DNA from: Acidobacteriota bacterium | GTDB lineage: Bacteria > Acidobacteriota > Blastocatellia > Pyrinomonadales > Pyrinomonadaceae | Assembly: GCA_003222895.1 (NCBI GenBank) | Contig: QHXI01000062.1 | Coordinates: forward strand, 1-49,649 | Length of the DNA stretch: 49,649 nucleotides | Reading direction: 5' to 3' | In this document: one piece after another, positions 1-49,649 of the stretch | Layout of the letters: the number at the start of each line of letters is the position of its first letter | Numbering within the stretch: position 1 is the stretch's first letter | Translations under genes and position numbers: made by a program | Notes under the pieces: model-generated | Seen by the model: only the letters and a program-made list of their open reading frames with translations | Told to the model about the DNA's origin: nothing | Database searches by the model: none

Positions 1-390
1 CTGCTCGATTTACTAACCAAAGAATCGTCGGCGAAGATCAGCGGCATTGACGATCTCAGTTTGCCGGAAGTTACCGCGTTGGCATCGCGCGCGCGTCTGT
101 TCGTTGGAAACGACAGCGGCATCGCGCACATTGCGGCGGCGGTCGGTGCGCCCTGCGTCGTCATCTTCGGCTCGTCGAACGTCGTACACTGGCGGCCCTG
201 GACGACGAACGCGAACGAAGTTGTGCGCGAAGAGATGCCCTGCCAGCCCTGTCATGGTTACTTCTGCGGAGAGTTTGAAGAGCCTGAATGCATTCTGCGC
301 GTTCCGGTCGAACGCGTAGCCGCCGCGATCGATCGAATCCTGAAAGCTGGCCGTAACGACGTTCCATCTGAGCCTCTGAATTTCGCTTGA
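1..390 (+). CDS. Glycosyltransferase family 9 (heptosyltransferase), C-terminal part
   Basis: The reading frame is open from the first base, so the gene begins before the window; about 129 residues remain. The visible part carries the family hallmark LFVGNDSGIAHIAAAVGAP, the nucleotide-sugar-binding loop of ADP-heptose:LPS heptosyltransferases, followed by VIFG and a Trp-Pro segment. By family it adds heptose from an ADP-heptose donor to the inner core of lipopolysaccharide at the cytoplasmic face of the inner membrane. Its TGA stop overlaps the TTG start of the next gene (heptose-7-phosphate kinase), which makes ADP-heptose precursor, so the pair fits one LPS-core operon. The acceptor sugar cannot be told from this fragment. 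Confidence 0.85.
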   Translation: MLDLLTKESSAKISGIDDLSLPEVTALASRARLFVGNDSGIAHIAAAVGAPCVVIFGSSNVVHWRPWTTNANEVVREEMPCQPCHGYFCGEFEEPECILRVPVERVAAAIDRILKAGRNDVPSEPLNFA

Positions 391-1373
391 TTACTTTATC
401 CAAACAACGAGCCGAAGAGATTCTCAAGCGTGCACGCGATTCGCGCGTGGTCGTGCTGGGCGACGTGATGCTGGATGAATTTATTTGGGGCGATGTCAGC
501 CGCATCTCGCCGGAAGCGCCCGTTCCGGTCGTGAACATCAAACGCGAATCCACGCGGCTGGGCGGCGCAGCCAACGTCCTCGCGAATGTTACGGCGCTGG
601 GCGCAAGCGCAAATGTCATCGGTGTGGTTGGTGAAGATGCCGCTGCCGGAAAACTTCGCGACGCCTTGCGCGCGAATGGCGGCGTGCAGACCGGCAACAC
701 TTTAGTCACAGACCACCAGCGACCGACGACGATCAAGACACGGATCATCGCGCACAATCAGATGGTCGTGCGCGCCGATCGCGAACATCGCGGGGCAGTG
801 AATGGTCAGGTTGAGGCTCAAATCATCGAGGTCGTCAAAAACACAATCGACGATGCGCACGTGCTGGTGATTTCTGATTATGACAAAGGTGTCATCACGC
901 CGCGCATTCTCTCCGAAGTCTTGCCGCTCGCTTATGATCGAATGCCGGTTCTGATCGATCCGAAGATGCGGAACTTTGATTCGTATCGGCCCGCGACTTT
1001 GGTGACGCCGAATCATCACGAGGCGTTGCGATTGACGAACCTCGAAGAAGATACCGATGATGGATTGCGCAGGGCCGCCGAAATCATTAAGGGTCGACTA
1101 GAGTGTGACGCGGTGCTGATCACCCGCGGCGAGCATGGCATGATGCTGTGCGAAGGCGACAGCGATCCTGTCGTGGTCGAAACCGCGGCGCGCGAAGTTT
1201 ATGACGTGACTGGCGCTGGTGATACAGTCATCGCGACGTTGGCCGCCGCATTGGCCGGCGGGGCATCGATGACCGAAGCCGCGGTGCTCGCGAATCACGC
1301 CGCGGGAATCGTCGTCGGAAAGCTCGGCACGGCGACCGCGAGTATCGAAGAGATTCTGAACTCAATCGGTTAG
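387..1373 (+). CDS. rfaE1: D-glycero-beta-D-manno-heptose-7-phosphate kinase
   Basis: PfkB-family sugar kinase of 328 residues, matching the kinase half of HldE; the nucleotidyltransferase half is absent, so this is the stand-alone RfaE1 form. It phosphorylates heptose 7-phosphate at C1 during ADP-heptose synthesis. Visible motifs: GDVMLDEFIWGDVSRISPEA near the N-terminus, LGGAANV, and the C-terminal ATP-binding and catalytic signature DVTGAGDTVIATLA. The start is TTG at 387, overlapping the upstream TGA in the string TTGA, so translation is probably coupled to the heptosyltransferase. The adenylyltransferase partner (RfaE2) is not in the window. Confidence 0.9.
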   Translation: MITLSKQRAEEILKRARDSRVVVLGDVMLDEFIWGDVSRISPEAPVPVVNIKRESTRLGGAANVLANVTALGASANVIGVVGEDAAAGKLRDALRANGGVQTGNTLVTDHQRPTTIKTRIIAHNQMVVRADREHRGAVNGQVEAQIIEVVKNTIDDAHVLVISDYDKGVITPRILSEVLPLAYDRMPVLIDPKMRNFDSYRPATLVTPNHHEALRLTNLEEDTDDGLRRAAEIIKGRLECDAVLITRGEHGMMLCEGDSDPVVVETAAREVYDVTGAGDTVIATLAAALAGGASMTEAAVLANHAAGIVVGKLGTATASIEEILNSIG

Positions 1374-1464
1374 TTCTAGTGCGATAGCCGGTTGAATGCG
1401 CGCTCGCCGTTCGCTTGCTGAATCCCGGAGGGACGAACGGACTCTCGTTAACAAAGTTCGATTC

Positions 1465-3123
1465 ATGCTCCAACGAAAAACTAAACGACTTGTTGCGCAC
1501 GTACTGTTGGCTCTGTGCTTGTCCGCAGGACTAAACATCCAACAAGGCCTCGCGTTCGCTCAGGCGTCAGTTGTTACTTCCGGGAATGGACGCGCAACTC
1601 AGCCAGTCCGAAGCGGCCCCGCGACCCTTGCTGATTTACGAAATCGCATTGAAGAAATCGTCCGACAACCTGCGTTGGCGCCGGGTTTCTTCGCCGTAAA
1701 AATTGTTTCCCTCGATACGGGCCAGACGATCTTTGAGCAGGATGCGAACAAGTTTGTGCGGCCGGCTTCTAACATGAAGCTTTACACGGTGGCGACCGCA
1801 TACGATCGGCTGACGCCGGACTTTCATTTCATCACCTCGGTTTACGCGAACGAAAAACCGGATGACGGAAAGGTTAAAGGCGATTTGTTCGTCTACGGCC
1901 GCGGCGATCCTTCGATTGCGGCGCGCTTCAATAACGGCGATTACTTCAAAGGCATAAACGATCTCGCCGATAGGATCGTCGCTGCTGGAGTAAAACGCAT
2001 TAAAGGCGATCTCGTCGGCGATGAAAGTTATTTCAACGGCGCGCCGCTGGGCAGCGGCTGGGAATGGGAAGACTTGACCTGGTCGTATGGTGCGCAAATC
2101 AGCGCGCTATCGATTAATGACAACGCGATCGATTTAAACGTGAAGCCTGGCGACAAAATCGGCGGGCCCGTGGTTTTCACAACTGGGCCCCCTTCGGCCT
2201 CGTTCATGACGATCATCAATCGCGCCACAACTTCCACGCGCGGAGCGAAAAGCGATCTGCGAATCTATCGCGGCCTCGGAGCGAACACGCTCGAATTGTC
2301 CGGAAGTCTGCCGATTGGTGGCGCGGGTTTCATCGGCGGCGTTGCGATCCCCGATCCAGCATTGGCCTTCGTTTCGATGTTGCGCGAGGCGTTAACGAAG
2401 CGGGGCGTAAAGATTGAAGGCCGAGTTCGCACCGTGAATGCGCGTTCGGGCAGTTCTGTGATGCCAAGAACTGCGCCGGGATTCGGCAGCGGATCGATGG
2501 CCCAGTTTCCGGTTGAAATTGCCAGTTTGCAATCGCCGCCCTTCTCAGTCATCGCAACTCAAACTCTGAAGCCGAGTCAAAATCAATACACCGAACTAAT
2601 CCTGCGGACGCTTGGCCGAAACCCGCAGGTCCTGGATAGCACGGGCGAGTCGCGACCATTATCCGGCGACAGTCGAGGCGCCAGAGATGATGAAGATGCC
2701 GGTCTCGAATCGGTGAGAAATTTTCTGCGTCAGGCGGGCATCGGCGACAACGATGTCGCGCTCAACGACGGCTCGGGTCTGTCGCGCAACGATCTGATTT
2801 CAGCGAACACGACGGTCCAGTTGCTGACTTTCATGTCCAAGCATAAATACTTCGCGCAGTTCCGCGATGCGCTGCCGATTGCCGGAGTGGACGGCACTTT
2901 GCGCACGCGCATGCGTGGCACTCCTGCCGAAGGTAATCTGCGTGCAAAGACCGGTTCCCTCAGCTCGGTTGCCTCGTTGTCCGGTTACGTCACGACGGCC
3001 GCCGGCGAGCATCTCGTCTTCTCGATGATGCTCAATAATTATCCCGACGCAGCCGCCGTGCGCCGCGATTCAATCGACGCGATCGCAGTCTTGCTGGCCT
3101 CGTTTGCTGGCAAGACGCAATAA
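1465..3123 (+). CDS. dacB: D-alanyl-D-alanine carboxypeptidase/endopeptidase (PBP4, S13)
   Basis: Periplasmic penicillin-binding protein of the S13 family, which trims D-Ala from peptidoglycan stem peptides and cuts cross-links. All three penicillin-binding motifs are present: SNMK (SxxK) in RPASNMKLYTVATAYDRL, SRN (SxN) in NDGSGLSRNDL, and KTG in LRAKTGSLSSV near the C-terminus. The frame could open at 1396, but ATG 1465 places a clean signal peptide (LVAHVLLALCLSAGL, ending near AFAQA) at the N-terminus and is preferred; neither start has a strong ribosome site. Length (552 residues) is a little above the usual 450-500. Between the SxxK and SxN motifs lies the family's extra domain. Confidence 0.88.
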   Translation: MLQRKTKRLVAHVLLALCLSAGLNIQQGLAFAQASVVTSGNGRATQPVRSGPATLADLRNRIEEIVRQPALAPGFFAVKIVSLDTGQTIFEQDANKFVRPASNMKLYTVATAYDRLTPDFHFITSVYANEKPDDGKVKGDLFVYGRGDPSIAARFNNGDYFKGINDLADRIVAAGVKRIKGDLVGDESYFNGAPLGSGWEWEDLTWSYGAQISALSINDNAIDLNVKPGDKIGGPVVFTTGPPSASFMTIINRATTSTRGAKSDLRIYRGLGANTLELSGSLPIGGAGFIGGVAIPDPALAFVSMLREALTKRGVKIEGRVRTVNARSGSSVMPRTAPGFGSGSMAQFPVEIASLQSPPFSVIATQTLKPSQNQYTELILRTLGRNPQVLDSTGESRPLSGDSRGARDDEDAGLESVRNFLRQAGIGDNDVALNDGSGLSRNDLISANTTVQLLTFMSKHKYFAQFRDALPIAGVDGTLRTRMRGTPAEGNLRAKTGSLSSVASLSGYVTTAAGEHLVFSMMLNNYPDAAAVRRDSIDAIAVLLASFAGKTQ

Positions 3124-3180
3124 CCGAAAGCGTTTTTGCCGCTGCTTTAAAGTGTTGTAGTCTTTGACTAGGAGAAAACA

Positions 3181-3366
3181 ATGAGCGCGAACATAAAGGA
3201 AGAAGCGAGACGACTGATCGATACTTTGCCCGATGATTCGACCTGGGAAGATCTGATGTATCAGATCTATGTTCGAGAAGCTGTGGAACGAGGCCTTGCC
3301 GATGCGGAAGCTGGACGTGTAACTGACGTAAAGAAAGTAAGAGAAGAATTTGGACTCCCCACCTGA
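3181..3366 (+). CDS. Small antitoxin of a ParE-type toxin-antitoxin pair
   Basis: A 61-residue acidic protein starting MSANIKEEARRLIDTLP, with the helical WEDLMYQIYVREAVERGL segment and a C-terminal part (VREEFGLPT) typical of small antitoxins found directly before ParE/RelE toxins. A good ribosome site (AGGAGA, six bases before ATG 3181) is present. The toxin frame begins at TTG 3350, overlapping the last 17 bases. By family it binds and neutralises the toxin and represses the operon. Assignment rests mainly on context and resemblance to antitoxins of this layout. Confidence 0.75.
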   Translation: MSANIKEEARRLIDTLPDDSTWEDLMYQIYVREAVERGLADAEAGRVTDVKKVREEFGLPT

Positions 3367-3653
3367 TGTTGTTTGGACCGATTACGCCAAGCAAAGCCTC
3401 CGCGCAATTCACGCTTACATCGCCCAGAGTTCGCCTGAGTTTGCACGACGGATGGTCGACAAGATAACGAGTCGCACCGAGCAAATTGCTACGTTCCCGC
3501 TGTCCGGACGCATTGTCCCGGGAATTCAATGTGGGGCAACTGCGTGAACTGTTTGAGCGTCCCTATCGAATTATCTATCACATTAGACCAAACAGAATCG
3601 AAGTCATTGCCGTCATCCACATGTCTCGGCATCTCGACACGAGGAAACATTAA
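3350..3653 (+). pseudogene. ParE/RelE-family toxin, split by a one-base insertion
   Basis: The first frame (TTG 3350 to TGA 3547) encodes a ParE-like N-terminal part: VVWTDYAKQSLRAIHAYI, then TEQIATFPLSGRIVP. It then runs out of family sequence. One base further along, from 3522, the frame continues exactly where the family should: EFNVGQLRELFERPYRII, then IEVIAVIHMSRHL, ending at TAA 3651. Removing one G from the run around 3519-3522 restores an intact toxin of about 100 residues. ParE toxins inhibit DNA gyrase. The antitoxin upstream is intact. The break may be a true loss of function, a sequencing or assembly error, or (less likely) a +1 recoding site at CCG-G. Confidence 0.82.
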
Positions 3654-3664
3654 AGGAGAACCCG

Positions 3665-4177
3665 ATGTCCGCAGAAAACATCATCGAAAGTTGGAAAGAA
3701 GTTCGCAATGGCTTGATCGATGAAGCGAACCAGATTCCGGCGGATCAGTTTGGATTTCGGCCGGCGCTTGACACGCGTTCAGTCAGGCAACTGCTGCAAC
3801 ACCTGATCGAGTCGCAGAAGTTTCTCGTCGGCGAGGCTTCCCGGCCCGATACAAATCTGATGCGCGGATCTTTTGCTGAGAACGTGAAGACGTACGCGCC
3901 TGGGGTCAGAGACGTTAACGATAAAGATGCGCTGCTGGACTTAATGCGCACAACAATGGATGAATCTGCTGAGAAGTTGCGCGGCGCCACGGATGAACTG
4001 AAAAATACGATGAAGCGATTCGACGGCAAAGAAATGAACAAGCTCGCCTTCATGTCTTTCGCCATCGCGCACGAGATGTATCATCGCGGACAGCTCACGG
4101 TGTACGAGCGTCTGCTTCACATCGAACCGGCGCTAACGATTAGATTCCGCAAAGCCTTCGGCGAATCGCCTCCGTAG
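3665..4177 (+). CDS. DinB-family protein
   Basis: A 170-residue four-helix-bundle protein of the DinB/YfiT-like metalloenzyme superfamily. The likely metal ligands are histidines in LLQHLIESQKF and in the C-terminal HEMYHRGQLTVYERL motif, characteristic of DinB. Some relatives are bacillithiol- or mycothiol-dependent transferases; the substrate here cannot be predicted. The ribosome site AAAGGAG overlaps the TAA of the broken toxin (3651-3653), so the gene is probably co-transcribed with the toxin-antitoxin pair. No signal peptide, so cytoplasmic. Confidence 0.85.
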   Translation: MSAENIIESWKEVRNGLIDEANQIPADQFGFRPALDTRSVRQLLQHLIESQKFLVGEASRPDTNLMRGSFAENVKTYAPGVRDVNDKDALLDLMRTTMDESAEKLRGATDELKNTMKRFDGKEMNKLAFMSFAIAHEMYHRGQLTVYERLLHIEPALTIRFRKAFGESPP

Positions 4178-4188
4178 ATTTTGAATCG

Positions 4189-4250
4189 TGTCAGAAGCCC
4201 GCGCGTCAGCAAGGGCTGCTTGCCCTCCCTTACGGTCGGGCTTCAGACAC
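4189..4250. repeat. TGTCAGAAGCCCG palindromic element, copy 1
   Basis: Imperfect inverted repeat with arms TGTCAGAAGCCCG and CGGGCTTCAGACAC around an inner GGGC/GCCC stem. It lies between the DinB gene and dapF. Closely related copies are at 14666-14738 and 28141-28232, and a variant is at 37563-37658. No U-tract follows, so a simple terminator is not evident. Confidence 0.8.
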
Positions 4251-4291
4251 GTCGCTCCGCAAGCGCCCTTTAAGCCGCCGCACTTCAAAAA

Positions 4292-5143
4292 ATGTCTGCA
4301 CGTTTCACAAAATTCCAGGGCTTTGGCAACGACTACATCGTTTTTGAAGCCGACCAACTCTCGCACCTAAACGACCTCGGCCAATTTGCGCGCCGCATTT
4401 GTAATCGTCACTACGGTGCAGGCGCAGATGGAATTGCGATCGCTCAGCGCTCGGCCGACGCTGATTCAGATTTCCGCGTTCGCATCTTCAATCCCGACGG
4501 CAGTGAAGCGGGCATGTCTGGGAACGGCACGCGCTGCGCGGCGTCCTATCTGTTTTTCCACGGTCTTTGGTCCAGTGATGAACTCAAGCTGCAAACGCGC
4601 AACGGCATCAAGCGCTATCACCTTCTCGAACGCTCTGGCGGATCGTTCTTATTTCGATCTGAGTTGGGCCAACCAAAGTTCGACAACGCCTCGATTCCGA
4701 TGTCCGTGGACGCGCCGCTCGAACGCGTGATCGATTACCGGCTAAACGTTGACGGCGAAACTCTGAAAGTGACGGCGCTGCAAATGGGAAATCCGAACTG
4801 CTGCATCTTTGTCGATGATTTTGAGGCGATCGACTGGCGGCGTCTGGGACCGCTGATCGAAAATCATCCGCAGTTTCCTGAACGCACGAACGTAATTTTC
4901 ATTCGCATCGTGGATCGAGAAAACATCGAAGAGCGAATCTGGGAACGCGGCGTCGGCGAAACTGAAAGTTCAGGCACTTGCTCGTGCGCGGCTGTTGTCG
5001 CCTCAGTCATCAACGGCCAAACCGATCGCGTGGTGAACGTGCACGCGCCGGGCGGTTTGATTCCCATCGAGTGGCGGGCTGATGACCAGGTTGTATTGAC
5101 AGGAACGGCCGGCGTCGTGTACAGCGGTGAGTGGCCGGAGTAA
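4292..5143 (+). CDS. dapF: DapF-family epimerase with both catalytic cysteines replaced by serine
   Basis: A 283-residue protein with the full two-lobed diaminopimelate epimerase pattern: FTKFQGFGNDYIVFE at the N-terminus, FNPDGSEAGMSGNGTRC around residues 67-82, MGNPNCCIFVDD near 165-176, and ERGVGETESSGTCSC near 218-232. DapF converts LL- to meso-diaminopimelate for lysine and peptidoglycan synthesis, using two cysteines as acid/base. In the family signature the first is the Cys of CGNG and the second the Cys of ACGxG; here these positions are Ser76 and Ser228. Cysteines at 82, 230 and 232 are nearby but not at the expected places. It may be a divergent subfamily, a different epimerase or a weakened enzyme. 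The AraC-type gene follows immediately. Confidence 0.82.
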   Translation: MSARFTKFQGFGNDYIVFEADQLSHLNDLGQFARRICNRHYGAGADGIAIAQRSADADSDFRVRIFNPDGSEAGMSGNGTRCAASYLFFHGLWSSDELKLQTRNGIKRYHLLERSGGSFLFRSELGQPKFDNASIPMSVDAPLERVIDYRLNVDGETLKVTALQMGNPNCCIFVDDFEAIDWRRLGPLIENHPQFPERTNVIFIRIVDRENIEERIWERGVGETESSGTCSCAAVVASVINGQTDRVVNVHAPGGLIPIEWRADDQVVLTGTAGVVYSGEWPE

Positions 5144-5147
5144 ACAG

Positions 5148-5969
5148 ATGCAACTAACCATTCCAGAAAGCCCATACAGAGGAACCGTGATCAAAGCCCG
5201 CGAATTTTCCGGGCTTCGATTGGTGGACGGCGTTTATTCCGCCAAGACCAAGGTTGCGAGCCACGCGCATGAGCAAGCGCTCTTTTGTGTTGCTTTGAAT
5301 GGTTTGTGCAACGAAGTTTACGCCGGTAAGGTTCGCAACTACGAAGGTATGACAGTTGAGTTTCTGCCCTCGAATCAATCTCACTCGATTGATTTTCCTT
5401 TCGCTGACACACGCGCGTTCAGTATTGAGGTCGCGCCTTCGTGGCTAGAACGCGCCCGCGAATACTCTTTAAGTCTGGAGCATTCCGTCCACTCCCACTG
5501 CGGCGTGTTGAGCGCCATGCTGATGAAGGTCTACCGCGAATTTCTGGAAACGGATAGCGCCTCGCCTTTGGCGATAGAGGGCCTCACGCTGGAGATGCTC
5601 GCGGAAGCTTCCCGCAGTGCGGCTCAACTTTCGGATCCCAAGCCTCCGCGTTGGTTAGCCCAAGCGGATGAATTTCTTCACGATAGATTCGCCGAGCGCG
5701 TGACTATTATCCAAGTCGCATCCGAAGCTGGCGTTCATCCTGTGCACCTGGCCCGCGAGTTCCGCCGTTTTCATCACTGCACGATCGGAGAATACGTTCG
5801 TCGTCTGCGCATCGAACGAGCCTGCCGGCAACTGCGCAACTCAGATGAGTCGCTGGCAGCGATCGCCTGCGGGGCAGGGTTTTCCGATCAGAGCCATTTC
5901 TCTCGTACTTTCAAACGCGTCACCGGCATGACCCCGGCTGCCTACCGGGCAACTCTTTCGTCGCACTAA
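5148..5969 (+). CDS. AraC-family transcriptional regulator
   Basis: About 273 residues from ATG 5148, which is preceded by GGAG at 5137-5140; a GTG start at 5127 inside dapF is possible but has no better ribosome site. The N-terminal half looks like a cupin-type sensor (SHAHEQALFCVALNG is a likely ligand-binding strand pair). The C-terminal 100 residues are the double helix-turn-helix domain: VTIIQVASEAGVHPVHLARE is the first unit, and AAIACGAGFSDQSHFSRTFK followed by VTGMTPAAYR is the conserved second unit. It starts five bases after the dapF stop, so the two are probably co-transcribed. Ligand and targets are unknown. Confidence 0.9.
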   Translation: MQLTIPESPYRGTVIKAREFSGLRLVDGVYSAKTKVASHAHEQALFCVALNGLCNEVYAGKVRNYEGMTVEFLPSNQSHSIDFPFADTRAFSIEVAPSWLERAREYSLSLEHSVHSHCGVLSAMLMKVYREFLETDSASPLAIEGLTLEMLAEASRSAAQLSDPKPPRWLAQADEFLHDRFAERVTIIQVASEAGVHPVHLAREFRRFHHCTIGEYVRRLRIERACRQLRNSDESLAAIACGAGFSDQSHFSRTFKRVTGMTPAAYRATLSSH

Positions 5970-6080
5970 TCCCGTTCCAAGACGTTTCGATTGTTCAATA
6001 CATATTCTGCCCATCGATCAAAACTCTGGAAGTTCGTCTCTCGATCGCATCGGTGGTTGAAAAAACTTTTTGAGGAGAAC

Positions 6081-7202
6081 ATGAATTCCAAATTCCTAAG
6101 AACCCAGATAATCACCCTGGTGCTGCTGCTGGCCGCGCCGGCGGGTGCCCAAACTCCGGGCGCTCTCTCTGCCGAAAACACTAGCAGAATCGAAACGGCC
6201 ATCTCGTCGTTCATGTCTCAACAAAACATTCCCGGGATTTCGGTCGCCATCGTCCAGGACAATCAGGTTCGCTTTCAGCGCGGCTACGGAATGGCCGAAG
6301 TCGAAAACTTCGTTCCGGCGAAAGCCCTGACCGTCTATCGGATTGCCTCAGTTTCAAAGTCATTGACAGCGGTCGCTGCAATGCAACTGGTCGAAAAGGG
6401 AAAGCTGGACCTCGATGCACCAATTCAGAAGTATGTTCCCGGTTTTCCCACCAAGAAATTTCCCATCACGACGCGCCAACTGCTGGGGCATTTGAGCGGC
6501 ATTCGTAACTACCGGCCGGGTGAAGGCGAACGCACTAATCGTTACGACACATTAACTGATGCGCTTAGCATCTTTAAGGACGATCCGCTCGATTTTGAAC
6601 CGGGAACACGATTCAACTATACGACTCTCGGCTATACGTTACTGGGCGTAACGATCGAAGCTGCGTCCGGAATGAGGTTTGAAGATTACATGCGCGAGCA
6701 TATCTTCACGCCCGCGGGCATGCAGCACACCTACGTGGATGACATCTATGCGATCATCCCGAATCGCGCACGCGGAAACACCCCCAGAGTCTTTGGTCGG
6801 TTAGACGGTAATTATCGAAATCCTGTCTTGATGGATTCCAGTTACAAGATTCCCGGCGGCGGATTGCTTTCGACGGCCGAGGATCTGGCGCGGTTTGCTA
6901 TCGCAGTGCAGAACGGTGTTCTGATTAAGCCGGAAACTTTCGCGGAGATGTCCCGGAGCCAAAAAACGCGTGACGGCAAGGAAACAGGCTACGGTTATGG
7001 CTGGTTCGTCGGTACCGGTGGAGGATTTTCCAACGACCCCGAAGCAGTTTGGCATGGCGGCGTGCAGCCTGGTTTTACCAGTGATCTAGTCCTCCTGCCT
7101 AAGAAACGATTCGCCGTCGTCATTCTGACGAACCTCGAAGCCGGCGGCAGACTCGGGTTAGAGCGTCTGGCGAAACAGATTAAGGACATCGTGCTTCCGT
7201 AG
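6081..7202 (+). CDS. Secreted serine hydrolase, beta-lactamase class C / LACTB-like fold
   Basis: About 373 residues from ATG 6081, which has a strong ribosome site (GAGGAG, three bases upstream); the frame extends back to 5991 without such a site. A signal peptide (IITLVLLLAAPAGAQ) sends it to the periplasm. Catalytic motifs: SVSK (SxxK) in YRIASVSKSLTAVAAMQL, a Tyr motif in FNYTTLGYTLLG (YTT instead of YSN, as in LACTB-like enzymes), and HGG in VWHGGVQPGF near the C-terminus. Family members are esterases, D-amino peptidases or PBP4*-like enzymes, so the substrate is uncertain and beta-lactam hydrolysis should not be assumed. Confidence 0.87.
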   Translation: MNSKFLRTQIITLVLLLAAPAGAQTPGALSAENTSRIETAISSFMSQQNIPGISVAIVQDNQVRFQRGYGMAEVENFVPAKALTVYRIASVSKSLTAVAAMQLVEKGKLDLDAPIQKYVPGFPTKKFPITTRQLLGHLSGIRNYRPGEGERTNRYDTLTDALSIFKDDPLDFEPGTRFNYTTLGYTLLGVTIEAASGMRFEDYMREHIFTPAGMQHTYVDDIYAIIPNRARGNTPRVFGRLDGNYRNPVLMDSSYKIPGGGLLSTAEDLARFAIAVQNGVLIKPETFAEMSRSQKTRDGKETGYGYGWFVGTGGGFSNDPEAVWHGGVQPGFTSDLVLLPKKRFAVVILTNLEAGGRLGLERLAKQIKDIVLP

Positions 7203-7311
7203 AGACCTCTAAACCTCAATCCTCTCGATTCCAATCTGACACCTGGTCAATGGTGGTTTTACAGGGACGCCTAGTTATGGATTAATATTGTCAGCAGTCA
7301 GTTCTCAGTTT

Positions 7312-8607
7312 TTGAGGTGCCCCTTGCAATACCCGTCATTCCCCTGCGGCGCGCGCCGCGCATTTCTTTTCATCCTAATCGTCTGTTCGGTTGGTCCATT
7401 GCTCGGCTGCATAAGCAAAGCCGTCACGGAAACTAATCCGGCAAAAATCGAAATACCAAAACCGCCGCCGGCCATGTCGTTCTGGTTAGGAAATTCTGAA
7501 CGCAACTTCTACGGCACGGGTCCCTGGAGGGAGGGTCAGCTAAAAGTATTCTGGGAAGTTAAGACCAGCTCGATCAGCGGCAGATTTCATGAGGATCCCT
7601 GGGGCGGAACCTCATGGCCCGGCCAGCCTTCGGTCGAAGGCGACTTTGTTTATTTCCCATCGGCCGACGGAAATACATACTGCATCAAGCGAGATGACGG
7701 CAACATCGTTTGGAAATTTCGCGCGAAGGACAGCATGAAGGCGACGCCGGTGATCATCGGAGACCGCATCATCGACAGCGGATTGGATCATCACGTCTAT
7801 TGCCTAAACAAGAAAGACGGCACGCTAATTTGGGATTATGAAACCGGCTTTGAAGTCGATGGCTCAGTCGTAGCTGTCGACGATAAGATCTACTTCGGTG
7901 GTGAAGACCACAGTCTCTATTGCTTAACACTGGCTGACGGCAAGCTCGTCTACAAAATTCCCGACGTCGGTTCCGTCGAGGGCAGTGTTACTTACAAGGA
8001 CGGCCGCATTTACCTGAGCACAGAACAGTTTTATCTTTATTGCTTCTCAGCCTCAGACGGCAAGGCTATCTGGAAGTCTCTGATTGGCGCTGATTCAGAT
8101 TCAACGCCGGCTGTCGCCAACGGCATGGTCTATACGGCCGCCGAAGATGGCGTCGTGCGCGCCTACAATCAGGAAGACGGCAAGTTAGCCTGGCAATACA
8201 CGACCGAAGGCGGGCACTACGGCCGCGGCAGCGAACACATTGGCATCTGGGCCAGTCCTGTCTTTTCAGATGGCAAGATCTATATCGGCGCGAGCGACGG
8301 TTACATGCATTGCTTGAGCGCGGACAAAGGTGAACTGATCTGGCGATTCAAAGCGCACGGACCAATTTGGGGGACCGCGCCGGTCGTTGATGGGCGCGTC
8401 GTCTTTGGCGATAAAGCCGGTTGGATAAATATGCTGTCGGCGGATGATGGAAAACTGATTTCAGATTTGAAGATTGGCGACAACATAAATTCAACGCCGG
8501 CAATCCTGGATGGACGAATTTATATCGGAGCATTCAACGGCAAACTGTACTGCCTCGGGCTTGAACCACCGCCGCCGTCACCGAGTCCAACTCAGAAGAT
8601 CAAATAA
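7312..8607 (+). CDS. Lipoprotein with PQQ-like beta-propeller repeats
   Basis: The frame opens at TTG 7288, with further TTG codons at 7312 and 7324; the start is undecided, but any of them gives a lipoprotein signal ending in the lipobox LLGC. The mature protein is a chain of PQQ-like / outer-membrane-assembly-BamB-like propeller blades: repeats such as DGNTYCIKRDDGNIVWKF, HHVYCLNKKDGTLIWDY and DGYMHCLSADKGELIWRF recur every 40 or so residues. It is probably membrane-anchored and binds a ligand or a partner protein. The proline-rich C-terminus (PPPPSPSPTQ) is a short tail. No catalytic residues are evident, and a BamB role is not supported by context. Confidence 0.82.
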   Translation: MRCPLQYPSFPCGARRAFLFILIVCSVGPLLGCISKAVTETNPAKIEIPKPPPAMSFWLGNSERNFYGTGPWREGQLKVFWEVKTSSISGRFHEDPWGGTSWPGQPSVEGDFVYFPSADGNTYCIKRDDGNIVWKFRAKDSMKATPVIIGDRIIDSGLDHHVYCLNKKDGTLIWDYETGFEVDGSVVAVDDKIYFGGEDHSLYCLTLADGKLVYKIPDVGSVEGSVTYKDGRIYLSTEQFYLYCFSASDGKAIWKSLIGADSDSTPAVANGMVYTAAEDGVVRAYNQEDGKLAWQYTTEGGHYGRGSEHIGIWASPVFSDGKIYIGASDGYMHCLSADKGELIWRFKAHGPIWGTAPVVDGRVVFGDKAGWINMLSADDGKLISDLKIGDNINSTPAILDGRIYIGAFNGKLYCLGLEPPPPSPSPTQKIK

Positions 8608-8668
8608 GGTCGGCTAGGATCTCTATCACTTCGCTTACTTCTTCATTTGAATCCGATCGTTAAGTGCT

Positions 8669-9439
8669 ATGGCCGTAAATCTGGAAGGTGGTTGTCGAGT
8701 TTCTGCCGTGCGCGAAGGCGCGCCCGTAGAGGCAGGAACGCTGCGCATTTGGCATCGCATCGGCCGCGCCACCGGCGCGCAGGCAATCTCTTTGCGCGTG
8801 CTGGAATTCGCCCCGGGAATCTCGCCGTCAATGCGTAATGATGAATGCGACGAGATTCTGTACGTGCTGGAGCGCCGCGGGCGACAAACGGCGACGATTC
8901 AAATAGATCGACACGGCTACGATATCGGCTCCGACACCGGCATCTACATTCGCCCAAACGAAATATTTGCGATCGATAATCCCGGTCCGAATTCAGTCAT
9001 CATTATCAGCGCTCAATGTCCTGATCCTGATCGAGCGCCGTTATTTGTGGCGCCTCTCACGATTTCATCCGATGCGCCACAATTAGATCGACCGCCGCTG
9101 GTCCGTCTCTCTGATCAGCGCGCGCAGCCAACCGCGGATCGTTGGTATCGCGTGCTGGTCGATCAAGCAATCGGCAGTGCGCAAGTCACACAATTCGTCG
9201 GCTCGATTCCGCCCGGTCGCGCGCCCGATCATTTTCACAACTACGAAGAGGTGCTTTTCATTTTGAAAGGCGCAGGCCGCATGTGGGCCGGCGAAACGAA
9301 CACGCCGATAGGTGTAGGCTCATGTATTTATCTGCCAAAAGGACAGGTGCATTGCGTAGAGAATACGGGCGAAGGCGAGTTGCGTTTGCTGGGCGTGTTC
9401 TATCCGGCGGGAAGTCCGAGCGTAAGATATGATGCTTGA
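8669..9439 (+). CDS. Two-cupin-domain protein
   Basis: A 256-residue bicupin. The N-terminal cupin (roughly 25-120) contains DEILYVLERRGR and IYIRPNEIFAIDNPG; the C-terminal cupin (roughly 140-250) has the metal-binding pattern PDHFHNYEEVLFILKGAGRM, then IYLPKGQVHCVENTG, with histidines and a glutamate in the usual places. The N-terminal domain lacks the His pair (RNDECDEIL), so probably only the second domain binds metal. Family members include dioxygenases, isomerases and sugar-binding proteins; the substrate is unknown. No operon partner is obvious. Confidence 0.82.
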   Translation: MAVNLEGGCRVSAVREGAPVEAGTLRIWHRIGRATGAQAISLRVLEFAPGISPSMRNDECDEILYVLERRGRQTATIQIDRHGYDIGSDTGIYIRPNEIFAIDNPGPNSVIIISAQCPDPDRAPLFVAPLTISSDAPQLDRPPLVRLSDQRAQPTADRWYRVLVDQAIGSAQVTQFVGSIPPGRAPDHFHNYEEVLFILKGAGRMWAGETNTPIGVGSCIYLPKGQVHCVENTGEGELRLLGVFYPAGSPSVRYDA

Positions 9440-9463
9440 TAAAGGAAGAATCTTTTTTCATCA

Positions 9464-9480
9464 ATAACTTCTGTTATATT
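9464..9480 (+). promoter_or_regulatory. Possible promoter/operator for a leaderless DUF433-methyltransferase mRNA
   Basis: The sequence ATAAC-TTCT-GTTAT is a short dyad (9464-9477) that overlaps a -10-like TATATT (9475-9480). The ATG at 9487 sits just where transcription from that box would begin, and there is no ribosome-binding site before it, suggesting a leaderless transcript. A -35 box is not clear. If the DUF433 domain binds DNA as antitoxins do, this dyad is a candidate autoregulatory operator. All of this is inference from spacing. Confidence 0.35.
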
Positions 9481-9486
9481 AACGCC

Positions 9487-10416
9487 ATGAAAACTGATGA
9501 ATTGCGCGGGGTAGTTCATTCCGATCCTCAGGTCATGGGGGGAACGCCGGTGTTTGTAGGTACGCGCGTTCCGCTCGAAAACCTTATTGACTACCTCGAA
9601 GGCGGAGAATCAGTCGATGATTTCCTGGAAGCTTTTCCTACGGTGAAGCGTGAACAGGTGATTGCCGCAATGAATGACCAACAAGAGGAGAGCGATTCTC
9701 TCGCGACGTTCCGAACGAAACCGAAGCCGCAGGAAAAACGTAAGGTCAAAAACGGTAAACCGTCGAACGAACTAGTCCTCAGCGCATATATCGAAGGAAA
9801 TGATAGCGTCTTTCCCCGCATTCTCGGGTTATATGTAAAACCGGGCAGCGTGATCGCCGATGTCACGTATGGAAAGGGCGTCTTTTGGAGAACTATTCCC
9901 GACGGTGAATATCAAATAAGAGCCACGGACCTTCAAAATGGTGTGGACTGTCGCGACCTTCCGTACAAGAACGGCGAACTTGATTGTGTCGTCTTTGACC
10001 CTCCCTATATGCACACCCCCGGCGGTTCCGCTCACACCGTCCACAATCAGTTTGAAGACCACTATCGGAACAACGGCACAGGAAACCGAACCAATAGCAA
10101 GTACCACGAGGCGGTCCTTGAGCTATATATCGATGGCGGGAAAGAAGCGCATCGCGTCCTCCGCAATCGAGGCGTCTTTATCGTAAAGTGCCAAGATGAA
10201 GTATGTGCAAATCGGCAACGATTTACGCACGTGGAGATAATGGCGGCATACGAGAAGATAGGATTTGTTCCGGAGGACCTTTTCGTAATCGTTCGCAACA
10301 ATCGCCCTGGCGTTAGCCGTGTAGTTCAGCAAGTTCATGCTCGCAAGAATCATTCCTATTTTTTGGTGTTTTGGAAGTCGGATAGCGAAAAAGAACGATG
10401 GCAGCCTCCCCAATAG
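9487..10416 (+). CDS. DUF433 domain fused to a DNA methyltransferase
   Basis: A 309-residue protein from ATG 9487. Residues 1-65 are a DUF433 domain (VMGGTPVFVGTRVPLENLID, then the EAFPTVKREQVIAAM helix), normally a free-standing VapB-like antitoxin of about 75 residues paired with a PIN-like toxin. A basic linker (residues 72-95) leads to a Rossmann methyltransferase: SAM motif I near IADVTYGKGVFW (122-134) and catalytic DPPY at 171-174, so an adenine-N6 or cytosine-N4 amino-methyltransferase. The next gene, a PD-(D/E)XK nuclease, overlaps its end by 19 bases, so the two form a restriction-modification unit. The DUF433 part could act as a built-in repressor or a target-recognition aid; an internal ATG at 9670 has no ribosome site. 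Confidence 0.85.
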   Translation: MKTDELRGVVHSDPQVMGGTPVFVGTRVPLENLIDYLEGGESVDDFLEAFPTVKREQVIAAMNDQQEESDSLATFRTKPKPQEKRKVKNGKPSNELVLSAYIEGNDSVFPRILGLYVKPGSVIADVTYGKGVFWRTIPDGEYQIRATDLQNGVDCRDLPYKNGELDCVVFDPPYMHTPGGSAHTVHNQFEDHYRNNGTGNRTNSKYHEAVLELYIDGGKEAHRVLRNRGVFIVKCQDEVCANRQRFTHVEIMAAYEKIGFVPEDLFVIVRNNRPGVSRVVQQVHARKNHSYFLVFWKSDSEKERWQPPQ

Positions 10417-10919
10417 ATCCGATTAAATTGATGATACATATCATCAAGACCCATGCGCCCGAGAATATCTGGCTGGAGTCACCCCTTCAAGGCTATCGAG
10501 GTCTTGGGAATACGAATAGAGGGGAAATTGGCGAAGAGTTCATTCGCCAGTATCTCAAAGCCGCGGGTCTTGAAATCAGCAACGGCAAGCGAACCTCGAT
10601 CACGGACGTGAAGATTGGGGGCCACCCTTTCGAGATCAAGACCGCATCACTAGGTGCTAACGGCACGTTTCAGTTTAACCACGTGCGGTTGGATCGGAAT
10701 TACGAATATCTGCTCTGTCTGGGAATCTGTCCGCAGGAGATCGTCTACAATATGTGGCGTAAAGGCGATGTCGCTGAAGGCAAAGCGGGAAAGCTTGTAC
10801 GCATGGCGGAAGGGCAAGCCGTGACGTGGAAACTCACCAAGCAACTCTCAACCATGATACCGATCGAAGACTTGCCGGACAATCTTCGCATCACCCTCGA
10901 TCTACCTAAGCTGACATAA
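10398..10919 (+). CDS. Probable type II restriction endonuclease, PD-(D/E)XK fold
   Basis: A 173-residue protein overlapping the methyltransferase by 19 bases. I do not recognise a named family. The order EIGEEFIRQYL (43-53), TDVKIGGHPFEIKTAS (69-84) gives candidate catalytic residues E46/E47, D70, E79 and K81, the D-(x)n-ExK arrangement of PD-(D/E)XK nucleases. FQFNHVRLDRNYEYLLCLGI after it is the usual hydrophobic core. Its size and position next to a DNA methyltransferase are typical of a type II restriction enzyme. Overlap suggests coupled translation after the methyltransferase. Recognition sequence is unknown. It ends two bases from the convergent PLP-enzyme gene. Confidence 0.75.
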   Translation: MAASPIDPIKLMIHIIKTHAPENIWLESPLQGYRGLGNTNRGEIGEEFIRQYLKAAGLEISNGKRTSITDVKIGGHPFEIKTASLGANGTFQFNHVRLDRNYEYLLCLGICPQEIVYNMWRKGDVAEGKAGKLVRMAEGQAVTWKLTKQLSTMIPIEDLPDNLRITLDLPKLT

Positions 10920-10921
10920 GG

Positions 10922-12103
10922 TTAGCCAAGTATATTATTACCCTGACAAGAGATTAACTCCGCCAAAATCTCCATCGCCTCATGCACCTCTTCATCGGTA
11001 TTGAAGAAATGCGCTGACATACGCAGGCCGACACCGGGCCGGCAATCCACAAAAACTTTTCGTTCGTTAAGACGCTTTACCATCCCAGGTCCATCTTCGA
11101 CGTAAATCATCACTGAGCCGCCACGCTGATTGACGTCGCGCGGGCTATTTACTTTCCAGCCACGCTCTAGCGCGAAATCGATCATGAATTCGGTGCGACG
11201 TTCTGATTCTGCGCGCATCGTTTCGACACCGACCTCTTCAATAATCTGCAAACCGGGCAGCACGGAATACAGGGCGGGAATGCTGGGCGTGCCTTGCGCG
11301 AATCGGCGCACTGAATTGTCGTAACGCATTGGCGGCTGCGCGAAGTCAAACGGCGCTGCATGGGCTACCCAGCCGGTTAATCTCGGCTGCAGTTGCTGCT
11401 GCAAATCCGGCCGCACGTACAGATAGCCGCACGCCGGTCCGCCGCACAGCCACTTGATAGTTCCGCCGATTAGAAAATCAATGTTCCATGCGGATGCCCG
11501 CAAGGGAACAACTCCGGCGGACTGATAGACATCGAGCAAGACCCACGCGCCGTGTTTGCGCGCGCGTTGGACAATCGCTTCGACGTCGACCCGGAACGAG
11601 CTGCGAAACGAAACGTGCGAGAGCGCAACCAAAGCCGTCGCGTCATCGATCGCATCGAGAACTCTCTCCAGTGGGATCGCGATGCCGTCATCGGAAGGGA
11701 CGATTTGCACGCGCGCGCCCATCGGCGTCTGCGCATCCAGCACGTACTGCATCGATGGGAAGTCGAGGGCGCTGGCGACGATTTTGTTTCGCTTACTCGA
11801 AGTGAAATCAAAACATGAGAGCACGGACGACAGCGCAATCGAAGCGTTCGGCTGAATTTGAACTGAGCCGGCGTTGCCTCCGAGAATTTGCGCGATGCCA
11901 TCGCCGACCTGCGCGGACATCTCCCACCAACTGGTGGCCCAGGCGTCTTCGCTCGTGTGATGTTCCCAGGCTTCGTAGTAGGCCAGCATCGATTCGCGCG
12001 CCGCGCGCGGCACGGGACCAAGGCTGTGACTCAGCAGGTGAATGCCGGAAGCGAGCGTCGGAAATTCTTCGCGGCGGCGATTGATGCGGGTTTCAGGTTT
12101 CAA
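10922..12103 (-). CDS. PLP-dependent aminotransferase class V / kynureninase-like enzyme
   Basis: A 393-residue fold-type I PLP enzyme. Visible features: QIQPNASIALSSVLSCF near the cofactor phosphate site, HVSFRSSFRVDVEAIV, the cofactor Asp segment GAWVLLDVYQSAGVVPL, and the Schiff-base lysine in FLIGGTIKWLCGGPACGYLY. This arrangement is closest to kynureninase-like and isopenicillin-N-epimerase-like class V enzymes; the substrate is not certain, and no other tryptophan-degradation gene is nearby. The only in-frame start is TTG 12103, which lies inside a GTTTCAAG repeat tract with an in-frame stop just upstream, so the repeat supplies the leader and start codon. Convergent with the restriction endonuclease. 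Confidence 0.8.
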   Translation of the reverse strand: MKPETRINRRREEFPTLASGIHLLSHSLGPVPRAARESMLAYYEAWEHHTSEDAWATSWWEMSAQVGDGIAQILGGNAGSVQIQPNASIALSSVLSCFDFTSSKRNKIVASALDFPSMQYVLDAQTPMGARVQIVPSDDGIAIPLERVLDAIDDATALVALSHVSFRSSFRVDVEAIVQRARKHGAWVLLDVYQSAGVVPLRASAWNIDFLIGGTIKWLCGGPACGYLYVRPDLQQQLQPRLTGWVAHAAPFDFAQPPMRYDNSVRRFAQGTPSIPALYSVLPGLQIIEEVGVETMRAESERRTEFMIDFALERGWKVNSPRDVNQRGGSVMIYVEDGPGMVKRLNERKVFVDCRPGVGLRMSAHFFNTDEEVHEAMEILAELISCQGNNILG

Positions 12104-12156
12104 GTTTCAGGTTTCAGGTTTCAAGTTTCACGTTTCACGTTTCAAGTTTCAAGTTA
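12089..12156. repeat. GTTTCAAGTTTCAGG tract, locus 1
   Basis: About 68 bases of degenerate seven-base units (GTTTCAA, GTTTCAG, GTTTCAC) in one orientation. It covers the TTG start of the kynureninase-like gene. Similar tracts, often as inverted pairs, are at 20833-20935, 26519-26591 and at both ends of 37496-37714. There are no spacers, so it is not a CRISPR array. Confidence 0.85.
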
Positions 12157-12173
12157 AGCTCGAAACAGTTTAA

Positions 12174-12326
12174 AGCTCCGTTAGGAGCGTCATATTTATA
12201 GCACTCAGCGGTCTGTTATTTCGAAGCTCCGTCAGGAGCGAAATACTAACGCGAACATGTCGCTCTACGGAGCTAAACAGTTTGTGTAGACTTCCAGGCT
12301 ATAAATGTTTCGCTCCTAACGAAGCT
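12174..12326. repeat. GCTCCGTTAGGAGC element cluster, copy 1
   Basis: Series of short hairpins with four-base loops: GCTCC-GTTA-GGAGC, GCTCC-GTCA-GGAGC, then related GCTCTACGGAGC and CGCTCCTAACGAAGC strings, with TATTTATAGCACTCAGCG between them. The element ends directly at the stop codon of the SDR gene. A second copy, sharing GGAGC plus TTTATAG(T)CACTCAGCG, is at 36570-36672. Confidence 0.8.
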
Positions 12327-13064
12327 TTACGCGCGAATCTTTGACAACATCTTCTCTAGTCCCAGCGGATCGTTTTTCAGTCCTTCCAAAACTCCTTGTG
12401 CTTCTTCGCCAATCGGCGGATCGATTGATTCTTCGCGAATGTGACGCAGAATTTCACCGGCGACGAATTCAGTGGTCATCTTTGGCACGTCTGCGCCTTT
12501 GCTCATGTCGGTATCGATCGTGGCCGGCATGACAGTCATGACATGAACGCCTTTATCGGCCAGATAAGCACGCAAAGCCTGGCCCAGCGAAAGCAGCGCC
12601 GCCTTGCTGGCGCAATAGGTCCCGACGATAGGTAGATTGATTTTCGCAAAAGCAGTCGCGACATTCACGATCGTCCCTTCACCGCGTTCAATCATCGCGG
12701 GCGCCAACGCTCGCGTCATCCGCAGCGCGCCGAAATAATTGACGCTCATCTCCTCGATCGCCGCATCAAGGTTCATCGATACAGGGTTTCCGTAGCCGGC
12801 AACACCGGCATTGTTGATAAGCATGTCTATCGGGCCCAATCGCGCAGCTGCCTCGATATCTTCATCACTCGTCACGTCCAATTTGATCGGAGTAAGAGAG
12901 GTGCCCATCGTTGTCGCGTTTCTTTTCAAACGCTCAATGTCTTCCGGCTTGCGCGCGCCAGCAAAAACTTCCTTCGCGCCAGCTTTAGCCAAAGCAAACG
13001 CCAGCGTTCGCCCGAGACCGCGACTCGCACCAGTAACTAAGACTGTTCTGTTGTTGATATCCAT
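12327..13064 (-). CDS. Short-chain dehydrogenase/reductase (SDR)
   Basis: Classical SDR of 245 residues from ATG 13064 (MDINNRTVLVTGASRGLGRT); the frame could extend eight codons upstream. Motifs: TGASRGLG for NAD(P) binding, NNAG in DMLINNAGVAGYG, catalytic Tyr and Lys in YCASKAALLSL, and the downstream PATIDTDMSKG segment that closes over the cofactor. It oxidises or reduces an alcohol/carbonyl substrate that cannot be predicted. Its stop codon touches the GCTCC repeat cluster; upstream lies a row of tri-loop hairpins and then the APC permease on the same strand. Confidence 0.9.
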   Translation of the reverse strand: MDINNRTVLVTGASRGLGRTLAFALAKAGAKEVFAGARKPEDIERLKRNATTMGTSLTPIKLDVTSDEDIEAAARLGPIDMLINNAGVAGYGNPVSMNLDAAIEEMSVNYFGALRMTRALAPAMIERGEGTIVNVATAFAKINLPIVGTYCASKAALLSLGQALRAYLADKGVHVMTVMPATIDTDMSKGADVPKMTTEFVAGEILRHIREESIDPPIGEEAQGVLEGLKNDPLGLEKMLSKIRA

Positions 13065-13130
13065 GGGCCATCGCGGCTCAGCCGCCACACAGTGCGGAAA
13101 GGCTCTGCCTGTCCGTCGTCCTACCGTTTT

Positions 13131-13231
13131 GTGGAGGCTACGCCTCCACCGCGAGGCGTAGCCTCGGTTGAATCAAAGCAATCGCTCTCGGTAAGCCGAA
13201 GGCTTACCGCATTGGGCTGCAGCAGAGCTGC
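13131..13231. repeat. Row of four perfect tri-loop hairpins
   Basis: Four back-to-back hairpins, each with a three-base loop and a perfect stem: GTGGAGGC-TAC-GCCTCCAC (13131-13149), GAGGC-GTA-GCCTC (13153-13165), GGTAAGCC-GAA-GGCTTACC (13190-13208), GCAGC-AGA-GCTGC (13219-13231). They lie just downstream of the APC permease stop and upstream of the SDR start. They could stabilise or end the permease transcript, but no clear U-tract follows on either strand. Confidence 0.8.
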
Positions 13232-13248
13232 TTTATCTTACCCGCTGG

Positions 13249-14649
13249 CTACCGCGAGCGGTTCTGTACGACTCGCGCATAAACATAGATCGCCGCCGCG
13301 ATGGCTGACCAGAGGACTGCCAATTCCAAACTCGTCAGTGAATGCTGTGCGATTCTCTCGCTAACACTCTGGGTCAACAGCGTGTCAATATCCTGCACCA
13401 CCTGCACAGCAATCAGCACCCCCATCGATACCACTGAGACAACCGCGGCCAGCATCATGAGCCAGCGTGGAATATTCAAACTGATCTCGCCATAAAGTTT
13501 CGGATTCCAACGTGGCAACATCAGAAACGCGATGCTGTGCAGGCAATAAAGCAACACCAGCGCAAATACGGCGATGTTCAGCGCCAACGAAAGCTGTTTG
13601 CTGATAACCAATATCAAACACGCCACGAGATTCAGTGTCAGCGAAACGACGGGAGTTGCGGTCCGCGGACTGACGAATGCCAACCACTTCGGCGCCAAAC
13701 GATCTTCGACAAAGATCAGCGCCAGCCGCGATGGCACAATCAATGTCGGATTCAACGAAGTCGTGATCGCCATGATCGCGCCGAGTGTCACCACGATCGC
13801 CGAGCCCCACGGCAAATAGACTGATGCGACTTCTGTCATCGGCGCGCTGCTGGCGGCCAGCCTGGCTCCCGGCAACACACCGAACGCGACCGCGGACATG
13901 GCGATGAAGATCAAGGCCGTCGCAGTCACTCCTTTCAAGAAAACCAAAGGCAACCGGCGCGTGCTGTCTTTCGTTTCGCCGGCGGTCTGGGCCAGCGATT
14001 CAAAGCCAGCATAAGAAAAGAAAATCGGCGCGAGACTCAACGCAAAGCCACTGGCTCCGTGCGTGATGAAAGGCGAGTAGTTCGCCGGATGAATCGCAAA
14101 CAAGCCGGGAACTACCAGCACGAAAATCGAAATTCCTAACAGCGCGCACATCGCCACCTGGATTCTTCCAAACCAGCGGACGCCGACGACGTGAATGGCA
14201 TAAAAGAAAAGCAGGCTGCCAACTGCCAGAGCCTGATGCGCGAACTCGCCGCCAATCCGGCGTCCGCTTAACTCGATTATGTAATCCGCCAGCGCGCTGG
14301 CGAGATAAGCTCCCGCACCGACGTAAGCGATAATTTTCAGCCATGCCCCGATGAAAGCAATCGCGTAGCCGCCGAACGTGCGCGACATGTGCAGGTATTC
14401 GCCGCCGGGCTCTTTTCCCAATGACGTCGAAATGAAAGCCGCGTAAGGAATCGAGGTCGCGAGAATTGCCGGCATCAAGACCGCATATCCGAGAATTACG
14501 CTGGGACCAGTAAGTGACCAGGCCTGACTGGTGACTTTGAAAATGCCCGCGCCAATCAAGATGCCGACGAGCGCCGCATAAGACTCCACCGTGCCGAGAT
14601 CGCGACGAAGCCGAGACACAATAGCGGGTGATTGGGTTTGCGATTCCAT
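13249..14649 (-). CDS. APC-superfamily amino acid permease
   Basis: A 466-residue inner-membrane transporter with about 12 hydrophobic segments. The N-terminal VGILIGAGIFKVTSQAW carries the GxGIF-type substrate-binding loop of the amino acid-polyamine-organocation family, and FFSYAGFESLAQTAGETKDS in the middle is the second conserved family region (helix 6 and following loop). Likely substrate is an amino acid or related cation; specificity is not readable. No ribosome site is clear before ATG 14649. A 73-base near-perfect palindrome lies between it and the upstream co-directional dienelactone hydrolase gene. Confidence 0.88.
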   Translation of the reverse strand: MESQTQSPAIVSRLRRDLGTVESYAALVGILIGAGIFKVTSQAWSLTGPSVILGYAVLMPAILATSIPYAAFISTSLGKEPGGEYLHMSRTFGGYAIAFIGAWLKIIAYVGAGAYLASALADYIIELSGRRIGGEFAHQALAVGSLLFFYAIHVVGVRWFGRIQVAMCALLGISIFVLVVPGLFAIHPANYSPFITHGASGFALSLAPIFFSYAGFESLAQTAGETKDSTRRLPLVFLKGVTATALIFIAMSAVAFGVLPGARLAASSAPMTEVASVYLPWGSAIVVTLGAIMAITTSLNPTLIVPSRLALIFVEDRLAPKWLAFVSPRTATPVVSLTLNLVACLILVISKQLSLALNIAVFALVLLYCLHSIAFLMLPRWNPKLYGEISLNIPRWLMMLAAVVSVVSMGVLIAVQVVQDIDTLLTQSVSERIAQHSLTSLELAVLWSAIAAAIYVYARVVQNRSR

Positions 14650-14665
14650 TTCGATGGACGCGGTC

Positions 14666-14738
14666 GTGTCAGAAGCCCGACCGTTAGGGAGGGCAACCTA
14701 ACTTGGTAGGCCCTCCCTGACGGTCGGGCTTCTGACAC
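14666..14738. repeat. TGTCAGAAGCCCG palindromic element, copy 2
   Basis: The cleanest copy of the family: 29-base arms beginning GTGTCAGAAGCCCGACCGTT and its near-exact reverse complement ending in TCTGACAC, with a short AT-rich loop. It begins one base after the stop codon of the dienelactone hydrolase gene (14740-14742 on the minus strand). Confidence 0.88.
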
Positions 14739-14739
14739 T

Positions 14740-15960
14740 CTATCGCTTCATCCATTTATTCGCCGGCAATTTCGGATTCAAGACCTTTTCCGCAGTCTCA
14801 ACTCCGGCCACGGGCAAGTCGGTCGCATCTATCAATCCAAGTTGCGCCAACACCGATGCTTGATCCCAATAGATGTGTTCGTGCGCGAGCTTACCATCGC
14901 GAAAATGGACCACGACGATCAGCGGAATCTTCACGTGCTGGTTGGTAGGCTCGACGCCCGGCAACATCCAATCCATTTTGATCGTGTGCGTAAATTCAAA
15001 AACCATCTCGTCGACCACCCGGTCAACTCCGATGGTGCGCGACACCGGAGTCATCGAAGTATCCGGCGGCATCTGCGGAATGAACGCTTCGGAATAAAAC
15101 TCGCGCAGCTCATCGTGGCCGACTCCACCCGTCATCACCGGAACATGATTGACGTAAGCGTCTGCGGTCATCGTCTTCAAAGTGTCTTCAGTATCTCGCG
15201 TCGCAAATTCGTATTTGACGTGTTCGTCCCAACGATCGGAAAGAGTCTTTTGAGCGTTCGCGAGTCCTTCGCCAGCGAGATTGCGAACAAAGAATTCCAG
15301 CGTGCGCAGATTCGCGAGCTCAGCGGCCCTCGCGTCGTAATGCTCGCCGCCGGGCCGTCCGAACGCATGGTCCTGCTCGGGATAATCATGAATCGTCACA
15401 AGCGGATTTGAAACGAGCGCAGCGTGAATTTGCTTCTGAGCTTCAGGTGGACAGTGCTGATCTTTCCCGGCAATATGCAGTATCAAAGGCGAGGACAAAT
15501 TGCCGGCCTCATTCAAAGTCTTTTCAATGCCGACGCCGTAATAACCAACCGCACAGTCAGGTTTGAAACGAACCGACAACAACCACGCGAGGTTCCCTCC
15601 CAAGCAAAAACCAACCGCACCAACGCGGCCGTTGCAGGCTGGATGCTGGCGCAGAAACTCCATCGTAGCCGCGGAATCCTCGACGGCTTTCGCTTGATCG
15701 AGACCTTGATAAAGCGCGAAGCCTTTCTGCCATTCGGCTTGGCTCTGGTCCGTGATGTCGACGCCGCGTTCCTGTCGCCAGAAAAGATCAGGACAAATCG
15801 CCACGAATCCGTGCGATGCATACCAGTCGCAAACATCGCGCATGAATTGATTGACGCCAAAAATTTCCTGCAAGACGACGATGCCCGGACCGTAGCCGCC
15901 GGCAGGGAAAACGATGTGCGCGTCAAACTCACCACCATCGAATGATTTGACTGTGATCAT
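14740..15960 (-). CDS. Dienelactone hydrolase fused to an NTF2/SnoaL-like domain
   Basis: A 406-residue two-domain protein. Residues 1-230 are a dienelactone hydrolase-type alpha/beta hydrolase with the Cys-Asp-His triad visible as GFCLGG (nucleophile elbow), an Asp in HIAGKDQHCPPE, and the His in QDHAFGRPGG. Residues 250-390 are an NTF2-like (SnoaL-type) fold with YEFATRDTEDTLKTMT, NHVPVMTGGVGHDELREFY and the C-terminal HEHIYWDQASVLAQLGL, typical of polyketide-cyclase-like ester-cyclase relatives. Ribosome site GGAGG lies five bases before ATG 15960. Both domains are complete and in one frame. Substrate unknown. Confidence 0.87.
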   Translation of the reverse strand: MITVKSFDGGEFDAHIVFPAGGYGPGIVVLQEIFGVNQFMRDVCDWYASHGFVAICPDLFWRQERGVDITDQSQAEWQKGFALYQGLDQAKAVEDSAATMEFLRQHPACNGRVGAVGFCLGGNLAWLLSVRFKPDCAVGYYGVGIEKTLNEAGNLSSPLILHIAGKDQHCPPEAQKQIHAALVSNPLVTIHDYPEQDHAFGRPGGEHYDARAAELANLRTLEFFVRNLAGEGLANAQKTLSDRWDEHVKYEFATRDTEDTLKTMTADAYVNHVPVMTGGVGHDELREFYSEAFIPQMPPDTSMTPVSRTIGVDRVVDEMVFEFTHTIKMDWMLPGVEPTNQHVKIPLIVVVHFRDGKLAHEHIYWDQASVLAQLGLIDATDLPVAGVETAEKVLNPKLPANKWMKR

Positions 15961-16058
15961 AAACGCCTCCGCGCGAAGCGTTATACGCGAAATGTTTGGT
16001 GTTTGGCGAGTCGGGGCAAAGGGCTGCGACTCTTGTCACGGAAGGAATGGGTGGAAGT

Positions 16059-16154
16059 TCACCACCAAGACACGAAGTCACAAAGAACGAATTAAGCGTT
16101 CAAGCCGTTAACCTTCTGCCGAGTATTCTTCGTCCCTTCGGGTCTTTGTGGTGA
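16059..16154. repeat. TCACCACAAAGACACGAAG inverted-repeat element
   Basis: Arms of 19 bases (16059-16077 and 16136-16154) match as an inverted repeat with two mismatches. It occupies the gap between the helicase-nuclease stop (minus) and the dienelactone hydrolase start. The rest of the 198-base gap (15961-16158) shows no gene. Confidence 0.65.
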
Positions 16155-16158
16155 GTCG

Positions 16159-19100
16159 CTAATCCGAATTATTAACCGCGCGCAACCACTCACGACCGGC
16201 CGGACACATGTCGCGGTAGTTGCATATACGACAGTGCGTCGCCGGTAACGGTGGAAACTGATCGGCATCAAGCGTGCCGTCGAGAAAAGCGATCGTTACC
16301 ATGGCGTCATCAATCGTCTTGGCACAGACATCTTCGGTCAGCATCGACGACGGCAGACTGATCTCCACGTTCGGATCGATGAAGTGAAGCGTGGCGCGAA
16401 GCGAGTTGATCTTGAGTGCTTTTTCAAAAGTTGCGCCGCCGATCCCTTCGCTACCGCTCCGGGTGCTGACACTGAGCAGTTCACGCAGCGCCAATGCATA
16501 CGCCTGCATCTGCAATTGATAATCGTCAGCCGTAGTCTGAATCTGCTCTGAGATCGACGGCGCTGCTTCGGAAGCGTCGATTGTTTCGGCTTCTTCGATT
16601 ACCTCTTCTTCGAAGGCGGATTCGAAATCGAAAGCAGCTTGGCCGGATTTCGAATCGATCTTAGCGACGTTCGTTGCGACTACTGTCGATCGCGAAGAAA
16701 CAGTTTTGGCGCGCGTGCGAATTGTCGTGTTCGTGGCCCTGAATCGGTTCGTCTTGAAATCAATTATCTCGACGTCAACACCGTCACCATTTGCCGCCGG
16801 AGTGATCAGCAGCTTGTCGATCGTGCCCGTAAGAATTCCCAGCGGCCGGCGGAGGCGAAAGCGTAATTCGCTCCAAAGACCCGGATTGGATTTCGGATTG
16901 GGGACTACAGATTGCGGATTTGGAATTTGCAATTGCCGATTTCGGTTTCCGGATTTGGAGTTTGGAATTTGGGATTTGGAATCCGCAAAAGCTTGCACAC
17001 TCGCGACGCGTTGGAAAACCTCGCTCTTCAAATAATTCTCTGCCAGGGGCATGAGCGCGCGCACAGCTTCCGTCTCGTCAATATCAAAAGCGCGTCCTGC
17101 CAATTCCGACTGTCGCTGCGCGAGAACTTCATCGAAGCTTGCGGCCAGGCGCGTTTCGGCATCGTCGCCTTCGGAATACGTTTCGCAAAATCGATGGATC
17201 ACCGCGCCTTTCAACGTCGCCGTCAGATTCGCCGGCGGCTCGGGCGCTTCGGCGTCGTTCCAGACCGCGCGCTCTTCAGCGCCGGGCGTGCGTAACATCC
17301 GCTCGAAATAATATTGACGCGGGCAACGCTGAAAGTTGATCAGTTGAGTGACCGTGACCCGCCGCAATCCAGTTCCAACTTCAGCTGTCACTGGCTGCAG
17401 CAACGGAAACGTTTCTTCAAATGAGTGGGACGAATCGATCTGGACACTCTCACTTGTCTTGCTGGGCAATGGCGTAGCGGGCGCTTTGGCCGGCGGTGCA
17501 TTGCGCTCAATAGTCACCTGAACCTGCACGTCATCGCCGAATCGCGCGACGCCGCTGGACGAGTGCGCCTCGAGTTCGAGCGCTTGCCAAATCCACGCCA
17601 GCCAGAGTTCGCTGTTGGTCTTCGTAATGCTCTCGAGCTTTTTGTGTTCGACGGCGCCGGAAAAAATCAAACGATCCTCGGCTCGCGTGGCCGCGACATA
17701 CAGAATCCGCATGCTTTCAAATTCTTCGCGCCAGCGATTGCGCTGCTGAAGCTGGTTGAAGAGCGCGCCTCTGACGGATCGTCCGCGTCCATCAGGAACC
17801 CGCACCGATAAACCTTTGTGACGATCGAGAATGAAGGCGACGTTCTCGCGGCGATTCGGCTCGCGCTGAAGATCGGGGACGATCACCACCGGAAATTCCA
17901 GGCCTTTCGCCTGATGAATCGTCATCAAACGCACGACGTTCGCCGTTTCGTCCATCTGACCTTCGCCCTCGCGGCCGCCGATCGCTTCAAACTCTTCGAC
18001 GTAATGAACAAAGTCGCGAATCAATTGGCCTGACTTCTCGAATTGTTCAGCGAGACGAAAAAGTTTTTCGACATTCGCGACGCGCTGTGCGCCATCAAAG
18101 TTCGCGGCGATCACGGGCATCAGTTCCGAAGAAGAAACTGCGTAGCGCAAGAGATCCGCGATGCCATATCGGTTCCGTCGCTCGATTAGCGCTGCGAGCA
18201 AAGCGTGGATGCGATCCAAAGCGACGTGGTCGTCCGCTTCAATGAATTGAATTTCGCGATGACGACGCACCGCACGCCACAAGTTGCGACGATGCAAACG
18301 ATCTGACGCCCCGGATGCATCAATCCACGGAGCGCAGCGCAGCGCGAATAAAGCGTTGTCGGATATTCCGCCGAGCGGTGAACGCAGAATCGCCGCCAGC
18401 GCCAGTTCATCCGTTGTGTTGTCGAGAAAACGCAGCAGTTGAATCAGGTCAGTAATTTCTTCCCGTTGATAGAAGCCTTTGCCCTGAACGGTGAGATAAG
18501 GAATTCCCGCGCGGCGCAACGCGCTCTCATAAGTCCAGACGCCGGTGAACGCGCGCAGCAGAATCGCGACCTCTCCGTAATCAAAGTCGCCGGCGCTTAC
18601 AAGTTCCGCGACTCGCGTCGCAACTTGTTCCGCGTCTCGTTCATGGGGCGTTAGTGTGCGCTGCTGTGACGCGTCGCCCTCTTCATCCCCATCGCGAACC
18701 GCGCTGACAATGAATTCAACCAGCGGCGGCTCGTGCTTGCTTTCGCGCTGTGGTTCGCTGGACTCGTGGCCCACATAGCCAAGCTGCGGAAGCGCATCCA
18801 CCAGCACGTCTACTCGCGGTTGGAAGATTCTTTCGAACAGAAAATTGAACGCGTCGATCAGTGGTTTTTGGCTGCGAAAGTTCAGATTCAAAGGTTGCTG
18901 CGCGCCGCCGGCTTTCTCGATCGCCGCAGTCATCTCGCTAAAAACGTCAACGTCCGCGCCACGAAATCCATAGATCGATTGTTTGCGATCGCCGACGATG
19001 AAAAGATTCGCGCCGGTCTTTAATGCAATTTTCGTCAGGATGTCGCGCTGCAAACCGTTCGTGTCCTGGAATTCATCGACGAGAAAATATCGATAACGCT

Positions 19101-20193
19101 CAGTGACGCGCGCCAGGACTTCTGGTCGTTCGAGCAGACGCAATGCGCGCAATTGCAAATCGTCAAAGTCGAGAACCGACAATCTCTGCTTTTCGATATC
19201 AAGCCGGCGATCGATCTCGCGCAAAAGCTTCAGCAACGCCAGCGAATATTCCTTCGCCAACAGATCGAAACCGATCGCCGGCAACCGACCGCGCAGACAA
19301 TCGCTTCCGCCAGGGTCATCCCCAAACAACGCTGCGTCAATCTTCTCGATTACCGGATGCGTTCCCTTTTGCGGACGTGCGCTCCAGAAATCTTCTATTC
19401 CCTGCGTGTACGCGGCGATCGTTTTCTCAGTCGGCGGCTTTGCGAGAATTGCTCGCAACCTGGGCCAAGCATCGATCGCTTTCGCGCGTCTCTGATCGGC
19501 CGCTTTCGACAACTTGACTGAAAAGAATTCAGCCATCGCTGAGTCGAGCTGCTTCAGCGCCGCGTCGTAATTCGTGCGCGTCGCGTGATTCGCAGCGGTC
19601 AACGTTTCGATGGCGTCGATCGATAAGCCTTCACCGCGATACTTCCGATGCAGATCGACCAACGCGCTGGCTAGCGCCGGCCGGCCGGTGCCCTGCGTGA
19701 ACTGAACTATCGTGTCGTTGCCGTGATGGATTGCGTCGGCGAGCGCTTCTTCGACCACCGCCTCGAGCAGCATCGCCGCCTGATGCTCGTCAAGAAGGAC
19801 AAACTGCGGATCGATGTTGGCTTCGACGGGAAACTCGTGCAGCAAGCGCGAACAGAAGCCGTGAATCGTCGTGATCACGCCACCTTCGAGCGTGCGCTTG
19901 TGCCGCAGCCACGTCTGTCGTTCCTTCTCCTGCGACGCGCGCAGCAGCGCATCGATTCGATCGCGCACGCGCTGCCGCATTTCATTCGCGGCGCGATTTG
20001 TGAAAGTGATCGCGACGATATTGTCGACCGAAACTTTTTTCGTGCGCAGGATTTCCAGGTAGCGCTCGACCAGGACGAACGTTTTGCCGGCGCCCGGACC
20101 TGCGGTCACGGACAAATGCTTATCCAGCGTGTGCGCAGCGATCTTTTGTTCGGGTTTTAGTTCGCGCGGCTGAGGGCTTGATTGGCTCGACAA
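16159..20193 (-). CDS. AddA-like UvrD-family helicase with C-terminal Fe-S nuclease domain
   Basis: A 1344-residue superfamily 1A helicase-nuclease. Walker A AGPGAGKT is at 31-38, then AITFTNRAANEMRQR (motif Ia), LVDEFQDTN (motif II), VGDRKQSIYGFRGAD (motif III), LMTIHQAKGLEFPVV and VAATRAEDRLIFSG (C-terminal motifs). The C-terminal third is a RecB-type PD-(D/E)XK nuclease: GAVIHRFCE, GTIDKLLI, IIDFKTNRF (near 1145) and LQMQAYALAL. Cys in FQRCPRQYYFERM (near 957) plus CRICNYRDMC (near 1320-1330) look like the four-cysteine iron-sulphur staple of AddB/Cas4. It should process double-strand breaks. No addB is beside it. The TTG start lies six bases past the toxin frame, and its ribosome site (AAAGGA) is inside the toxin end. 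Residues 1070-1104 are repeat-derived. Confidence 0.85.
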   Translation of the reverse strand: MSSQSSPQPRELKPEQKIAAHTLDKHLSVTAGPGAGKTFVLVERYLEILRTKKVSVDNIVAITFTNRAANEMRQRVRDRIDALLRASQEKERQTWLRHKRTLEGGVITTIHGFCSRLLHEFPVEANIDPQFVLLDEHQAAMLLEAVVEEALADAIHHGNDTIVQFTQGTGRPALASALVDLHRKYRGEGLSIDAIETLTAANHATRTNYDAALKQLDSAMAEFFSVKLSKAADQRRAKAIDAWPRLRAILAKPPTEKTIAAYTQGIEDFWSARPQKGTHPVIEKIDAALFGDDPGGSDCLRGRLPAIGFDLLAKEYSLALLKLLREIDRRLDIEKQRLSVLDFDDLQLRALRLLERPEVLARVTERYRYFLVDEFQDTNGLQRDILTKIALKTGANLFIVGDRKQSIYGFRGADVDVFSEMTAAIEKAGGAQQPLNLNFRSQKPLIDAFNFLFERIFQPRVDVLVDALPQLGYVGHESSEPQRESKHEPPLVEFIVSAVRDGDEEGDASQQRTLTPHERDAEQVATRVAELVSAGDFDYGEVAILLRAFTGVWTYESALRRAGIPYLTVQGKGFYQREEITDLIQLLRFLDNTTDELALAAILRSPLGGISDNALFALRCAPWIDASGASDRLHRRNLWRAVRRHREIQFIEADDHVALDRIHALLAALIERRNRYGIADLLRYAVSSSELMPVIAANFDGAQRVANVEKLFRLAEQFEKSGQLIRDFVHYVEEFEAIGGREGEGQMDETANVVRLMTIHQAKGLEFPVVIVPDLQREPNRRENVAFILDRHKGLSVRVPDGRGRSVRGALFNQLQQRNRWREEFESMRILYVAATRAEDRLIFSGAVEHKKLESITKTNSELWLAWIWQALELEAHSSSGVARFGDDVQVQVTIERNAPPAKAPATPLPSKTSESVQIDSSHSFEETFPLLQPVTAEVGTGLRRVTVTQLINFQRCPRQYYFERMLRTPGAEERAVWNDAEAPEPPANLTATLKGAVIHRFCETYSEGDDAETRLAASFDEVLAQRQSELAGRAFDIDETEAVRALMPLAENYLKSEVFQRVASVQAFADSKSQIPNSKSGNRNRQLQIPNPQSVVPNPKSNPGLWSELRFRLRRPLGILTGTIDKLLITPAANGDGVDVEIIDFKTNRFRATNTTIRTRAKTVSSRSTVVATNVAKIDSKSGQAAFDFESAFEEEVIEEAETIDASEAAPSISEQIQTTADDYQLQMQAYALALRELLSVSTRSGSEGIGGATFEKALKINSLRATLHFIDPNVEISLPSSMLTEDVCAKTIDDAMVTIAFLDGTLDADQFPPLPATHCRICNYRDMCPAGREWLRAVNNSD
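16881..16984. repeat. AATTCCAAATCC tract inside the helicase-nuclease gene
   Basis: About 104 bases built of variants of GGATTTGGAATTTG, the style of low-complexity intergenic repeat. It is translated in frame as a Ser/Pro/Asn/Lys-rich segment (KSQIPNSKSGN...NPQSVVPNPKS) at residues 1070-1104, just before the ELRFRLRRPLGILTGTID strand of the nuclease domain. The frame is preserved on both sides. Confidence 0.8.
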
Positions 20194-20196
20194 AGA

Positions 20197-20453
20197 TCAT
20201 CCTTTCAAAATGCGTTCGTATTCATCGTGTGGACCGATCCAAAACCAATACAACACGCCCTTATGCTCACGAGCCAACGCTCGCCATCCTCGGCTGATAC
20301 GGACAGCCAATATTCGCCTTTGCGCTCAAAGCGCAATGACGGGTGACGCGGGTCCTGACGCCACAATCGATATGCTTTATCCGCGCTTGTCTTTATTTGA
20401 GATGGAAGAGCCGCGTATGCCTTCCAAAAACTAGGTGTGGTCGAGGACTTCAT
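20197..20453 (-). pseudogene. RelE/ParE-like toxin, split by a one-base deletion
   Basis: From ATG 20453 the frame encodes a toxin-like start (MKSSTTPSFWKAYAALP, AYRLWRQDPRHPSLRFERKG, YWLSVSAEDGE), then leaves family sequence and stops at 20205. A -1 shift near 20280 gives the expected ending ALAREHKGVLYWFWIGPHDE then YERILKG, with a stop at 20197-20199. It overlaps the intact antitoxin by 23 bases. The restored stop is three bases before the helicase TTG. Small toxins of this type usually cut mRNA at the ribosome. The break may be real decay, sequence error or recoding. Confidence 0.78.
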
Positions 20454-20652
20454 CAAGAGGTTTGGTGCGGCCGGCCTCGATGTCCTCTAAGGCTTTTTGC
20501 CATAGGTGATCAAGCCGTCCCGCCTTCGCATCGACTTCGATCTGGCGATCCCAAGCGTCCTCGAAATCAATCTCCATCAGTCTGTCTAAAAACTCTCCCT
20601 TTTCGTTTTCGGAGAGTTCTTTAACAGCATCGATAATTTCGGCAACTGACAT
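20431..20652 (-). CDS. Small antitoxin (addiction module component)
   Basis: A 73-residue acidic, helical protein (MSVAEIIDAVKELSENEKGE, then WQKALEDIEAGRTKPLDEVL) of the kind found immediately before RelE/ParE toxins. The toxin ATG lies inside its last codons. It is intact although the toxin frame is broken. Antitoxin, toxin and helicase-nuclease are so close that one transcript is likely. Assignment rests on resemblance and layout, not on a catalytic motif. Confidence 0.72.
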   Translation of the reverse strand: MSVAEIIDAVKELSENEKGEFLDRLMEIDFEDAWDRQIEVDAKAGRLDHLWQKALEDIEAGRTKPLDEVLDHT

Positions 20653-20741
20653 GGTTAGAATTTATCCGGTTTCGAAATCTTTGTCACGCTGGATGGAGTC
20701 CACGGAATGAGCAGCACTGAACTGATTCAGTCAGAATGAAA

Positions 20742-20818
20742 TGGTGCACCCGGCACGACTCGAACGTGCGACCCCCTGATTCGTAGTCAGGTACTCTATC
20801 CAGCTGAGCTACGGGTGC
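20742..20818 (-). tRNA. tRNA-Arg (ACG anticodon)
   Basis: Complete 77-base cloverleaf on the minus strand. The acceptor stem pairs GCACCCG with CGGGTGC, followed by encoded ACCA. D-arm GCTCAGCTGGATAGAGT; anticodon stem CCTGA/TCAGG with loop CTACGAA, giving anticodon ACG (A34 normally edited to inosine to read CGU, CGC and CGA); variable loop GGGTC; T-arm GCACG-TTCGAGT-CGTGC. No other tRNA is adjacent. Confidence 0.97.
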
Positions 20819-20832
20819 GTGTAGGATGAAGG

Positions 20833-20935
20833 GAAGTTTAAGGTTTAAGGTTTCAAGTTTCAAGTTAAGCAAAAGTTCAGATTTCCGGGGGTCGCTTTGG
20901 CAACTTGAAAATTGAAACCTGCAACTTGAAACCGC
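20833..20935. repeat. GTTTCAAG tract, locus 2 (inverted pair)
   Basis: One arm (20833-20869) reads GTTTAAGGTTTCAAGTTTC and the other (20901-20935) reads AACTTGAAAATTGAAACC, so the two can pair across about 30 bases. The pair sits between the tRNA-Arg and the stop codon of the VWA gene. Confidence 0.75.
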
Positions 20936-20938
20936 GCT

Positions 20939-22000
20939 TCAGCGCGCAAAGTACCCCGGCTTGGTGCTGGCCACGAGTTCGCCGCGCGCGACTTCGACGC
21001 GAATCTCGCGCCATTTGCCGTCGCGCACACCAGCGTTCGGAGGTTGATACACGACGGTGTAAAGCGTGCGAAGATCCGCAGCGACTTCCGCGTATAAGCG
21101 GGAAAGATCGTCGAGGCGGCGAATCTCGTGCAAGCGCCCGCCGGTACGATCGGCAAGCAATTGCAGACGCGTGCGCGCCGCCGTGTACATCGCGGTGATT
21201 GCGGGATCGGGCAGCGGCAGTTTCTTCGGATCGCCCGAGGGCAATGCCAGCGGAAAAATCGTGACGCCCTGTCGATCGGCGTCGTTGAGAACTGAAATCA
21301 CTTGCGAGTTCGTTTCAGCTTTGATCGCCGAACCGACATCAGTCGCGGCAGCTTTGCCGACGATCCTGCGATCACCATTGCGCGCATCAGTATCGAGTCC
21401 ATCGGTCAACACCACGATCGCTTTGCGACGCCGGGGCGCTTCATGGGCCAACTCTTTCACAGAAAGTTTTAGCGCGTCATAGAGCGGCGTTTCGCCTTTG
21501 CCGGCTTGCAGCGTGATACCGATCGTGTAAGCGATCCGGCGGCGATCCGTCGAAAAAGGAAGTTGAAGTTTCGCGCCCTTGCCATTGAAATCGACGACCG
21601 CGACTCGATCGTCCGGCGCCAGCGCGTCAAGAAACCGAAGCGCCGCCTGATTAATTTGTTGTCGAAAATTAATGGTTGAACCGGACGTGTCTAGCAGCAT
21701 CACCAAACTGAACGGCGCATCAGTAGGTTCGAAATGCAAAATCGGGCGACGCACACCATCTTCAAATATAGCGAAATCGTTCTGCGATAAGTTCGTGATT
21801 GGGTGTCCCTGCTTATCGGCGACGCCGACGCTGAGTTGCACCAAAGATGTGTCGGTCTTGATTACTTCATCCTGCGCGTGCGCCGGCGACGACGCCGAAA
21901 CCAGGAACAACAGTGCGAGAAGCCCGAGAGTCAGCGATGGCAAGACGCGACATTGGATTCGCTGATAAGGACGGCATCTGTTGGGCGAAAGTGAAATCAT
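20939..22000 (-). CDS. Secreted VWA-domain protein (acidobacterial VWFA-related type)
   Basis: A 353-residue exported protein with signal peptide LGLLALLFLVSASSPAHA. After about 45 residues comes the family opening TDTSLVQLSVGVADKQGHPI, NDFAIFEDG, then a von Willebrand A domain with an intact metal site: DTSGST (DxSxS), a Thr in GKGETPLYDAL and Asp in VVLTDGLDTDARNGD. The C-terminal part (LYTVVYQPPNAG, then WREIRVEVA) is typical of VWFA-related proteins that are abundant in Acidobacteria. It probably binds a protein partner in the periplasm; function unknown. It stands alone. Confidence 0.87.
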   Translation of the reverse strand: MISLSPNRCRPYQRIQCRVLPSLTLGLLALLFLVSASSPAHAQDEVIKTDTSLVQLSVGVADKQGHPITNLSQNDFAIFEDGVRRPILHFEPTDAPFSLVMLLDTSGSTINFRQQINQAALRFLDALAPDDRVAVVDFNGKGAKLQLPFSTDRRRIAYTIGITLQAGKGETPLYDALKLSVKELAHEAPRRRKAIVVLTDGLDTDARNGDRRIVGKAAATDVGSAIKAETNSQVISVLNDADRQGVTIFPLALPSGDPKKLPLPDPAITAMYTAARTRLQLLADRTGGRLHEIRRLDDLSRLYAEVAADLRTLYTVVYQPPNAGVRDGKWREIRVEVARGELVASTKPGYFAR

Positions 22001-22127
22001 TCGATCTTCTAAGAAAGCTTTGATTGCTGGGGTTCGTGAGAGTATGCCTGCGACTTCGGAATCTTTGCAACTTTGCAGCGTAGTCCGTTTGGTAAAAAAT
22101 TTTGCTCACGCATCCAGGAAATTTCAT

Positions 22128-22158
22128 TTGAGTTTACGAGCGACGAATCGCCTATAAT
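22128..22158 (+). promoter_or_regulatory. Sigma-70-like promoter before the zinc-ribbon gene
   Basis: A perfect -10 box TATAAT at 22153-22158 lies 26 bases before ATG 22185. The best -35 candidate, TTGAGT at 22128-22133, is 19 bases upstream, slightly long. The -10 match is the strongest in the window, the -35 is weak. Confidence 0.5.
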
Positions 22159-22184
22159 ACGGCGCGCCTCGCAGGTTCTCCGCT

Positions 22185-22658
22185 ATGCGCACAGCAAATT
22201 TTTGCGCGGAATGTGGCGAGCAGCTCGCGCTGAAAGGTTGGCGTGTGCGACTGGGAGGCCGACTGTGCGATCGCTGCACGCAAAGACTCGGAAGGTTCGC
22301 ATCGTTTCAGACCCTGATTGGCGTGGGGCTGATTGCAGTTGCGGCATTCGCGATCGGGAAATATTCGCGACCCTCGCCGCCACCATTGATTATTCAGCGC
22401 GCCGCGAATTCTCCGCTATATCAATCGCCGGCTGAATCATCAACTGCCGCTCAAGCGAAGCGCGCGGCGACTTATCAATCGAGTCAGACGCCCGCTTCAG
22501 TGTCGAACGAAGAAGGTTACATTTGCGGCGCGCGCACCAAGAAAGGCACACCGTGTCAGCGGCGCGTGCACGCACCCGGCGAACGCTGTTTCCAACACAA
22601 AGGCCTGCCGGCAATGGTGGCGTTGGAGAAGTTGGTAATTAAGCCGAAAGCCGATTAG
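22185..22658 (+). CDS. Small zinc-ribbon membrane protein
   Basis: A 157-residue protein I cannot name. The N-terminus has a four-cysteine zinc ribbon (CAECGEQ ... CDRCTQRLG), then one membrane segment (TLIGVGLIAVAAFAIGKY), a Ser/Ala/Gln-rich linker, and a C-terminal Cys/His motif CGARTKKGTPCQRRVHAPGE followed by RCFQHKG. The latter is a small metal-binding module found at the ends of varied bacterial proteins. Both metal modules lie on opposite sides of the membrane segment, so one may be outside. A clear -10 box lies upstream. It is convergent with the tricorn-like protease. Confidence 0.72.
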   Translation: MRTANFCAECGEQLALKGWRVRLGGRLCDRCTQRLGRFASFQTLIGVGLIAVAAFAIGKYSRPSPPPLIIQRAANSPLYQSPAESSTAAQAKRAATYQSSQTPASVSNEEGYICGARTKKGTPCQRRVHAPGERCFQHKGLPAMVALEKLVIKPKAD

Positions 22659-22687
22659 TTAGGTTTTGCGCGACGACATTTGAAACG

Positions 22688-22722
22688 AAAAAAAAGGCCG
22701 CGTGCTAGTGAAGCGCGCGACC
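22688..22722 (-). terminator. Rho-independent terminator of the tricorn-like gene
   Basis: On the minus strand: GGTCGCGCGC, a 7-base loop, GCACGCGGCC, then eight T. The 10-base-pair GC-rich stem (one G-T type and one further mismatch) followed directly by the T-run is a classical terminator, 38 bases after the stop codon of the tricorn-like protease. Confidence 0.85.
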
Positions 22723-22760
22723 TCCTTGCTGGTTTCACGGATTGAAGTCTGTGCAACACG

Positions 22761-25700
22761 CTACTTCGGTGTCTTCACCGGAGCCGCCGGGCGCGCGGGA
22801 ATCTTCACCGGAGTCTTCAGTTTGTTCATGACTTCAGTGATGCCGCGCTCGAGTTGCGCATCCTTTCCGGCAATTTCTGAAGCCGGATCGTTATCAACTT
22901 CGATGTCCGGATCGACGCCGTGGCCTTCGATGATCCATTCGCCTTTGCTGTTCGTCAGCGCTGAACCCGGAACAAAAATCTGGCCACCGTCGATTAGCGG
23001 ACCACGACTGCCGATGCCTACGACACCGCCCCACGAACGCTTTCCGATCAATGGTCCAAGACCGGATTCACGAAACATGTAAGGGAAGATGTCTCCATCA
23101 GAAGCCGAGTTCTGATCGAGCAGCGCCACCATTGGACCAAGAAACACGCCATCGGGATAAGTGCTGCCGATGTCGTCCGTGCGCGAATAGTTGACCCCGA
23201 GCAGCTTGCGCCGCAGACGCTCAATCAACATTCGCGAAACGTTGCCGCCGCCGTTCGCGCGCACGTCGACGATCAAAGCTTCTTTGTCGATTTGCGGGTA
23301 ATACCACTTGATGAATTCGCGGATGCCGGCCGCGCCCATGTCGGGAATGTGAATGTAACCGACACGGCCGTTGGTGGCTTCTTCGACCCGCTTGCGGTTC
23401 TTCGTAATCCAAGCGAGATAGATTAAGTTGCTCTCGTCAGTGATTGGCCGATACGAAACAACTCGCGAGCCTTGCATCGTTGGTTTGCTGTTCACCGTCA
23501 GAGAGACGGGGTTGTCGGTTTTGTTGCGCAGCAGGCGATAGATGTCGTCGGTTCCTCTGAGTTCTTCACCATCGACGGCCAAAACATAATCGCCGGCATT
23601 GATGTTCAACCCGATTTCTTTGAGCGGTGAACGATAAATATCTTCTTCGTTCTCGCCTTCGAAAATTCTTGAGACGCGATAACGTCCGGAAGCCGGATCA
23701 ACTGCGAATCGCGCACCCGGCAATCCGTAACGAGGCCGCGGCGGAATCAGAAAGTCGCCGCCTTCGACATAAGCGTGCTGGATCGTCAACTCGGAAACCA
23801 TCTCACTGATCACATAGTTCAAATCCGAACGATGCTTGACGTATTGCAGCAAAGGCTTGTACTGCTCGCGCAGCGCCACCCAGTCATAGCCGTGCATGTT
23901 CGGCACATAGAACCAGTCGCGATAGCGCCGCCAGACTTCGTTGAAGATTTGATTCCATTCTTCAGCGGGCACGCGATCGACGACGAGCCCGGCCGTCGAA
24001 ACCGGCTTGCGACTCTTGTCTCCCTGCGGCGTCGCGTCATACAGTCCGAAACCTGGCCCCTGCCTCGCCAGGATCTTCGAACCGTCACGTGACAAGGCAT
24101 AGCCTCCTCCGAGATCGTCAATCAAGGTTGTCTCTTTTCGATCTTTCAAAGAAAAGAGTTTTAGCTGTGCCGGCCTGTCACCCTGACGCCCGTAGTAAAA
24201 GGCCGGGCCAGTGGCGTAAATCAAAAAGCCCGGCTTGGCCGACAAACCACCGTAGTTGTCCGCGCCTAGTGGTGCGCGCGCGACGCGATTGTTGATGCCG
24301 TCGAAATCTATCGTCATCGCTTTCGGTGCTGGCGGTGCGGCTGGCGCCGGCTTGGGTGATTCAGCTTTCGGCGCCTCCTCGCCATCTTTCTTTGCTTCGG
24401 GCGAAGCATCGCTCTTGCTCACCGCCACCTCGTCGCTTTCCGGCGGGAACGGATGCTTCACGTCTTTGCGCAAAGCCATCGCATAAATGTACGAGTCGCG
24501 ATTTGTCGCATAGTTGAATTCGATGTTGGATATCTGCGGTGCAAATTCGCGCGTGCTGAGAAAGTAAAGATAGTTCCCCGTCGGATCCCACACCGGATTG
24601 AAAGCATTGAACATCTGATCAGTCACGCGATGAACCTGACCGTCGGCCGCGCTCCAAATAAAAATCTGCGAGAAACCATTGCCGCTTGTCGGCATGCTGA
24701 ACGCGAGATAGTTTCCGCTGGGCGACCAGGCGTAATCGCGAATCCCGCCGCGCGGCGCGTCGACGATCTCAGTCACCTTTTTGTCGGCGAGCGTGACGAC
24801 GAAGATTTTTCCGTCTTTGTCGCCAAAGGCAACGCGCTTTCCGTCCGCCGACCATTCGGGCTGATAACGCATCGCTTGCCCACCAGTAGTGATCTGCATC
24901 GGCGGCTTCGAAGCGTCTTGCGGCACGATGTAAAGTTCTTCTTCGCCGCTCAAATCGGAAATGAAAGCGATCTGCGATCCGTCGGGCGACCAGTTAGGCC
25001 ATTTGTCGTGCGCACCGGACGAGTGAGTCAGATTTCGCGTCGGGCCTTTCTCGATTGGCGCGGTGAAGATGTCGCCGCGCGCTGAGAACAACGCGCGCTC
25101 GCCTTTCGGACTCAGATCGTAAGATTCGATGTTGTTGGCGGCAGGAATGCGGCTCGGCCGGCGCGCGAGACCGTCATCGGGAACGTTGATCGAAATCTCA
25201 GAGGCTTTGCCGCTGCGCGTGTCGAGGATTTGCAGCTCGCCGTCCATTTCATAAACGATCCGGTTCTGATGATCTGAGCTGGGCCAGCGCACGTCCCATT
25301 GTTTGCTCCGGGTAATCTGCGTCGTCTTACCGTTGGAAACGCCGTACGCGTAAAGATTAAAATGCCCGTCGCGATCCGAGTTGTAGTAGATCGTGTCGCC
25401 GATCCACATCGCGTCACGCGTCGCGCGCGGACCTTCAGCGATCGATTTCGTTTCGTAACTCTTCAAATCAAAGATGTAGAGTCGATTTGCTTGTCCGCCG
25501 CCGTAGCGTTTCTCCGGACGAAAGTCACGGTTCTGCGGCGAGTAAACCATGCGCGTAGCGTCAGGCGAAAAATCGCCCGAACCGGCTTCAGGCATCGGCA
25601 ATGCTTCGGCCGGGCCGCCATCGACTGAGACCGTGTAAAGTCTCGCGATCGGCAGCGACCATGAATCTCTCTGCGACTTGAAAATGATTCGCTTGCCGTC

Positions 25701-26093
25701 CTTGGTCCATCCGTAAACTTGATTGTCCCAACCCCAACGCGGCGTGAACGGGCCCTTCGCCGGATAAAACGTAAGTTGTCGCGGCTCGCCACCGACGGAC
25801 GGAATCACATAGACCTGCTCGTCGCCATCGTATTGGCCCGTGAATGCGATCCATTTTCCGTCAGGCGAGAACTTCGCGAAGACTTCCATGCCCGGATGCG
25901 CGGTCAAGCGGATCGCCGTTCCGCCCGTCGCGGGCGCGGTCCAAATGTCACCGGCGTAAGTGAAGGCGACGCGGTCGCCATAGATGTCAGGGAAGCGCAA
26001 CAGTTTGGTTTGCGCGGCCGCGGTGATCGCCACCGCGAACAGCGCCAGGATGATGGCGGGAAGCCGGCGCAGCAGGTTTGATTTCGTGAACAA
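22761..26093 (-). CDS. Tricorn-like S41 protease with beta-propeller
   Basis: About 1110 residues from TTG 26093, chosen because GAGGAGGA lies seven bases upstream and a signal peptide follows (RRLPAIILALFAVAITAAA); the frame extends to 26276 without these. The order is that of tricorn: TolB-like six- and seven-blade propeller repeats (PDGKWIAFTGQYDGDEQVYV, SPDGSQIAFISDLSGEEELY), an Ala/Pro/Glu-rich linker, a helical region with TIQHAYVEGG (His near 774), a PDZ domain (NINAGDYVLAVDGEEL) and the S41 catalytic core VDVRANGGGN ... DQNSASDGDIFPYMF, with the nucleophile Ser near 998. Exported here, unlike archaeal tricorn. It probably trims peptides in the periplasm. Confidence 0.88.
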   Translation of the reverse strand: MFTKSNLLRRLPAIILALFAVAITAAAQTKLLRFPDIYGDRVAFTYAGDIWTAPATGGTAIRLTAHPGMEVFAKFSPDGKWIAFTGQYDGDEQVYVIPSVGGEPRQLTFYPAKGPFTPRWGWDNQVYGWTKDGKRIIFKSQRDSWSLPIARLYTVSVDGGPAEALPMPEAGSGDFSPDATRMVYSPQNRDFRPEKRYGGGQANRLYIFDLKSYETKSIAEGPRATRDAMWIGDTIYYNSDRDGHFNLYAYGVSNGKTTQITRSKQWDVRWPSSDHQNRIVYEMDGELQILDTRSGKASEISINVPDDGLARRPSRIPAANNIESYDLSPKGERALFSARGDIFTAPIEKGPTRNLTHSSGAHDKWPNWSPDGSQIAFISDLSGEEELYIVPQDASKPPMQITTGGQAMRYQPEWSADGKRVAFGDKDGKIFVVTLADKKVTEIVDAPRGGIRDYAWSPSGNYLAFSMPTSGNGFSQIFIWSAADGQVHRVTDQMFNAFNPVWDPTGNYLYFLSTREFAPQISNIEFNYATNRDSYIYAMALRKDVKHPFPPESDEVAVSKSDASPEAKKDGEEAPKAESPKPAPAAPPAPKAMTIDFDGINNRVARAPLGADNYGGLSAKPGFLIYATGPAFYYGRQGDRPAQLKLFSLKDRKETTLIDDLGGGYALSRDGSKILARQGPGFGLYDATPQGDKSRKPVSTAGLVVDRVPAEEWNQIFNEVWRRYRDWFYVPNMHGYDWVALREQYKPLLQYVKHRSDLNYVISEMVSELTIQHAYVEGGDFLIPPRPRYGLPGARFAVDPASGRYRVSRIFEGENEEDIYRSPLKEIGLNINAGDYVLAVDGEELRGTDDIYRLLRNKTDNPVSLTVNSKPTMQGSRVVSYRPITDESNLIYLAWITKNRKRVEEATNGRVGYIHIPDMGAAGIREFIKWYYPQIDKEALIVDVRANGGGNVSRMLIERLRRKLLGVNYSRTDDIGSTYPDGVFLGPMVALLDQNSASDGDIFPYMFRESGLGPLIGKRSWGGVVGIGSRGPLIDGGQIFVPGSALTNSKGEWIIEGHGVDPDIEVDNDPASEIAGKDAQLERGITEVMNKLKTPVKIPARPAAPVKTPK

Positions 26094-26226
26094 GGGACTC
26101 TCCTCCTTAAAATCCGAGACTGATACGAAAAATTGAATTGATGTTTGCGCGCGATGCGCAGTTGATGCAGACGAGGTTTTACGCTCGAAGTGAAGCGCCG
26201 GTTTCAAAAATCGAGCGCGGCGATCG

Positions 26227-26508
26227 TTACCACTTGATCGATCCTTCTTTCGAGGTGTCGATCGTCGCGAGATCACTCTCGCCGTAAAAGAAACTCTTCA
26301 TGTTGTCCATCAGAAAGCCCTGGGCGTCCGGGTTGGTCAAGTCGAGGCCGTAATGATTGATAATGCGCGTCTGTGTCTGCAGCCATTCAGACCAGCAAGG
26401 CTGGCAAACCTCAGCGCCGATTTTTTGCCCTAGCTCAGTCGGCAACGGCGCGTAACCGAGCGCGGAACGCTTCTGCCCACAACGGGCGCATTTGATTTCG
26501 TCTGACAT
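26227..26508 (-). CDS. YggX-like Fe(2+)-trafficking family protein with an added zinc-type site
   Basis: A 93-residue protein with the YggX core: LPTELGQKIGAEV, then WSEWLQTQTRIINHYGLDL and the C-terminal FLMDNMKSFFYGES. YggX-type proteins protect iron-sulphur clusters from oxidative damage. Here there are also paired cysteines CARCGQ and CQPCW, which could form a metal-binding ribbon absent from E. coli YggX. GGAG lies seven bases before ATG 26508. Between it and the peroxiredoxin stop is an inverted GTTTCAAG tract; the neighbours fit an oxidative-stress cluster. Confidence 0.82.
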   Translation of the reverse strand: MSDEIKCARCGQKRSALGYAPLPTELGQKIGAEVCQPCWSEWLQTQTRIINHYGLDLTNPDAQGFLMDNMKSFFYGESDLATIDTSKEGSIKW

Positions 26509-26518
26509 TGGAAACTCC

Positions 26519-26591
26519 AGTTTCAGGTTTCAAGTTTAAAGTTTCTAGTTGAACATCGTAAACCTGAAACTTGAAACCTCAAACTTGAAAC
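26519..26591. repeat. GTTTCAAG tract, locus 3 (inverted pair)
   Basis: Two arms, GTTTCAGGTTTCAAGTTT and AAACTTGAAACCTCAAAC, face each other across GAACATCGTA and can form a long hairpin. The element fills the gap between the peroxiredoxin stop and the YggX-like start. Confidence 0.8.
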
Positions 26592-27061
26592 TAGCGTTGT
26601 GCGGCTCGAATTGCGGCGATGGTGTCGTCGTCTTTCGGTTTGAATAATCCTAACGGCCGTACATCGCGATAGGTAATCACACCGTCCGGATTGATTACGA
26701 AAACCGAACGCGCCACCTTGCCCGGGATCATCGAATTTGCGCCGTAGAGATCGGCGACCTTTCGATCGACATCGGCGAGCAGGCGCAGCGGCAAACTGTG
26801 ATGCTCGGCAAAATTCTTGTGCGACTCAACGCTGTTCGTGGAAATGCCCACAACTTCCGCGCCGGTCGCGCGGTAGTCCTCCCAACGATCGCGCACCGAA
26901 CACATCTGGCGCGTGCAGATTGGAGTCTCGTCTCCCGGATAGAAAAGCAGCACGACGACCTTGCCGCGATGATCCGACAGACGCCAGGCAACGCCGTCCC
27001 CATCCTGCAAAACAAAGTCGGGTGCCTTGCTGCCTTCCTGGGGATGCGAAGTGTTTGCCAA
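26591..27061 (-). CDS. bcp: Peroxiredoxin, Bcp/AhpC-TSA type
   Basis: A 156-residue thioredoxin-fold peroxidase. The peroxidatic Cys lies in GDETPICTRQMCSVRDRWED, with a possible resolving Cys five residues later, as in Bcp-type peroxiredoxins. VVLLFYPGDETP and GKVARSVFVINPDGVI are the conserved strands. It reduces peroxides with thioredoxin-type donors in the cytoplasm. The start is TTG 27061, three bases after the TAA of the upstream signal-peptide protein, so translation is probably coupled. Its stop codon touches a GTTTCAAG inverted tract, beyond which YggX-like follows. Confidence 0.87.
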   Translation of the reverse strand: MANTSHPQEGSKAPDFVLQDGDGVAWRLSDHRGKVVVLLFYPGDETPICTRQMCSVRDRWEDYRATGAEVVGISTNSVESHKNFAEHHSLPLRLLADVDRKVADLYGANSMIPGKVARSVFVINPDGVITYRDVRPLGLFKPKDDDTIAAIRAAQR

Positions 27062-27064
27062 TGA

Positions 27065-28072
27065 TTATTTGATCAGAGCTGCCAGGTTTGCTGCCGTGAC
27101 CTGTGTACGAATCTCGAGTTCATTTCCGCGCGGCGTAATTTTCAAATTCGCCAAAGCGTTTTCTGCCAGAGCCTTGCGCGGCTGGGCCAGCCTACCGATG
27201 AAGAGTCCCCCGAGTTGCTGCAGTCCCTGCACGGTATCGCCGAGGTTCTTTGCCGATTGAACGCTGTCGGTTTTCGCTACCAGCATGATCGAAACATCCG
27301 TCTGCGTCGAGCCAATGGATCCATAAACCTGCTGAATCGAGCTAACGTCCTTGGCCATCGTATCATTGCCGACGTCGAGCTTGTTAAGCAATTCGCGCGG
27401 CACATTTGCGCCGAAGCCTGCGACTGCGTTGGGATCGCGTAAAGCGAGTGAGATAAGGTCGGCGCTGGCTCGTCCGCGTTTGCCCGCGTCGATGGCCGCG
27501 TGCACGTTCGCCACAGAACCCATCGCTAATGAATTAGGATCGAGAACGCAAATCGCCAACTGGTCGACTTTCATATTCCAAAGACCGAACACCTTCATCT
27601 GATCGTTCACGTTAATAATCGTAATTGTCGCGCCGCGATATTTTTCTTCACGAGCTTTGCCGTTCGCGGCGGCGCGCGCTGAGGCTATCAGAGATTTGGC
27701 GTCGAACGTGCCGTGAGCAATCGCCACTGTTTCAAGTTTGGTTGTGTTCGCGTTTGGATAGGTAAACCGAACGCCCAAAGCCACGCGATCGAATGAACGC
27801 GGATCGATGCCGGTGCGCGTTTTGAATTTTTCGACTTCCGCATTTGCCTGGGCCAGCTTCGCCGGATCGTTGCCAAGGATGCTTGGCATCGTTTCGTTCA
27901 ACAATCGCTTGGCGTCGATGATCGCTACGGCATCCGATGCCGGCAGATAGTTAGCCGCGTCAGAAGTGGCAGCAGCAGCCCTACGCTGCCCTTGCCCAAC
28001 GAGCGCAGAAGACAAAAGAACGATCATCAATGACGCGAAAGTTGGTGCAGATAAGACAAGTCTTTTATTCAC
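27065..28072 (-). CDS. Exported protein of unknown function
   Basis: I do not recognise this 335-residue protein. It starts at GTG 28072 with GGAAAGG a few bases upstream and a signal peptide (FASLMIVLLSSALVGQ). The mature part opens YLPASDAVAIIDAKRLLNET, has repeated beta-rich segments (FDRVALGVRFTYP, ATITIINVNDQMKVFGLW) and ends in ITPRGNELEIRTQVTAANLA. This layout, with a 'value for one instance, then summed' look, is similar to periplasmic acidobacterial proteins of unknown role. It is in operon with a peroxiredoxin and a YggX-like protein, which hints at an oxidative-stress link, but this is context only. Confidence 0.7.
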   Translation of the reverse strand: MNKRLVLSAPTFASLMIVLLSSALVGQGQRRAAAATSDAANYLPASDAVAIIDAKRLLNETMPSILGNDPAKLAQANAEVEKFKTRTGIDPRSFDRVALGVRFTYPNANTTKLETVAIAHGTFDAKSLIASARAAANGKAREEKYRGATITIINVNDQMKVFGLWNMKVDQLAICVLDPNSLAMGSVANVHAAIDAGKRGRASADLISLALRDPNAVAGFGANVPRELLNKLDVGNDTMAKDVSSIQQVYGSIGSTQTDVSIMLVAKTDSVQSAKNLGDTVQGLQQLGGLFIGRLAQPRKALAENALANLKITPRGNELEIRTQVTAANLAALIK

Positions 28073-28140
28073 AATTTGACCTTTCCCGAGAGCCTGAGTT
28101 GTTCGTCTTGCGATGCGCGAATGAGCGCCTATGGTTGCCG

Positions 28141-28232
28141 TGTCAGAAGCCCGCGCGTCAGCGAGGGCAAGTCCACAAACCGACGTGTGTGATGCTCATG
28201 GCAGCCCCTCCCTAACGGTCGGGCTTCTGACA
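28141..28232. repeat. TGTCAGAAGCCCG palindromic element, copy 3
   Basis: Arms TGTCAGAAGCCCG and CGGGCTTCTGACA enclose a longer, less paired centre than in copy 2 at 14666-14738. It ends at the thiolase stop codon (28233-28235). Confidence 0.82.
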
Positions 28233-29489
28233 TCAGTCCCGCTCCAACAGCAACGCGATGCCCATACCGCCGCTAATGCACAGCGTCGCGAGCCCGCGTT
28301 TCGCCTTTCGCCTCTTCATCTCATAAAGCAGCGTCGTGGTAATTCGCGCGCCGGTGCAACCTATTGGATGGCCCAAAGCGATTGCGCCGCCGTTAACATT
28401 CAGACGATCCTGATTGAATTGAAGATCGCGATCGCAGGCAATGACTTGGGCCGCGAATGCTTCATTGAGTTCGATTAGATCGATGTCGTCCAATTTCAAT
28501 TTCTGTCGATCCAGAATTGCCCGCGTTGCCGGCACTGGGCCAATGCCCATGATCTCAGGCGGGACGCCGACGATTTCATAATCGACAATTCGCCCAAGCG
28601 GTTCCGCGCCGGATTCTTTCAAAGCTTCTTCGCTCAAGACAGCAACGGCCGCCGCTCCATCGGTAATGCCTGACGAGTTTCCAGCCGTCACAGTTCCGTC
28701 TTTCGAAAAAACGGGAGCGAGTTTGCGCAAAGTGTCGATCGAGGTGTCGGCGCGAACGTGTTCATCATTCAAAAGGATTTTTTCTTCTCCCTTTGGGAGA
28801 GGGTGAGGGTTTACGGCCGCGCTAGCTTCGCCCCTGACCCCAGCCCTCTCCCAACGGGAGAGGGAGACTTTACCTTTGATATCCAGCGGAACAATCTCGC
28901 CATTGAATCTTTCCGCGGCGATCGCTGCTGCCGCACGTTCTTGAGATCGCAACGCGTATTCGTCCTGCTCGTCGCGCGCGATCTCGTATCGCTTAGCGAG
29001 TTCTTCGGCCGTCTCGCCCATGACCATTCCCGACAGCGGATCGTTAAAGCCGTCGCGATACATTCCGTCCACGAGATCGACATGGCCCATGCGCGCGCCC
29101 CAACGGGCGCCGTCGGCAAAATAAGGAACGCGCGACATACTTTCAGTTCCGCCAGCCAACACCACGCTCGCGCGGCCCAACATAATCTTTTCCGCCGCCA
29201 GAATGATCGCCCGCAGGCCCGAGCCGCAGGCTTGATTAACTGTGAATGCGGGCACGCGATCGGGCGCACCCGCGCGATGCGTGATTTGTCGCGCGACGTT
29301 TGGCCCACCACCCGCTTGCCGCGCGCAACCCCAGATTGAATCATCGATCTTGTCGGGCTGGAGATTCGCGCGGCGCAGACTTTCTTTCGCCACCGCGACT
29401 CCCAAATCGGCGGCCGTCCAATCTTTGAGAGAACCTCCGAACCGTCCAATCGGAGTGCGCACTGCGCCTGCCAGAAATATCGGTTTCAT
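28233..29489 (-). CDS. Acetyl-CoA C-acyltransferase (thiolase) with in-frame repeat insertion
   Basis: A 418-residue thiolase from ATG 29489 (MKPIFLAGAVRTPIGRFGG). The acyl-accepting Cys is in VNQACGSGLRAI, and the two C-terminal motifs ALGHPIGCTGARI and CISGGMGIALL carry the catalytic His and Cys. It cleaves 3-ketoacyl-CoA or condenses two acetyl-CoA. The family length is about 390. The excess is a segment of 28 residues (SLSRWERAGVRGEA ... NPHPLPKGE, about 208-235) that lies between DIKGK and EKILLNDEH and is encoded by a palindromic repeat. That site is a surface loop in thiolases. The gene is divergent from the nuclease-like gene, 29 bases apart. Confidence 0.9.
   Translation of the reverse strand: MKPIFLAGAVRTPIGRFGGSLKDWTAADLGVAVAKESLRRANLQPDKIDDSIWGCARQAGGGPNVARQITHRAGAPDRVPAFTVNQACGSGLRAIILAAEKIMLGRASVVLAGGTESMSRVPYFADGARWGARMGHVDLVDGMYRDGFNDPLSGMVMGETAEELAKRYEIARDEQDEYALRSQERAAAAIAAERFNGEIVPLDIKGKVSLSRWERAGVRGEASAAVNPHPLPKGEEKILLNDEHVRADTSIDTLRKLAPVFSKDGTVTAGNSSGITDGAAAVAVLSEEALKESGAEPLGRIVDYEIVGVPPEIMGIGPVPATRAILDRQKLKLDDIDLIELNEAFAAQVIACDRDLQFNQDRLNVNGGAIALGHPIGCTGARITTTLLYEMKRRKAKRGLATLCISGGMGIALLLERD
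28786..28869. repeat. CCCTCTCCC palindromic element inside the thiolase gene
   Basis: About 84 bases, flanked by TCTCCCTTTGGGAGAGGG and CCCTCTCCCAACGGGAGAGG, two self-complementary ends of a REP-like element. The length is a multiple of three and both frame and catalytic motifs are kept. The encoded WERAGVRG...PHPLPKGE string is not thiolase sequence. Confidence 0.88.
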
Positions 29490-29518
29490 TTTGAAACTTG
29501 ATGTTAGCATAGCGCCCG

Positions 29519-31237
29519 ATGTCTCCCGTAAATCCCACCCATCCCAATCTTGTCAGCGATGCGCGCGAAGCCGAAAACCAAATTCGCGAAGTAATCAGCG
29601 CGCACAAAGAATGGTTCATGTCGATTGACGGTCGGCCGCCGTTGAGCGTTAACAACGACGAATTCGATTTTTCAGTCGCGCAATCGCGTCTGATCTTTTC
29701 GTCGTGGACTGAAATCGGGTCGCAAACGTGGCGAGTGAACGCGTGGAACTGGACCGGCGACAAACTGATTCTGCAAGCTAGCCGGCGCATGGGCGCTGAG
29801 TCGGCGACGATCGAACTCGTGCCCCGTGCTTCAGCGAAGACGATCGTTGCGAGCATCGCTGCGGCGCGACAGGAACGATGCGAACGCTTGGCGCAGCTGG
29901 TGGCGCTTAGTCTTGAGGGTGCTGGGCGTAGGGGGTCGGGTGTAGTCGGAACCGACCAAGACCACGAATCCAAGACTCGCTCTTGGCACCATGGCGATTC
30001 ACCTTCTCCCCTACACCCTAAACCCCAAACCCTACACCCCAACACCGACCTACACCTACACCCAACACCCTTCACCCAACAGCCCTCCGTAAAGATTGAA
30101 CGCGCCGCGCTCAGTCCCGGGATGCGTCGCGATCAACCGGGGCGTTACGCGCGCATCATTCTGCGGCTTCCGCATGAACGTATCGCCGTCGCCGGAACCG
30201 TCGCGCGGAGCGATGCCCGCAATGTTGATTCGCTTTTTTCATCCGTGCTGCTTTGGTTCAATCGATCTTTGTCGAGTCCGAAGAAGCCACCCATCAATCG
30301 CCTGCTGATGATCGTCGAGCATGGAATCCTGGAAACTGCACGCCAGCGGCACGTGCTGCTGCGGGATTCGTTGCGCGCCAGAGTTGAGTTGCTTGAGATC
30401 GATGACGACTGGAAGGCAGTCGAAGCCACGCGTCCGTGGGAACGAAAGTACATTTGGCGAAAGCGTCTCAACCGGTTCCCAACGGTCCGCCAAGATGAAC
30501 GCCACGACCTGGTCAACGAAATCGTAGCGACGCGTCCCGAGGCGATCGATGTGGTGGCCGCGCGTCATGGGCAGACGCTTCGTTATCACGGCCTGCCGTT
30601 CGCGCGCGTGCGCTGCGTCATGGATCGCGATCGCGTCTGGTTCGGGATTGAAGGATCGCCACGGCGATCGCTTGATGAATATCACCAGCAAGATTGGCTG
30701 AAGCTTTTGCACGATCTGGAAACGTATCGCAATGCTGAATGCCGCGATCGGCGGCACTGGCTGCATCGGGCTGCGGGCGAGGCCTGGCTTGAATCAATTC
30801 TGCGGCGCGACATCACGAGACTAGATCCGGGATTGATCGTTGCGCCGTTGCACGCACAGTTTCGCACCTCGCACAGTGGTCCAACCGGCGCACGGCCGAT
30901 CGATTTGCTGGCGCTGCGTCATGATGGCCGTTTGGTCGTAATCGAATTGAAGGTCAATGAAGATCGCGAGCACGTTTTCCAGGGTGTGGATTACTGGCGT
31001 CGCGTCGAAGCTCACCGGCGTCGCGGGCACATCTCTTCCGCGAAGCTCTTCGGCGACCGAGAGATCAGCGATGAGACGCCGCTCGTGTATCTCGTCGCAC
31101 CGACTCTCCGCTTTCATCCTTCGTTTCGGACGCTGGCCGGCATGATCGCACCGGACATTGAAGTCTACCGATTCGATATAAATGAAGATTGGCGCGGAGG
31201 CGTGCGCGTGGTGCGGAGAGATCGCGTCAACGCATGA
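29519..31237 (+). CDS. PD-(D/E)XK nuclease-domain protein with in-frame repeat insertion
   Basis: A 572-residue protein without a family name I can give. The C-terminus has a clear nuclease core: RPIDLLALRHDGRLVVIELK, giving catalytic Asp (near 462) and ELK (near 476), as in NucS/DUF91-like nucleases; then QGVDYWRRVEAHRRRG. The middle (ARIILRLPHERIAVAGTVAR, LIVEHG-like strands) and N-terminus are unassigned. Residues about 135-190, rich in His, Pro and Thr (SPLHPKPQTLHPNTD), come from a low-complexity repeat and break an otherwise globular sequence. It is not a typical type II endonuclease, and lies 10 bases from the second restriction-modification pair, so defence or DNA repair are both possible. 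Confidence 0.68.
   Translation: MSPVNPTHPNLVSDAREAENQIREVISAHKEWFMSIDGRPPLSVNNDEFDFSVAQSRLIFSSWTEIGSQTWRVNAWNWTGDKLILQASRRMGAESATIELVPRASAKTIVASIAAARQERCERLAQLVALSLEGAGRRGSGVVGTDQDHESKTRSWHHGDSPSPLHPKPQTLHPNTDLHLHPTPFTQQPSVKIERAALSPGMRRDQPGRYARIILRLPHERIAVAGTVARSDARNVDSLFSSVLLWFNRSLSSPKKPPINRLLMIVEHGILETARQRHVLLRDSLRARVELLEIDDDWKAVEATRPWERKYIWRKRLNRFPTVRQDERHDLVNEIVATRPEAIDVVAARHGQTLRYHGLPFARVRCVMDRDRVWFGIEGSPRRSLDEYHQQDWLKLLHDLETYRNAECRDRRHWLHRAAGEAWLESILRRDITRLDPGLIVAPLHAQFRTSHSGPTGARPIDLLALRHDGRLVVIELKVNEDREHVFQGVDYWRRVEAHRRRGHISSAKLFGDREISDETPLVYLVAPTLRFHPSFRTLAGMIAPDIEVYRFDINEDWRGGVRVVRRDRVNA
29928..30083. repeat. CCCTACACCC low-complexity pair inside the nuclease-like gene
   Basis: A left part (GGTGCTGGGCGTAGGGGG, 29928-) and a right part (CCCTACACCCTAAACCCC and further TACACCCAACACCC units, to 30083) are roughly inverted. 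In frame they give a His/Pro/Thr-rich stretch of about 50 residues. The tract would be read as intergenic filler if it were not inside the gene. Confidence 0.75.
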
Positions 31238-31247
31238 GAATCGAAGG

Positions 31248-32219
31248 CTATTCGATCGCGGGAAAGCGGAACTTACTTGCGTCAAGATATTCCTGAACTG
31301 TCTCGCACGCTAACCATTGTCTGTTGAGATTTTCAGCCACCGCCCCTGTCGTGTTGGAGCCTGCAAACGGGTCAACCACAAAGTCGCCTTCGTGTGTCAG
31401 CAGTCTCATGAAGAATTCAGGCAGGGCTGCGGGGAACCGAGCAGGATGTATTTTTACGCCAGCTTCTTTGCAGCGAATCGTATAGGAGTCGTTAGCTGCA
31501 TTGTTACCAAATTTAAGAAATGCATCTTGCGACTCTCGCTCTTCAAAGACGTTACCAGGAATCGCTCCGCCAGCGTCGACCTTGTCGAAGCTCGAACGGA
31601 TATTGTGGCCACTCGGTCGGACCGTCGGCTTAACGCCGCGGCGATTGAGTCGAATCATATCCGCACTATAGGGTTTCAGCACATTCCGGTTATCAGCTTT
31701 GGGCCATGGAGTCTTTCCCAGCCACCACACGTGTTCAACCGAATCCTTTACTCTGATGCGTCTCACTGTCACCCATTCTGCGGGCATCGGAAGTTTGGCT
31801 GGGTTGTACCAATAGAACTCCTGGGCTAAATGAAATCCGACCGTTTCCACAAGTTCAATCAGCAGTTTATAGAGATAAACTGAACGAGTCGGATAGCCTT
31901 TGTTGTAGCTACCGCCAATGTTAAGAATGAAACTACCGTCGTCTTTGAGTACGCGATGAAACTCATGCGCAAATGGCAGAAACCACGCAACGTAGGATTC
32001 TTTTTCTACATTCCCGTACTCCTTCTTAAAGTGCAGCGCATACGGCGGAGAGGTGATAATGGCATCCACCGAATTCGGAGGTAACGCTTGAAGGACGCTC
32101 CGAGCATCCGCAAGATATGCGGCACCCAAGGTCGTTCGGTAATACGGTTCGTGACCTACGACGGAAACTCGTCCTGATCGAGGTGGCGGAAATGAAAGTT
32201 GCGCACTTTGCGTTGACAT
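31248..32219 (-). CDS. Type II DNA methyltransferase, N4-cytosine beta class
   Basis: A 323-residue methyltransferase. Motif IV TSPPY (57-60 for SPPY) in [13 protein letters not shown] near the N-terminus and the SAM motif [14 protein letters not shown] near residue 285 give the beta-class order (catalytic motif before FxGxG), and SPPY points to N4-cytosine methylation. [18 protein letters not shown] is motif V-VI. It is divergent from a nuclease gene across 213 bases of AT-rich DNA and ends 10 bases from the convergent nuclease-like gene. It should protect host DNA from the partner nuclease. Recognition sequence unknown. Confidence 0.88.
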
Positions 32220-32432
32220 GGATCTGCTTGGCGTTATCGCGTAGCTTACAGCATGCTGATCTTCCTTCCTAGTTAACGCGCCGTTTTTTATGATGACGCC
32301 TCAAGCTAGTTTAGACGCGTAGTCAAGGCATAGTTTTTTATCAACGCGAGAGAAGGTTCTTTTCGACTAAGCTTGCGCTTTCTTGAGTAACACATTACGT
32401 TTTGGCACGAGGTTGATTGTTAACGGCACACG
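32220..32432. promoter_or_regulatory. Divergent AT-rich promoter region of the second R-M pair
   Basis: This 213-base gap is much richer in A and T than its surroundings and contains GTTAACGC and TTTTTTATGATG-like stretches on both sides. It must hold the divergent promoters of methyltransferase and nuclease. No separate controller (C protein) gene is visible. The low GC of this gap suggests the pair is an import. Confidence 0.5.
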
Positions 32433-33098
32433 GTGACTAAGAAAGACGAAATATTGGAATTGCTCGAGGACTGCTCATCGGAAGAGCGGCGCGAGATTTT
32501 CAATCATCTTCGCAAGGAATTCCCGATTCATGCGCTTGAAGCTGACCTGAACACACAGGCGGAAGTGATACTGGAAGCAATGGCGCGCTCCAGTGACCTG
32601 ACGATGCGTGGCATCCGCGGAATTATTGCTGAGGCAGCATTCTTGGTGGACGTCCTCCAAAAAATGGAAGGATGGAAAACTGTCCAAATCGTGGGCGATG
32701 CTTCGTATGACTTTTTGATCGCGGATAACGTCGGGCAGATTAGCATTCAGGTAAAGATGCAACGTCGTGAGAAGGGCGTGCCGCTTGTTCGCGCTGGCAA
32801 ATTTGTTGTCGAAACGCAACGGACACGCACCGGTAAAGACGCGGCTGGCGGAGCGACAAGGCCCTATCGGTTCGGGGAGTTTGATCTTCTCGCAGTATCG
32901 CTTCATCCATCTACAAACGACTGGACTAGATTCTTATACACAGTCGGCGCTTGGATGCGACCACGAGCGAGCGATGCGAATCTGCTGGAGGTATTGCAGC
33001 CAATACCTCCCTATCCAAACGACGATTGGACCGATCAACTGGAAACTTGTATTGAATGGCTCCGCTCAGGAGCCCGCCGTACTATCGAATCATTCTAG
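32433..33098 (+). CDS. Probable type II restriction endonuclease with QxK catalytic motif
   Basis: A 221-residue protein I do not recognise as a named enzyme. The core reads IIAEAAFLVDVL (E67), YDFLIADNVGQISIQVKMQR (D93, Q106, K108), fitting the PD-(D/E)XK fold in the variant where Gln replaces the second acidic residue (QxK), as in a subset of type II enzymes. It is divergent from an N4-cytosine methyltransferase 213 bases away, and starts at GTG 32433. An N-terminal helical part (DEILELLEDCSSEERREIFN) could mediate dimerisation. It probably cuts DNA unprotected by that methyltransferase. Confidence 0.75.
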   Translation: MTKKDEILELLEDCSSEERREIFNHLRKEFPIHALEADLNTQAEVILEAMARSSDLTMRGIRGIIAEAAFLVDVLQKMEGWKTVQIVGDASYDFLIADNVGQISIQVKMQRREKGVPLVRAGKFVVETQRTRTGKDAAGGATRPYRFGEFDLLAVSLHPSTNDWTRFLYTVGAWMRPRASDANLLEVLQPIPPYPNDDWTDQLETCIEWLRSGARRTIESF

Positions 33099-33118
33099 AT
33101 GTTGGTAGAACGGGCGTC

Positions 33119-36100
33119 TTACGTCGTCAATCTTCGATAAATCCCCGGCAGTCGCTCTGGCAGACTCAATACGTCATCGATGATCGTGTACCCGACTTCG
33201 CCGTAGAGATCGCGCAGCTCGCTTTCCGATTCGCGATCGATGGTGATGCAGAACGGTATGATGCCGCGCGTCTTCGCATCGATCAGAGCTTCGCGCGTGT
33301 CGTCGCGCGCGTAACGTGCGTCGCCGTAGTCGTGATCGTAAGGACGCCCGTCCGACAAGACGATCAGCAGACGCGTGCGCGCCTCCTGCTTTTCCAGCTT
33401 GGCGGTCGCATGACGAATCGCGGCGCCGAGCCGCGTGTTGTTCTGATAAGTGATGCCGCCGATGCGGCGCATGACCTCGTCGGAGTAATGTTCCTGAAAA
33501 TCTTTCAGCACATAAAACTTCACGTTGCGACGACCTTCGGACGTAAAACCATTAATCGCATAGACGTCGCCGACGGCTTCGAGCGCCTCGCTCATCAACA
33601 CCAGGCCTTCTTTTTCAATCTCGATGATTCGCCGGCCGGGATGCGTGTAAGGCTGGAGCGGATGGCGACCGATTGTGCGCGCCGTCGATGAAGATTGGTC
33701 CAGAAGAAAAGAAACCGCCACGTCGCGACGGCGACGCAGACGCCTGGTGTAAATGCGCTCGGACTGTTGTCCATCGGCGCGGCGATCGATGAAGAAATCG
33801 ACGACGGCGTTTAGATCGTAATCTTCACCGTCTATTTCGTTGGAGATCTTCGCGAGGTCCTCAGGCTTCATCAACTGAAACTGATGACGGATTGAAGAGA
33901 CTAGCCCACGGTAACGTTCGCGCGTGTTATCGACGAAGTCGCGGCTGCCGCGCTTCACCTTTTTTTCGATCACGCGACACCAGCCGACGCGATGATCGAC
34001 CAGCTCGCGATCCCATTCGTCGTAGTTGAATGCGACTTCGCCGGCTTCGAGATCCTGCTCGGGCGTCTCGCCTTCACTCCAGGTTTCGCTGCCTTCGAGT
34101 TCGTCGAATTCGCCTTCGTTTTCGGAATTCCAGGCATTGAAAAGCTCGCGCGCGTCGCGCCGCTGCGGCTGTCTATCAGTCTCACGCTCGGCGAGCATCT
34201 GCTCAGCCATTTTGTTTTCGTCTTCCTGATCCTGCTGGTCGGGAACTTCGATTTGCTGTTCGGATTCATCCATCGAAATCGATTGGAACAGCGTGTACAC
34301 GCGGCTGGTCGCCATCAACGTGTCGGCCACGGTGGCAAGCGGGCTCGATAAATAATTTGGAACAATGATTTCGAGTTCCGTTACCACCTGCCGATAGAAC
34401 TCACGCGCATCGTCAAGCGCGCCGCCGAGCATCGTGATTTGAAACAGCAGTTCGAACGGAACGAGGGCCGGCGGCAGATCGACGATCTTCGGACGACGAT
34501 TGCGCAAGTGCGCGCGAATCAGATCGAGATCGCGAGTTAGCCCACGATAGGCGCGTCGCAGGCGTCGATCGATGCGGCCATTTTCCAACGTGCCGAAGAT
34601 CCGGCGCGCGAGCGCGGGGATGGGAAATAGATTGATGACGTCGCTGTACCGCAAATTCGTCGCGTGATCTGTGCGGCTTTGGGCCTTTACGTGAACCTGT
34701 GATTCCGTTAGTAGGCCCGGATCAATTGCGAACGAATCTTGCGCATCCTGATTCTCCGGATCGTATAACTGCGCGAGCGACGCCCAAGCCGCTCGGAGAT
34801 CGTCGCTATCTCGCTCATAAGTTCCAAACTCAATCTGACCCGCAGCGTGCGCGGCCAATACTTTGTAGAGACGGAAGTCGAGTTCTTCATCACCGAACTC
34901 AGACACAGCCGAGGGCAAGTGAATCGTGCGGCCATCGCCGATGCGGGATTCAACCGGCACGGCAGCGAGCGGCGCGATCTCAACCGTGCGTCCAGTCAAT
35001 CCTTCGACATAAAGCCGCAGTAGAAACTGCACTGATTCGAGTGATAGGCCGACGCCGCCGGCGCGCAGAGCGTCGTTGCTGCTGCGAGTTTCCAGCGCGT
35101 AGTAGCTGCGCCGCGCGCGCATATCACCGACGATCAAACCCGCGCGGGCCCAGCTTTCAAATTGCTCGATCGAAACTGAATGAAGAGCCTTCGCGCTGGA
35201 ACGAATACATGCCAGCGCGGCCTCCGCGTCAACGCGACCAACCTCGGCGGCCAGCGAAATCACTCGACGCGCCAGCGCGGTGGCACTCTCTCGATCATTT
35301 TTCGCCGCAATGTTTTGAAAGAAAGTTGGACTGGCGCGAATGAACGCGACCAGACCGGCGTTGCCGTGTGGCGCGATCGTCCAAAGCAGATCGATCCAAT
35401 CATCAAAACTTTCGGGCAGAGTGCGCAGCACATCGCCGCCAGCTAGCAGCAGATGCAGTCCCGCCGCGCCGCCGCGTTCGAGAAAATTTTTGGCTCGCCG
35501 CATCAAACGCAGAGACTGGTCAACGTCGAGCCGCTCGATCGCCGCGGGCAGAGAGGTCCACGCATCCGCCGCGATGCCGCCCGCGAGCTCGGCAAACGCT
35601 TTAACCAATTCGATTGCTGTCGTTATTAGCGAATCGTTTAGAGGCGGGCTACTGCCCATTACAGGCGAATCGTTTAGAGGCGGGCTACCGCCCGCCTGTG
35701 ATCCTGAGCTGGAGGGCGGTAGCCCTCCGCTAAACGAAGTCGATTGTTTTGCGAGGGCCGAAACAACTTTCGGTGTTGCGTTCAAAAATTCCGCGCTGTG
35801 CTTCGCCGATCGACGAGAGACCGCCGTTGCAACCTCATAGATCGATCTCAGCAGTTCAGGGTTCGAAACTCTCTCGGCCAGCGCGGGGGCATTGCCAAAC
35901 GTCTCCGCGGCGGTCGTCGCCGAGAGGATCATTTGACGAGCGCAAACCTGGAAGACGAATGGCCGAACCGTCGCTGGGACTCGTCCGAATTCCGCGGCGC
36001 CGGCATCTATAAAGCTGACACCGATGTCTAAGTCACTCATCGCGAGGCGGCGGCCGAGTTCGCCCCAGGCGCGCAACTCTGCGGCATCGAGAACCTTCGC

Positions 36101-36325
36101 GACCCGCGGCACCGCGCGCAAGAATTCAATACTGGCGCGCAGAGAAACTGCGGCGATCGTCGCACTCGTCTCTAATGCTGCGCGCGTTTGCTCGATCGGA
36201 AGTTGGCTGATTTCGCGCAGCAAGCGCGCGATCGTGCGTCGTTCAGTCGGATTTTTTACCGCGCGGAGATGCTGATCGATTTCTTCGCTGAGATCGTTCG
36301 AGTTGTTTTGAGGTTTGTCAGACAC
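33119..36325 (-). CDS. CbbO/NorD-type VWA protein with in-frame repeat insertion
   Basis: A 1068-residue protein with a C-terminal VWA domain whose metal site is intact: [13 protein letters not shown] (DxSxS near 876), Thr in [14 protein letters not shown], and Asp in [17 protein letters not shown]. The N-terminal 600 residues are the helical repeats of CbbO/NorD, before an acidic middle ([20 protein letters not shown]). Such proteins work with a MoxR-type ATPase to remodel or metallate a client (Rubisco, nitric-oxide reductase). The partner ATPase is upstream at 36678. GTG 36325 starts six bases after the HicB-like stop. Residues about 195-231 come from a palindromic repeat. Confidence 0.85.
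35635..35742. repeat. TTTAGAGGCGGGCTACC palindromic element inside the VWA gene
   Basis: The tract has CGTTTAGAGGCGGGCTAC twice, a perfect AGGCGGGCTACCGCCCGCCT-type hairpin, and an ending GGCGGTAGCCCTCCGCTAAA that pairs with the start. In frame it gives repeated SPPLND and GGLPPSSSG units at residues about 195-231. The frame continues on both sides in CbbO/NorD-like helices. Confidence 0.85.
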
Positions 36326-36331
36326 GACTGG

Positions 36332-36550
36332 CTAGGCGAGCATCAAGCGTTGGCCCTTGGGTTCCGGGATCGGATCGCCGAATTCAGTGGCCGTATCAAT
36401 CCAAAGTTGAATCGCTTCGTTTGCGTGCACCGCGGCTGACTCGTAGGTTGCACCGTGCGCCGTACAACCCGGGAGTTCAGGTACTTCCGCAACATACGCC
36501 TCGGCCTCGTCTTCATTGCTCCAGTAAATGATGATTTCGTACTTGTGCAT
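36332..36550 (-). CDS. HicB-like antitoxin-family protein, no HicA partner
   Basis: A 72-residue protein from ATG 36550 (MHKYEIIIYWSNEDEAEAYV); the frame could extend 15 codons upstream into the repeat, but the HicB domain begins here. It shows the HicB pattern AEVPELPGCTAHGATYESA and NEAIQLWIDTATEFG, the partial RNase-H fold of HicB antitoxins. No HicA toxin is visible within 300 bases on either side. Its stop is six bases before the VWA gene start, so it is probably co-transcribed with the CbbQ/CbbO-like pair. Whether it regulates them is unknown. Confidence 0.82.
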   Translation of the reverse strand: MHKYEIIIYWSNEDEAEAYVAEVPELPGCTAHGATYESAAVHANEAIQLWIDTATEFGDPIPEPKGQRLMLA

Positions 36551-36569
36551 TAAATCTGGTTCCGGCTCG

Positions 36570-36672
36570 GTTAGGAGCCAAATGTTTATAGTCACTCAGC
36601 GTAATTCAAATTCCCAGTTCCGTAGGAGCGGAATGATCGTGCGTCGATTTATGCCGCTCCTACGGAGCGACT
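36570..36672. repeat. GCTCCTACGGAGC element cluster, copy 2
   Basis: Contains GGTTAGGAGCC, TTTATAGTCACTCAGCG, CCGTAGGAGCGG and CCGCTCCTACGGAGCG. It shares GGAGC, TTTATAG and CACTCAGCG with 12174-12326. It fills the gap between the ATPase stop and the HicB-like start, so it separates the two genes of the ATPase/VWA module. Confidence 0.82.
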
Positions 36673-36677
36673 GCAAA

Positions 36678-37487
36678 CTATGACGGTAGGGATCTATAAA
36701 TATCGCGAATGCTGCGCTGCAGATCGCGGTCGTCGGTGATGGGCGAGCACATCGCGACTTCGGCGGCGCGCGTCGGGGCAATGCCGTTCGCAATCAGCTG
36801 TCCGGCGTAAATCAACAAACGCGTCGAGACACCTTCTTCTAATCCATGCCCTCGCAGGTTGCGCACCTTCTGCCCGATCAAAACCAGATCGCGCGCCGTG
36901 CCTTCATCGATGCCGCCCTCGCGAGCAACGATCGCGGCTTCTAGATCAGCGGGCGGATAATCGAAATCGATCGCCACGAAGCGTTGCCGGGTCGATTGTT
37001 TCAAATCCTTCAGAATCGATTGATAGCCGGGATTGTAAGAAACTACGAGCATGAAATCCGAAGGCGCTTCCAAAATCGTGCCGCGCTTTTCAATCGGCAG
37101 ACGGCGGCGATGATCGGTGAGCGGGTGAATGATCACGACGGTGTCTTTGCGCGCTTCGACAATCTCGTCGAGATAGCAGATTGCGCCGTGCCGCACCGCC
37201 GAAGTCAGCGGCCCATCATGCCAAACGGTCTCTTCGCCTTCGATCAAAAACCGCCCCACGAGATCCGTCGACGAAAGATCTTCGTGACACGCGACCGTGA
37301 TCAGCGGCCGCTCGAGCCGCCAGGCCATGTGCTCGACAAAGCGCGTCTTGCCGCAACCCGTCGGGCCTTTCAAAATCACCGGCAAGTGTGCGGCATGCGC
37401 GGCTTCGAACAAACCAATCTCGTTGTCGACCGGCAGGTAATAAGGCTCTTCCGCGATTCTGTATTCTTCTATTGCTCGCTCAGACAT
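36678..37487 (-). CDS. MoxR-type AAA+ ATPase, CbbQ/NorQ family
   Basis: A 269-residue AAA+ ATPase. Walker [19 protein letters not shown] near residues 41-48, Walker [13 protein letters not shown] near 104-109, [13 protein letters not shown] (sensor 1) and arginine-containing [11 protein letters not shown] are all present, with the [19 protein letters not shown]-terminal region of CbbQ/NirQ/NorQ. Such ATPases act as rings with a VWA partner to remodel a client enzyme; the partner is the CbbO/NorD-like gene downstream at 33119. There is no Rubisco, nitric-oxide reductase or cobaltochelatase gene here, so the client is unknown. Confidence 0.9.
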
Positions 37488-37495
37488 GAAAATCG

Positions 37496-37714
37496 GTTTC
37501 AGGTTTCAAGTTTAAGGCTTCAAGTTCTCAAATCTTAGCATCGACGCAAACGCCCGCCAAAAGTGTCAGAACCCGGAGCCGTAACGACGGGATCATCGAC
37601 ATGCTTTTGAAATCGAGTTGCCTCTTGATCCGGTCGCTATCGCTCCCGGTTCTGACACGATCGGATTCCGACACCGTGTTCCAACTTGAAACTTGAAACC
37701 TGAAACCTGAAACT
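37496..37714. repeat. Composite repeat: GTTTCAAG tracts flanking a TGTCAGAACCCGG palindrome
   Basis: Outer arms are GTTTCAAG tracts: one orientation at 37496-37535, the other at 37680-37712. Between them, 37563-37658 is a TGTCAGAACCCGG palindrome with arms related to those at 4189 and 14666, plus ATCCGGTCGC inside. The inner strand ends immediately before the ATG of mnmA. The whole block fills the gap between the ATPase and mnmA. Confidence 0.82.
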
Positions 37715-38854
37715 ATGACTGTGAAGATCGCAGTAGCCATGTCAGGTGGCGTGGATTCGTCCGCGGCCGCCGCAATTTTGAGGGAGCAGGGCCATGACCT
37801 GGTCGGCTTTACGATGCAGTTGTGGAATCAAGGCCGCGGCATCAGTGTCGATGAAAACGGCGAGCCGCTGCCGTCGCGCTGCTGCTCGCTCGACGACGTT
37901 TACGACGCGCGACGCGTCGCGGAAGAACTGGGATTTCCGTTTTATGTTTTGAATCTGGAAAAAGAATTCGAGCGCGACGTCGTGCAGCCGTTCGTGAATA
38001 GCTATTTGCAAGGCGAGACGCCGATTCCCTGTGTTGCCTGCAACAGCCGTTTGAAGTTCGCATCACTTGATAAACTTGCGTCAAGTCTGGGATGTGAAAA
38101 GGTTGCGACCGGCCATTACGCTCGGGTTGAATTAGACGAAGCGACGAATCGTCATCGGCTCTTGCGCGGACGCGATCCAAACAAGGACCAGTCTTACTTT
38201 CTTTGGGAGCTGACGCAGGATCAGCTTTCGCGCGCGCTGTTTCCGCTGGGCGAACTTTCAAAGAGCGATGCGCGACAAGCCGCGCGCGAGAATCATCTTG
38301 CGGTGGCGGAAAAGAAAGAGTCGCAGGAAATCTGTTTTGTTCCGGATGGCGATTACGCCGGTTTCATCGATCGATATCTCGAAGCCGAACAGCAAACGGA
38401 TCGTTTGCCTGTCGCCGGTGAAATTGTAAACGCAAACGGCGAAGCCCTCGGCAGTCACTCAGGCATTCATCGCTTCACGATTGGTCAGCGGCGCGGGATT
38501 GGTATCGCCGACGCGCGACCATTGTATGTTTTGAATGTCGACGCGTCGAACAACAAAGTCGTGGTTGGTTATGACGATGAATTGTTGAGCGATGAATTCA
38601 CCGCGGCGGGCTTGAACTGGATTGCGCTCGACAATCCGACTCAGCCAGTGCGCGCCGAAGTCCGTGTTCGCTATCGTCACACTGCCGCGCCGGCGACGAT
38701 TACTCCGCTCGCGAATAATCGCGCTGGTATCAAGTTCGACGAACCTCAGCGCGCGATTACACCCGGCCAGGCAACGGTTTTTTATCGCGGCGACGAAGTT
38801 GTGGGTGGTGGATGGATCGTGAAGGGACAGGCGGCAGTAGGCAGGAAGCAGTAG
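37715..38854 (+). CDS. mnmA: tRNA-specific 2-thiouridylase MnmA
   Basis: A 379-residue enzyme that puts sulphur on U34 of tRNA-Lys, -Glu and -Gln. Motifs: PP-loop [12 protein letters not shown] at the N-terminus, catalytic Cys in [12 protein letters not shown], the second Cys in [15 protein letters not shown], and [12 protein letters not shown] in the C-terminal beta barrel. The core ends at VGGGWI; the last 13 residues ([11 protein letters not shown] end) fall in a repeat, so the tail is probably not native. A GTTTCAAG tract touches the ATG, so there is no normal ribosome-binding site; translation may depend on the tract or be leaderless. Confidence 0.93.
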
Positions 38855-38903
38855 GCACGAGGCAAACTACCAGATTTCCTGCCGTCTGCCTCCTGGCGCC
38901 TGC
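38829..38903. repeat. GGCAGTAGGCAGG inverted-repeat element at the mnmA 3' end
   Basis: A left part with repeated GGCAGTAGGCA (38829-38863) faces TGCCGTCTGCCTCCTGGCGC (38880-38903) in inverted orientation. The stop codon of mnmA lies inside it. Confidence 0.65.
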
Positions 38904-38986
38904 GGCCTGTTACCAAAACCTTTTCCGCTTGTCCCTCGTACTCACAATCGGCCACATTCTTAAGAAATAATAGGTAAAAACTCGCT

Positions 38987-40786
38987 ATGGCAATGTCAAC
39001 AGGTCGTAAGGTCGCGCTGATCATTTCCGGCATCGTGCTCGGCTTGATATTAATCGTCGTCCTGGGAATCGCGATCATCTTTTCCGCGATCGGCAGCCGC
39101 CGTCCATCGATTCAGGACAACAGCGTGCTCGCCTTGAAAATCTCCGGCGCGCTGCCTGACTACGTTCCTGACGATCCGCTGCGTCGTCTCTTCGGCGGGC
39201 AACCGCAATCGCTCAGCAGCCTGCTCGCGCAACTTCGCAAAGCGAAAGTCGATAAGCGAATCACTGCAGTGATGCTGGACATCGACATGTCCGAAGCCGG
39301 TTGGGCCAAGTCGGAAGAGATTCGCGGCGCGATCGAAGATTTCCGCACGTCCGGCAAACCCGTCTACGCCTATATGGAGACTGGACTGAACAAGGACTAT
39401 TACATCGCGACCGCGTGCGACAAAATTTTTGTGCCGCCGCCGGGCGAGTTATTTACGATTGGTTTGGCGGCAGATGTGATGTTCTTTCGCGGCTCGCTCG
39501 ACAAGTTGGGCATCTATCCCGACGTGTATCAGATCGGAAAATACAAGAGTGCCGGCGACATGTTCACGCAGAAACAGATGACCGACGCGCATCGCCAGTA
39601 CATCAACTCGCTGCTTGACGATCTTTACGGCCGCTACGTCGAGGGCATCGCCAAAGCGCGCAAGAAATCGGTCGATGACGTGAAGAAGTTGATCGATGAC
39701 GCGCCCTACACGGCGACGCAAGCGAAGGATGCCGGATTGATCGACGGCGCTCTGTATCATGACGACGTTGAGAAGGAATTGAAGAAACGGCTGGGCTACA
39801 AAGAAAGTGACGACCTGCACATCGCGCGCGGATCTGACTACCGACAAATTTCGCAAGAGTCCCTGGGTCTAAACAAAGGCGAAAAGATCGCCGTCGTTTT
39901 CGCAGCAGGCGATATCATCTCCGGAAGATCTTCATTCGGCGGTGAGGGCGAAACGACTATCGGATCGGATTCGTTGGTCAAGACCATCAATGAAGCTCGG
40001 GATGACAAATCGATCAAAGCGATCGTTTTGCGCATCGACAGTCCCGGTGGATCGGGATTGGCTTCCGACATCATCTGGCGCGCGATCGAAAATGCGAAGG
40101 CGAAAAAACCCGTCGTCGTTTCGATGAGCGACGTTGCCGCCTCAGGCGGTTATTACATCGCCTGCAACGCGAACAAGATCGTGGCTGAGCCTTCGACGAT
40201 CACCGGCTCGATCGGCGTCGTCGGCGGCAAACCCGTCATCAAAGGATTCTACGATTGGATTGGTCTGACCAACGAATATGTTTTGCGCGGAAAGAACGCC
40301 GGCATGTTTCGCGAATCAGAAAAGTTCAGCGACCCCGAGCGCGCTAAATTCCAGGAGTTCATGAAGGCGACGTACGACGACTTCATCAGCAAGGTCGGCA
40401 AAGGCCGCAACAAAGACAAGACCTACATCGATTCGATCGGCCAGGGCCGCGTCTGGACTGGCAAGCAGGGAAAAGACAATGGCCTGGTTGATGAATATGG
40501 CGGTCTGGATAAAGCGATCGAAATCGCGAAACAGCTCGCCAACATTCCCGCCGACAAGAGTGTCCAGCGTATCGTAATGCCAAAGCCGCCAACCTTCCTT
40601 GAGGAATTGATGAGCGGCGGAAACGACGACGCCGACGAAGCCAGCGTGCAAGCGAAGCAGCAGGCGTCATTACTGTCCGCACTGCCGGAAGACATTCGTC
40701 AAAGTTTGCGTTATGCGCAGTTGTTGGATCGCGCCAAGAACGGCGAAGCGATTTACATGATGCCGTTCCGCCTGCGCATCAAATGA
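38987..40786 (+). CDS. sppA: Signal peptide peptidase SppA, S49 family, long form
   Basis: A 599-residue membrane protease with an N-terminal anchor (VALIISGIVLGLILIVVLGIAIIF). It has both tandem S49 domains of the E. coli type: the first has VYQIGKYKSAGDMFT, where the middle Lys is the general base, and the second has VVSMSDVAASGGYYIACNAN with the nucleophile Ser. It degrades leftover signal peptides in the membrane. The start could also be ATG 38993. AGGT upstream is a weak ribosome site. It follows mnmA in the same direction across a 132-base gap with a repeat. Confidence 0.93.
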   Translation: MAMSTGRKVALIISGIVLGLILIVVLGIAIIFSAIGSRRPSIQDNSVLALKISGALPDYVPDDPLRRLFGGQPQSLSSLLAQLRKAKVDKRITAVMLDIDMSEAGWAKSEEIRGAIEDFRTSGKPVYAYMETGLNKDYYIATACDKIFVPPPGELFTIGLAADVMFFRGSLDKLGIYPDVYQIGKYKSAGDMFTQKQMTDAHRQYINSLLDDLYGRYVEGIAKARKKSVDDVKKLIDDAPYTATQAKDAGLIDGALYHDDVEKELKKRLGYKESDDLHIARGSDYRQISQESLGLNKGEKIAVVFAAGDIISGRSSFGGEGETTIGSDSLVKTINEARDDKSIKAIVLRIDSPGGSGLASDIIWRAIENAKAKKPVVVSMSDVAASGGYYIACNANKIVAEPSTITGSIGVVGGKPVIKGFYDWIGLTNEYVLRGKNAGMFRESEKFSDPERAKFQEFMKATYDDFISKVGKGRNKDKTYIDSIGQGRVWTGKQGKDNGLVDEYGGLDKAIEIAKQLANIPADKSVQRIVMPKPPTFLEELMSGGNDDADEASVQAKQQASLLSALPEDIRQSLRYAQLLDRAKNGEAIYMMPFRLRIK

Positions 40787-40856
40787 CGTCGCAAACTTGT
40801 CAGGCTTTTTATTAATCGCACCCTCGCGTATATACTGAGCGTCTCCAGAAAACGAG

Positions 40857-42233
40857 ATGCTCAGTATCGCGAGACCTAAAGCGGGTCCCCTTTCGGCGCT
40901 CTTTGCGCTCTTTTTTCTCGTTGCTTGCGGCGCGGCACAAACCCCGTCTCCGACTGCAACAGCTCAAACGGTTTCCCCAAATCAATCGACGCAGGTTGTG
41001 ATTCCGCTGACGCTGGATGAAGCGTTGCGTCTCGCGAATGCGCAGGCGTCCTTATATCAGGGCGCAATCTTGAACGAGCAGATAGCCGCGGAAGATGTGA
41101 AGCAGGCGCGCGCTGCGTTCATGCCAAAGGTGAGCGCGCCGCTGAGTTACATCTATACTTCGCCCGCGCTCGGCCTGCCGCCGGGCGAACCGCGCGCGCC
41201 GAGTTATATCGCGAACAACGCCATCAGTGAATATGAAGCACTGGCGAATGTTTCGGGCGATCTCGATGTTGCGGGAAAGCTGCGCGCGACGCTCGCGAAG
41301 AATCGGGCGCTACTCGCGGCGGCACATGCGGGAACCGATGTCGCGAAACGCGCGTTGGCCCAAGCGGTCATTGCTGCTTATTACGAACTCGCGCTCGCAA
41401 CTGCGCAGCGTCGCGCCGCCGAGGAGAATCTTTCCGCCGCCGAAGAATTCGAAAGGATCACTTCATTGCTTTTGAGCGGCGGTGAAGTTGCGCAGGTCGA
41501 TCTGACGCGCGCTCAACTGCAGACGCTGTCGCGTCGTGATGAGCTGGAACGCGCCCGGGTGAACGAGGAAGTTGCGGCCGGATCGTTGCGCGTGCTTGTG
41601 GGCTATGATTTTACGAGAGCGATTAGCACGACCGATCTCGATCTGGCGCTGCCGATCGACTCTGAGTATCAGCAGTTCAAAGCCGATGACATTCCGCGCC
41701 GGCCTGAGTTCACGCAGTTGGAGCAGCAGCTACGCGCGGCTCGGCAGGAAATCAAAATTGCGCGCGCCGATCGCTTGCCGGCTTTGACGTATTCGGTCAA
41801 TGGCGGGTTCGATACGGATTCTTTGAAAGGACCGCGATTAAAAGAACACAGCGGCGTGTCGGCCGCGGTCAGTCTGACGATTCCGATTTTTGATTGGGGC
41901 GTCACGCGCAGCAAAGAGAAGCAGGCACGCTTGCGGGTTCAGCTCGCTGAGAACGAACGGACGATTGCGGTGCGCGGCTTCACGCAACAGTTCTATGCGG
42001 CGAAATCGCAGGCGGCAATCGCGGCGGCCAGGATAACGCTCGCGCGCGAAGGCGTGACGCGAGCGCAGGAGAACTTAACGGCATCGATCGCGCGTTATCG
42101 AGCCGGCGAAGCGCAGATAGTTGAAGTGACCGACGCGCAGACAACTTTGGTCGCGCAACGCAGCGCGCTGTATCAGGCGATCTTTGATTACCAGATCGCT
42201 CTGGCAAGATTGAGACAAGCGACGGGACAGTAG
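40857..42233 (+). CDS. TolC-family outer membrane efflux protein
   Basis: A 458-residue outer membrane channel subunit with signal peptide (PLSALFALFFLVACGAAQ); the Cys in LVACG may be a lipobox. The two homologous coiled-coil repeats are visible: ALRLANAQASLYQGAIL-type, RAALLAAAHAGTDVAKRALAQA, and the later ARQEIKIARADRLPALTYS and QENLTASIARYRAGEAQIVE. It forms the exit duct for the RND pump that follows. It is first of three genes (channel, adaptor, permease). A TATACT box at 40831 could be part of a promoter. Confidence 0.9.
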   Translation: MLSIARPKAGPLSALFALFFLVACGAAQTPSPTATAQTVSPNQSTQVVIPLTLDEALRLANAQASLYQGAILNEQIAAEDVKQARAAFMPKVSAPLSYIYTSPALGLPPGEPRAPSYIANNAISEYEALANVSGDLDVAGKLRATLAKNRALLAAAHAGTDVAKRALAQAVIAAYYELALATAQRRAAEENLSAAEEFERITSLLLSGGEVAQVDLTRAQLQTLSRRDELERARVNEEVAAGSLRVLVGYDFTRAISTTDLDLALPIDSEYQQFKADDIPRRPEFTQLEQQLRAARQEIKIARADRLPALTYSVNGGFDTDSLKGPRLKEHSGVSAAVSLTIPIFDWGVTRSKEKQARLRVQLAENERTIAVRGFTQQFYAAKSQAAIAAARITLAREGVTRAQENLTASIARYRAGEAQIVEVTDAQTTLVAQRSALYQAIFDYQIALARLRQATGQ

Positions 42234-42240
42234 GAAATTA

Positions 42241-42400
42241 ATCCGCAGATTACACAGATGACACAGATTAGAAAAACATACAGCCACGAAAAGGCACAAA
42301 ACCGTAATCAACGAAAGTGAAAAGCGCTCCATGATTCGAGAGAATAATTTTGAGCCTTTTGTGCTTTTTTGTGGCTATTCGTTTCTGTGTAATCTGTGGA
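42241..42400. repeat. TCCGCAGATTACACAGA inverted-repeat element
   Basis: Outer arms: ATCCGCAGATTACACAGA (42241-42258) and TCTGTGTAATCTGTGGA (42384-42400). Inner arms: GCCACGAAAAGGCACAAAA (42283-42301) and its near reverse complement (42357-42375). The element fills the gap between TolC-type gene and adaptor gene, and ends 13 bases before the adaptor start. Confidence 0.85.
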
Positions 42401-42412
42401 CAATATCTTCAA

Positions 42413-43723
42413 ATGAATAACACACGGCAGCGCAACACAATTCTGATCATCGCGGCCATCGCGATCGTGGTGTTCGGACTCGCGGTCCTGATTATCTGGC
42501 GTTGGAAAAAATCCGCGGCTGCATCCGAAAAGGAAGTTACGCCGGTTGTCAGCGTCAAAGTCGCCAAAGCCGACAAAGGAGCGATCGCTGCCGAAGTTGT
42601 GGCCGTCGGGACGATCTGGCCGCGCGAGAAAGCCGACGTCAGTGCAAAGGTCAGCGCGCAAATCAGAAAAATGGCGCTGCTGAAGAATAAGTTCGTGCGC
42701 GCAGGCGAAGTGATTGCGGTGCTTGAGTCGCGCGATCTTCAGGCGCAGCGCGCCGAAGCAGTAGCTGCATTGAACCAAGCTCGCGCGGAAGAACGCAGCG
42801 TCGTCACCGGAACGATTCCAAAAACCAACGCCGAAGATCAGAGGGCACTAATGGACGCACGCGCCAAAGTGAACAACGCGCGGGCGACGTACGAACGCCG
42901 GCGGACGCTTTATGAAAAGGGCGGCATCTCGAAAAAAGATTTGGAGGCTTCGCAACTCGATCTCACGACCGCGGAAGACGAGTTACGCCTGCAACAGCAA
43001 ACCGTCGCACTGCGAGCCAGGTCTTTGAATCCAAATGATCGTGCGCTCGCTGCAGCGAAAGTCGCGGAGGCCGAGCAACATCTCGCAACGCTCGATGCGC
43101 AACTCAGCTACGCGACGATTCGCTCACCGATCAGTGGCATCGTTACCGATCAATATCAATACCAAGGTGAGTTCGCGTCGCCGAGCGGCAAGCTGGTTAC
43201 GATCGCCGACACGACTTCGGTGATCGTGAAAGCTCCTTTCTCTGACACCGTCGCATCGCAACTGAAGACTGGCGATTCGGTCAGCGTCGTTCCTACCGAT
43301 ACTTCCGCGGAGGAAATGAAAGGGCAGGTAACATTGCTCAGCCGCTCAAGCGATCCAACCAACCGCACCGTTGAAGTTTGGGTGACGCTCGCGAATGGTA
43401 ATGGTCAGCTGCGCGCGAACGGCGCGGCGCAAGTGAAGGTCTTCGCCAACTCGAAGAGCGACGCGATCATTGTTCCCGTTTCGGCCGTGACGCTGGAAGC
43501 AAGCAACGCCAACGAAGGCACAGTGATGGTTGTCGATGCGCAAAACGTTGCGCATGAAAAGAAGGTGACCGGGGGAATTCGCACCAAAGACAAGATCGAA
43601 ATCGTCGAAGGATTGCAGGGCGGCGAGACCGTCGTCATCGAGGGAAACTTTGCCTTGTCTGACGGAACTAAAGTTGAAATCGCGAAAGATGAAGAGAAGA
43701 AGGAAGAGAAAGATGAAAAGTGA
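42413..43723 (+). CDS. RND efflux periplasmic adaptor (membrane fusion protein)
   Basis: A 436-residue adaptor from ATG 42413 with a single N-terminal membrane anchor (ILIIAAIAIVVFGLAVLIIW). Next come the lipoyl-type half VVSVKVAKADKGAIAAEVVA, an alpha-hairpin (QRAEAVAALNQARAEERSVV to LRLQQQTVALRAR), the second half lipoyl YATIRSPISGIVTDQYQYQG and a beta-barrel and membrane-proximal domain. It links the inner membrane pump to TolC. The C-terminus is Lys/Glu-rich. There is a repeat on each side, and no ribosome site before the ATG. Confidence 0.9.
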   Translation: MNNTRQRNTILIIAAIAIVVFGLAVLIIWRWKKSAAASEKEVTPVVSVKVAKADKGAIAAEVVAVGTIWPREKADVSAKVSAQIRKMALLKNKFVRAGEVIAVLESRDLQAQRAEAVAALNQARAEERSVVTGTIPKTNAEDQRALMDARAKVNNARATYERRRTLYEKGGISKKDLEASQLDLTTAEDELRLQQQTVALRARSLNPNDRALAAAKVAEAEQHLATLDAQLSYATIRSPISGIVTDQYQYQGEFASPSGKLVTIADTTSVIVKAPFSDTVASQLKTGDSVSVVPTDTSAEEMKGQVTLLSRSSDPTNRTVEVWVTLANGNGQLRANGAAQVKVFANSKSDAIIVPVSAVTLEASNANEGTVMVVDAQNVAHEKKVTGGIRTKDKIEIVEGLQGGETVVIEGNFALSDGTKVEIAKDEEKKEEKDEK

Positions 43724-43728
43724 GCCAA

Positions 43729-43892
43729 TTTGGAGTGCGCCGGCAAGCGAAGCGGCGACGGCGCTTTGGATTGATTCTGTTTCTTTTTCTTTCGTGTAAA
43801 TTCGTGCGGGCGGTTTTCGTTTCCCGATTGACAACCACGAAATAACATAAAAAGCGCCGTCGTCGCTTCGCTTTGCCGGCGCACTCCAAAAA
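43729..43892. repeat. Long near-perfect inverted repeat before the RND permease start
   Basis: The left arm, from 43729, starts TTTGGAGTGCGCCGGC and the right arm, ending at 43892, is its reverse complement: about 39 bases with one indel and one mismatch. Between them is an 80-base centre with TTCGTGTAAATTCGTGCGGG. It starts six bases after the adaptor stop and ends two bases before the permease ATG. Confidence 0.92.
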
Positions 43893-43894
43893 GA

Positions 43895-46800
43895 ATGCGG
43901 CTGGCTCAAATCGTCTCAAACCAATCGCGCGCGATTCTGGTAATCGTCGCGTTGCTATGCGCAGCGGGTCTTTATGCCGCGTGGCAACTTCCGGTCGCGA
44001 TTTTTCCGCAGACAGACTTTCCGCGCATAGTCATTATCGCCGATAACGGCGAAGCACCTGCTTCACAAACCCTGGTTTCAGTCACTCGTCCAATCGAAGA
44101 GGCGATGAACGGCGTTCCCGGCATCGCTCGGATCAAATCGAAAACCGCGCGCGGCTCATCTGAAATTAGTCTTTATTTCGATTGGAATGTAAACATCAGC
44201 CAGGTCTTGCAGTTAGTCCAGGCGCGGCTGTCGCAACTCTCGTCGACGCTGCCGCCGACCGCGAAAATTCGCAACGTCGAGCGATTGACGTTCGCAGTTT
44301 TTCCCGTCACCGGCTACAGCCTGACGTCCGACAAACGCGATCAAACGGCGTTGCGCGACATTGCCAACTACACGATTCGTCCGCAGCTCGCGCGCCTGCC
44401 GGGCGTTGCCATCGTCGGCGTAGCCGGCGGTAAGACGCGCGAGTTCCACGTGACGATCGATCCTGATCGCCTGGCCGCGCACAACGTTTCAGTCAATCAA
44501 GTCACCGATGCGATTAAGGCCACGAACGTCATCATCTCGCCTGGATTGATCGAAGAGAATCATCAACTCGAGCTCGCGTTGGTGAGCGGCCAGGCGAGCA
44601 AGCCTGAAGAACTCAATGGCATCGTCGTGGCCACCGTCAACAATGCGCTCGTCACGGTTGCGGATGTGGCCACGGTCACGGGCGGCATCGAACCCGAATA
44701 CACGATGGTGACCGCGGATGGTCATCCGGCCGCACTCGTGAACGTAAATCGTCAACCTGACGCGAACACTGTCGCGGTTGTCGATGAAGTGCAAAGGACG
44801 CTCACCGCAATCCGCGGGCAAATTCCTGGCGACGTCCGCGTCGCGGCTTATTACGATCAATCACTGCTGGTGCGCGACTCGATCAACTCGGTGCGCGATT
44901 CGATCCTTATCGGGTTGCTGTTATCGGTCGTGATCCTCTACGCGTTCCTGCGGAATTGGGGCACGACCTTCGTCGCGATTCTCGTGATTCCGGTGACAGT
45001 GCTGGTCACTTTCCTGGCGATGTGGCTGGCGCACCTGAGTTTCGATCTGATGACGCTGGGCGGGGTCGCGGCGGCGATCGGTTTAGTGATCGATGATGCG
45101 ATCGTCGTCGTCGAGAACATCTATACCCACATGAGCCGCGGCCAGTCGCGCCGTGAAGCTGTACAAAGCGCCGTGTCCGAAATCACGGTCCCGATCATCG
45201 GCTCGACGATTACGCCGGTTGTAGTTTTTCTTCCGCTCACTATTCTCACTGGTGTGACCGGCGTTTTCTTTCGCTCGCTGGCGCTGACAATGTCGGTCGC
45301 GTTGCTGACTTCGCTGGTGTTGGCGCTGGGATTTACCCCGGTGCTGGCTGAAAGATTTGTAAGACCCAAGCGACGCGCGCCGGAAGGCACTGAATCGCCG
45401 GAAGCGGATCCTGAACACGAGCTGACGTTGGATGAACTGGAAGAAGAAGCTGAGTCTGGTCGCGTCCTGCGCGCTGTCGTCACGCGTTACGAGTGGGTTC
45501 TGTCACGCGCGCTCGATCGTCGTTGGATCGTCATCGCGATCATCGCCGTCGTCTTGATCGGTTCGTACTTGCTGTATCGGTCGCTCGGCTCTGAATTCCT
45601 GCCAGAGTTCGACGAGAGCGCGTTCGTGCTCGACTATTGGGCGCCACCCGGCGCGTCGCTCGCAGAAACGGATCGCATGCTTCACGACGTCGAAGAGAAG
45701 CTGATGAAGACGCCGGAGGTCGAAAGTTATTCGCGGCGCACCGGCTTAGAGCTTGGTCTGTTTGTGACCGAGCCAAACCGCGGTGACCTTGCAGTGAAAC
45801 TCAAGCCAGGCCATAAACGCGAAACTGACGAAGTCATTTCCGATCTGCGGCAACAGATAGCCGAGTCTGAACCTGCGCTTGAGATCGAGTTCGTCGGGAT
45901 CGTTCCCGACGTAATCGGCGATTTGGAGGGAAACCCCGAACCAATCGAAATCAAGTTGTTCAGCGAAGACGCGGCGGGGCTGCAGGCGAAAGCTGACGAA
46001 GTCGAAGCCTCGATCAAGAAAATCTCCGGCGTCGTCGATACCAAGAATGGAGTTGTGGTCAGCGGGCCTGCGGTGACTTTCAAAATCGATCCGTTGCGCG
46101 CGGCGCGGTTCGGCGTCACGACTGACGACGTCGCTAAGACTGCGGCCGCGGCGATGACCGGCGACGAAGCGTCGTTCATCCTGCAACAGGACCGCCTGAT
46201 TAAAGTGCGCGTAGTGTTTCCGCCGGATGTGCGATCGTCGCTCGACAAGATGAAGGCTTTACAGGTGCGCTCTTCGTCGGGCCAGTTGTTTCGCATCGAT
46301 CAAGTTGCCGACGTCGATTACGACAAAGGGCAAACCGAAATCGGTCGCGAAAATCTCAGGCAGATCGTATCGGTCACTGGCCGGTTGGAAGGAAAAGATC
46401 TCGGAACCGCGATCGGCGAGATCAGGAATCAATTGAGCAAGGACGTAAAGCTCCCGCCCGGCATGACGATCGAATACGGCGGCTTGTATCAGGAGCAACA
46501 ATCAAGTTTTCGCGAGCTGTTAATCTCTCTGATCCTTGCCGTGATGCTTGTCTTTATCACTTTGCTGATCGAATTTCGCTCGTTCGCGCATCCAATCGCC
46601 ATCGTCACCGGCGCAGTGCTGGCGCTTGCGGGCGTGCTGCTTGCGCTGTTCATTACCGGCATGACTTTGAATGTCGTCTCGATGATGGGGATGATCATGA
46701 TCGTCGGCATCGTCGCCAAAAACGGAATCCTGATGCTCGATGCGGTCGAGGATCACCTGGCAGCGGGCGATACTTTGCGAGAAGCCTTGCTGCGATCGGG

Positions 46801-47056
46801 ACGCCGGCGTTTTCGTCCGGTGCTGATGACTTCGTTAGCAGCGATGCTTGGCATGTTGCCTTTGGCGTTGGCTTTTGGAGCGGGCTCGGAACTCTTGCAG
46901 CCTCTGGCGATCGCCGTGATCGGCGGATTGACGATGGCTTTACTCTTGTCGCTGGTTGTAACGCCGACGGTTTACGCTATGATGCGCCGGGAAAGTAACG
47001 AGCCTCCGCCATCGATTCATCCTGATCACAACGACGATTTGGTTGCATCGCACTAG
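43895..47056 (+). CDS. RND efflux permease, hydrophobe/amphiphile type
   Basis: A 1053-residue inner-membrane proton-driven pump subunit. It has 12 membrane segments with two large periplasmic loops. The proton-relay helix reads GGVAAAIGLVIDDAIVVVEN, with the two Asp of hydrophobe/amphiphile pumps rather than the pattern of metal pumps (CzcA). It also carries the second-half FVGIVPDVIGDL region and GMIMIVGIVAKNGILMLDAV. An acidic loop (EGTESPEADPEHELTLDELE) is inserted near residue 510. The substrate is unknown. There is no ribosome site, and a long hairpin ends two bases upstream of the ATG, so its translation could depend on that structure. It is the last gene of the pump operon. Confidence 0.92.
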   Translation: MRLAQIVSNQSRAILVIVALLCAAGLYAAWQLPVAIFPQTDFPRIVIIADNGEAPASQTLVSVTRPIEEAMNGVPGIARIKSKTARGSSEISLYFDWNVNISQVLQLVQARLSQLSSTLPPTAKIRNVERLTFAVFPVTGYSLTSDKRDQTALRDIANYTIRPQLARLPGVAIVGVAGGKTREFHVTIDPDRLAAHNVSVNQVTDAIKATNVIISPGLIEENHQLELALVSGQASKPEELNGIVVATVNNALVTVADVATVTGGIEPEYTMVTADGHPAALVNVNRQPDANTVAVVDEVQRTLTAIRGQIPGDVRVAAYYDQSLLVRDSINSVRDSILIGLLLSVVILYAFLRNWGTTFVAILVIPVTVLVTFLAMWLAHLSFDLMTLGGVAAAIGLVIDDAIVVVENIYTHMSRGQSRREAVQSAVSEITVPIIGSTITPVVVFLPLTILTGVTGVFFRSLALTMSVALLTSLVLALGFTPVLAERFVRPKRRAPEGTESPEADPEHELTLDELEEEAESGRVLRAVVTRYEWVLSRALDRRWIVIAIIAVVLIGSYLLYRSLGSEFLPEFDESAFVLDYWAPPGASLAETDRMLHDVEEKLMKTPEVESYSRRTGLELGLFVTEPNRGDLAVKLKPGHKRETDEVISDLRQQIAESEPALEIEFVGIVPDVIGDLEGNPEPIEIKLFSEDAAGLQAKADEVEASIKKISGVVDTKNGVVVSGPAVTFKIDPLRAARFGVTTDDVAKTAAAAMTGDEASFILQQDRLIKVRVVFPPDVRSSLDKMKALQVRSSSGQLFRIDQVADVDYDKGQTEIGRENLRQIVSVTGRLEGKDLGTAIGEIRNQLSKDVKLPPGMTIEYGGLYQEQQSSFRELLISLILAVMLVFITLLIEFRSFAHPIAIVTGAVLALAGVLLALFITGMTLNVVSMMGMIMIVGIVAKNGILMLDAVEDHLAAGDTLREALLRSGRRRFRPVLMTSLAAMLGMLPLALAFGAGSELLQPLAIAVIGGLTMALLLSLVVTPTVYAMMRRESNEPPPSIHPDHNDDLVASH

Positions 47057-47085
47057 AGCATGAACACACGAAAAGGATTCGAACG

Positions 47086-47550
47086 ATGACATTGACAAGG
47101 ATTTCACTCGTCGGGCTGGCCACGGCCCTTGCTTTTTCAGTCGCGCACGCGCAAGAGAGGAAGATTAAACGCGCGCAACTTCCGCCGGCAGTTGAGAAAA
47201 CTGTCGCGACTGAAAGCCAGGGAGCGACAATTAAAGGATTCGCGACCGAAATTGAGCACGGAACGAAATTCTACGAAGCTTCACTGGTCGTCGACGGTCG
47301 CACAAAAGATATTCTAATCGACCGCACCGGCAAGATCGTTGAGGTGGAACAAGAAGTACCGATGGATTCGCTGCCCGCGTCGGTTCAGGATGCGTTAAAG
47401 AAAGCCGCCGGCACGGGAACGATCACCGTGATCGAATCGTTAACCAAGAATAATAAATTGGTCGCTTACGAAGCCCAGGTGAAGCGAGGCCCGAAGCGAT
47501 CAGAGATTCAGGTTGGTCCAAACGGCGAGAAACTCAAGCGACCCGAGTAA
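47086..47550 (+). CDS. PepSY-like exported protein
   Basis: A 154-residue protein with signal peptide (LVGLATALAFSVAHAQ) and two PepSY-like repeats: LPPAVEKTVATESQGATI, EIEHGTKFYEASLVVDGRTK, and LPASVQDALKKAAGTGTI, KLVAYEAQVKRGPKRSEI. Such domains bind or inhibit peptidases or act as small periplasmic ligand-binding modules. Ribosome site AAAGGA lies upstream of ATG 47086. It follows the RND permease by 29 bases and may be in that operon. Function unknown. Confidence 0.8.
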   Translation: MTLTRISLVGLATALAFSVAHAQERKIKRAQLPPAVEKTVATESQGATIKGFATEIEHGTKFYEASLVVDGRTKDILIDRTGKIVEVEQEVPMDSLPASVQDALKKAAGTGTITVIESLTKNNKLVAYEAQVKRGPKRSEIQVGPNGEKLKRPE

Positions 47551-47580
47551 TCCATTAGACTCGGCAGAAAGGAACAAATC

Positions 47581-48591
47581 ATGATTGGCATAAAAGGCAT
47601 GTTGGCGTTGGCGGCGGCGATTCTATTCTTTCAAACCAGCACCGGTTACAAACTGGAAACCCGCTATCCGGTTCCCGGCAACGGCGGTTATGATTATCTG
47701 TACATCGACAGTGGCGCGCGACGGCTCTATCTTTCGCACGGCACGCAGGTCGACGTGATCGATCCCGACAACGGAAAGTTGATTGGAACGATCGCCGACA
47801 CGCCGGGTGTTCACGGCATTGCTATCGCTTCGGAATTCAAACATGGATTCACGAGCAACGGCCGCGAGAACAAAGTTTCGATGTTCGATCCAACCACGCT
47901 TCAGCTCATCAACAAGATCGATGTCGGCAAAGGGCCGGATGGAATCTATTACGATCCCGGCACGAAACGCGTGTTCACGAACAATCACGGCTCGCACGAC
48001 ATTTCGGCAATCGACGCCAAGTCTGGACAAGTGATCGGAACAGTCAAGGCTGAGGGCGACGGCGAAGAGGCAGTGGTTGCCGACGGCATGATTTACGTGA
48101 ACAGCGAAGACACTAGTGAAGTCATTGTCTTCGATCCCAAATCGCTGGAAGTGAAGCACCGTTTTCCGATCGGAGTCGCCAAGGCGCCCACCGGTCTCGC
48201 TTACGACGCAAAGACGAAGCGGCTGTTCATCGGCTGTAACAACGACCCGAAGATGGTTGTGATGGATGCGACGTCCGGCAAAGTGATTACTAGCTTTCCA
48301 ATCGGGCGCGGCGTGGATTATGCTGCTTTCGATCCCCAGGCCAAACTGATTTTCTTCTCTTGCCGCGAAGGCGTGTTAAGCGTCTTTCACGAAAAGTCCG
48401 CTGACGAATATGAAGACGTCGGACCGGTAAAGACTCAGACAGGCGCGCGCACGATGGCTTTCGATCCAAAGACGAAGAAAATTTTCTTAAGCACGGCTGA
48501 GTACATCGAAACCCCAGCAGCAACTCCCGGCGGACGGCCGCAGCGCAGGGTCAAACCCGACACGTTCGTAGTGCTGGTCGTCAGCAAGTAA
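47581..48591 (+). CDS. YncE-like beta-propeller protein
   Basis: A 336-residue exported propeller. After a short hydrophobic leader (MLALAAAILFFQTST) it has YVTN-type blades: DYLYIDSGARRLYLSHGTQV, GVHGIAIASEFKHGFTSNGR, GIYYDPGTKRVFTNNHGSHD, GLAYDAKTKRLFIGCNND and so on. YncE-type propellers bind ligands or DNA in the periplasm; the role here is unknown. AAAGGA lies eight bases before ATG 47581. It is probably co-transcribed with the PepSY-like gene. Confidence 0.85.
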   Translation: MIGIKGMLALAAAILFFQTSTGYKLETRYPVPGNGGYDYLYIDSGARRLYLSHGTQVDVIDPDNGKLIGTIADTPGVHGIAIASEFKHGFTSNGRENKVSMFDPTTLQLINKIDVGKGPDGIYYDPGTKRVFTNNHGSHDISAIDAKSGQVIGTVKAEGDGEEAVVADGMIYVNSEDTSEVIVFDPKSLEVKHRFPIGVAKAPTGLAYDAKTKRLFIGCNNDPKMVVMDATSGKVITSFPIGRGVDYAAFDPQAKLIFFSCREGVLSVFHEKSADEYEDVGPVKTQTGARTMAFDPKTKKIFLSTAEYIETPAATPGGRPQRRVKPDTFVVLVVSK

Positions 48592-48620
48592 TCGCTCTAC
48601 AAAGCAACAAAGGAAGTACC

Positions 48621-49511
48621 ATGAGATTTACCAGAAGTTCGAATTACCATCTCAGGATTACTGTGTTCGCAATCCTGATCCTGACTGCAGTCGGCGCGCG
48701 CGCGCAAACGCCTTCGCCTTCGCCTTTACCAACGCCTAGCGCTTCAGCCACACCTACGTTAGAAAGCCAATTCTTCAAAAACGTCCTTCGCGATCAGAAA
48801 GCAATTTGGACTGCCCCGTTTCATCTGCGATTGCATGACGCACGTTGGCTGGCGCCGCTAGGATTGGGAACGGCGGCGTTGATCGCAACGGACCAGCGCA
48901 CCGGCGATGAAATAGCTGAGTCGAACAAACCACTCAATGCGAGCCGCATCGTGAGCTACGCCGGCTCTGCTTACGGAGTCGGATCGGTTGCCGCAGCTTT
49001 TTATTTGCTTGGCCGGGCAAAGCACGACGACCGCGCGCGCGAGACCGGCATCCTCGGGGCCGAAGCGATAATCGACAGCGCCATCGTGGTGACGGCGGTT
49101 AAAGAGATCACTCAGCGCACGCGACCTTCGGGCGGTACCAGCCGCAGCGATTTCTTCGATGGTGGATCTTCATTTCCATCTGGTCACAGCATCGAGGCGT
49201 GGTCGTTGGCGACGATCGTCGCAAACGAATATCACGATCGCGCCGCGGTGCAAATCGCTGCTTACGGAATCGCGAGCGCCGTCAGCGTGGCTCGATTCAC
49301 CGGTCGCAAACATTATCTGTCCGACGTTTTAGTTGGCAGCGCGCTGGGCTACGGAATTGGTAAGTACGTGTATCACGCACATCATCGCAAGCCTTCAGAT
49401 TCTAGTGGCGATCAAGAAGATTCGCGCCGCTCGAAACGATGGCCGATGATTGCGCCTCAGTACGATCGGCGCGCGCGTGAATATGGAGTGGCGCTGGCGT
49501 GGAGTTTCTGA
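48621..49511 (+). CDS. PAP2-family phosphatase
   Basis: A 296-residue protein with signal peptide/anchor (LRITVFAILILTAVGARA). The three parts of the phosphatase signature are visible: KEITQRTRPSGG (KxxxxxxRP), SSFPSGHSIEAWSL (PSGH) and ARFTGRKHYLSDVLVGSA (SRxxxxxHxxxD type, with Ala in place of Ser). PAP2 enzymes remove phosphate from lipid phosphates such as undecaprenyl pyrophosphate or phosphatidic acid. AAAGGAAG precedes ATG 48621. It is the last gene of the run that starts with TolC. Confidence 0.88.
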   Translation: MRFTRSSNYHLRITVFAILILTAVGARAQTPSPSPLPTPSASATPTLESQFFKNVLRDQKAIWTAPFHLRLHDARWLAPLGLGTAALIATDQRTGDEIAESNKPLNASRIVSYAGSAYGVGSVAAAFYLLGRAKHDDRARETGILGAEAIIDSAIVVTAVKEITQRTRPSGGTSRSDFFDGGSSFPSGHSIEAWSLATIVANEYHDRAAVQIAAYGIASAVSVARFTGRKHYLSDVLVGSALGYGIGKYVYHAHHRKPSDSSGDQEDSRRSKRWPMIAPQYDRRAREYGVALAWSF

Positions 49512-49512
49512 A

Positions 49513-49649
49513 TCAGCGACGCTCCTGCGTCTTCCGTAGGGTCTCGATGAACTTCTGATCGGTGAATTTCGCGGCGCCGGCTTTGGTCAGCGTCTTCAGC
49601 TCACTGAATAATTTCTTGTCGACCTCTTTGAAGTTGAAGCACGATTTGC
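49513..49649 (-). CDS. C-terminal part of an unknown protein, convergent with the PAP2 gene
   Basis: The minus-strand frame is open from the window edge to TGA 49513-49515. The 44 visible residues read KSCFNFKEVDKKLFSELK, then KFTDQKFIETLRKTQERR. It looks like the end of a small globular protein, perhaps a DUF1801-like one (KSCFNFK followed by alternating helical segments), but this is a guess. It ends one base from the PAP2 stop. Confidence 0.5.
   Translation of the reverse strand, partial: KSCFNFKEVDKKLFSELKTLTKAGAAKFTDQKFIETLRKTQERR

What the first reader, a model, noticed from the sequence alone, without database searches (positions are those of the whole stretch)
4292..5143. DapF-family protein with both catalytic cysteines changed to serine
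The signature Cys-Gly-Asn-Gly is Ser-Gly-Asn-Gly (Ser76), and the second catalytic Cys is Ser228 in ESSGTCSC. In known DapF these cysteines are the acid and base. Both are changed together, while all substrate-binding motifs are kept, suggesting selection for a different chemistry or a distinct subfamily rather than random decay. If this is the only dapF, the organism must make meso-DAP otherwise or use serines.
Basis: partly seen in the sequence, partly recalled or inferred. Interest (0 to 1): 0.65.

Follow-up and report, generated by a model that had tools for sequence, protein, structure and literature searches.

The report
Two-serine diaminopimelate epimerase of Acidobacteriota
A cell-wall and lysine enzyme whose textbook mechanism needs two cysteines carries two serines instead in many members of one bacterial phylum, and this double change arose more than once, which questions how the enzyme must work.

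Summary
Observation confirmed (the second serine is Ser227, not 228). The 283-aa protein at 4292-5143 is a full-length DapF homologue with serines where known DapFs carry both catalytic cysteines; no cysteine is shifted into place. It is not a one-off: of 172 Acidobacteriota genomes typed (not a random sample), 107 gave only Ser/Ser, 52 only Cys/Cys, 7 both, 4 Cys/Ser, none Ser/Cys, 2 unresolved. Ser/Ser is not one clade (AU p 0.0045 on a 43-row subset), so it arose at least twice. The DAP pocket is kept and dN/dS is about 0.1. The window's genome has a dap gene cluster leading to LL-DAP, a DAP-type MurE, no DAP dehydrogenase and no second DapF. Best reading: a working DAP epimerase that uses a serine pair. 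This is inferred from genes; no activity is shown. Against it: 8 of 18 Ser/Ser genomes in one test had no detectable dapA, dapB or dapD, probably including Chloracidobacterium, a published lysine auxotroph; there the substrate is unclear. Single Ser replacements are published in the related proline racemase superfamily. The few papers found on DapF residues did not mention a natural Ser/Ser DapF. New variant of a known kind.

The parts
4292..5143 (+). Ser/Ser DapF homologue, 283 aa
   Evidence: TIGR00652 227.6 bits; AlphaFold2 model mean pLDDT 97.2; best solved match Anabaena DapF 9mro, Z 40.2, rmsd 1.6 over 272 residues
4517..4519 (+). codon TCT of Ser76, in place of DapF Cys73
   Evidence: alignment to E. 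coli and Pasteurella DapF; codon
4970..4972 (+). codon TCA of Ser227, in place of DapF Cys217
   Evidence: alignment to E. coli and Pasteurella DapF; codon
387..1373 (+). PfkB-family kinase upstream; context only
   Evidence: PF00294 130 bits; a PfkB kinase also lies just upstream of the Ser/Ser dapF in L013, L030 and L040
1396..3123 (+). D-Ala-D-Ala carboxypeptidase (Peptidase_S13) upstream; context only
   Evidence: PF02113 337.5 bits; also next to dapF in L041, same family

Best explanation
The protein is this organism's working diaminopimelate epimerase. It keeps the DapF fold and the DAP pocket but carries out the two-base proton transfer at the alpha carbon with a pair of serines (Ser76, Ser227) instead of the cysteine pair. 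Shown here: the residues and their place on DapF, their conservation, purifying selection, at least two origins of the double-serine state, single copy, and a gene set that runs to LL-DAP with no other known route to meso-DAP. Inferred: that it turns over LL-DAP, and that the two serine hydroxyls, placed directly before the two central helices, act as acid and base.
For: DapF equivalog score twice the cut-off. Pocket kept in 122 Ser/Ser rows: N67, N200, E218 in 122, N13 and R219 in 121, N167 in 120, N78 in 117. Model closest to ligand-bound DAP epimerases 9mro (Z 40.2) and 3ejx (Z 38.8). Only PF01678 place in the own genome; no DAP dehydrogenase there and only 2 partial hits in 396 genomes of the phylum. 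Own genome has lysC, dapB, dapA, dapD, asd over a curated cut-off, a DapE-like gene and an aminotransferase in one cluster, and a MurE over the cut-off of a DAP-ligase equivalog with the DNPR motif. LysA passes its cut-off in 51 of 67 Ser/Ser genomes. At least two origins of Ser/Ser. Natural enzymes of the same fold use Ser at one of the two places (PMC4113996, passages).
Against: No activity data. Cys-to-Ser changes in cysteine members slow or greatly reduce catalysis (passages). Of 18 Ser/Ser genomes searched with own DapB, DapD and DapA, 8 had no match and 3 only weak ones; three of the eight are probably Chloracidobacterium, a published L-lysine auxotroph. None of 10 neighbour proteins of Ser/Ser dapF genes scanned is a lysine or DAP gene, and the window's dapF is not in the dap cluster. 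The own LysA scores slightly higher on an ornithine/lysine decarboxylase model, though below that model's cut-off. An unknown epimerase cannot be excluded.
Confidence: 0.55

Rival explanations
1. The Ser/Ser proteins act on another substrate or do another reaction (another amino acid, lanthionine, or a one-base dehydration), and meso-DAP is made by an epimerase not yet recognised.
For: 8 of 18 Ser/Ser genomes tested had no match to own DapB, DapD or DapA yet keep the protein. F. nucleatum's predicted DapF proved to be a histidine racemase in an organism without the DAP pathway (PMC11602996, passages). A Ser/Thr member of the related superfamily is a dehydratase (PMC4113996, passages).
Against: DAP-pocket residues kept in nearly all 122 Ser/Ser rows; a dap gene cluster and no known alternative in the own genome; DapB found in 17 of 22 Ser/Ser genomes, 14 over cut-off.
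Confidence: 0.27
2. Ser/Ser organisms put LL-DAP into the wall and the protein gives at most slow epimerisation, enough for some lysine.
For: Nothing direct; I found no DAP stereochemistry for these bacteria (searches, listings only, plus passages of one paper). Some Ser/Ser genomes lack a LysA over cut-off (16 of 67).
Against: MurE of the DNPR type in 26 of 26 read, the same in Ser/Ser, Cys/Cys and Cys/Ser genomes (whether DNPR separates meso- from LL-DAP was not tested); LysA over cut-off in 51 of 67 Ser/Ser genomes.
Confidence: 0.1
3. The protein has lost catalysis and is kept for another role, such as a binding partner.
For: Both known catalytic residues are changed. E. coli DapF binds RppH (title of PMC4227774 in the listing; PDB titles).
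Against: Where readable, the two positions hold only Ser or Cys in 188 rows, never another residue; the pocket is kept; the double state arose at least twice.
Confidence: 0.06

Closest known systems
Diaminopimelate epimerase DapF (TIGR00652 / PF01678), cysteine type
   Same: Full-length profile match over cut-off; same fold (Z 40.2 to 9mro); pocket residues kept; host gene set needs it
   Different: Both catalytic cysteines are serine; H159 position not conserved (77 of 122 His in Ser/Ser rows)
Ser/Cys 4-hydroxyproline epimerase B9JQV3 (Ser93/Cys236; a second passage prints Cys255) and Ser/Thr trans-3-hydroxyproline dehydratase B9K4G4 of the proline racemase superfamily (PMC4113996, passages)
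   Same: Same overall fold (4lb0 Z 26.6, 4k7g Z 27.3; that 4lb0 is B9JQV3 is my reading of the PDB title); natural Ser in place of the first cysteine, one of them in a two-base epimerase
   Different: Only one Ser of the pair, partner Cys or Thr; proline-type substrates; 12-14% identity to the model
Histidine racemase HisR / CntK
   Same: DapF-like fold; HisR was annotated DapF
   Different: Two cysteines; histidine as substrate; HisR's host lacks the DAP pathway (PMC11602996, passages); 12-14% identity
H. influenzae DapF mutants C73S and C217S (PDB 2q9h, 2q9j)
   Same: Each has one of the two serines found here; Z 33.6 and 33.0
   Different: Laboratory mutants of a cysteine enzyme, one serine each

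Membership tests
DapF (TIGR00652, PF01678) | Profile match over the curated cut-off along the whole protein | tested here: met
   227.6 bits, cut-off 114.65, residues 4-280
DapF (TIGR00652, PF01678) | Signature N-x-(DN)-(GS)-(SENGFT)-x(4)-C-(GI)-N-(GA)-x-R with the first catalytic Cys (pattern as printed in PMC8225329) | tested here: not met
   NPDGSEAGMSGNGTR: every position but the Cys fits
DapF (TIGR00652, PF01678) | Second catalytic Cys (Cys217) | tested here: not met
   Ser227
DapF (TIGR00652, PF01678) | DAP-binding residues N11, N64, N157, N190, E208, R209 (roles recalled) | tested here: met
   all identical in the query
DapF (TIGR00652, PF01678) | DapF fold | tested here: met
   model pLDDT 97.2; 9mro Z 40.2, rmsd 1.6, 272 aligned
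DapF (TIGR00652, PF01678) | LL-DAP to meso-DAP epimerase activity | not testable with these tools
   needs an assay
Proline racemase superfamily with catalytic Ser | Sequence membership of that family | tested here: not met
   Pfam hits at E <= 0.001 are DAP_epimerase and PhzC-PhzF only; 12-15% identity in the structural rows
PhzF (PF02567) | Best match to the PhzF profile | tested here: not met
   30.1 bits, barely over its cut-off of 27, against 181.6 bits for DAP_epimerase

The most novel reading that the evidence does not exclude
A cofactor-independent amino-acid epimerase that works with two serine hydroxyls and no catalytic thiol, evolved at least twice from cysteine enzymes within one phylum, in one line perhaps by way of a Cys/Ser form, and serving as the only source of meso-DAP in its hosts.
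Probability: 0.5. Interest if true: 0.82.

Novelty: new variant of a known kind. Interest (0 to 1): 0.66.

Why it matters
DapF is a model for how a thiolate of pKa about 8.5 can take a proton of pKa about 29 (PMC12039745, abstract), and a proposed drug target (PMC5296763, abstract). A natural double-serine form kept across much of a phylum would show that thiols are not essential to this mechanism, would give a form insensitive to thiol oxidation and alkylation (inference), and would show that naming by profile score hides a change of both catalytic residues. If it does not epimerise DAP, how these bacteria make meso-DAP becomes an open question.

Tried and rejected
Cysteines shifted into place: rejected; C82 is shared with Cys/Cys enzymes and position 230 is Cys in 21 of 79 Ser/Ser relatives. 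Sequence artefact: rejected; serine codons TCN or AGC, same state in independent genomes. Second DapF in the own genome: none found. DAP dehydrogenase: none in the own genome. Plant-type LL-DAP aminotransferase: six weaker aminotransferase hits, none over cut-off; DapD is present instead. H159 change as a partner of the serines: not consistent (His in 77 of 122 Ser/Ser rows). One origin of Ser/Ser: rejected on a 43-row subset that I picked after seeing the larger tree; main clade plus RIF-type group as one clade was not rejected, p 0.73. The same tests on 159 rows did not finish. Census outside the phylum: not possible. Read outside it: seven plasmid DapFs, 7 of 7 Cys/Cys; one alphaproteobacterial locus, Cys/Cys; four IMG/VR contigs by motif, 1 Ser/Ser, 2 Cys/Ser, 1 Cys/Cys. 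The other plasmid and phage matches were not typed.

Papers: of the ten searches answered, four were aimed at DapF with changed cysteines or in Acidobacteria; nothing in their listings named a natural Ser/Ser DapF. Listings were capped (25 of 35, 5 of 5, 20 of 30, 12 of 496) and most subscription papers are not held, so this is weak evidence of absence. Passages only, found by term, were read of PMC8142540, PMC12039745, PMC11602996, PMC8225329, PMC12816986, PMC4113996, PMC3910553; PMC5900883 held none of the terms.

Sampling: 172 genomes were typed out of 396 searched; they are the higher-scoring ones plus picks from lower-scoring families, so the proportions are not estimates for the phylum. 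Fragments were dropped: 2 rows could not be read at the first site; tree rows with under 200 filled query columns, a gap at either site, or over 72% identity to a kept row were left out.

Full report
Check of the observation. The ORF at 4292-5143 (+) gives a 283-aa protein that scores 227.6 bits on TIGR00652, about twice the cut-off. Aligned to E. coli and Pasteurella DapF, Ser76 takes the place of Cys73 and Ser227 that of Cys217; the finding's number 228 is one too high. Of the residues checked, N11, N64, N75, N157, N190, E208 and R209 are kept; Q44 is Gly47 and H159 is Asn169. An AlphaFold2 model from 46 aligned relatives has mean pLDDT 97.2 and puts Ser76 and Ser227 directly before helices 77-89 and 228-240. 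Its best solved matches are the Anabaena enzyme with a bound inhibitor, 9mro (Z 40.2, rmsd 1.6, 272 residues), and Arabidopsis DapF with aziDAP, 3ejx (Z 38.8). I had no coordinates, so the Ser-Ser distance was not measured.

How common it is. TIGR00652 matched 376 of 396 Acidobacteriota genomes. I read 187 relatives; with the query, the two positions are Ser/Ser in 122 rows, Cys/Cys in 60, Cys/Ser in 4, and 2 rows lack the first site; no Ser/Cys was seen. By genome, 172 were typed: 107 Ser/Ser only, 52 Cys/Cys only, 7 both, 4 Cys/Ser, 2 unresolved; by family code, 82: 42 only Ser/Ser, 29 only Cys/Cys, 5 with both, 4 Cys/Ser, 2 with an unresolved row. 'Only' means among the loci that I fetched; most rows list one match per genome. 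The sample is not random. Five of the 7 genomes with both belong to one family, f28, where a divergent Cys/Cys copy stands beside a type with SGNGLRI or SGDGLRI; the other two are in f53, and in one of these, G162, the match to the Cys/Cys copy holds an in-frame TGA. Two members of the window's genus, G025 (100% complete) and G383, each had one match, Ser/Ser.

Selection and history. In a first set of 79 Ser/Ser and 15 Cys/Cys relatives, the residues around the serines are as constant as in the cysteine enzymes. Ser76 is encoded by TCN in 107 and AGC in 14 of 121 rows, Ser227 by TCN in 121 of 121. dN/dS in seven close pairs is 0.065-0.121, with dS of 1.3-2.2, hence saturated and rough. On a 159-row tree built without the two columns, Ser/Ser falls in three groups: a clade of 92 rows that holds the query (SH-aLRT 94), a RIF-type group of 5 rows (99), and L140 with L146 (100) inside a set of Cys-type sequences; at least 3 changes are needed at the first site and 5 at the second. 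On a 43-row subset, one clade of all Ser/Ser rows is rejected (p-AU 0.0045), and main clade plus L140/L146 too (0.0023; this group was named after seeing the tree); main clade plus RIF-type is not rejected (0.73). So there were at least two origins, if Cys/Cys is ancestral. The tree does not give direction; that Cys/Cys came first rests on its presence in the seven DapFs of other phyla read and on general knowledge. Two of the four Cys/Ser rows lie near L140/L146 in the subset tree, on weak branches.

What the genome needs. The own genome has one DapF and no DAP dehydrogenase. One cluster (L213, from contig C125) holds: aspartokinase, 482.4 bits on a lysine-sensitive model with cut-off 455; a DapE/ArgE-like deacylase, below the cut-offs shown; DapB, 131.4 (cut-off 122); DapA, 344.7 (206.15); DapD, 310.2 on NF008808 (204) but 197.6 on TIGR00965 (375.4); an aminotransferase below the cut-offs shown; and Asd, 445.5 (301.2). 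MurE scores 544.2 bits on a DAP-ligase equivalog with cut-off 373. By annotation, then, the genome makes LL-DAP and has this protein as the only known route to meso-DAP. A LysA candidate passes its cut-off (323.4 against 297.9), but scores 332.2 on an ornithine/lysine decarboxylase model (below that model's cut-off of 700) and has CDSGD in place of the CESGD that I recall for LysA.

Across the phylum. DAP dehydrogenase gave partial hits in 2 of 396 genomes, G085 and G196, both of family f33; the DapF copy of G196 is Cys/Cys, that of G085 is Cys at the first site (second not aligned). LysA passes its cut-off in 54 of 80 genomes: by type, 51 of 67 Ser/Ser, 3 of 9 Cys/Cys, 0 of 4 Cys/Ser (types). 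MurE was found in 26 of 28 genomes (not in G007 and G057 at E 1e-60), and the 26 read have DNPR, whatever the DapF type. G125, one contig of 7.5 Mb, has one DapF match, Ser/Ser, and LysA at 445.4 bits. G057, from the second origin, has DapB (143.7 bits) and part of DapD (58% identity), but no LysA or MurE match; it is 72% complete. G001, also of the second origin, has MurE but no LysA or DapB match.

What speaks against a DAP role everywhere. DapB was found in 17 of 22 Ser/Ser genomes, 14 over cut-off. With own DapB, DapD and DapA as one query against 22 genomes (18 Ser/Ser, 4 Cys/Ser), 7 Ser/Ser genomes matched DapB and/or DapD; 8 had no match (G096, G123, G165, G063, G120, G034, G129, G248); 3 (G001, G060, G344) had only DapA-like hits of 27-30% identity and, in G344, one short weak piece. 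A query from one family may miss divergent genes, although TIGR00036 also found no DapB in G096, G123, G165, G120 and G001. G096 has a contig as long as chromosome 1 of Chloracidobacterium validum, for which an L-lysine requirement and missing lysine genes are reported (PMC12816986, passages). Yet G096 keeps a Ser/Ser DapF, a LysA match of 405.7 bits and a DNPR MurE. What DapF acts on there is unresolved.

Gene neighbours give no support either way: of 10 neighbour proteins scanned, 3 are PfkB kinases, 3 trypsin/PDZ proteases, and none is a DAP gene.

Mechanism. Known DapF and its relatives use two cysteines as acid and base (passages). Serine at one of the two places is published for natural enzymes of the same fold: a Ser/Cys epimerase and a Ser/Thr dehydratase, and the authors note clusters lacking one or both cysteines in the proline racemase superfamily (PMC4113996, passages). 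So a hydroxyl can take part in alpha-proton transfer in this fold. A pair of serines in an epimerase is the step that would be new; it is inferred from genes alone. Engineered Cys-to-Ser forms of cysteine enzymes are slow (passages), so a working serine pair would need help from its surroundings; E218, Glu in 122 of 122 Ser/Ser rows but also in 60 of 60 Cys/Cys rows, is a possible helper, by inference. Freedom from disulfide formation is a possible benefit, suggested by a redox-sensitive cysteine DapF (PMC5296763, title and abstract start in the listing); this is speculation.

Verdict. A real, widespread, repeatedly evolved double-serine variant of DapF. It fails the cysteine part of the family's definition, so I call it a serine-type variant that most likely works like DapF, not a proven DapF.

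Noticed in passing
window 9436-10919 (+): An ORF joining DUF433 (60.4 bits) to an N6/N4 DNA methylase domain (31.6 bits), overlapped by an ORF that matches type II restriction enzyme models (52.8 bits): a possible restriction-modification pair with an unusual DUF433 head.
   Followed up: partly
L213 about 7610-8062 (G000:C125:13609-14062): Between dapB and dapA lies a partial repeat: a stretch 90% like the start of dapA and one 87% like the end of dapB, as if left by a tandem duplication.
   Followed up: no
L102 1492-2931 (-) (G000:C164): The own LysA candidate is 479 aa, has CDSGD and scores slightly more on an ornithine/lysine decarboxylase model than on LysA; other Ser/Ser genomes outside this class have LysA of 430-510 bits.
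   Followed up: partly
genomes G096, G123, G165 (probably Chloracidobacterium): No dapA/dapB/dapD match, yet Ser/Ser dapF, a LysA-like gene and DNPR-type MurE are kept: the source and nature of their wall diamino acid is unclear.
   Followed up: partly
Cys/Cys DapFs of the phylum (60 rows): N157 is Val in 40 of 60 Cys/Cys rows but Asn in 120 of 122 Ser/Ser rows; at this position the serine enzymes look more like E. coli DapF than most of the phylum's cysteine ones.
   Followed up: no
L118-L122 and L181, L182, L190-L192 (family f28): Five genomes carry a RIF-type Ser/Ser DapF beside a divergent Cys/Cys one; what the second copy does is unknown.
   Followed up: no
L243, L244, L245 (IMG/VR contigs): DapF genes on contigs classed as viral: two read Cys/Ser and one Ser/Ser by motif.
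   Followed up: no
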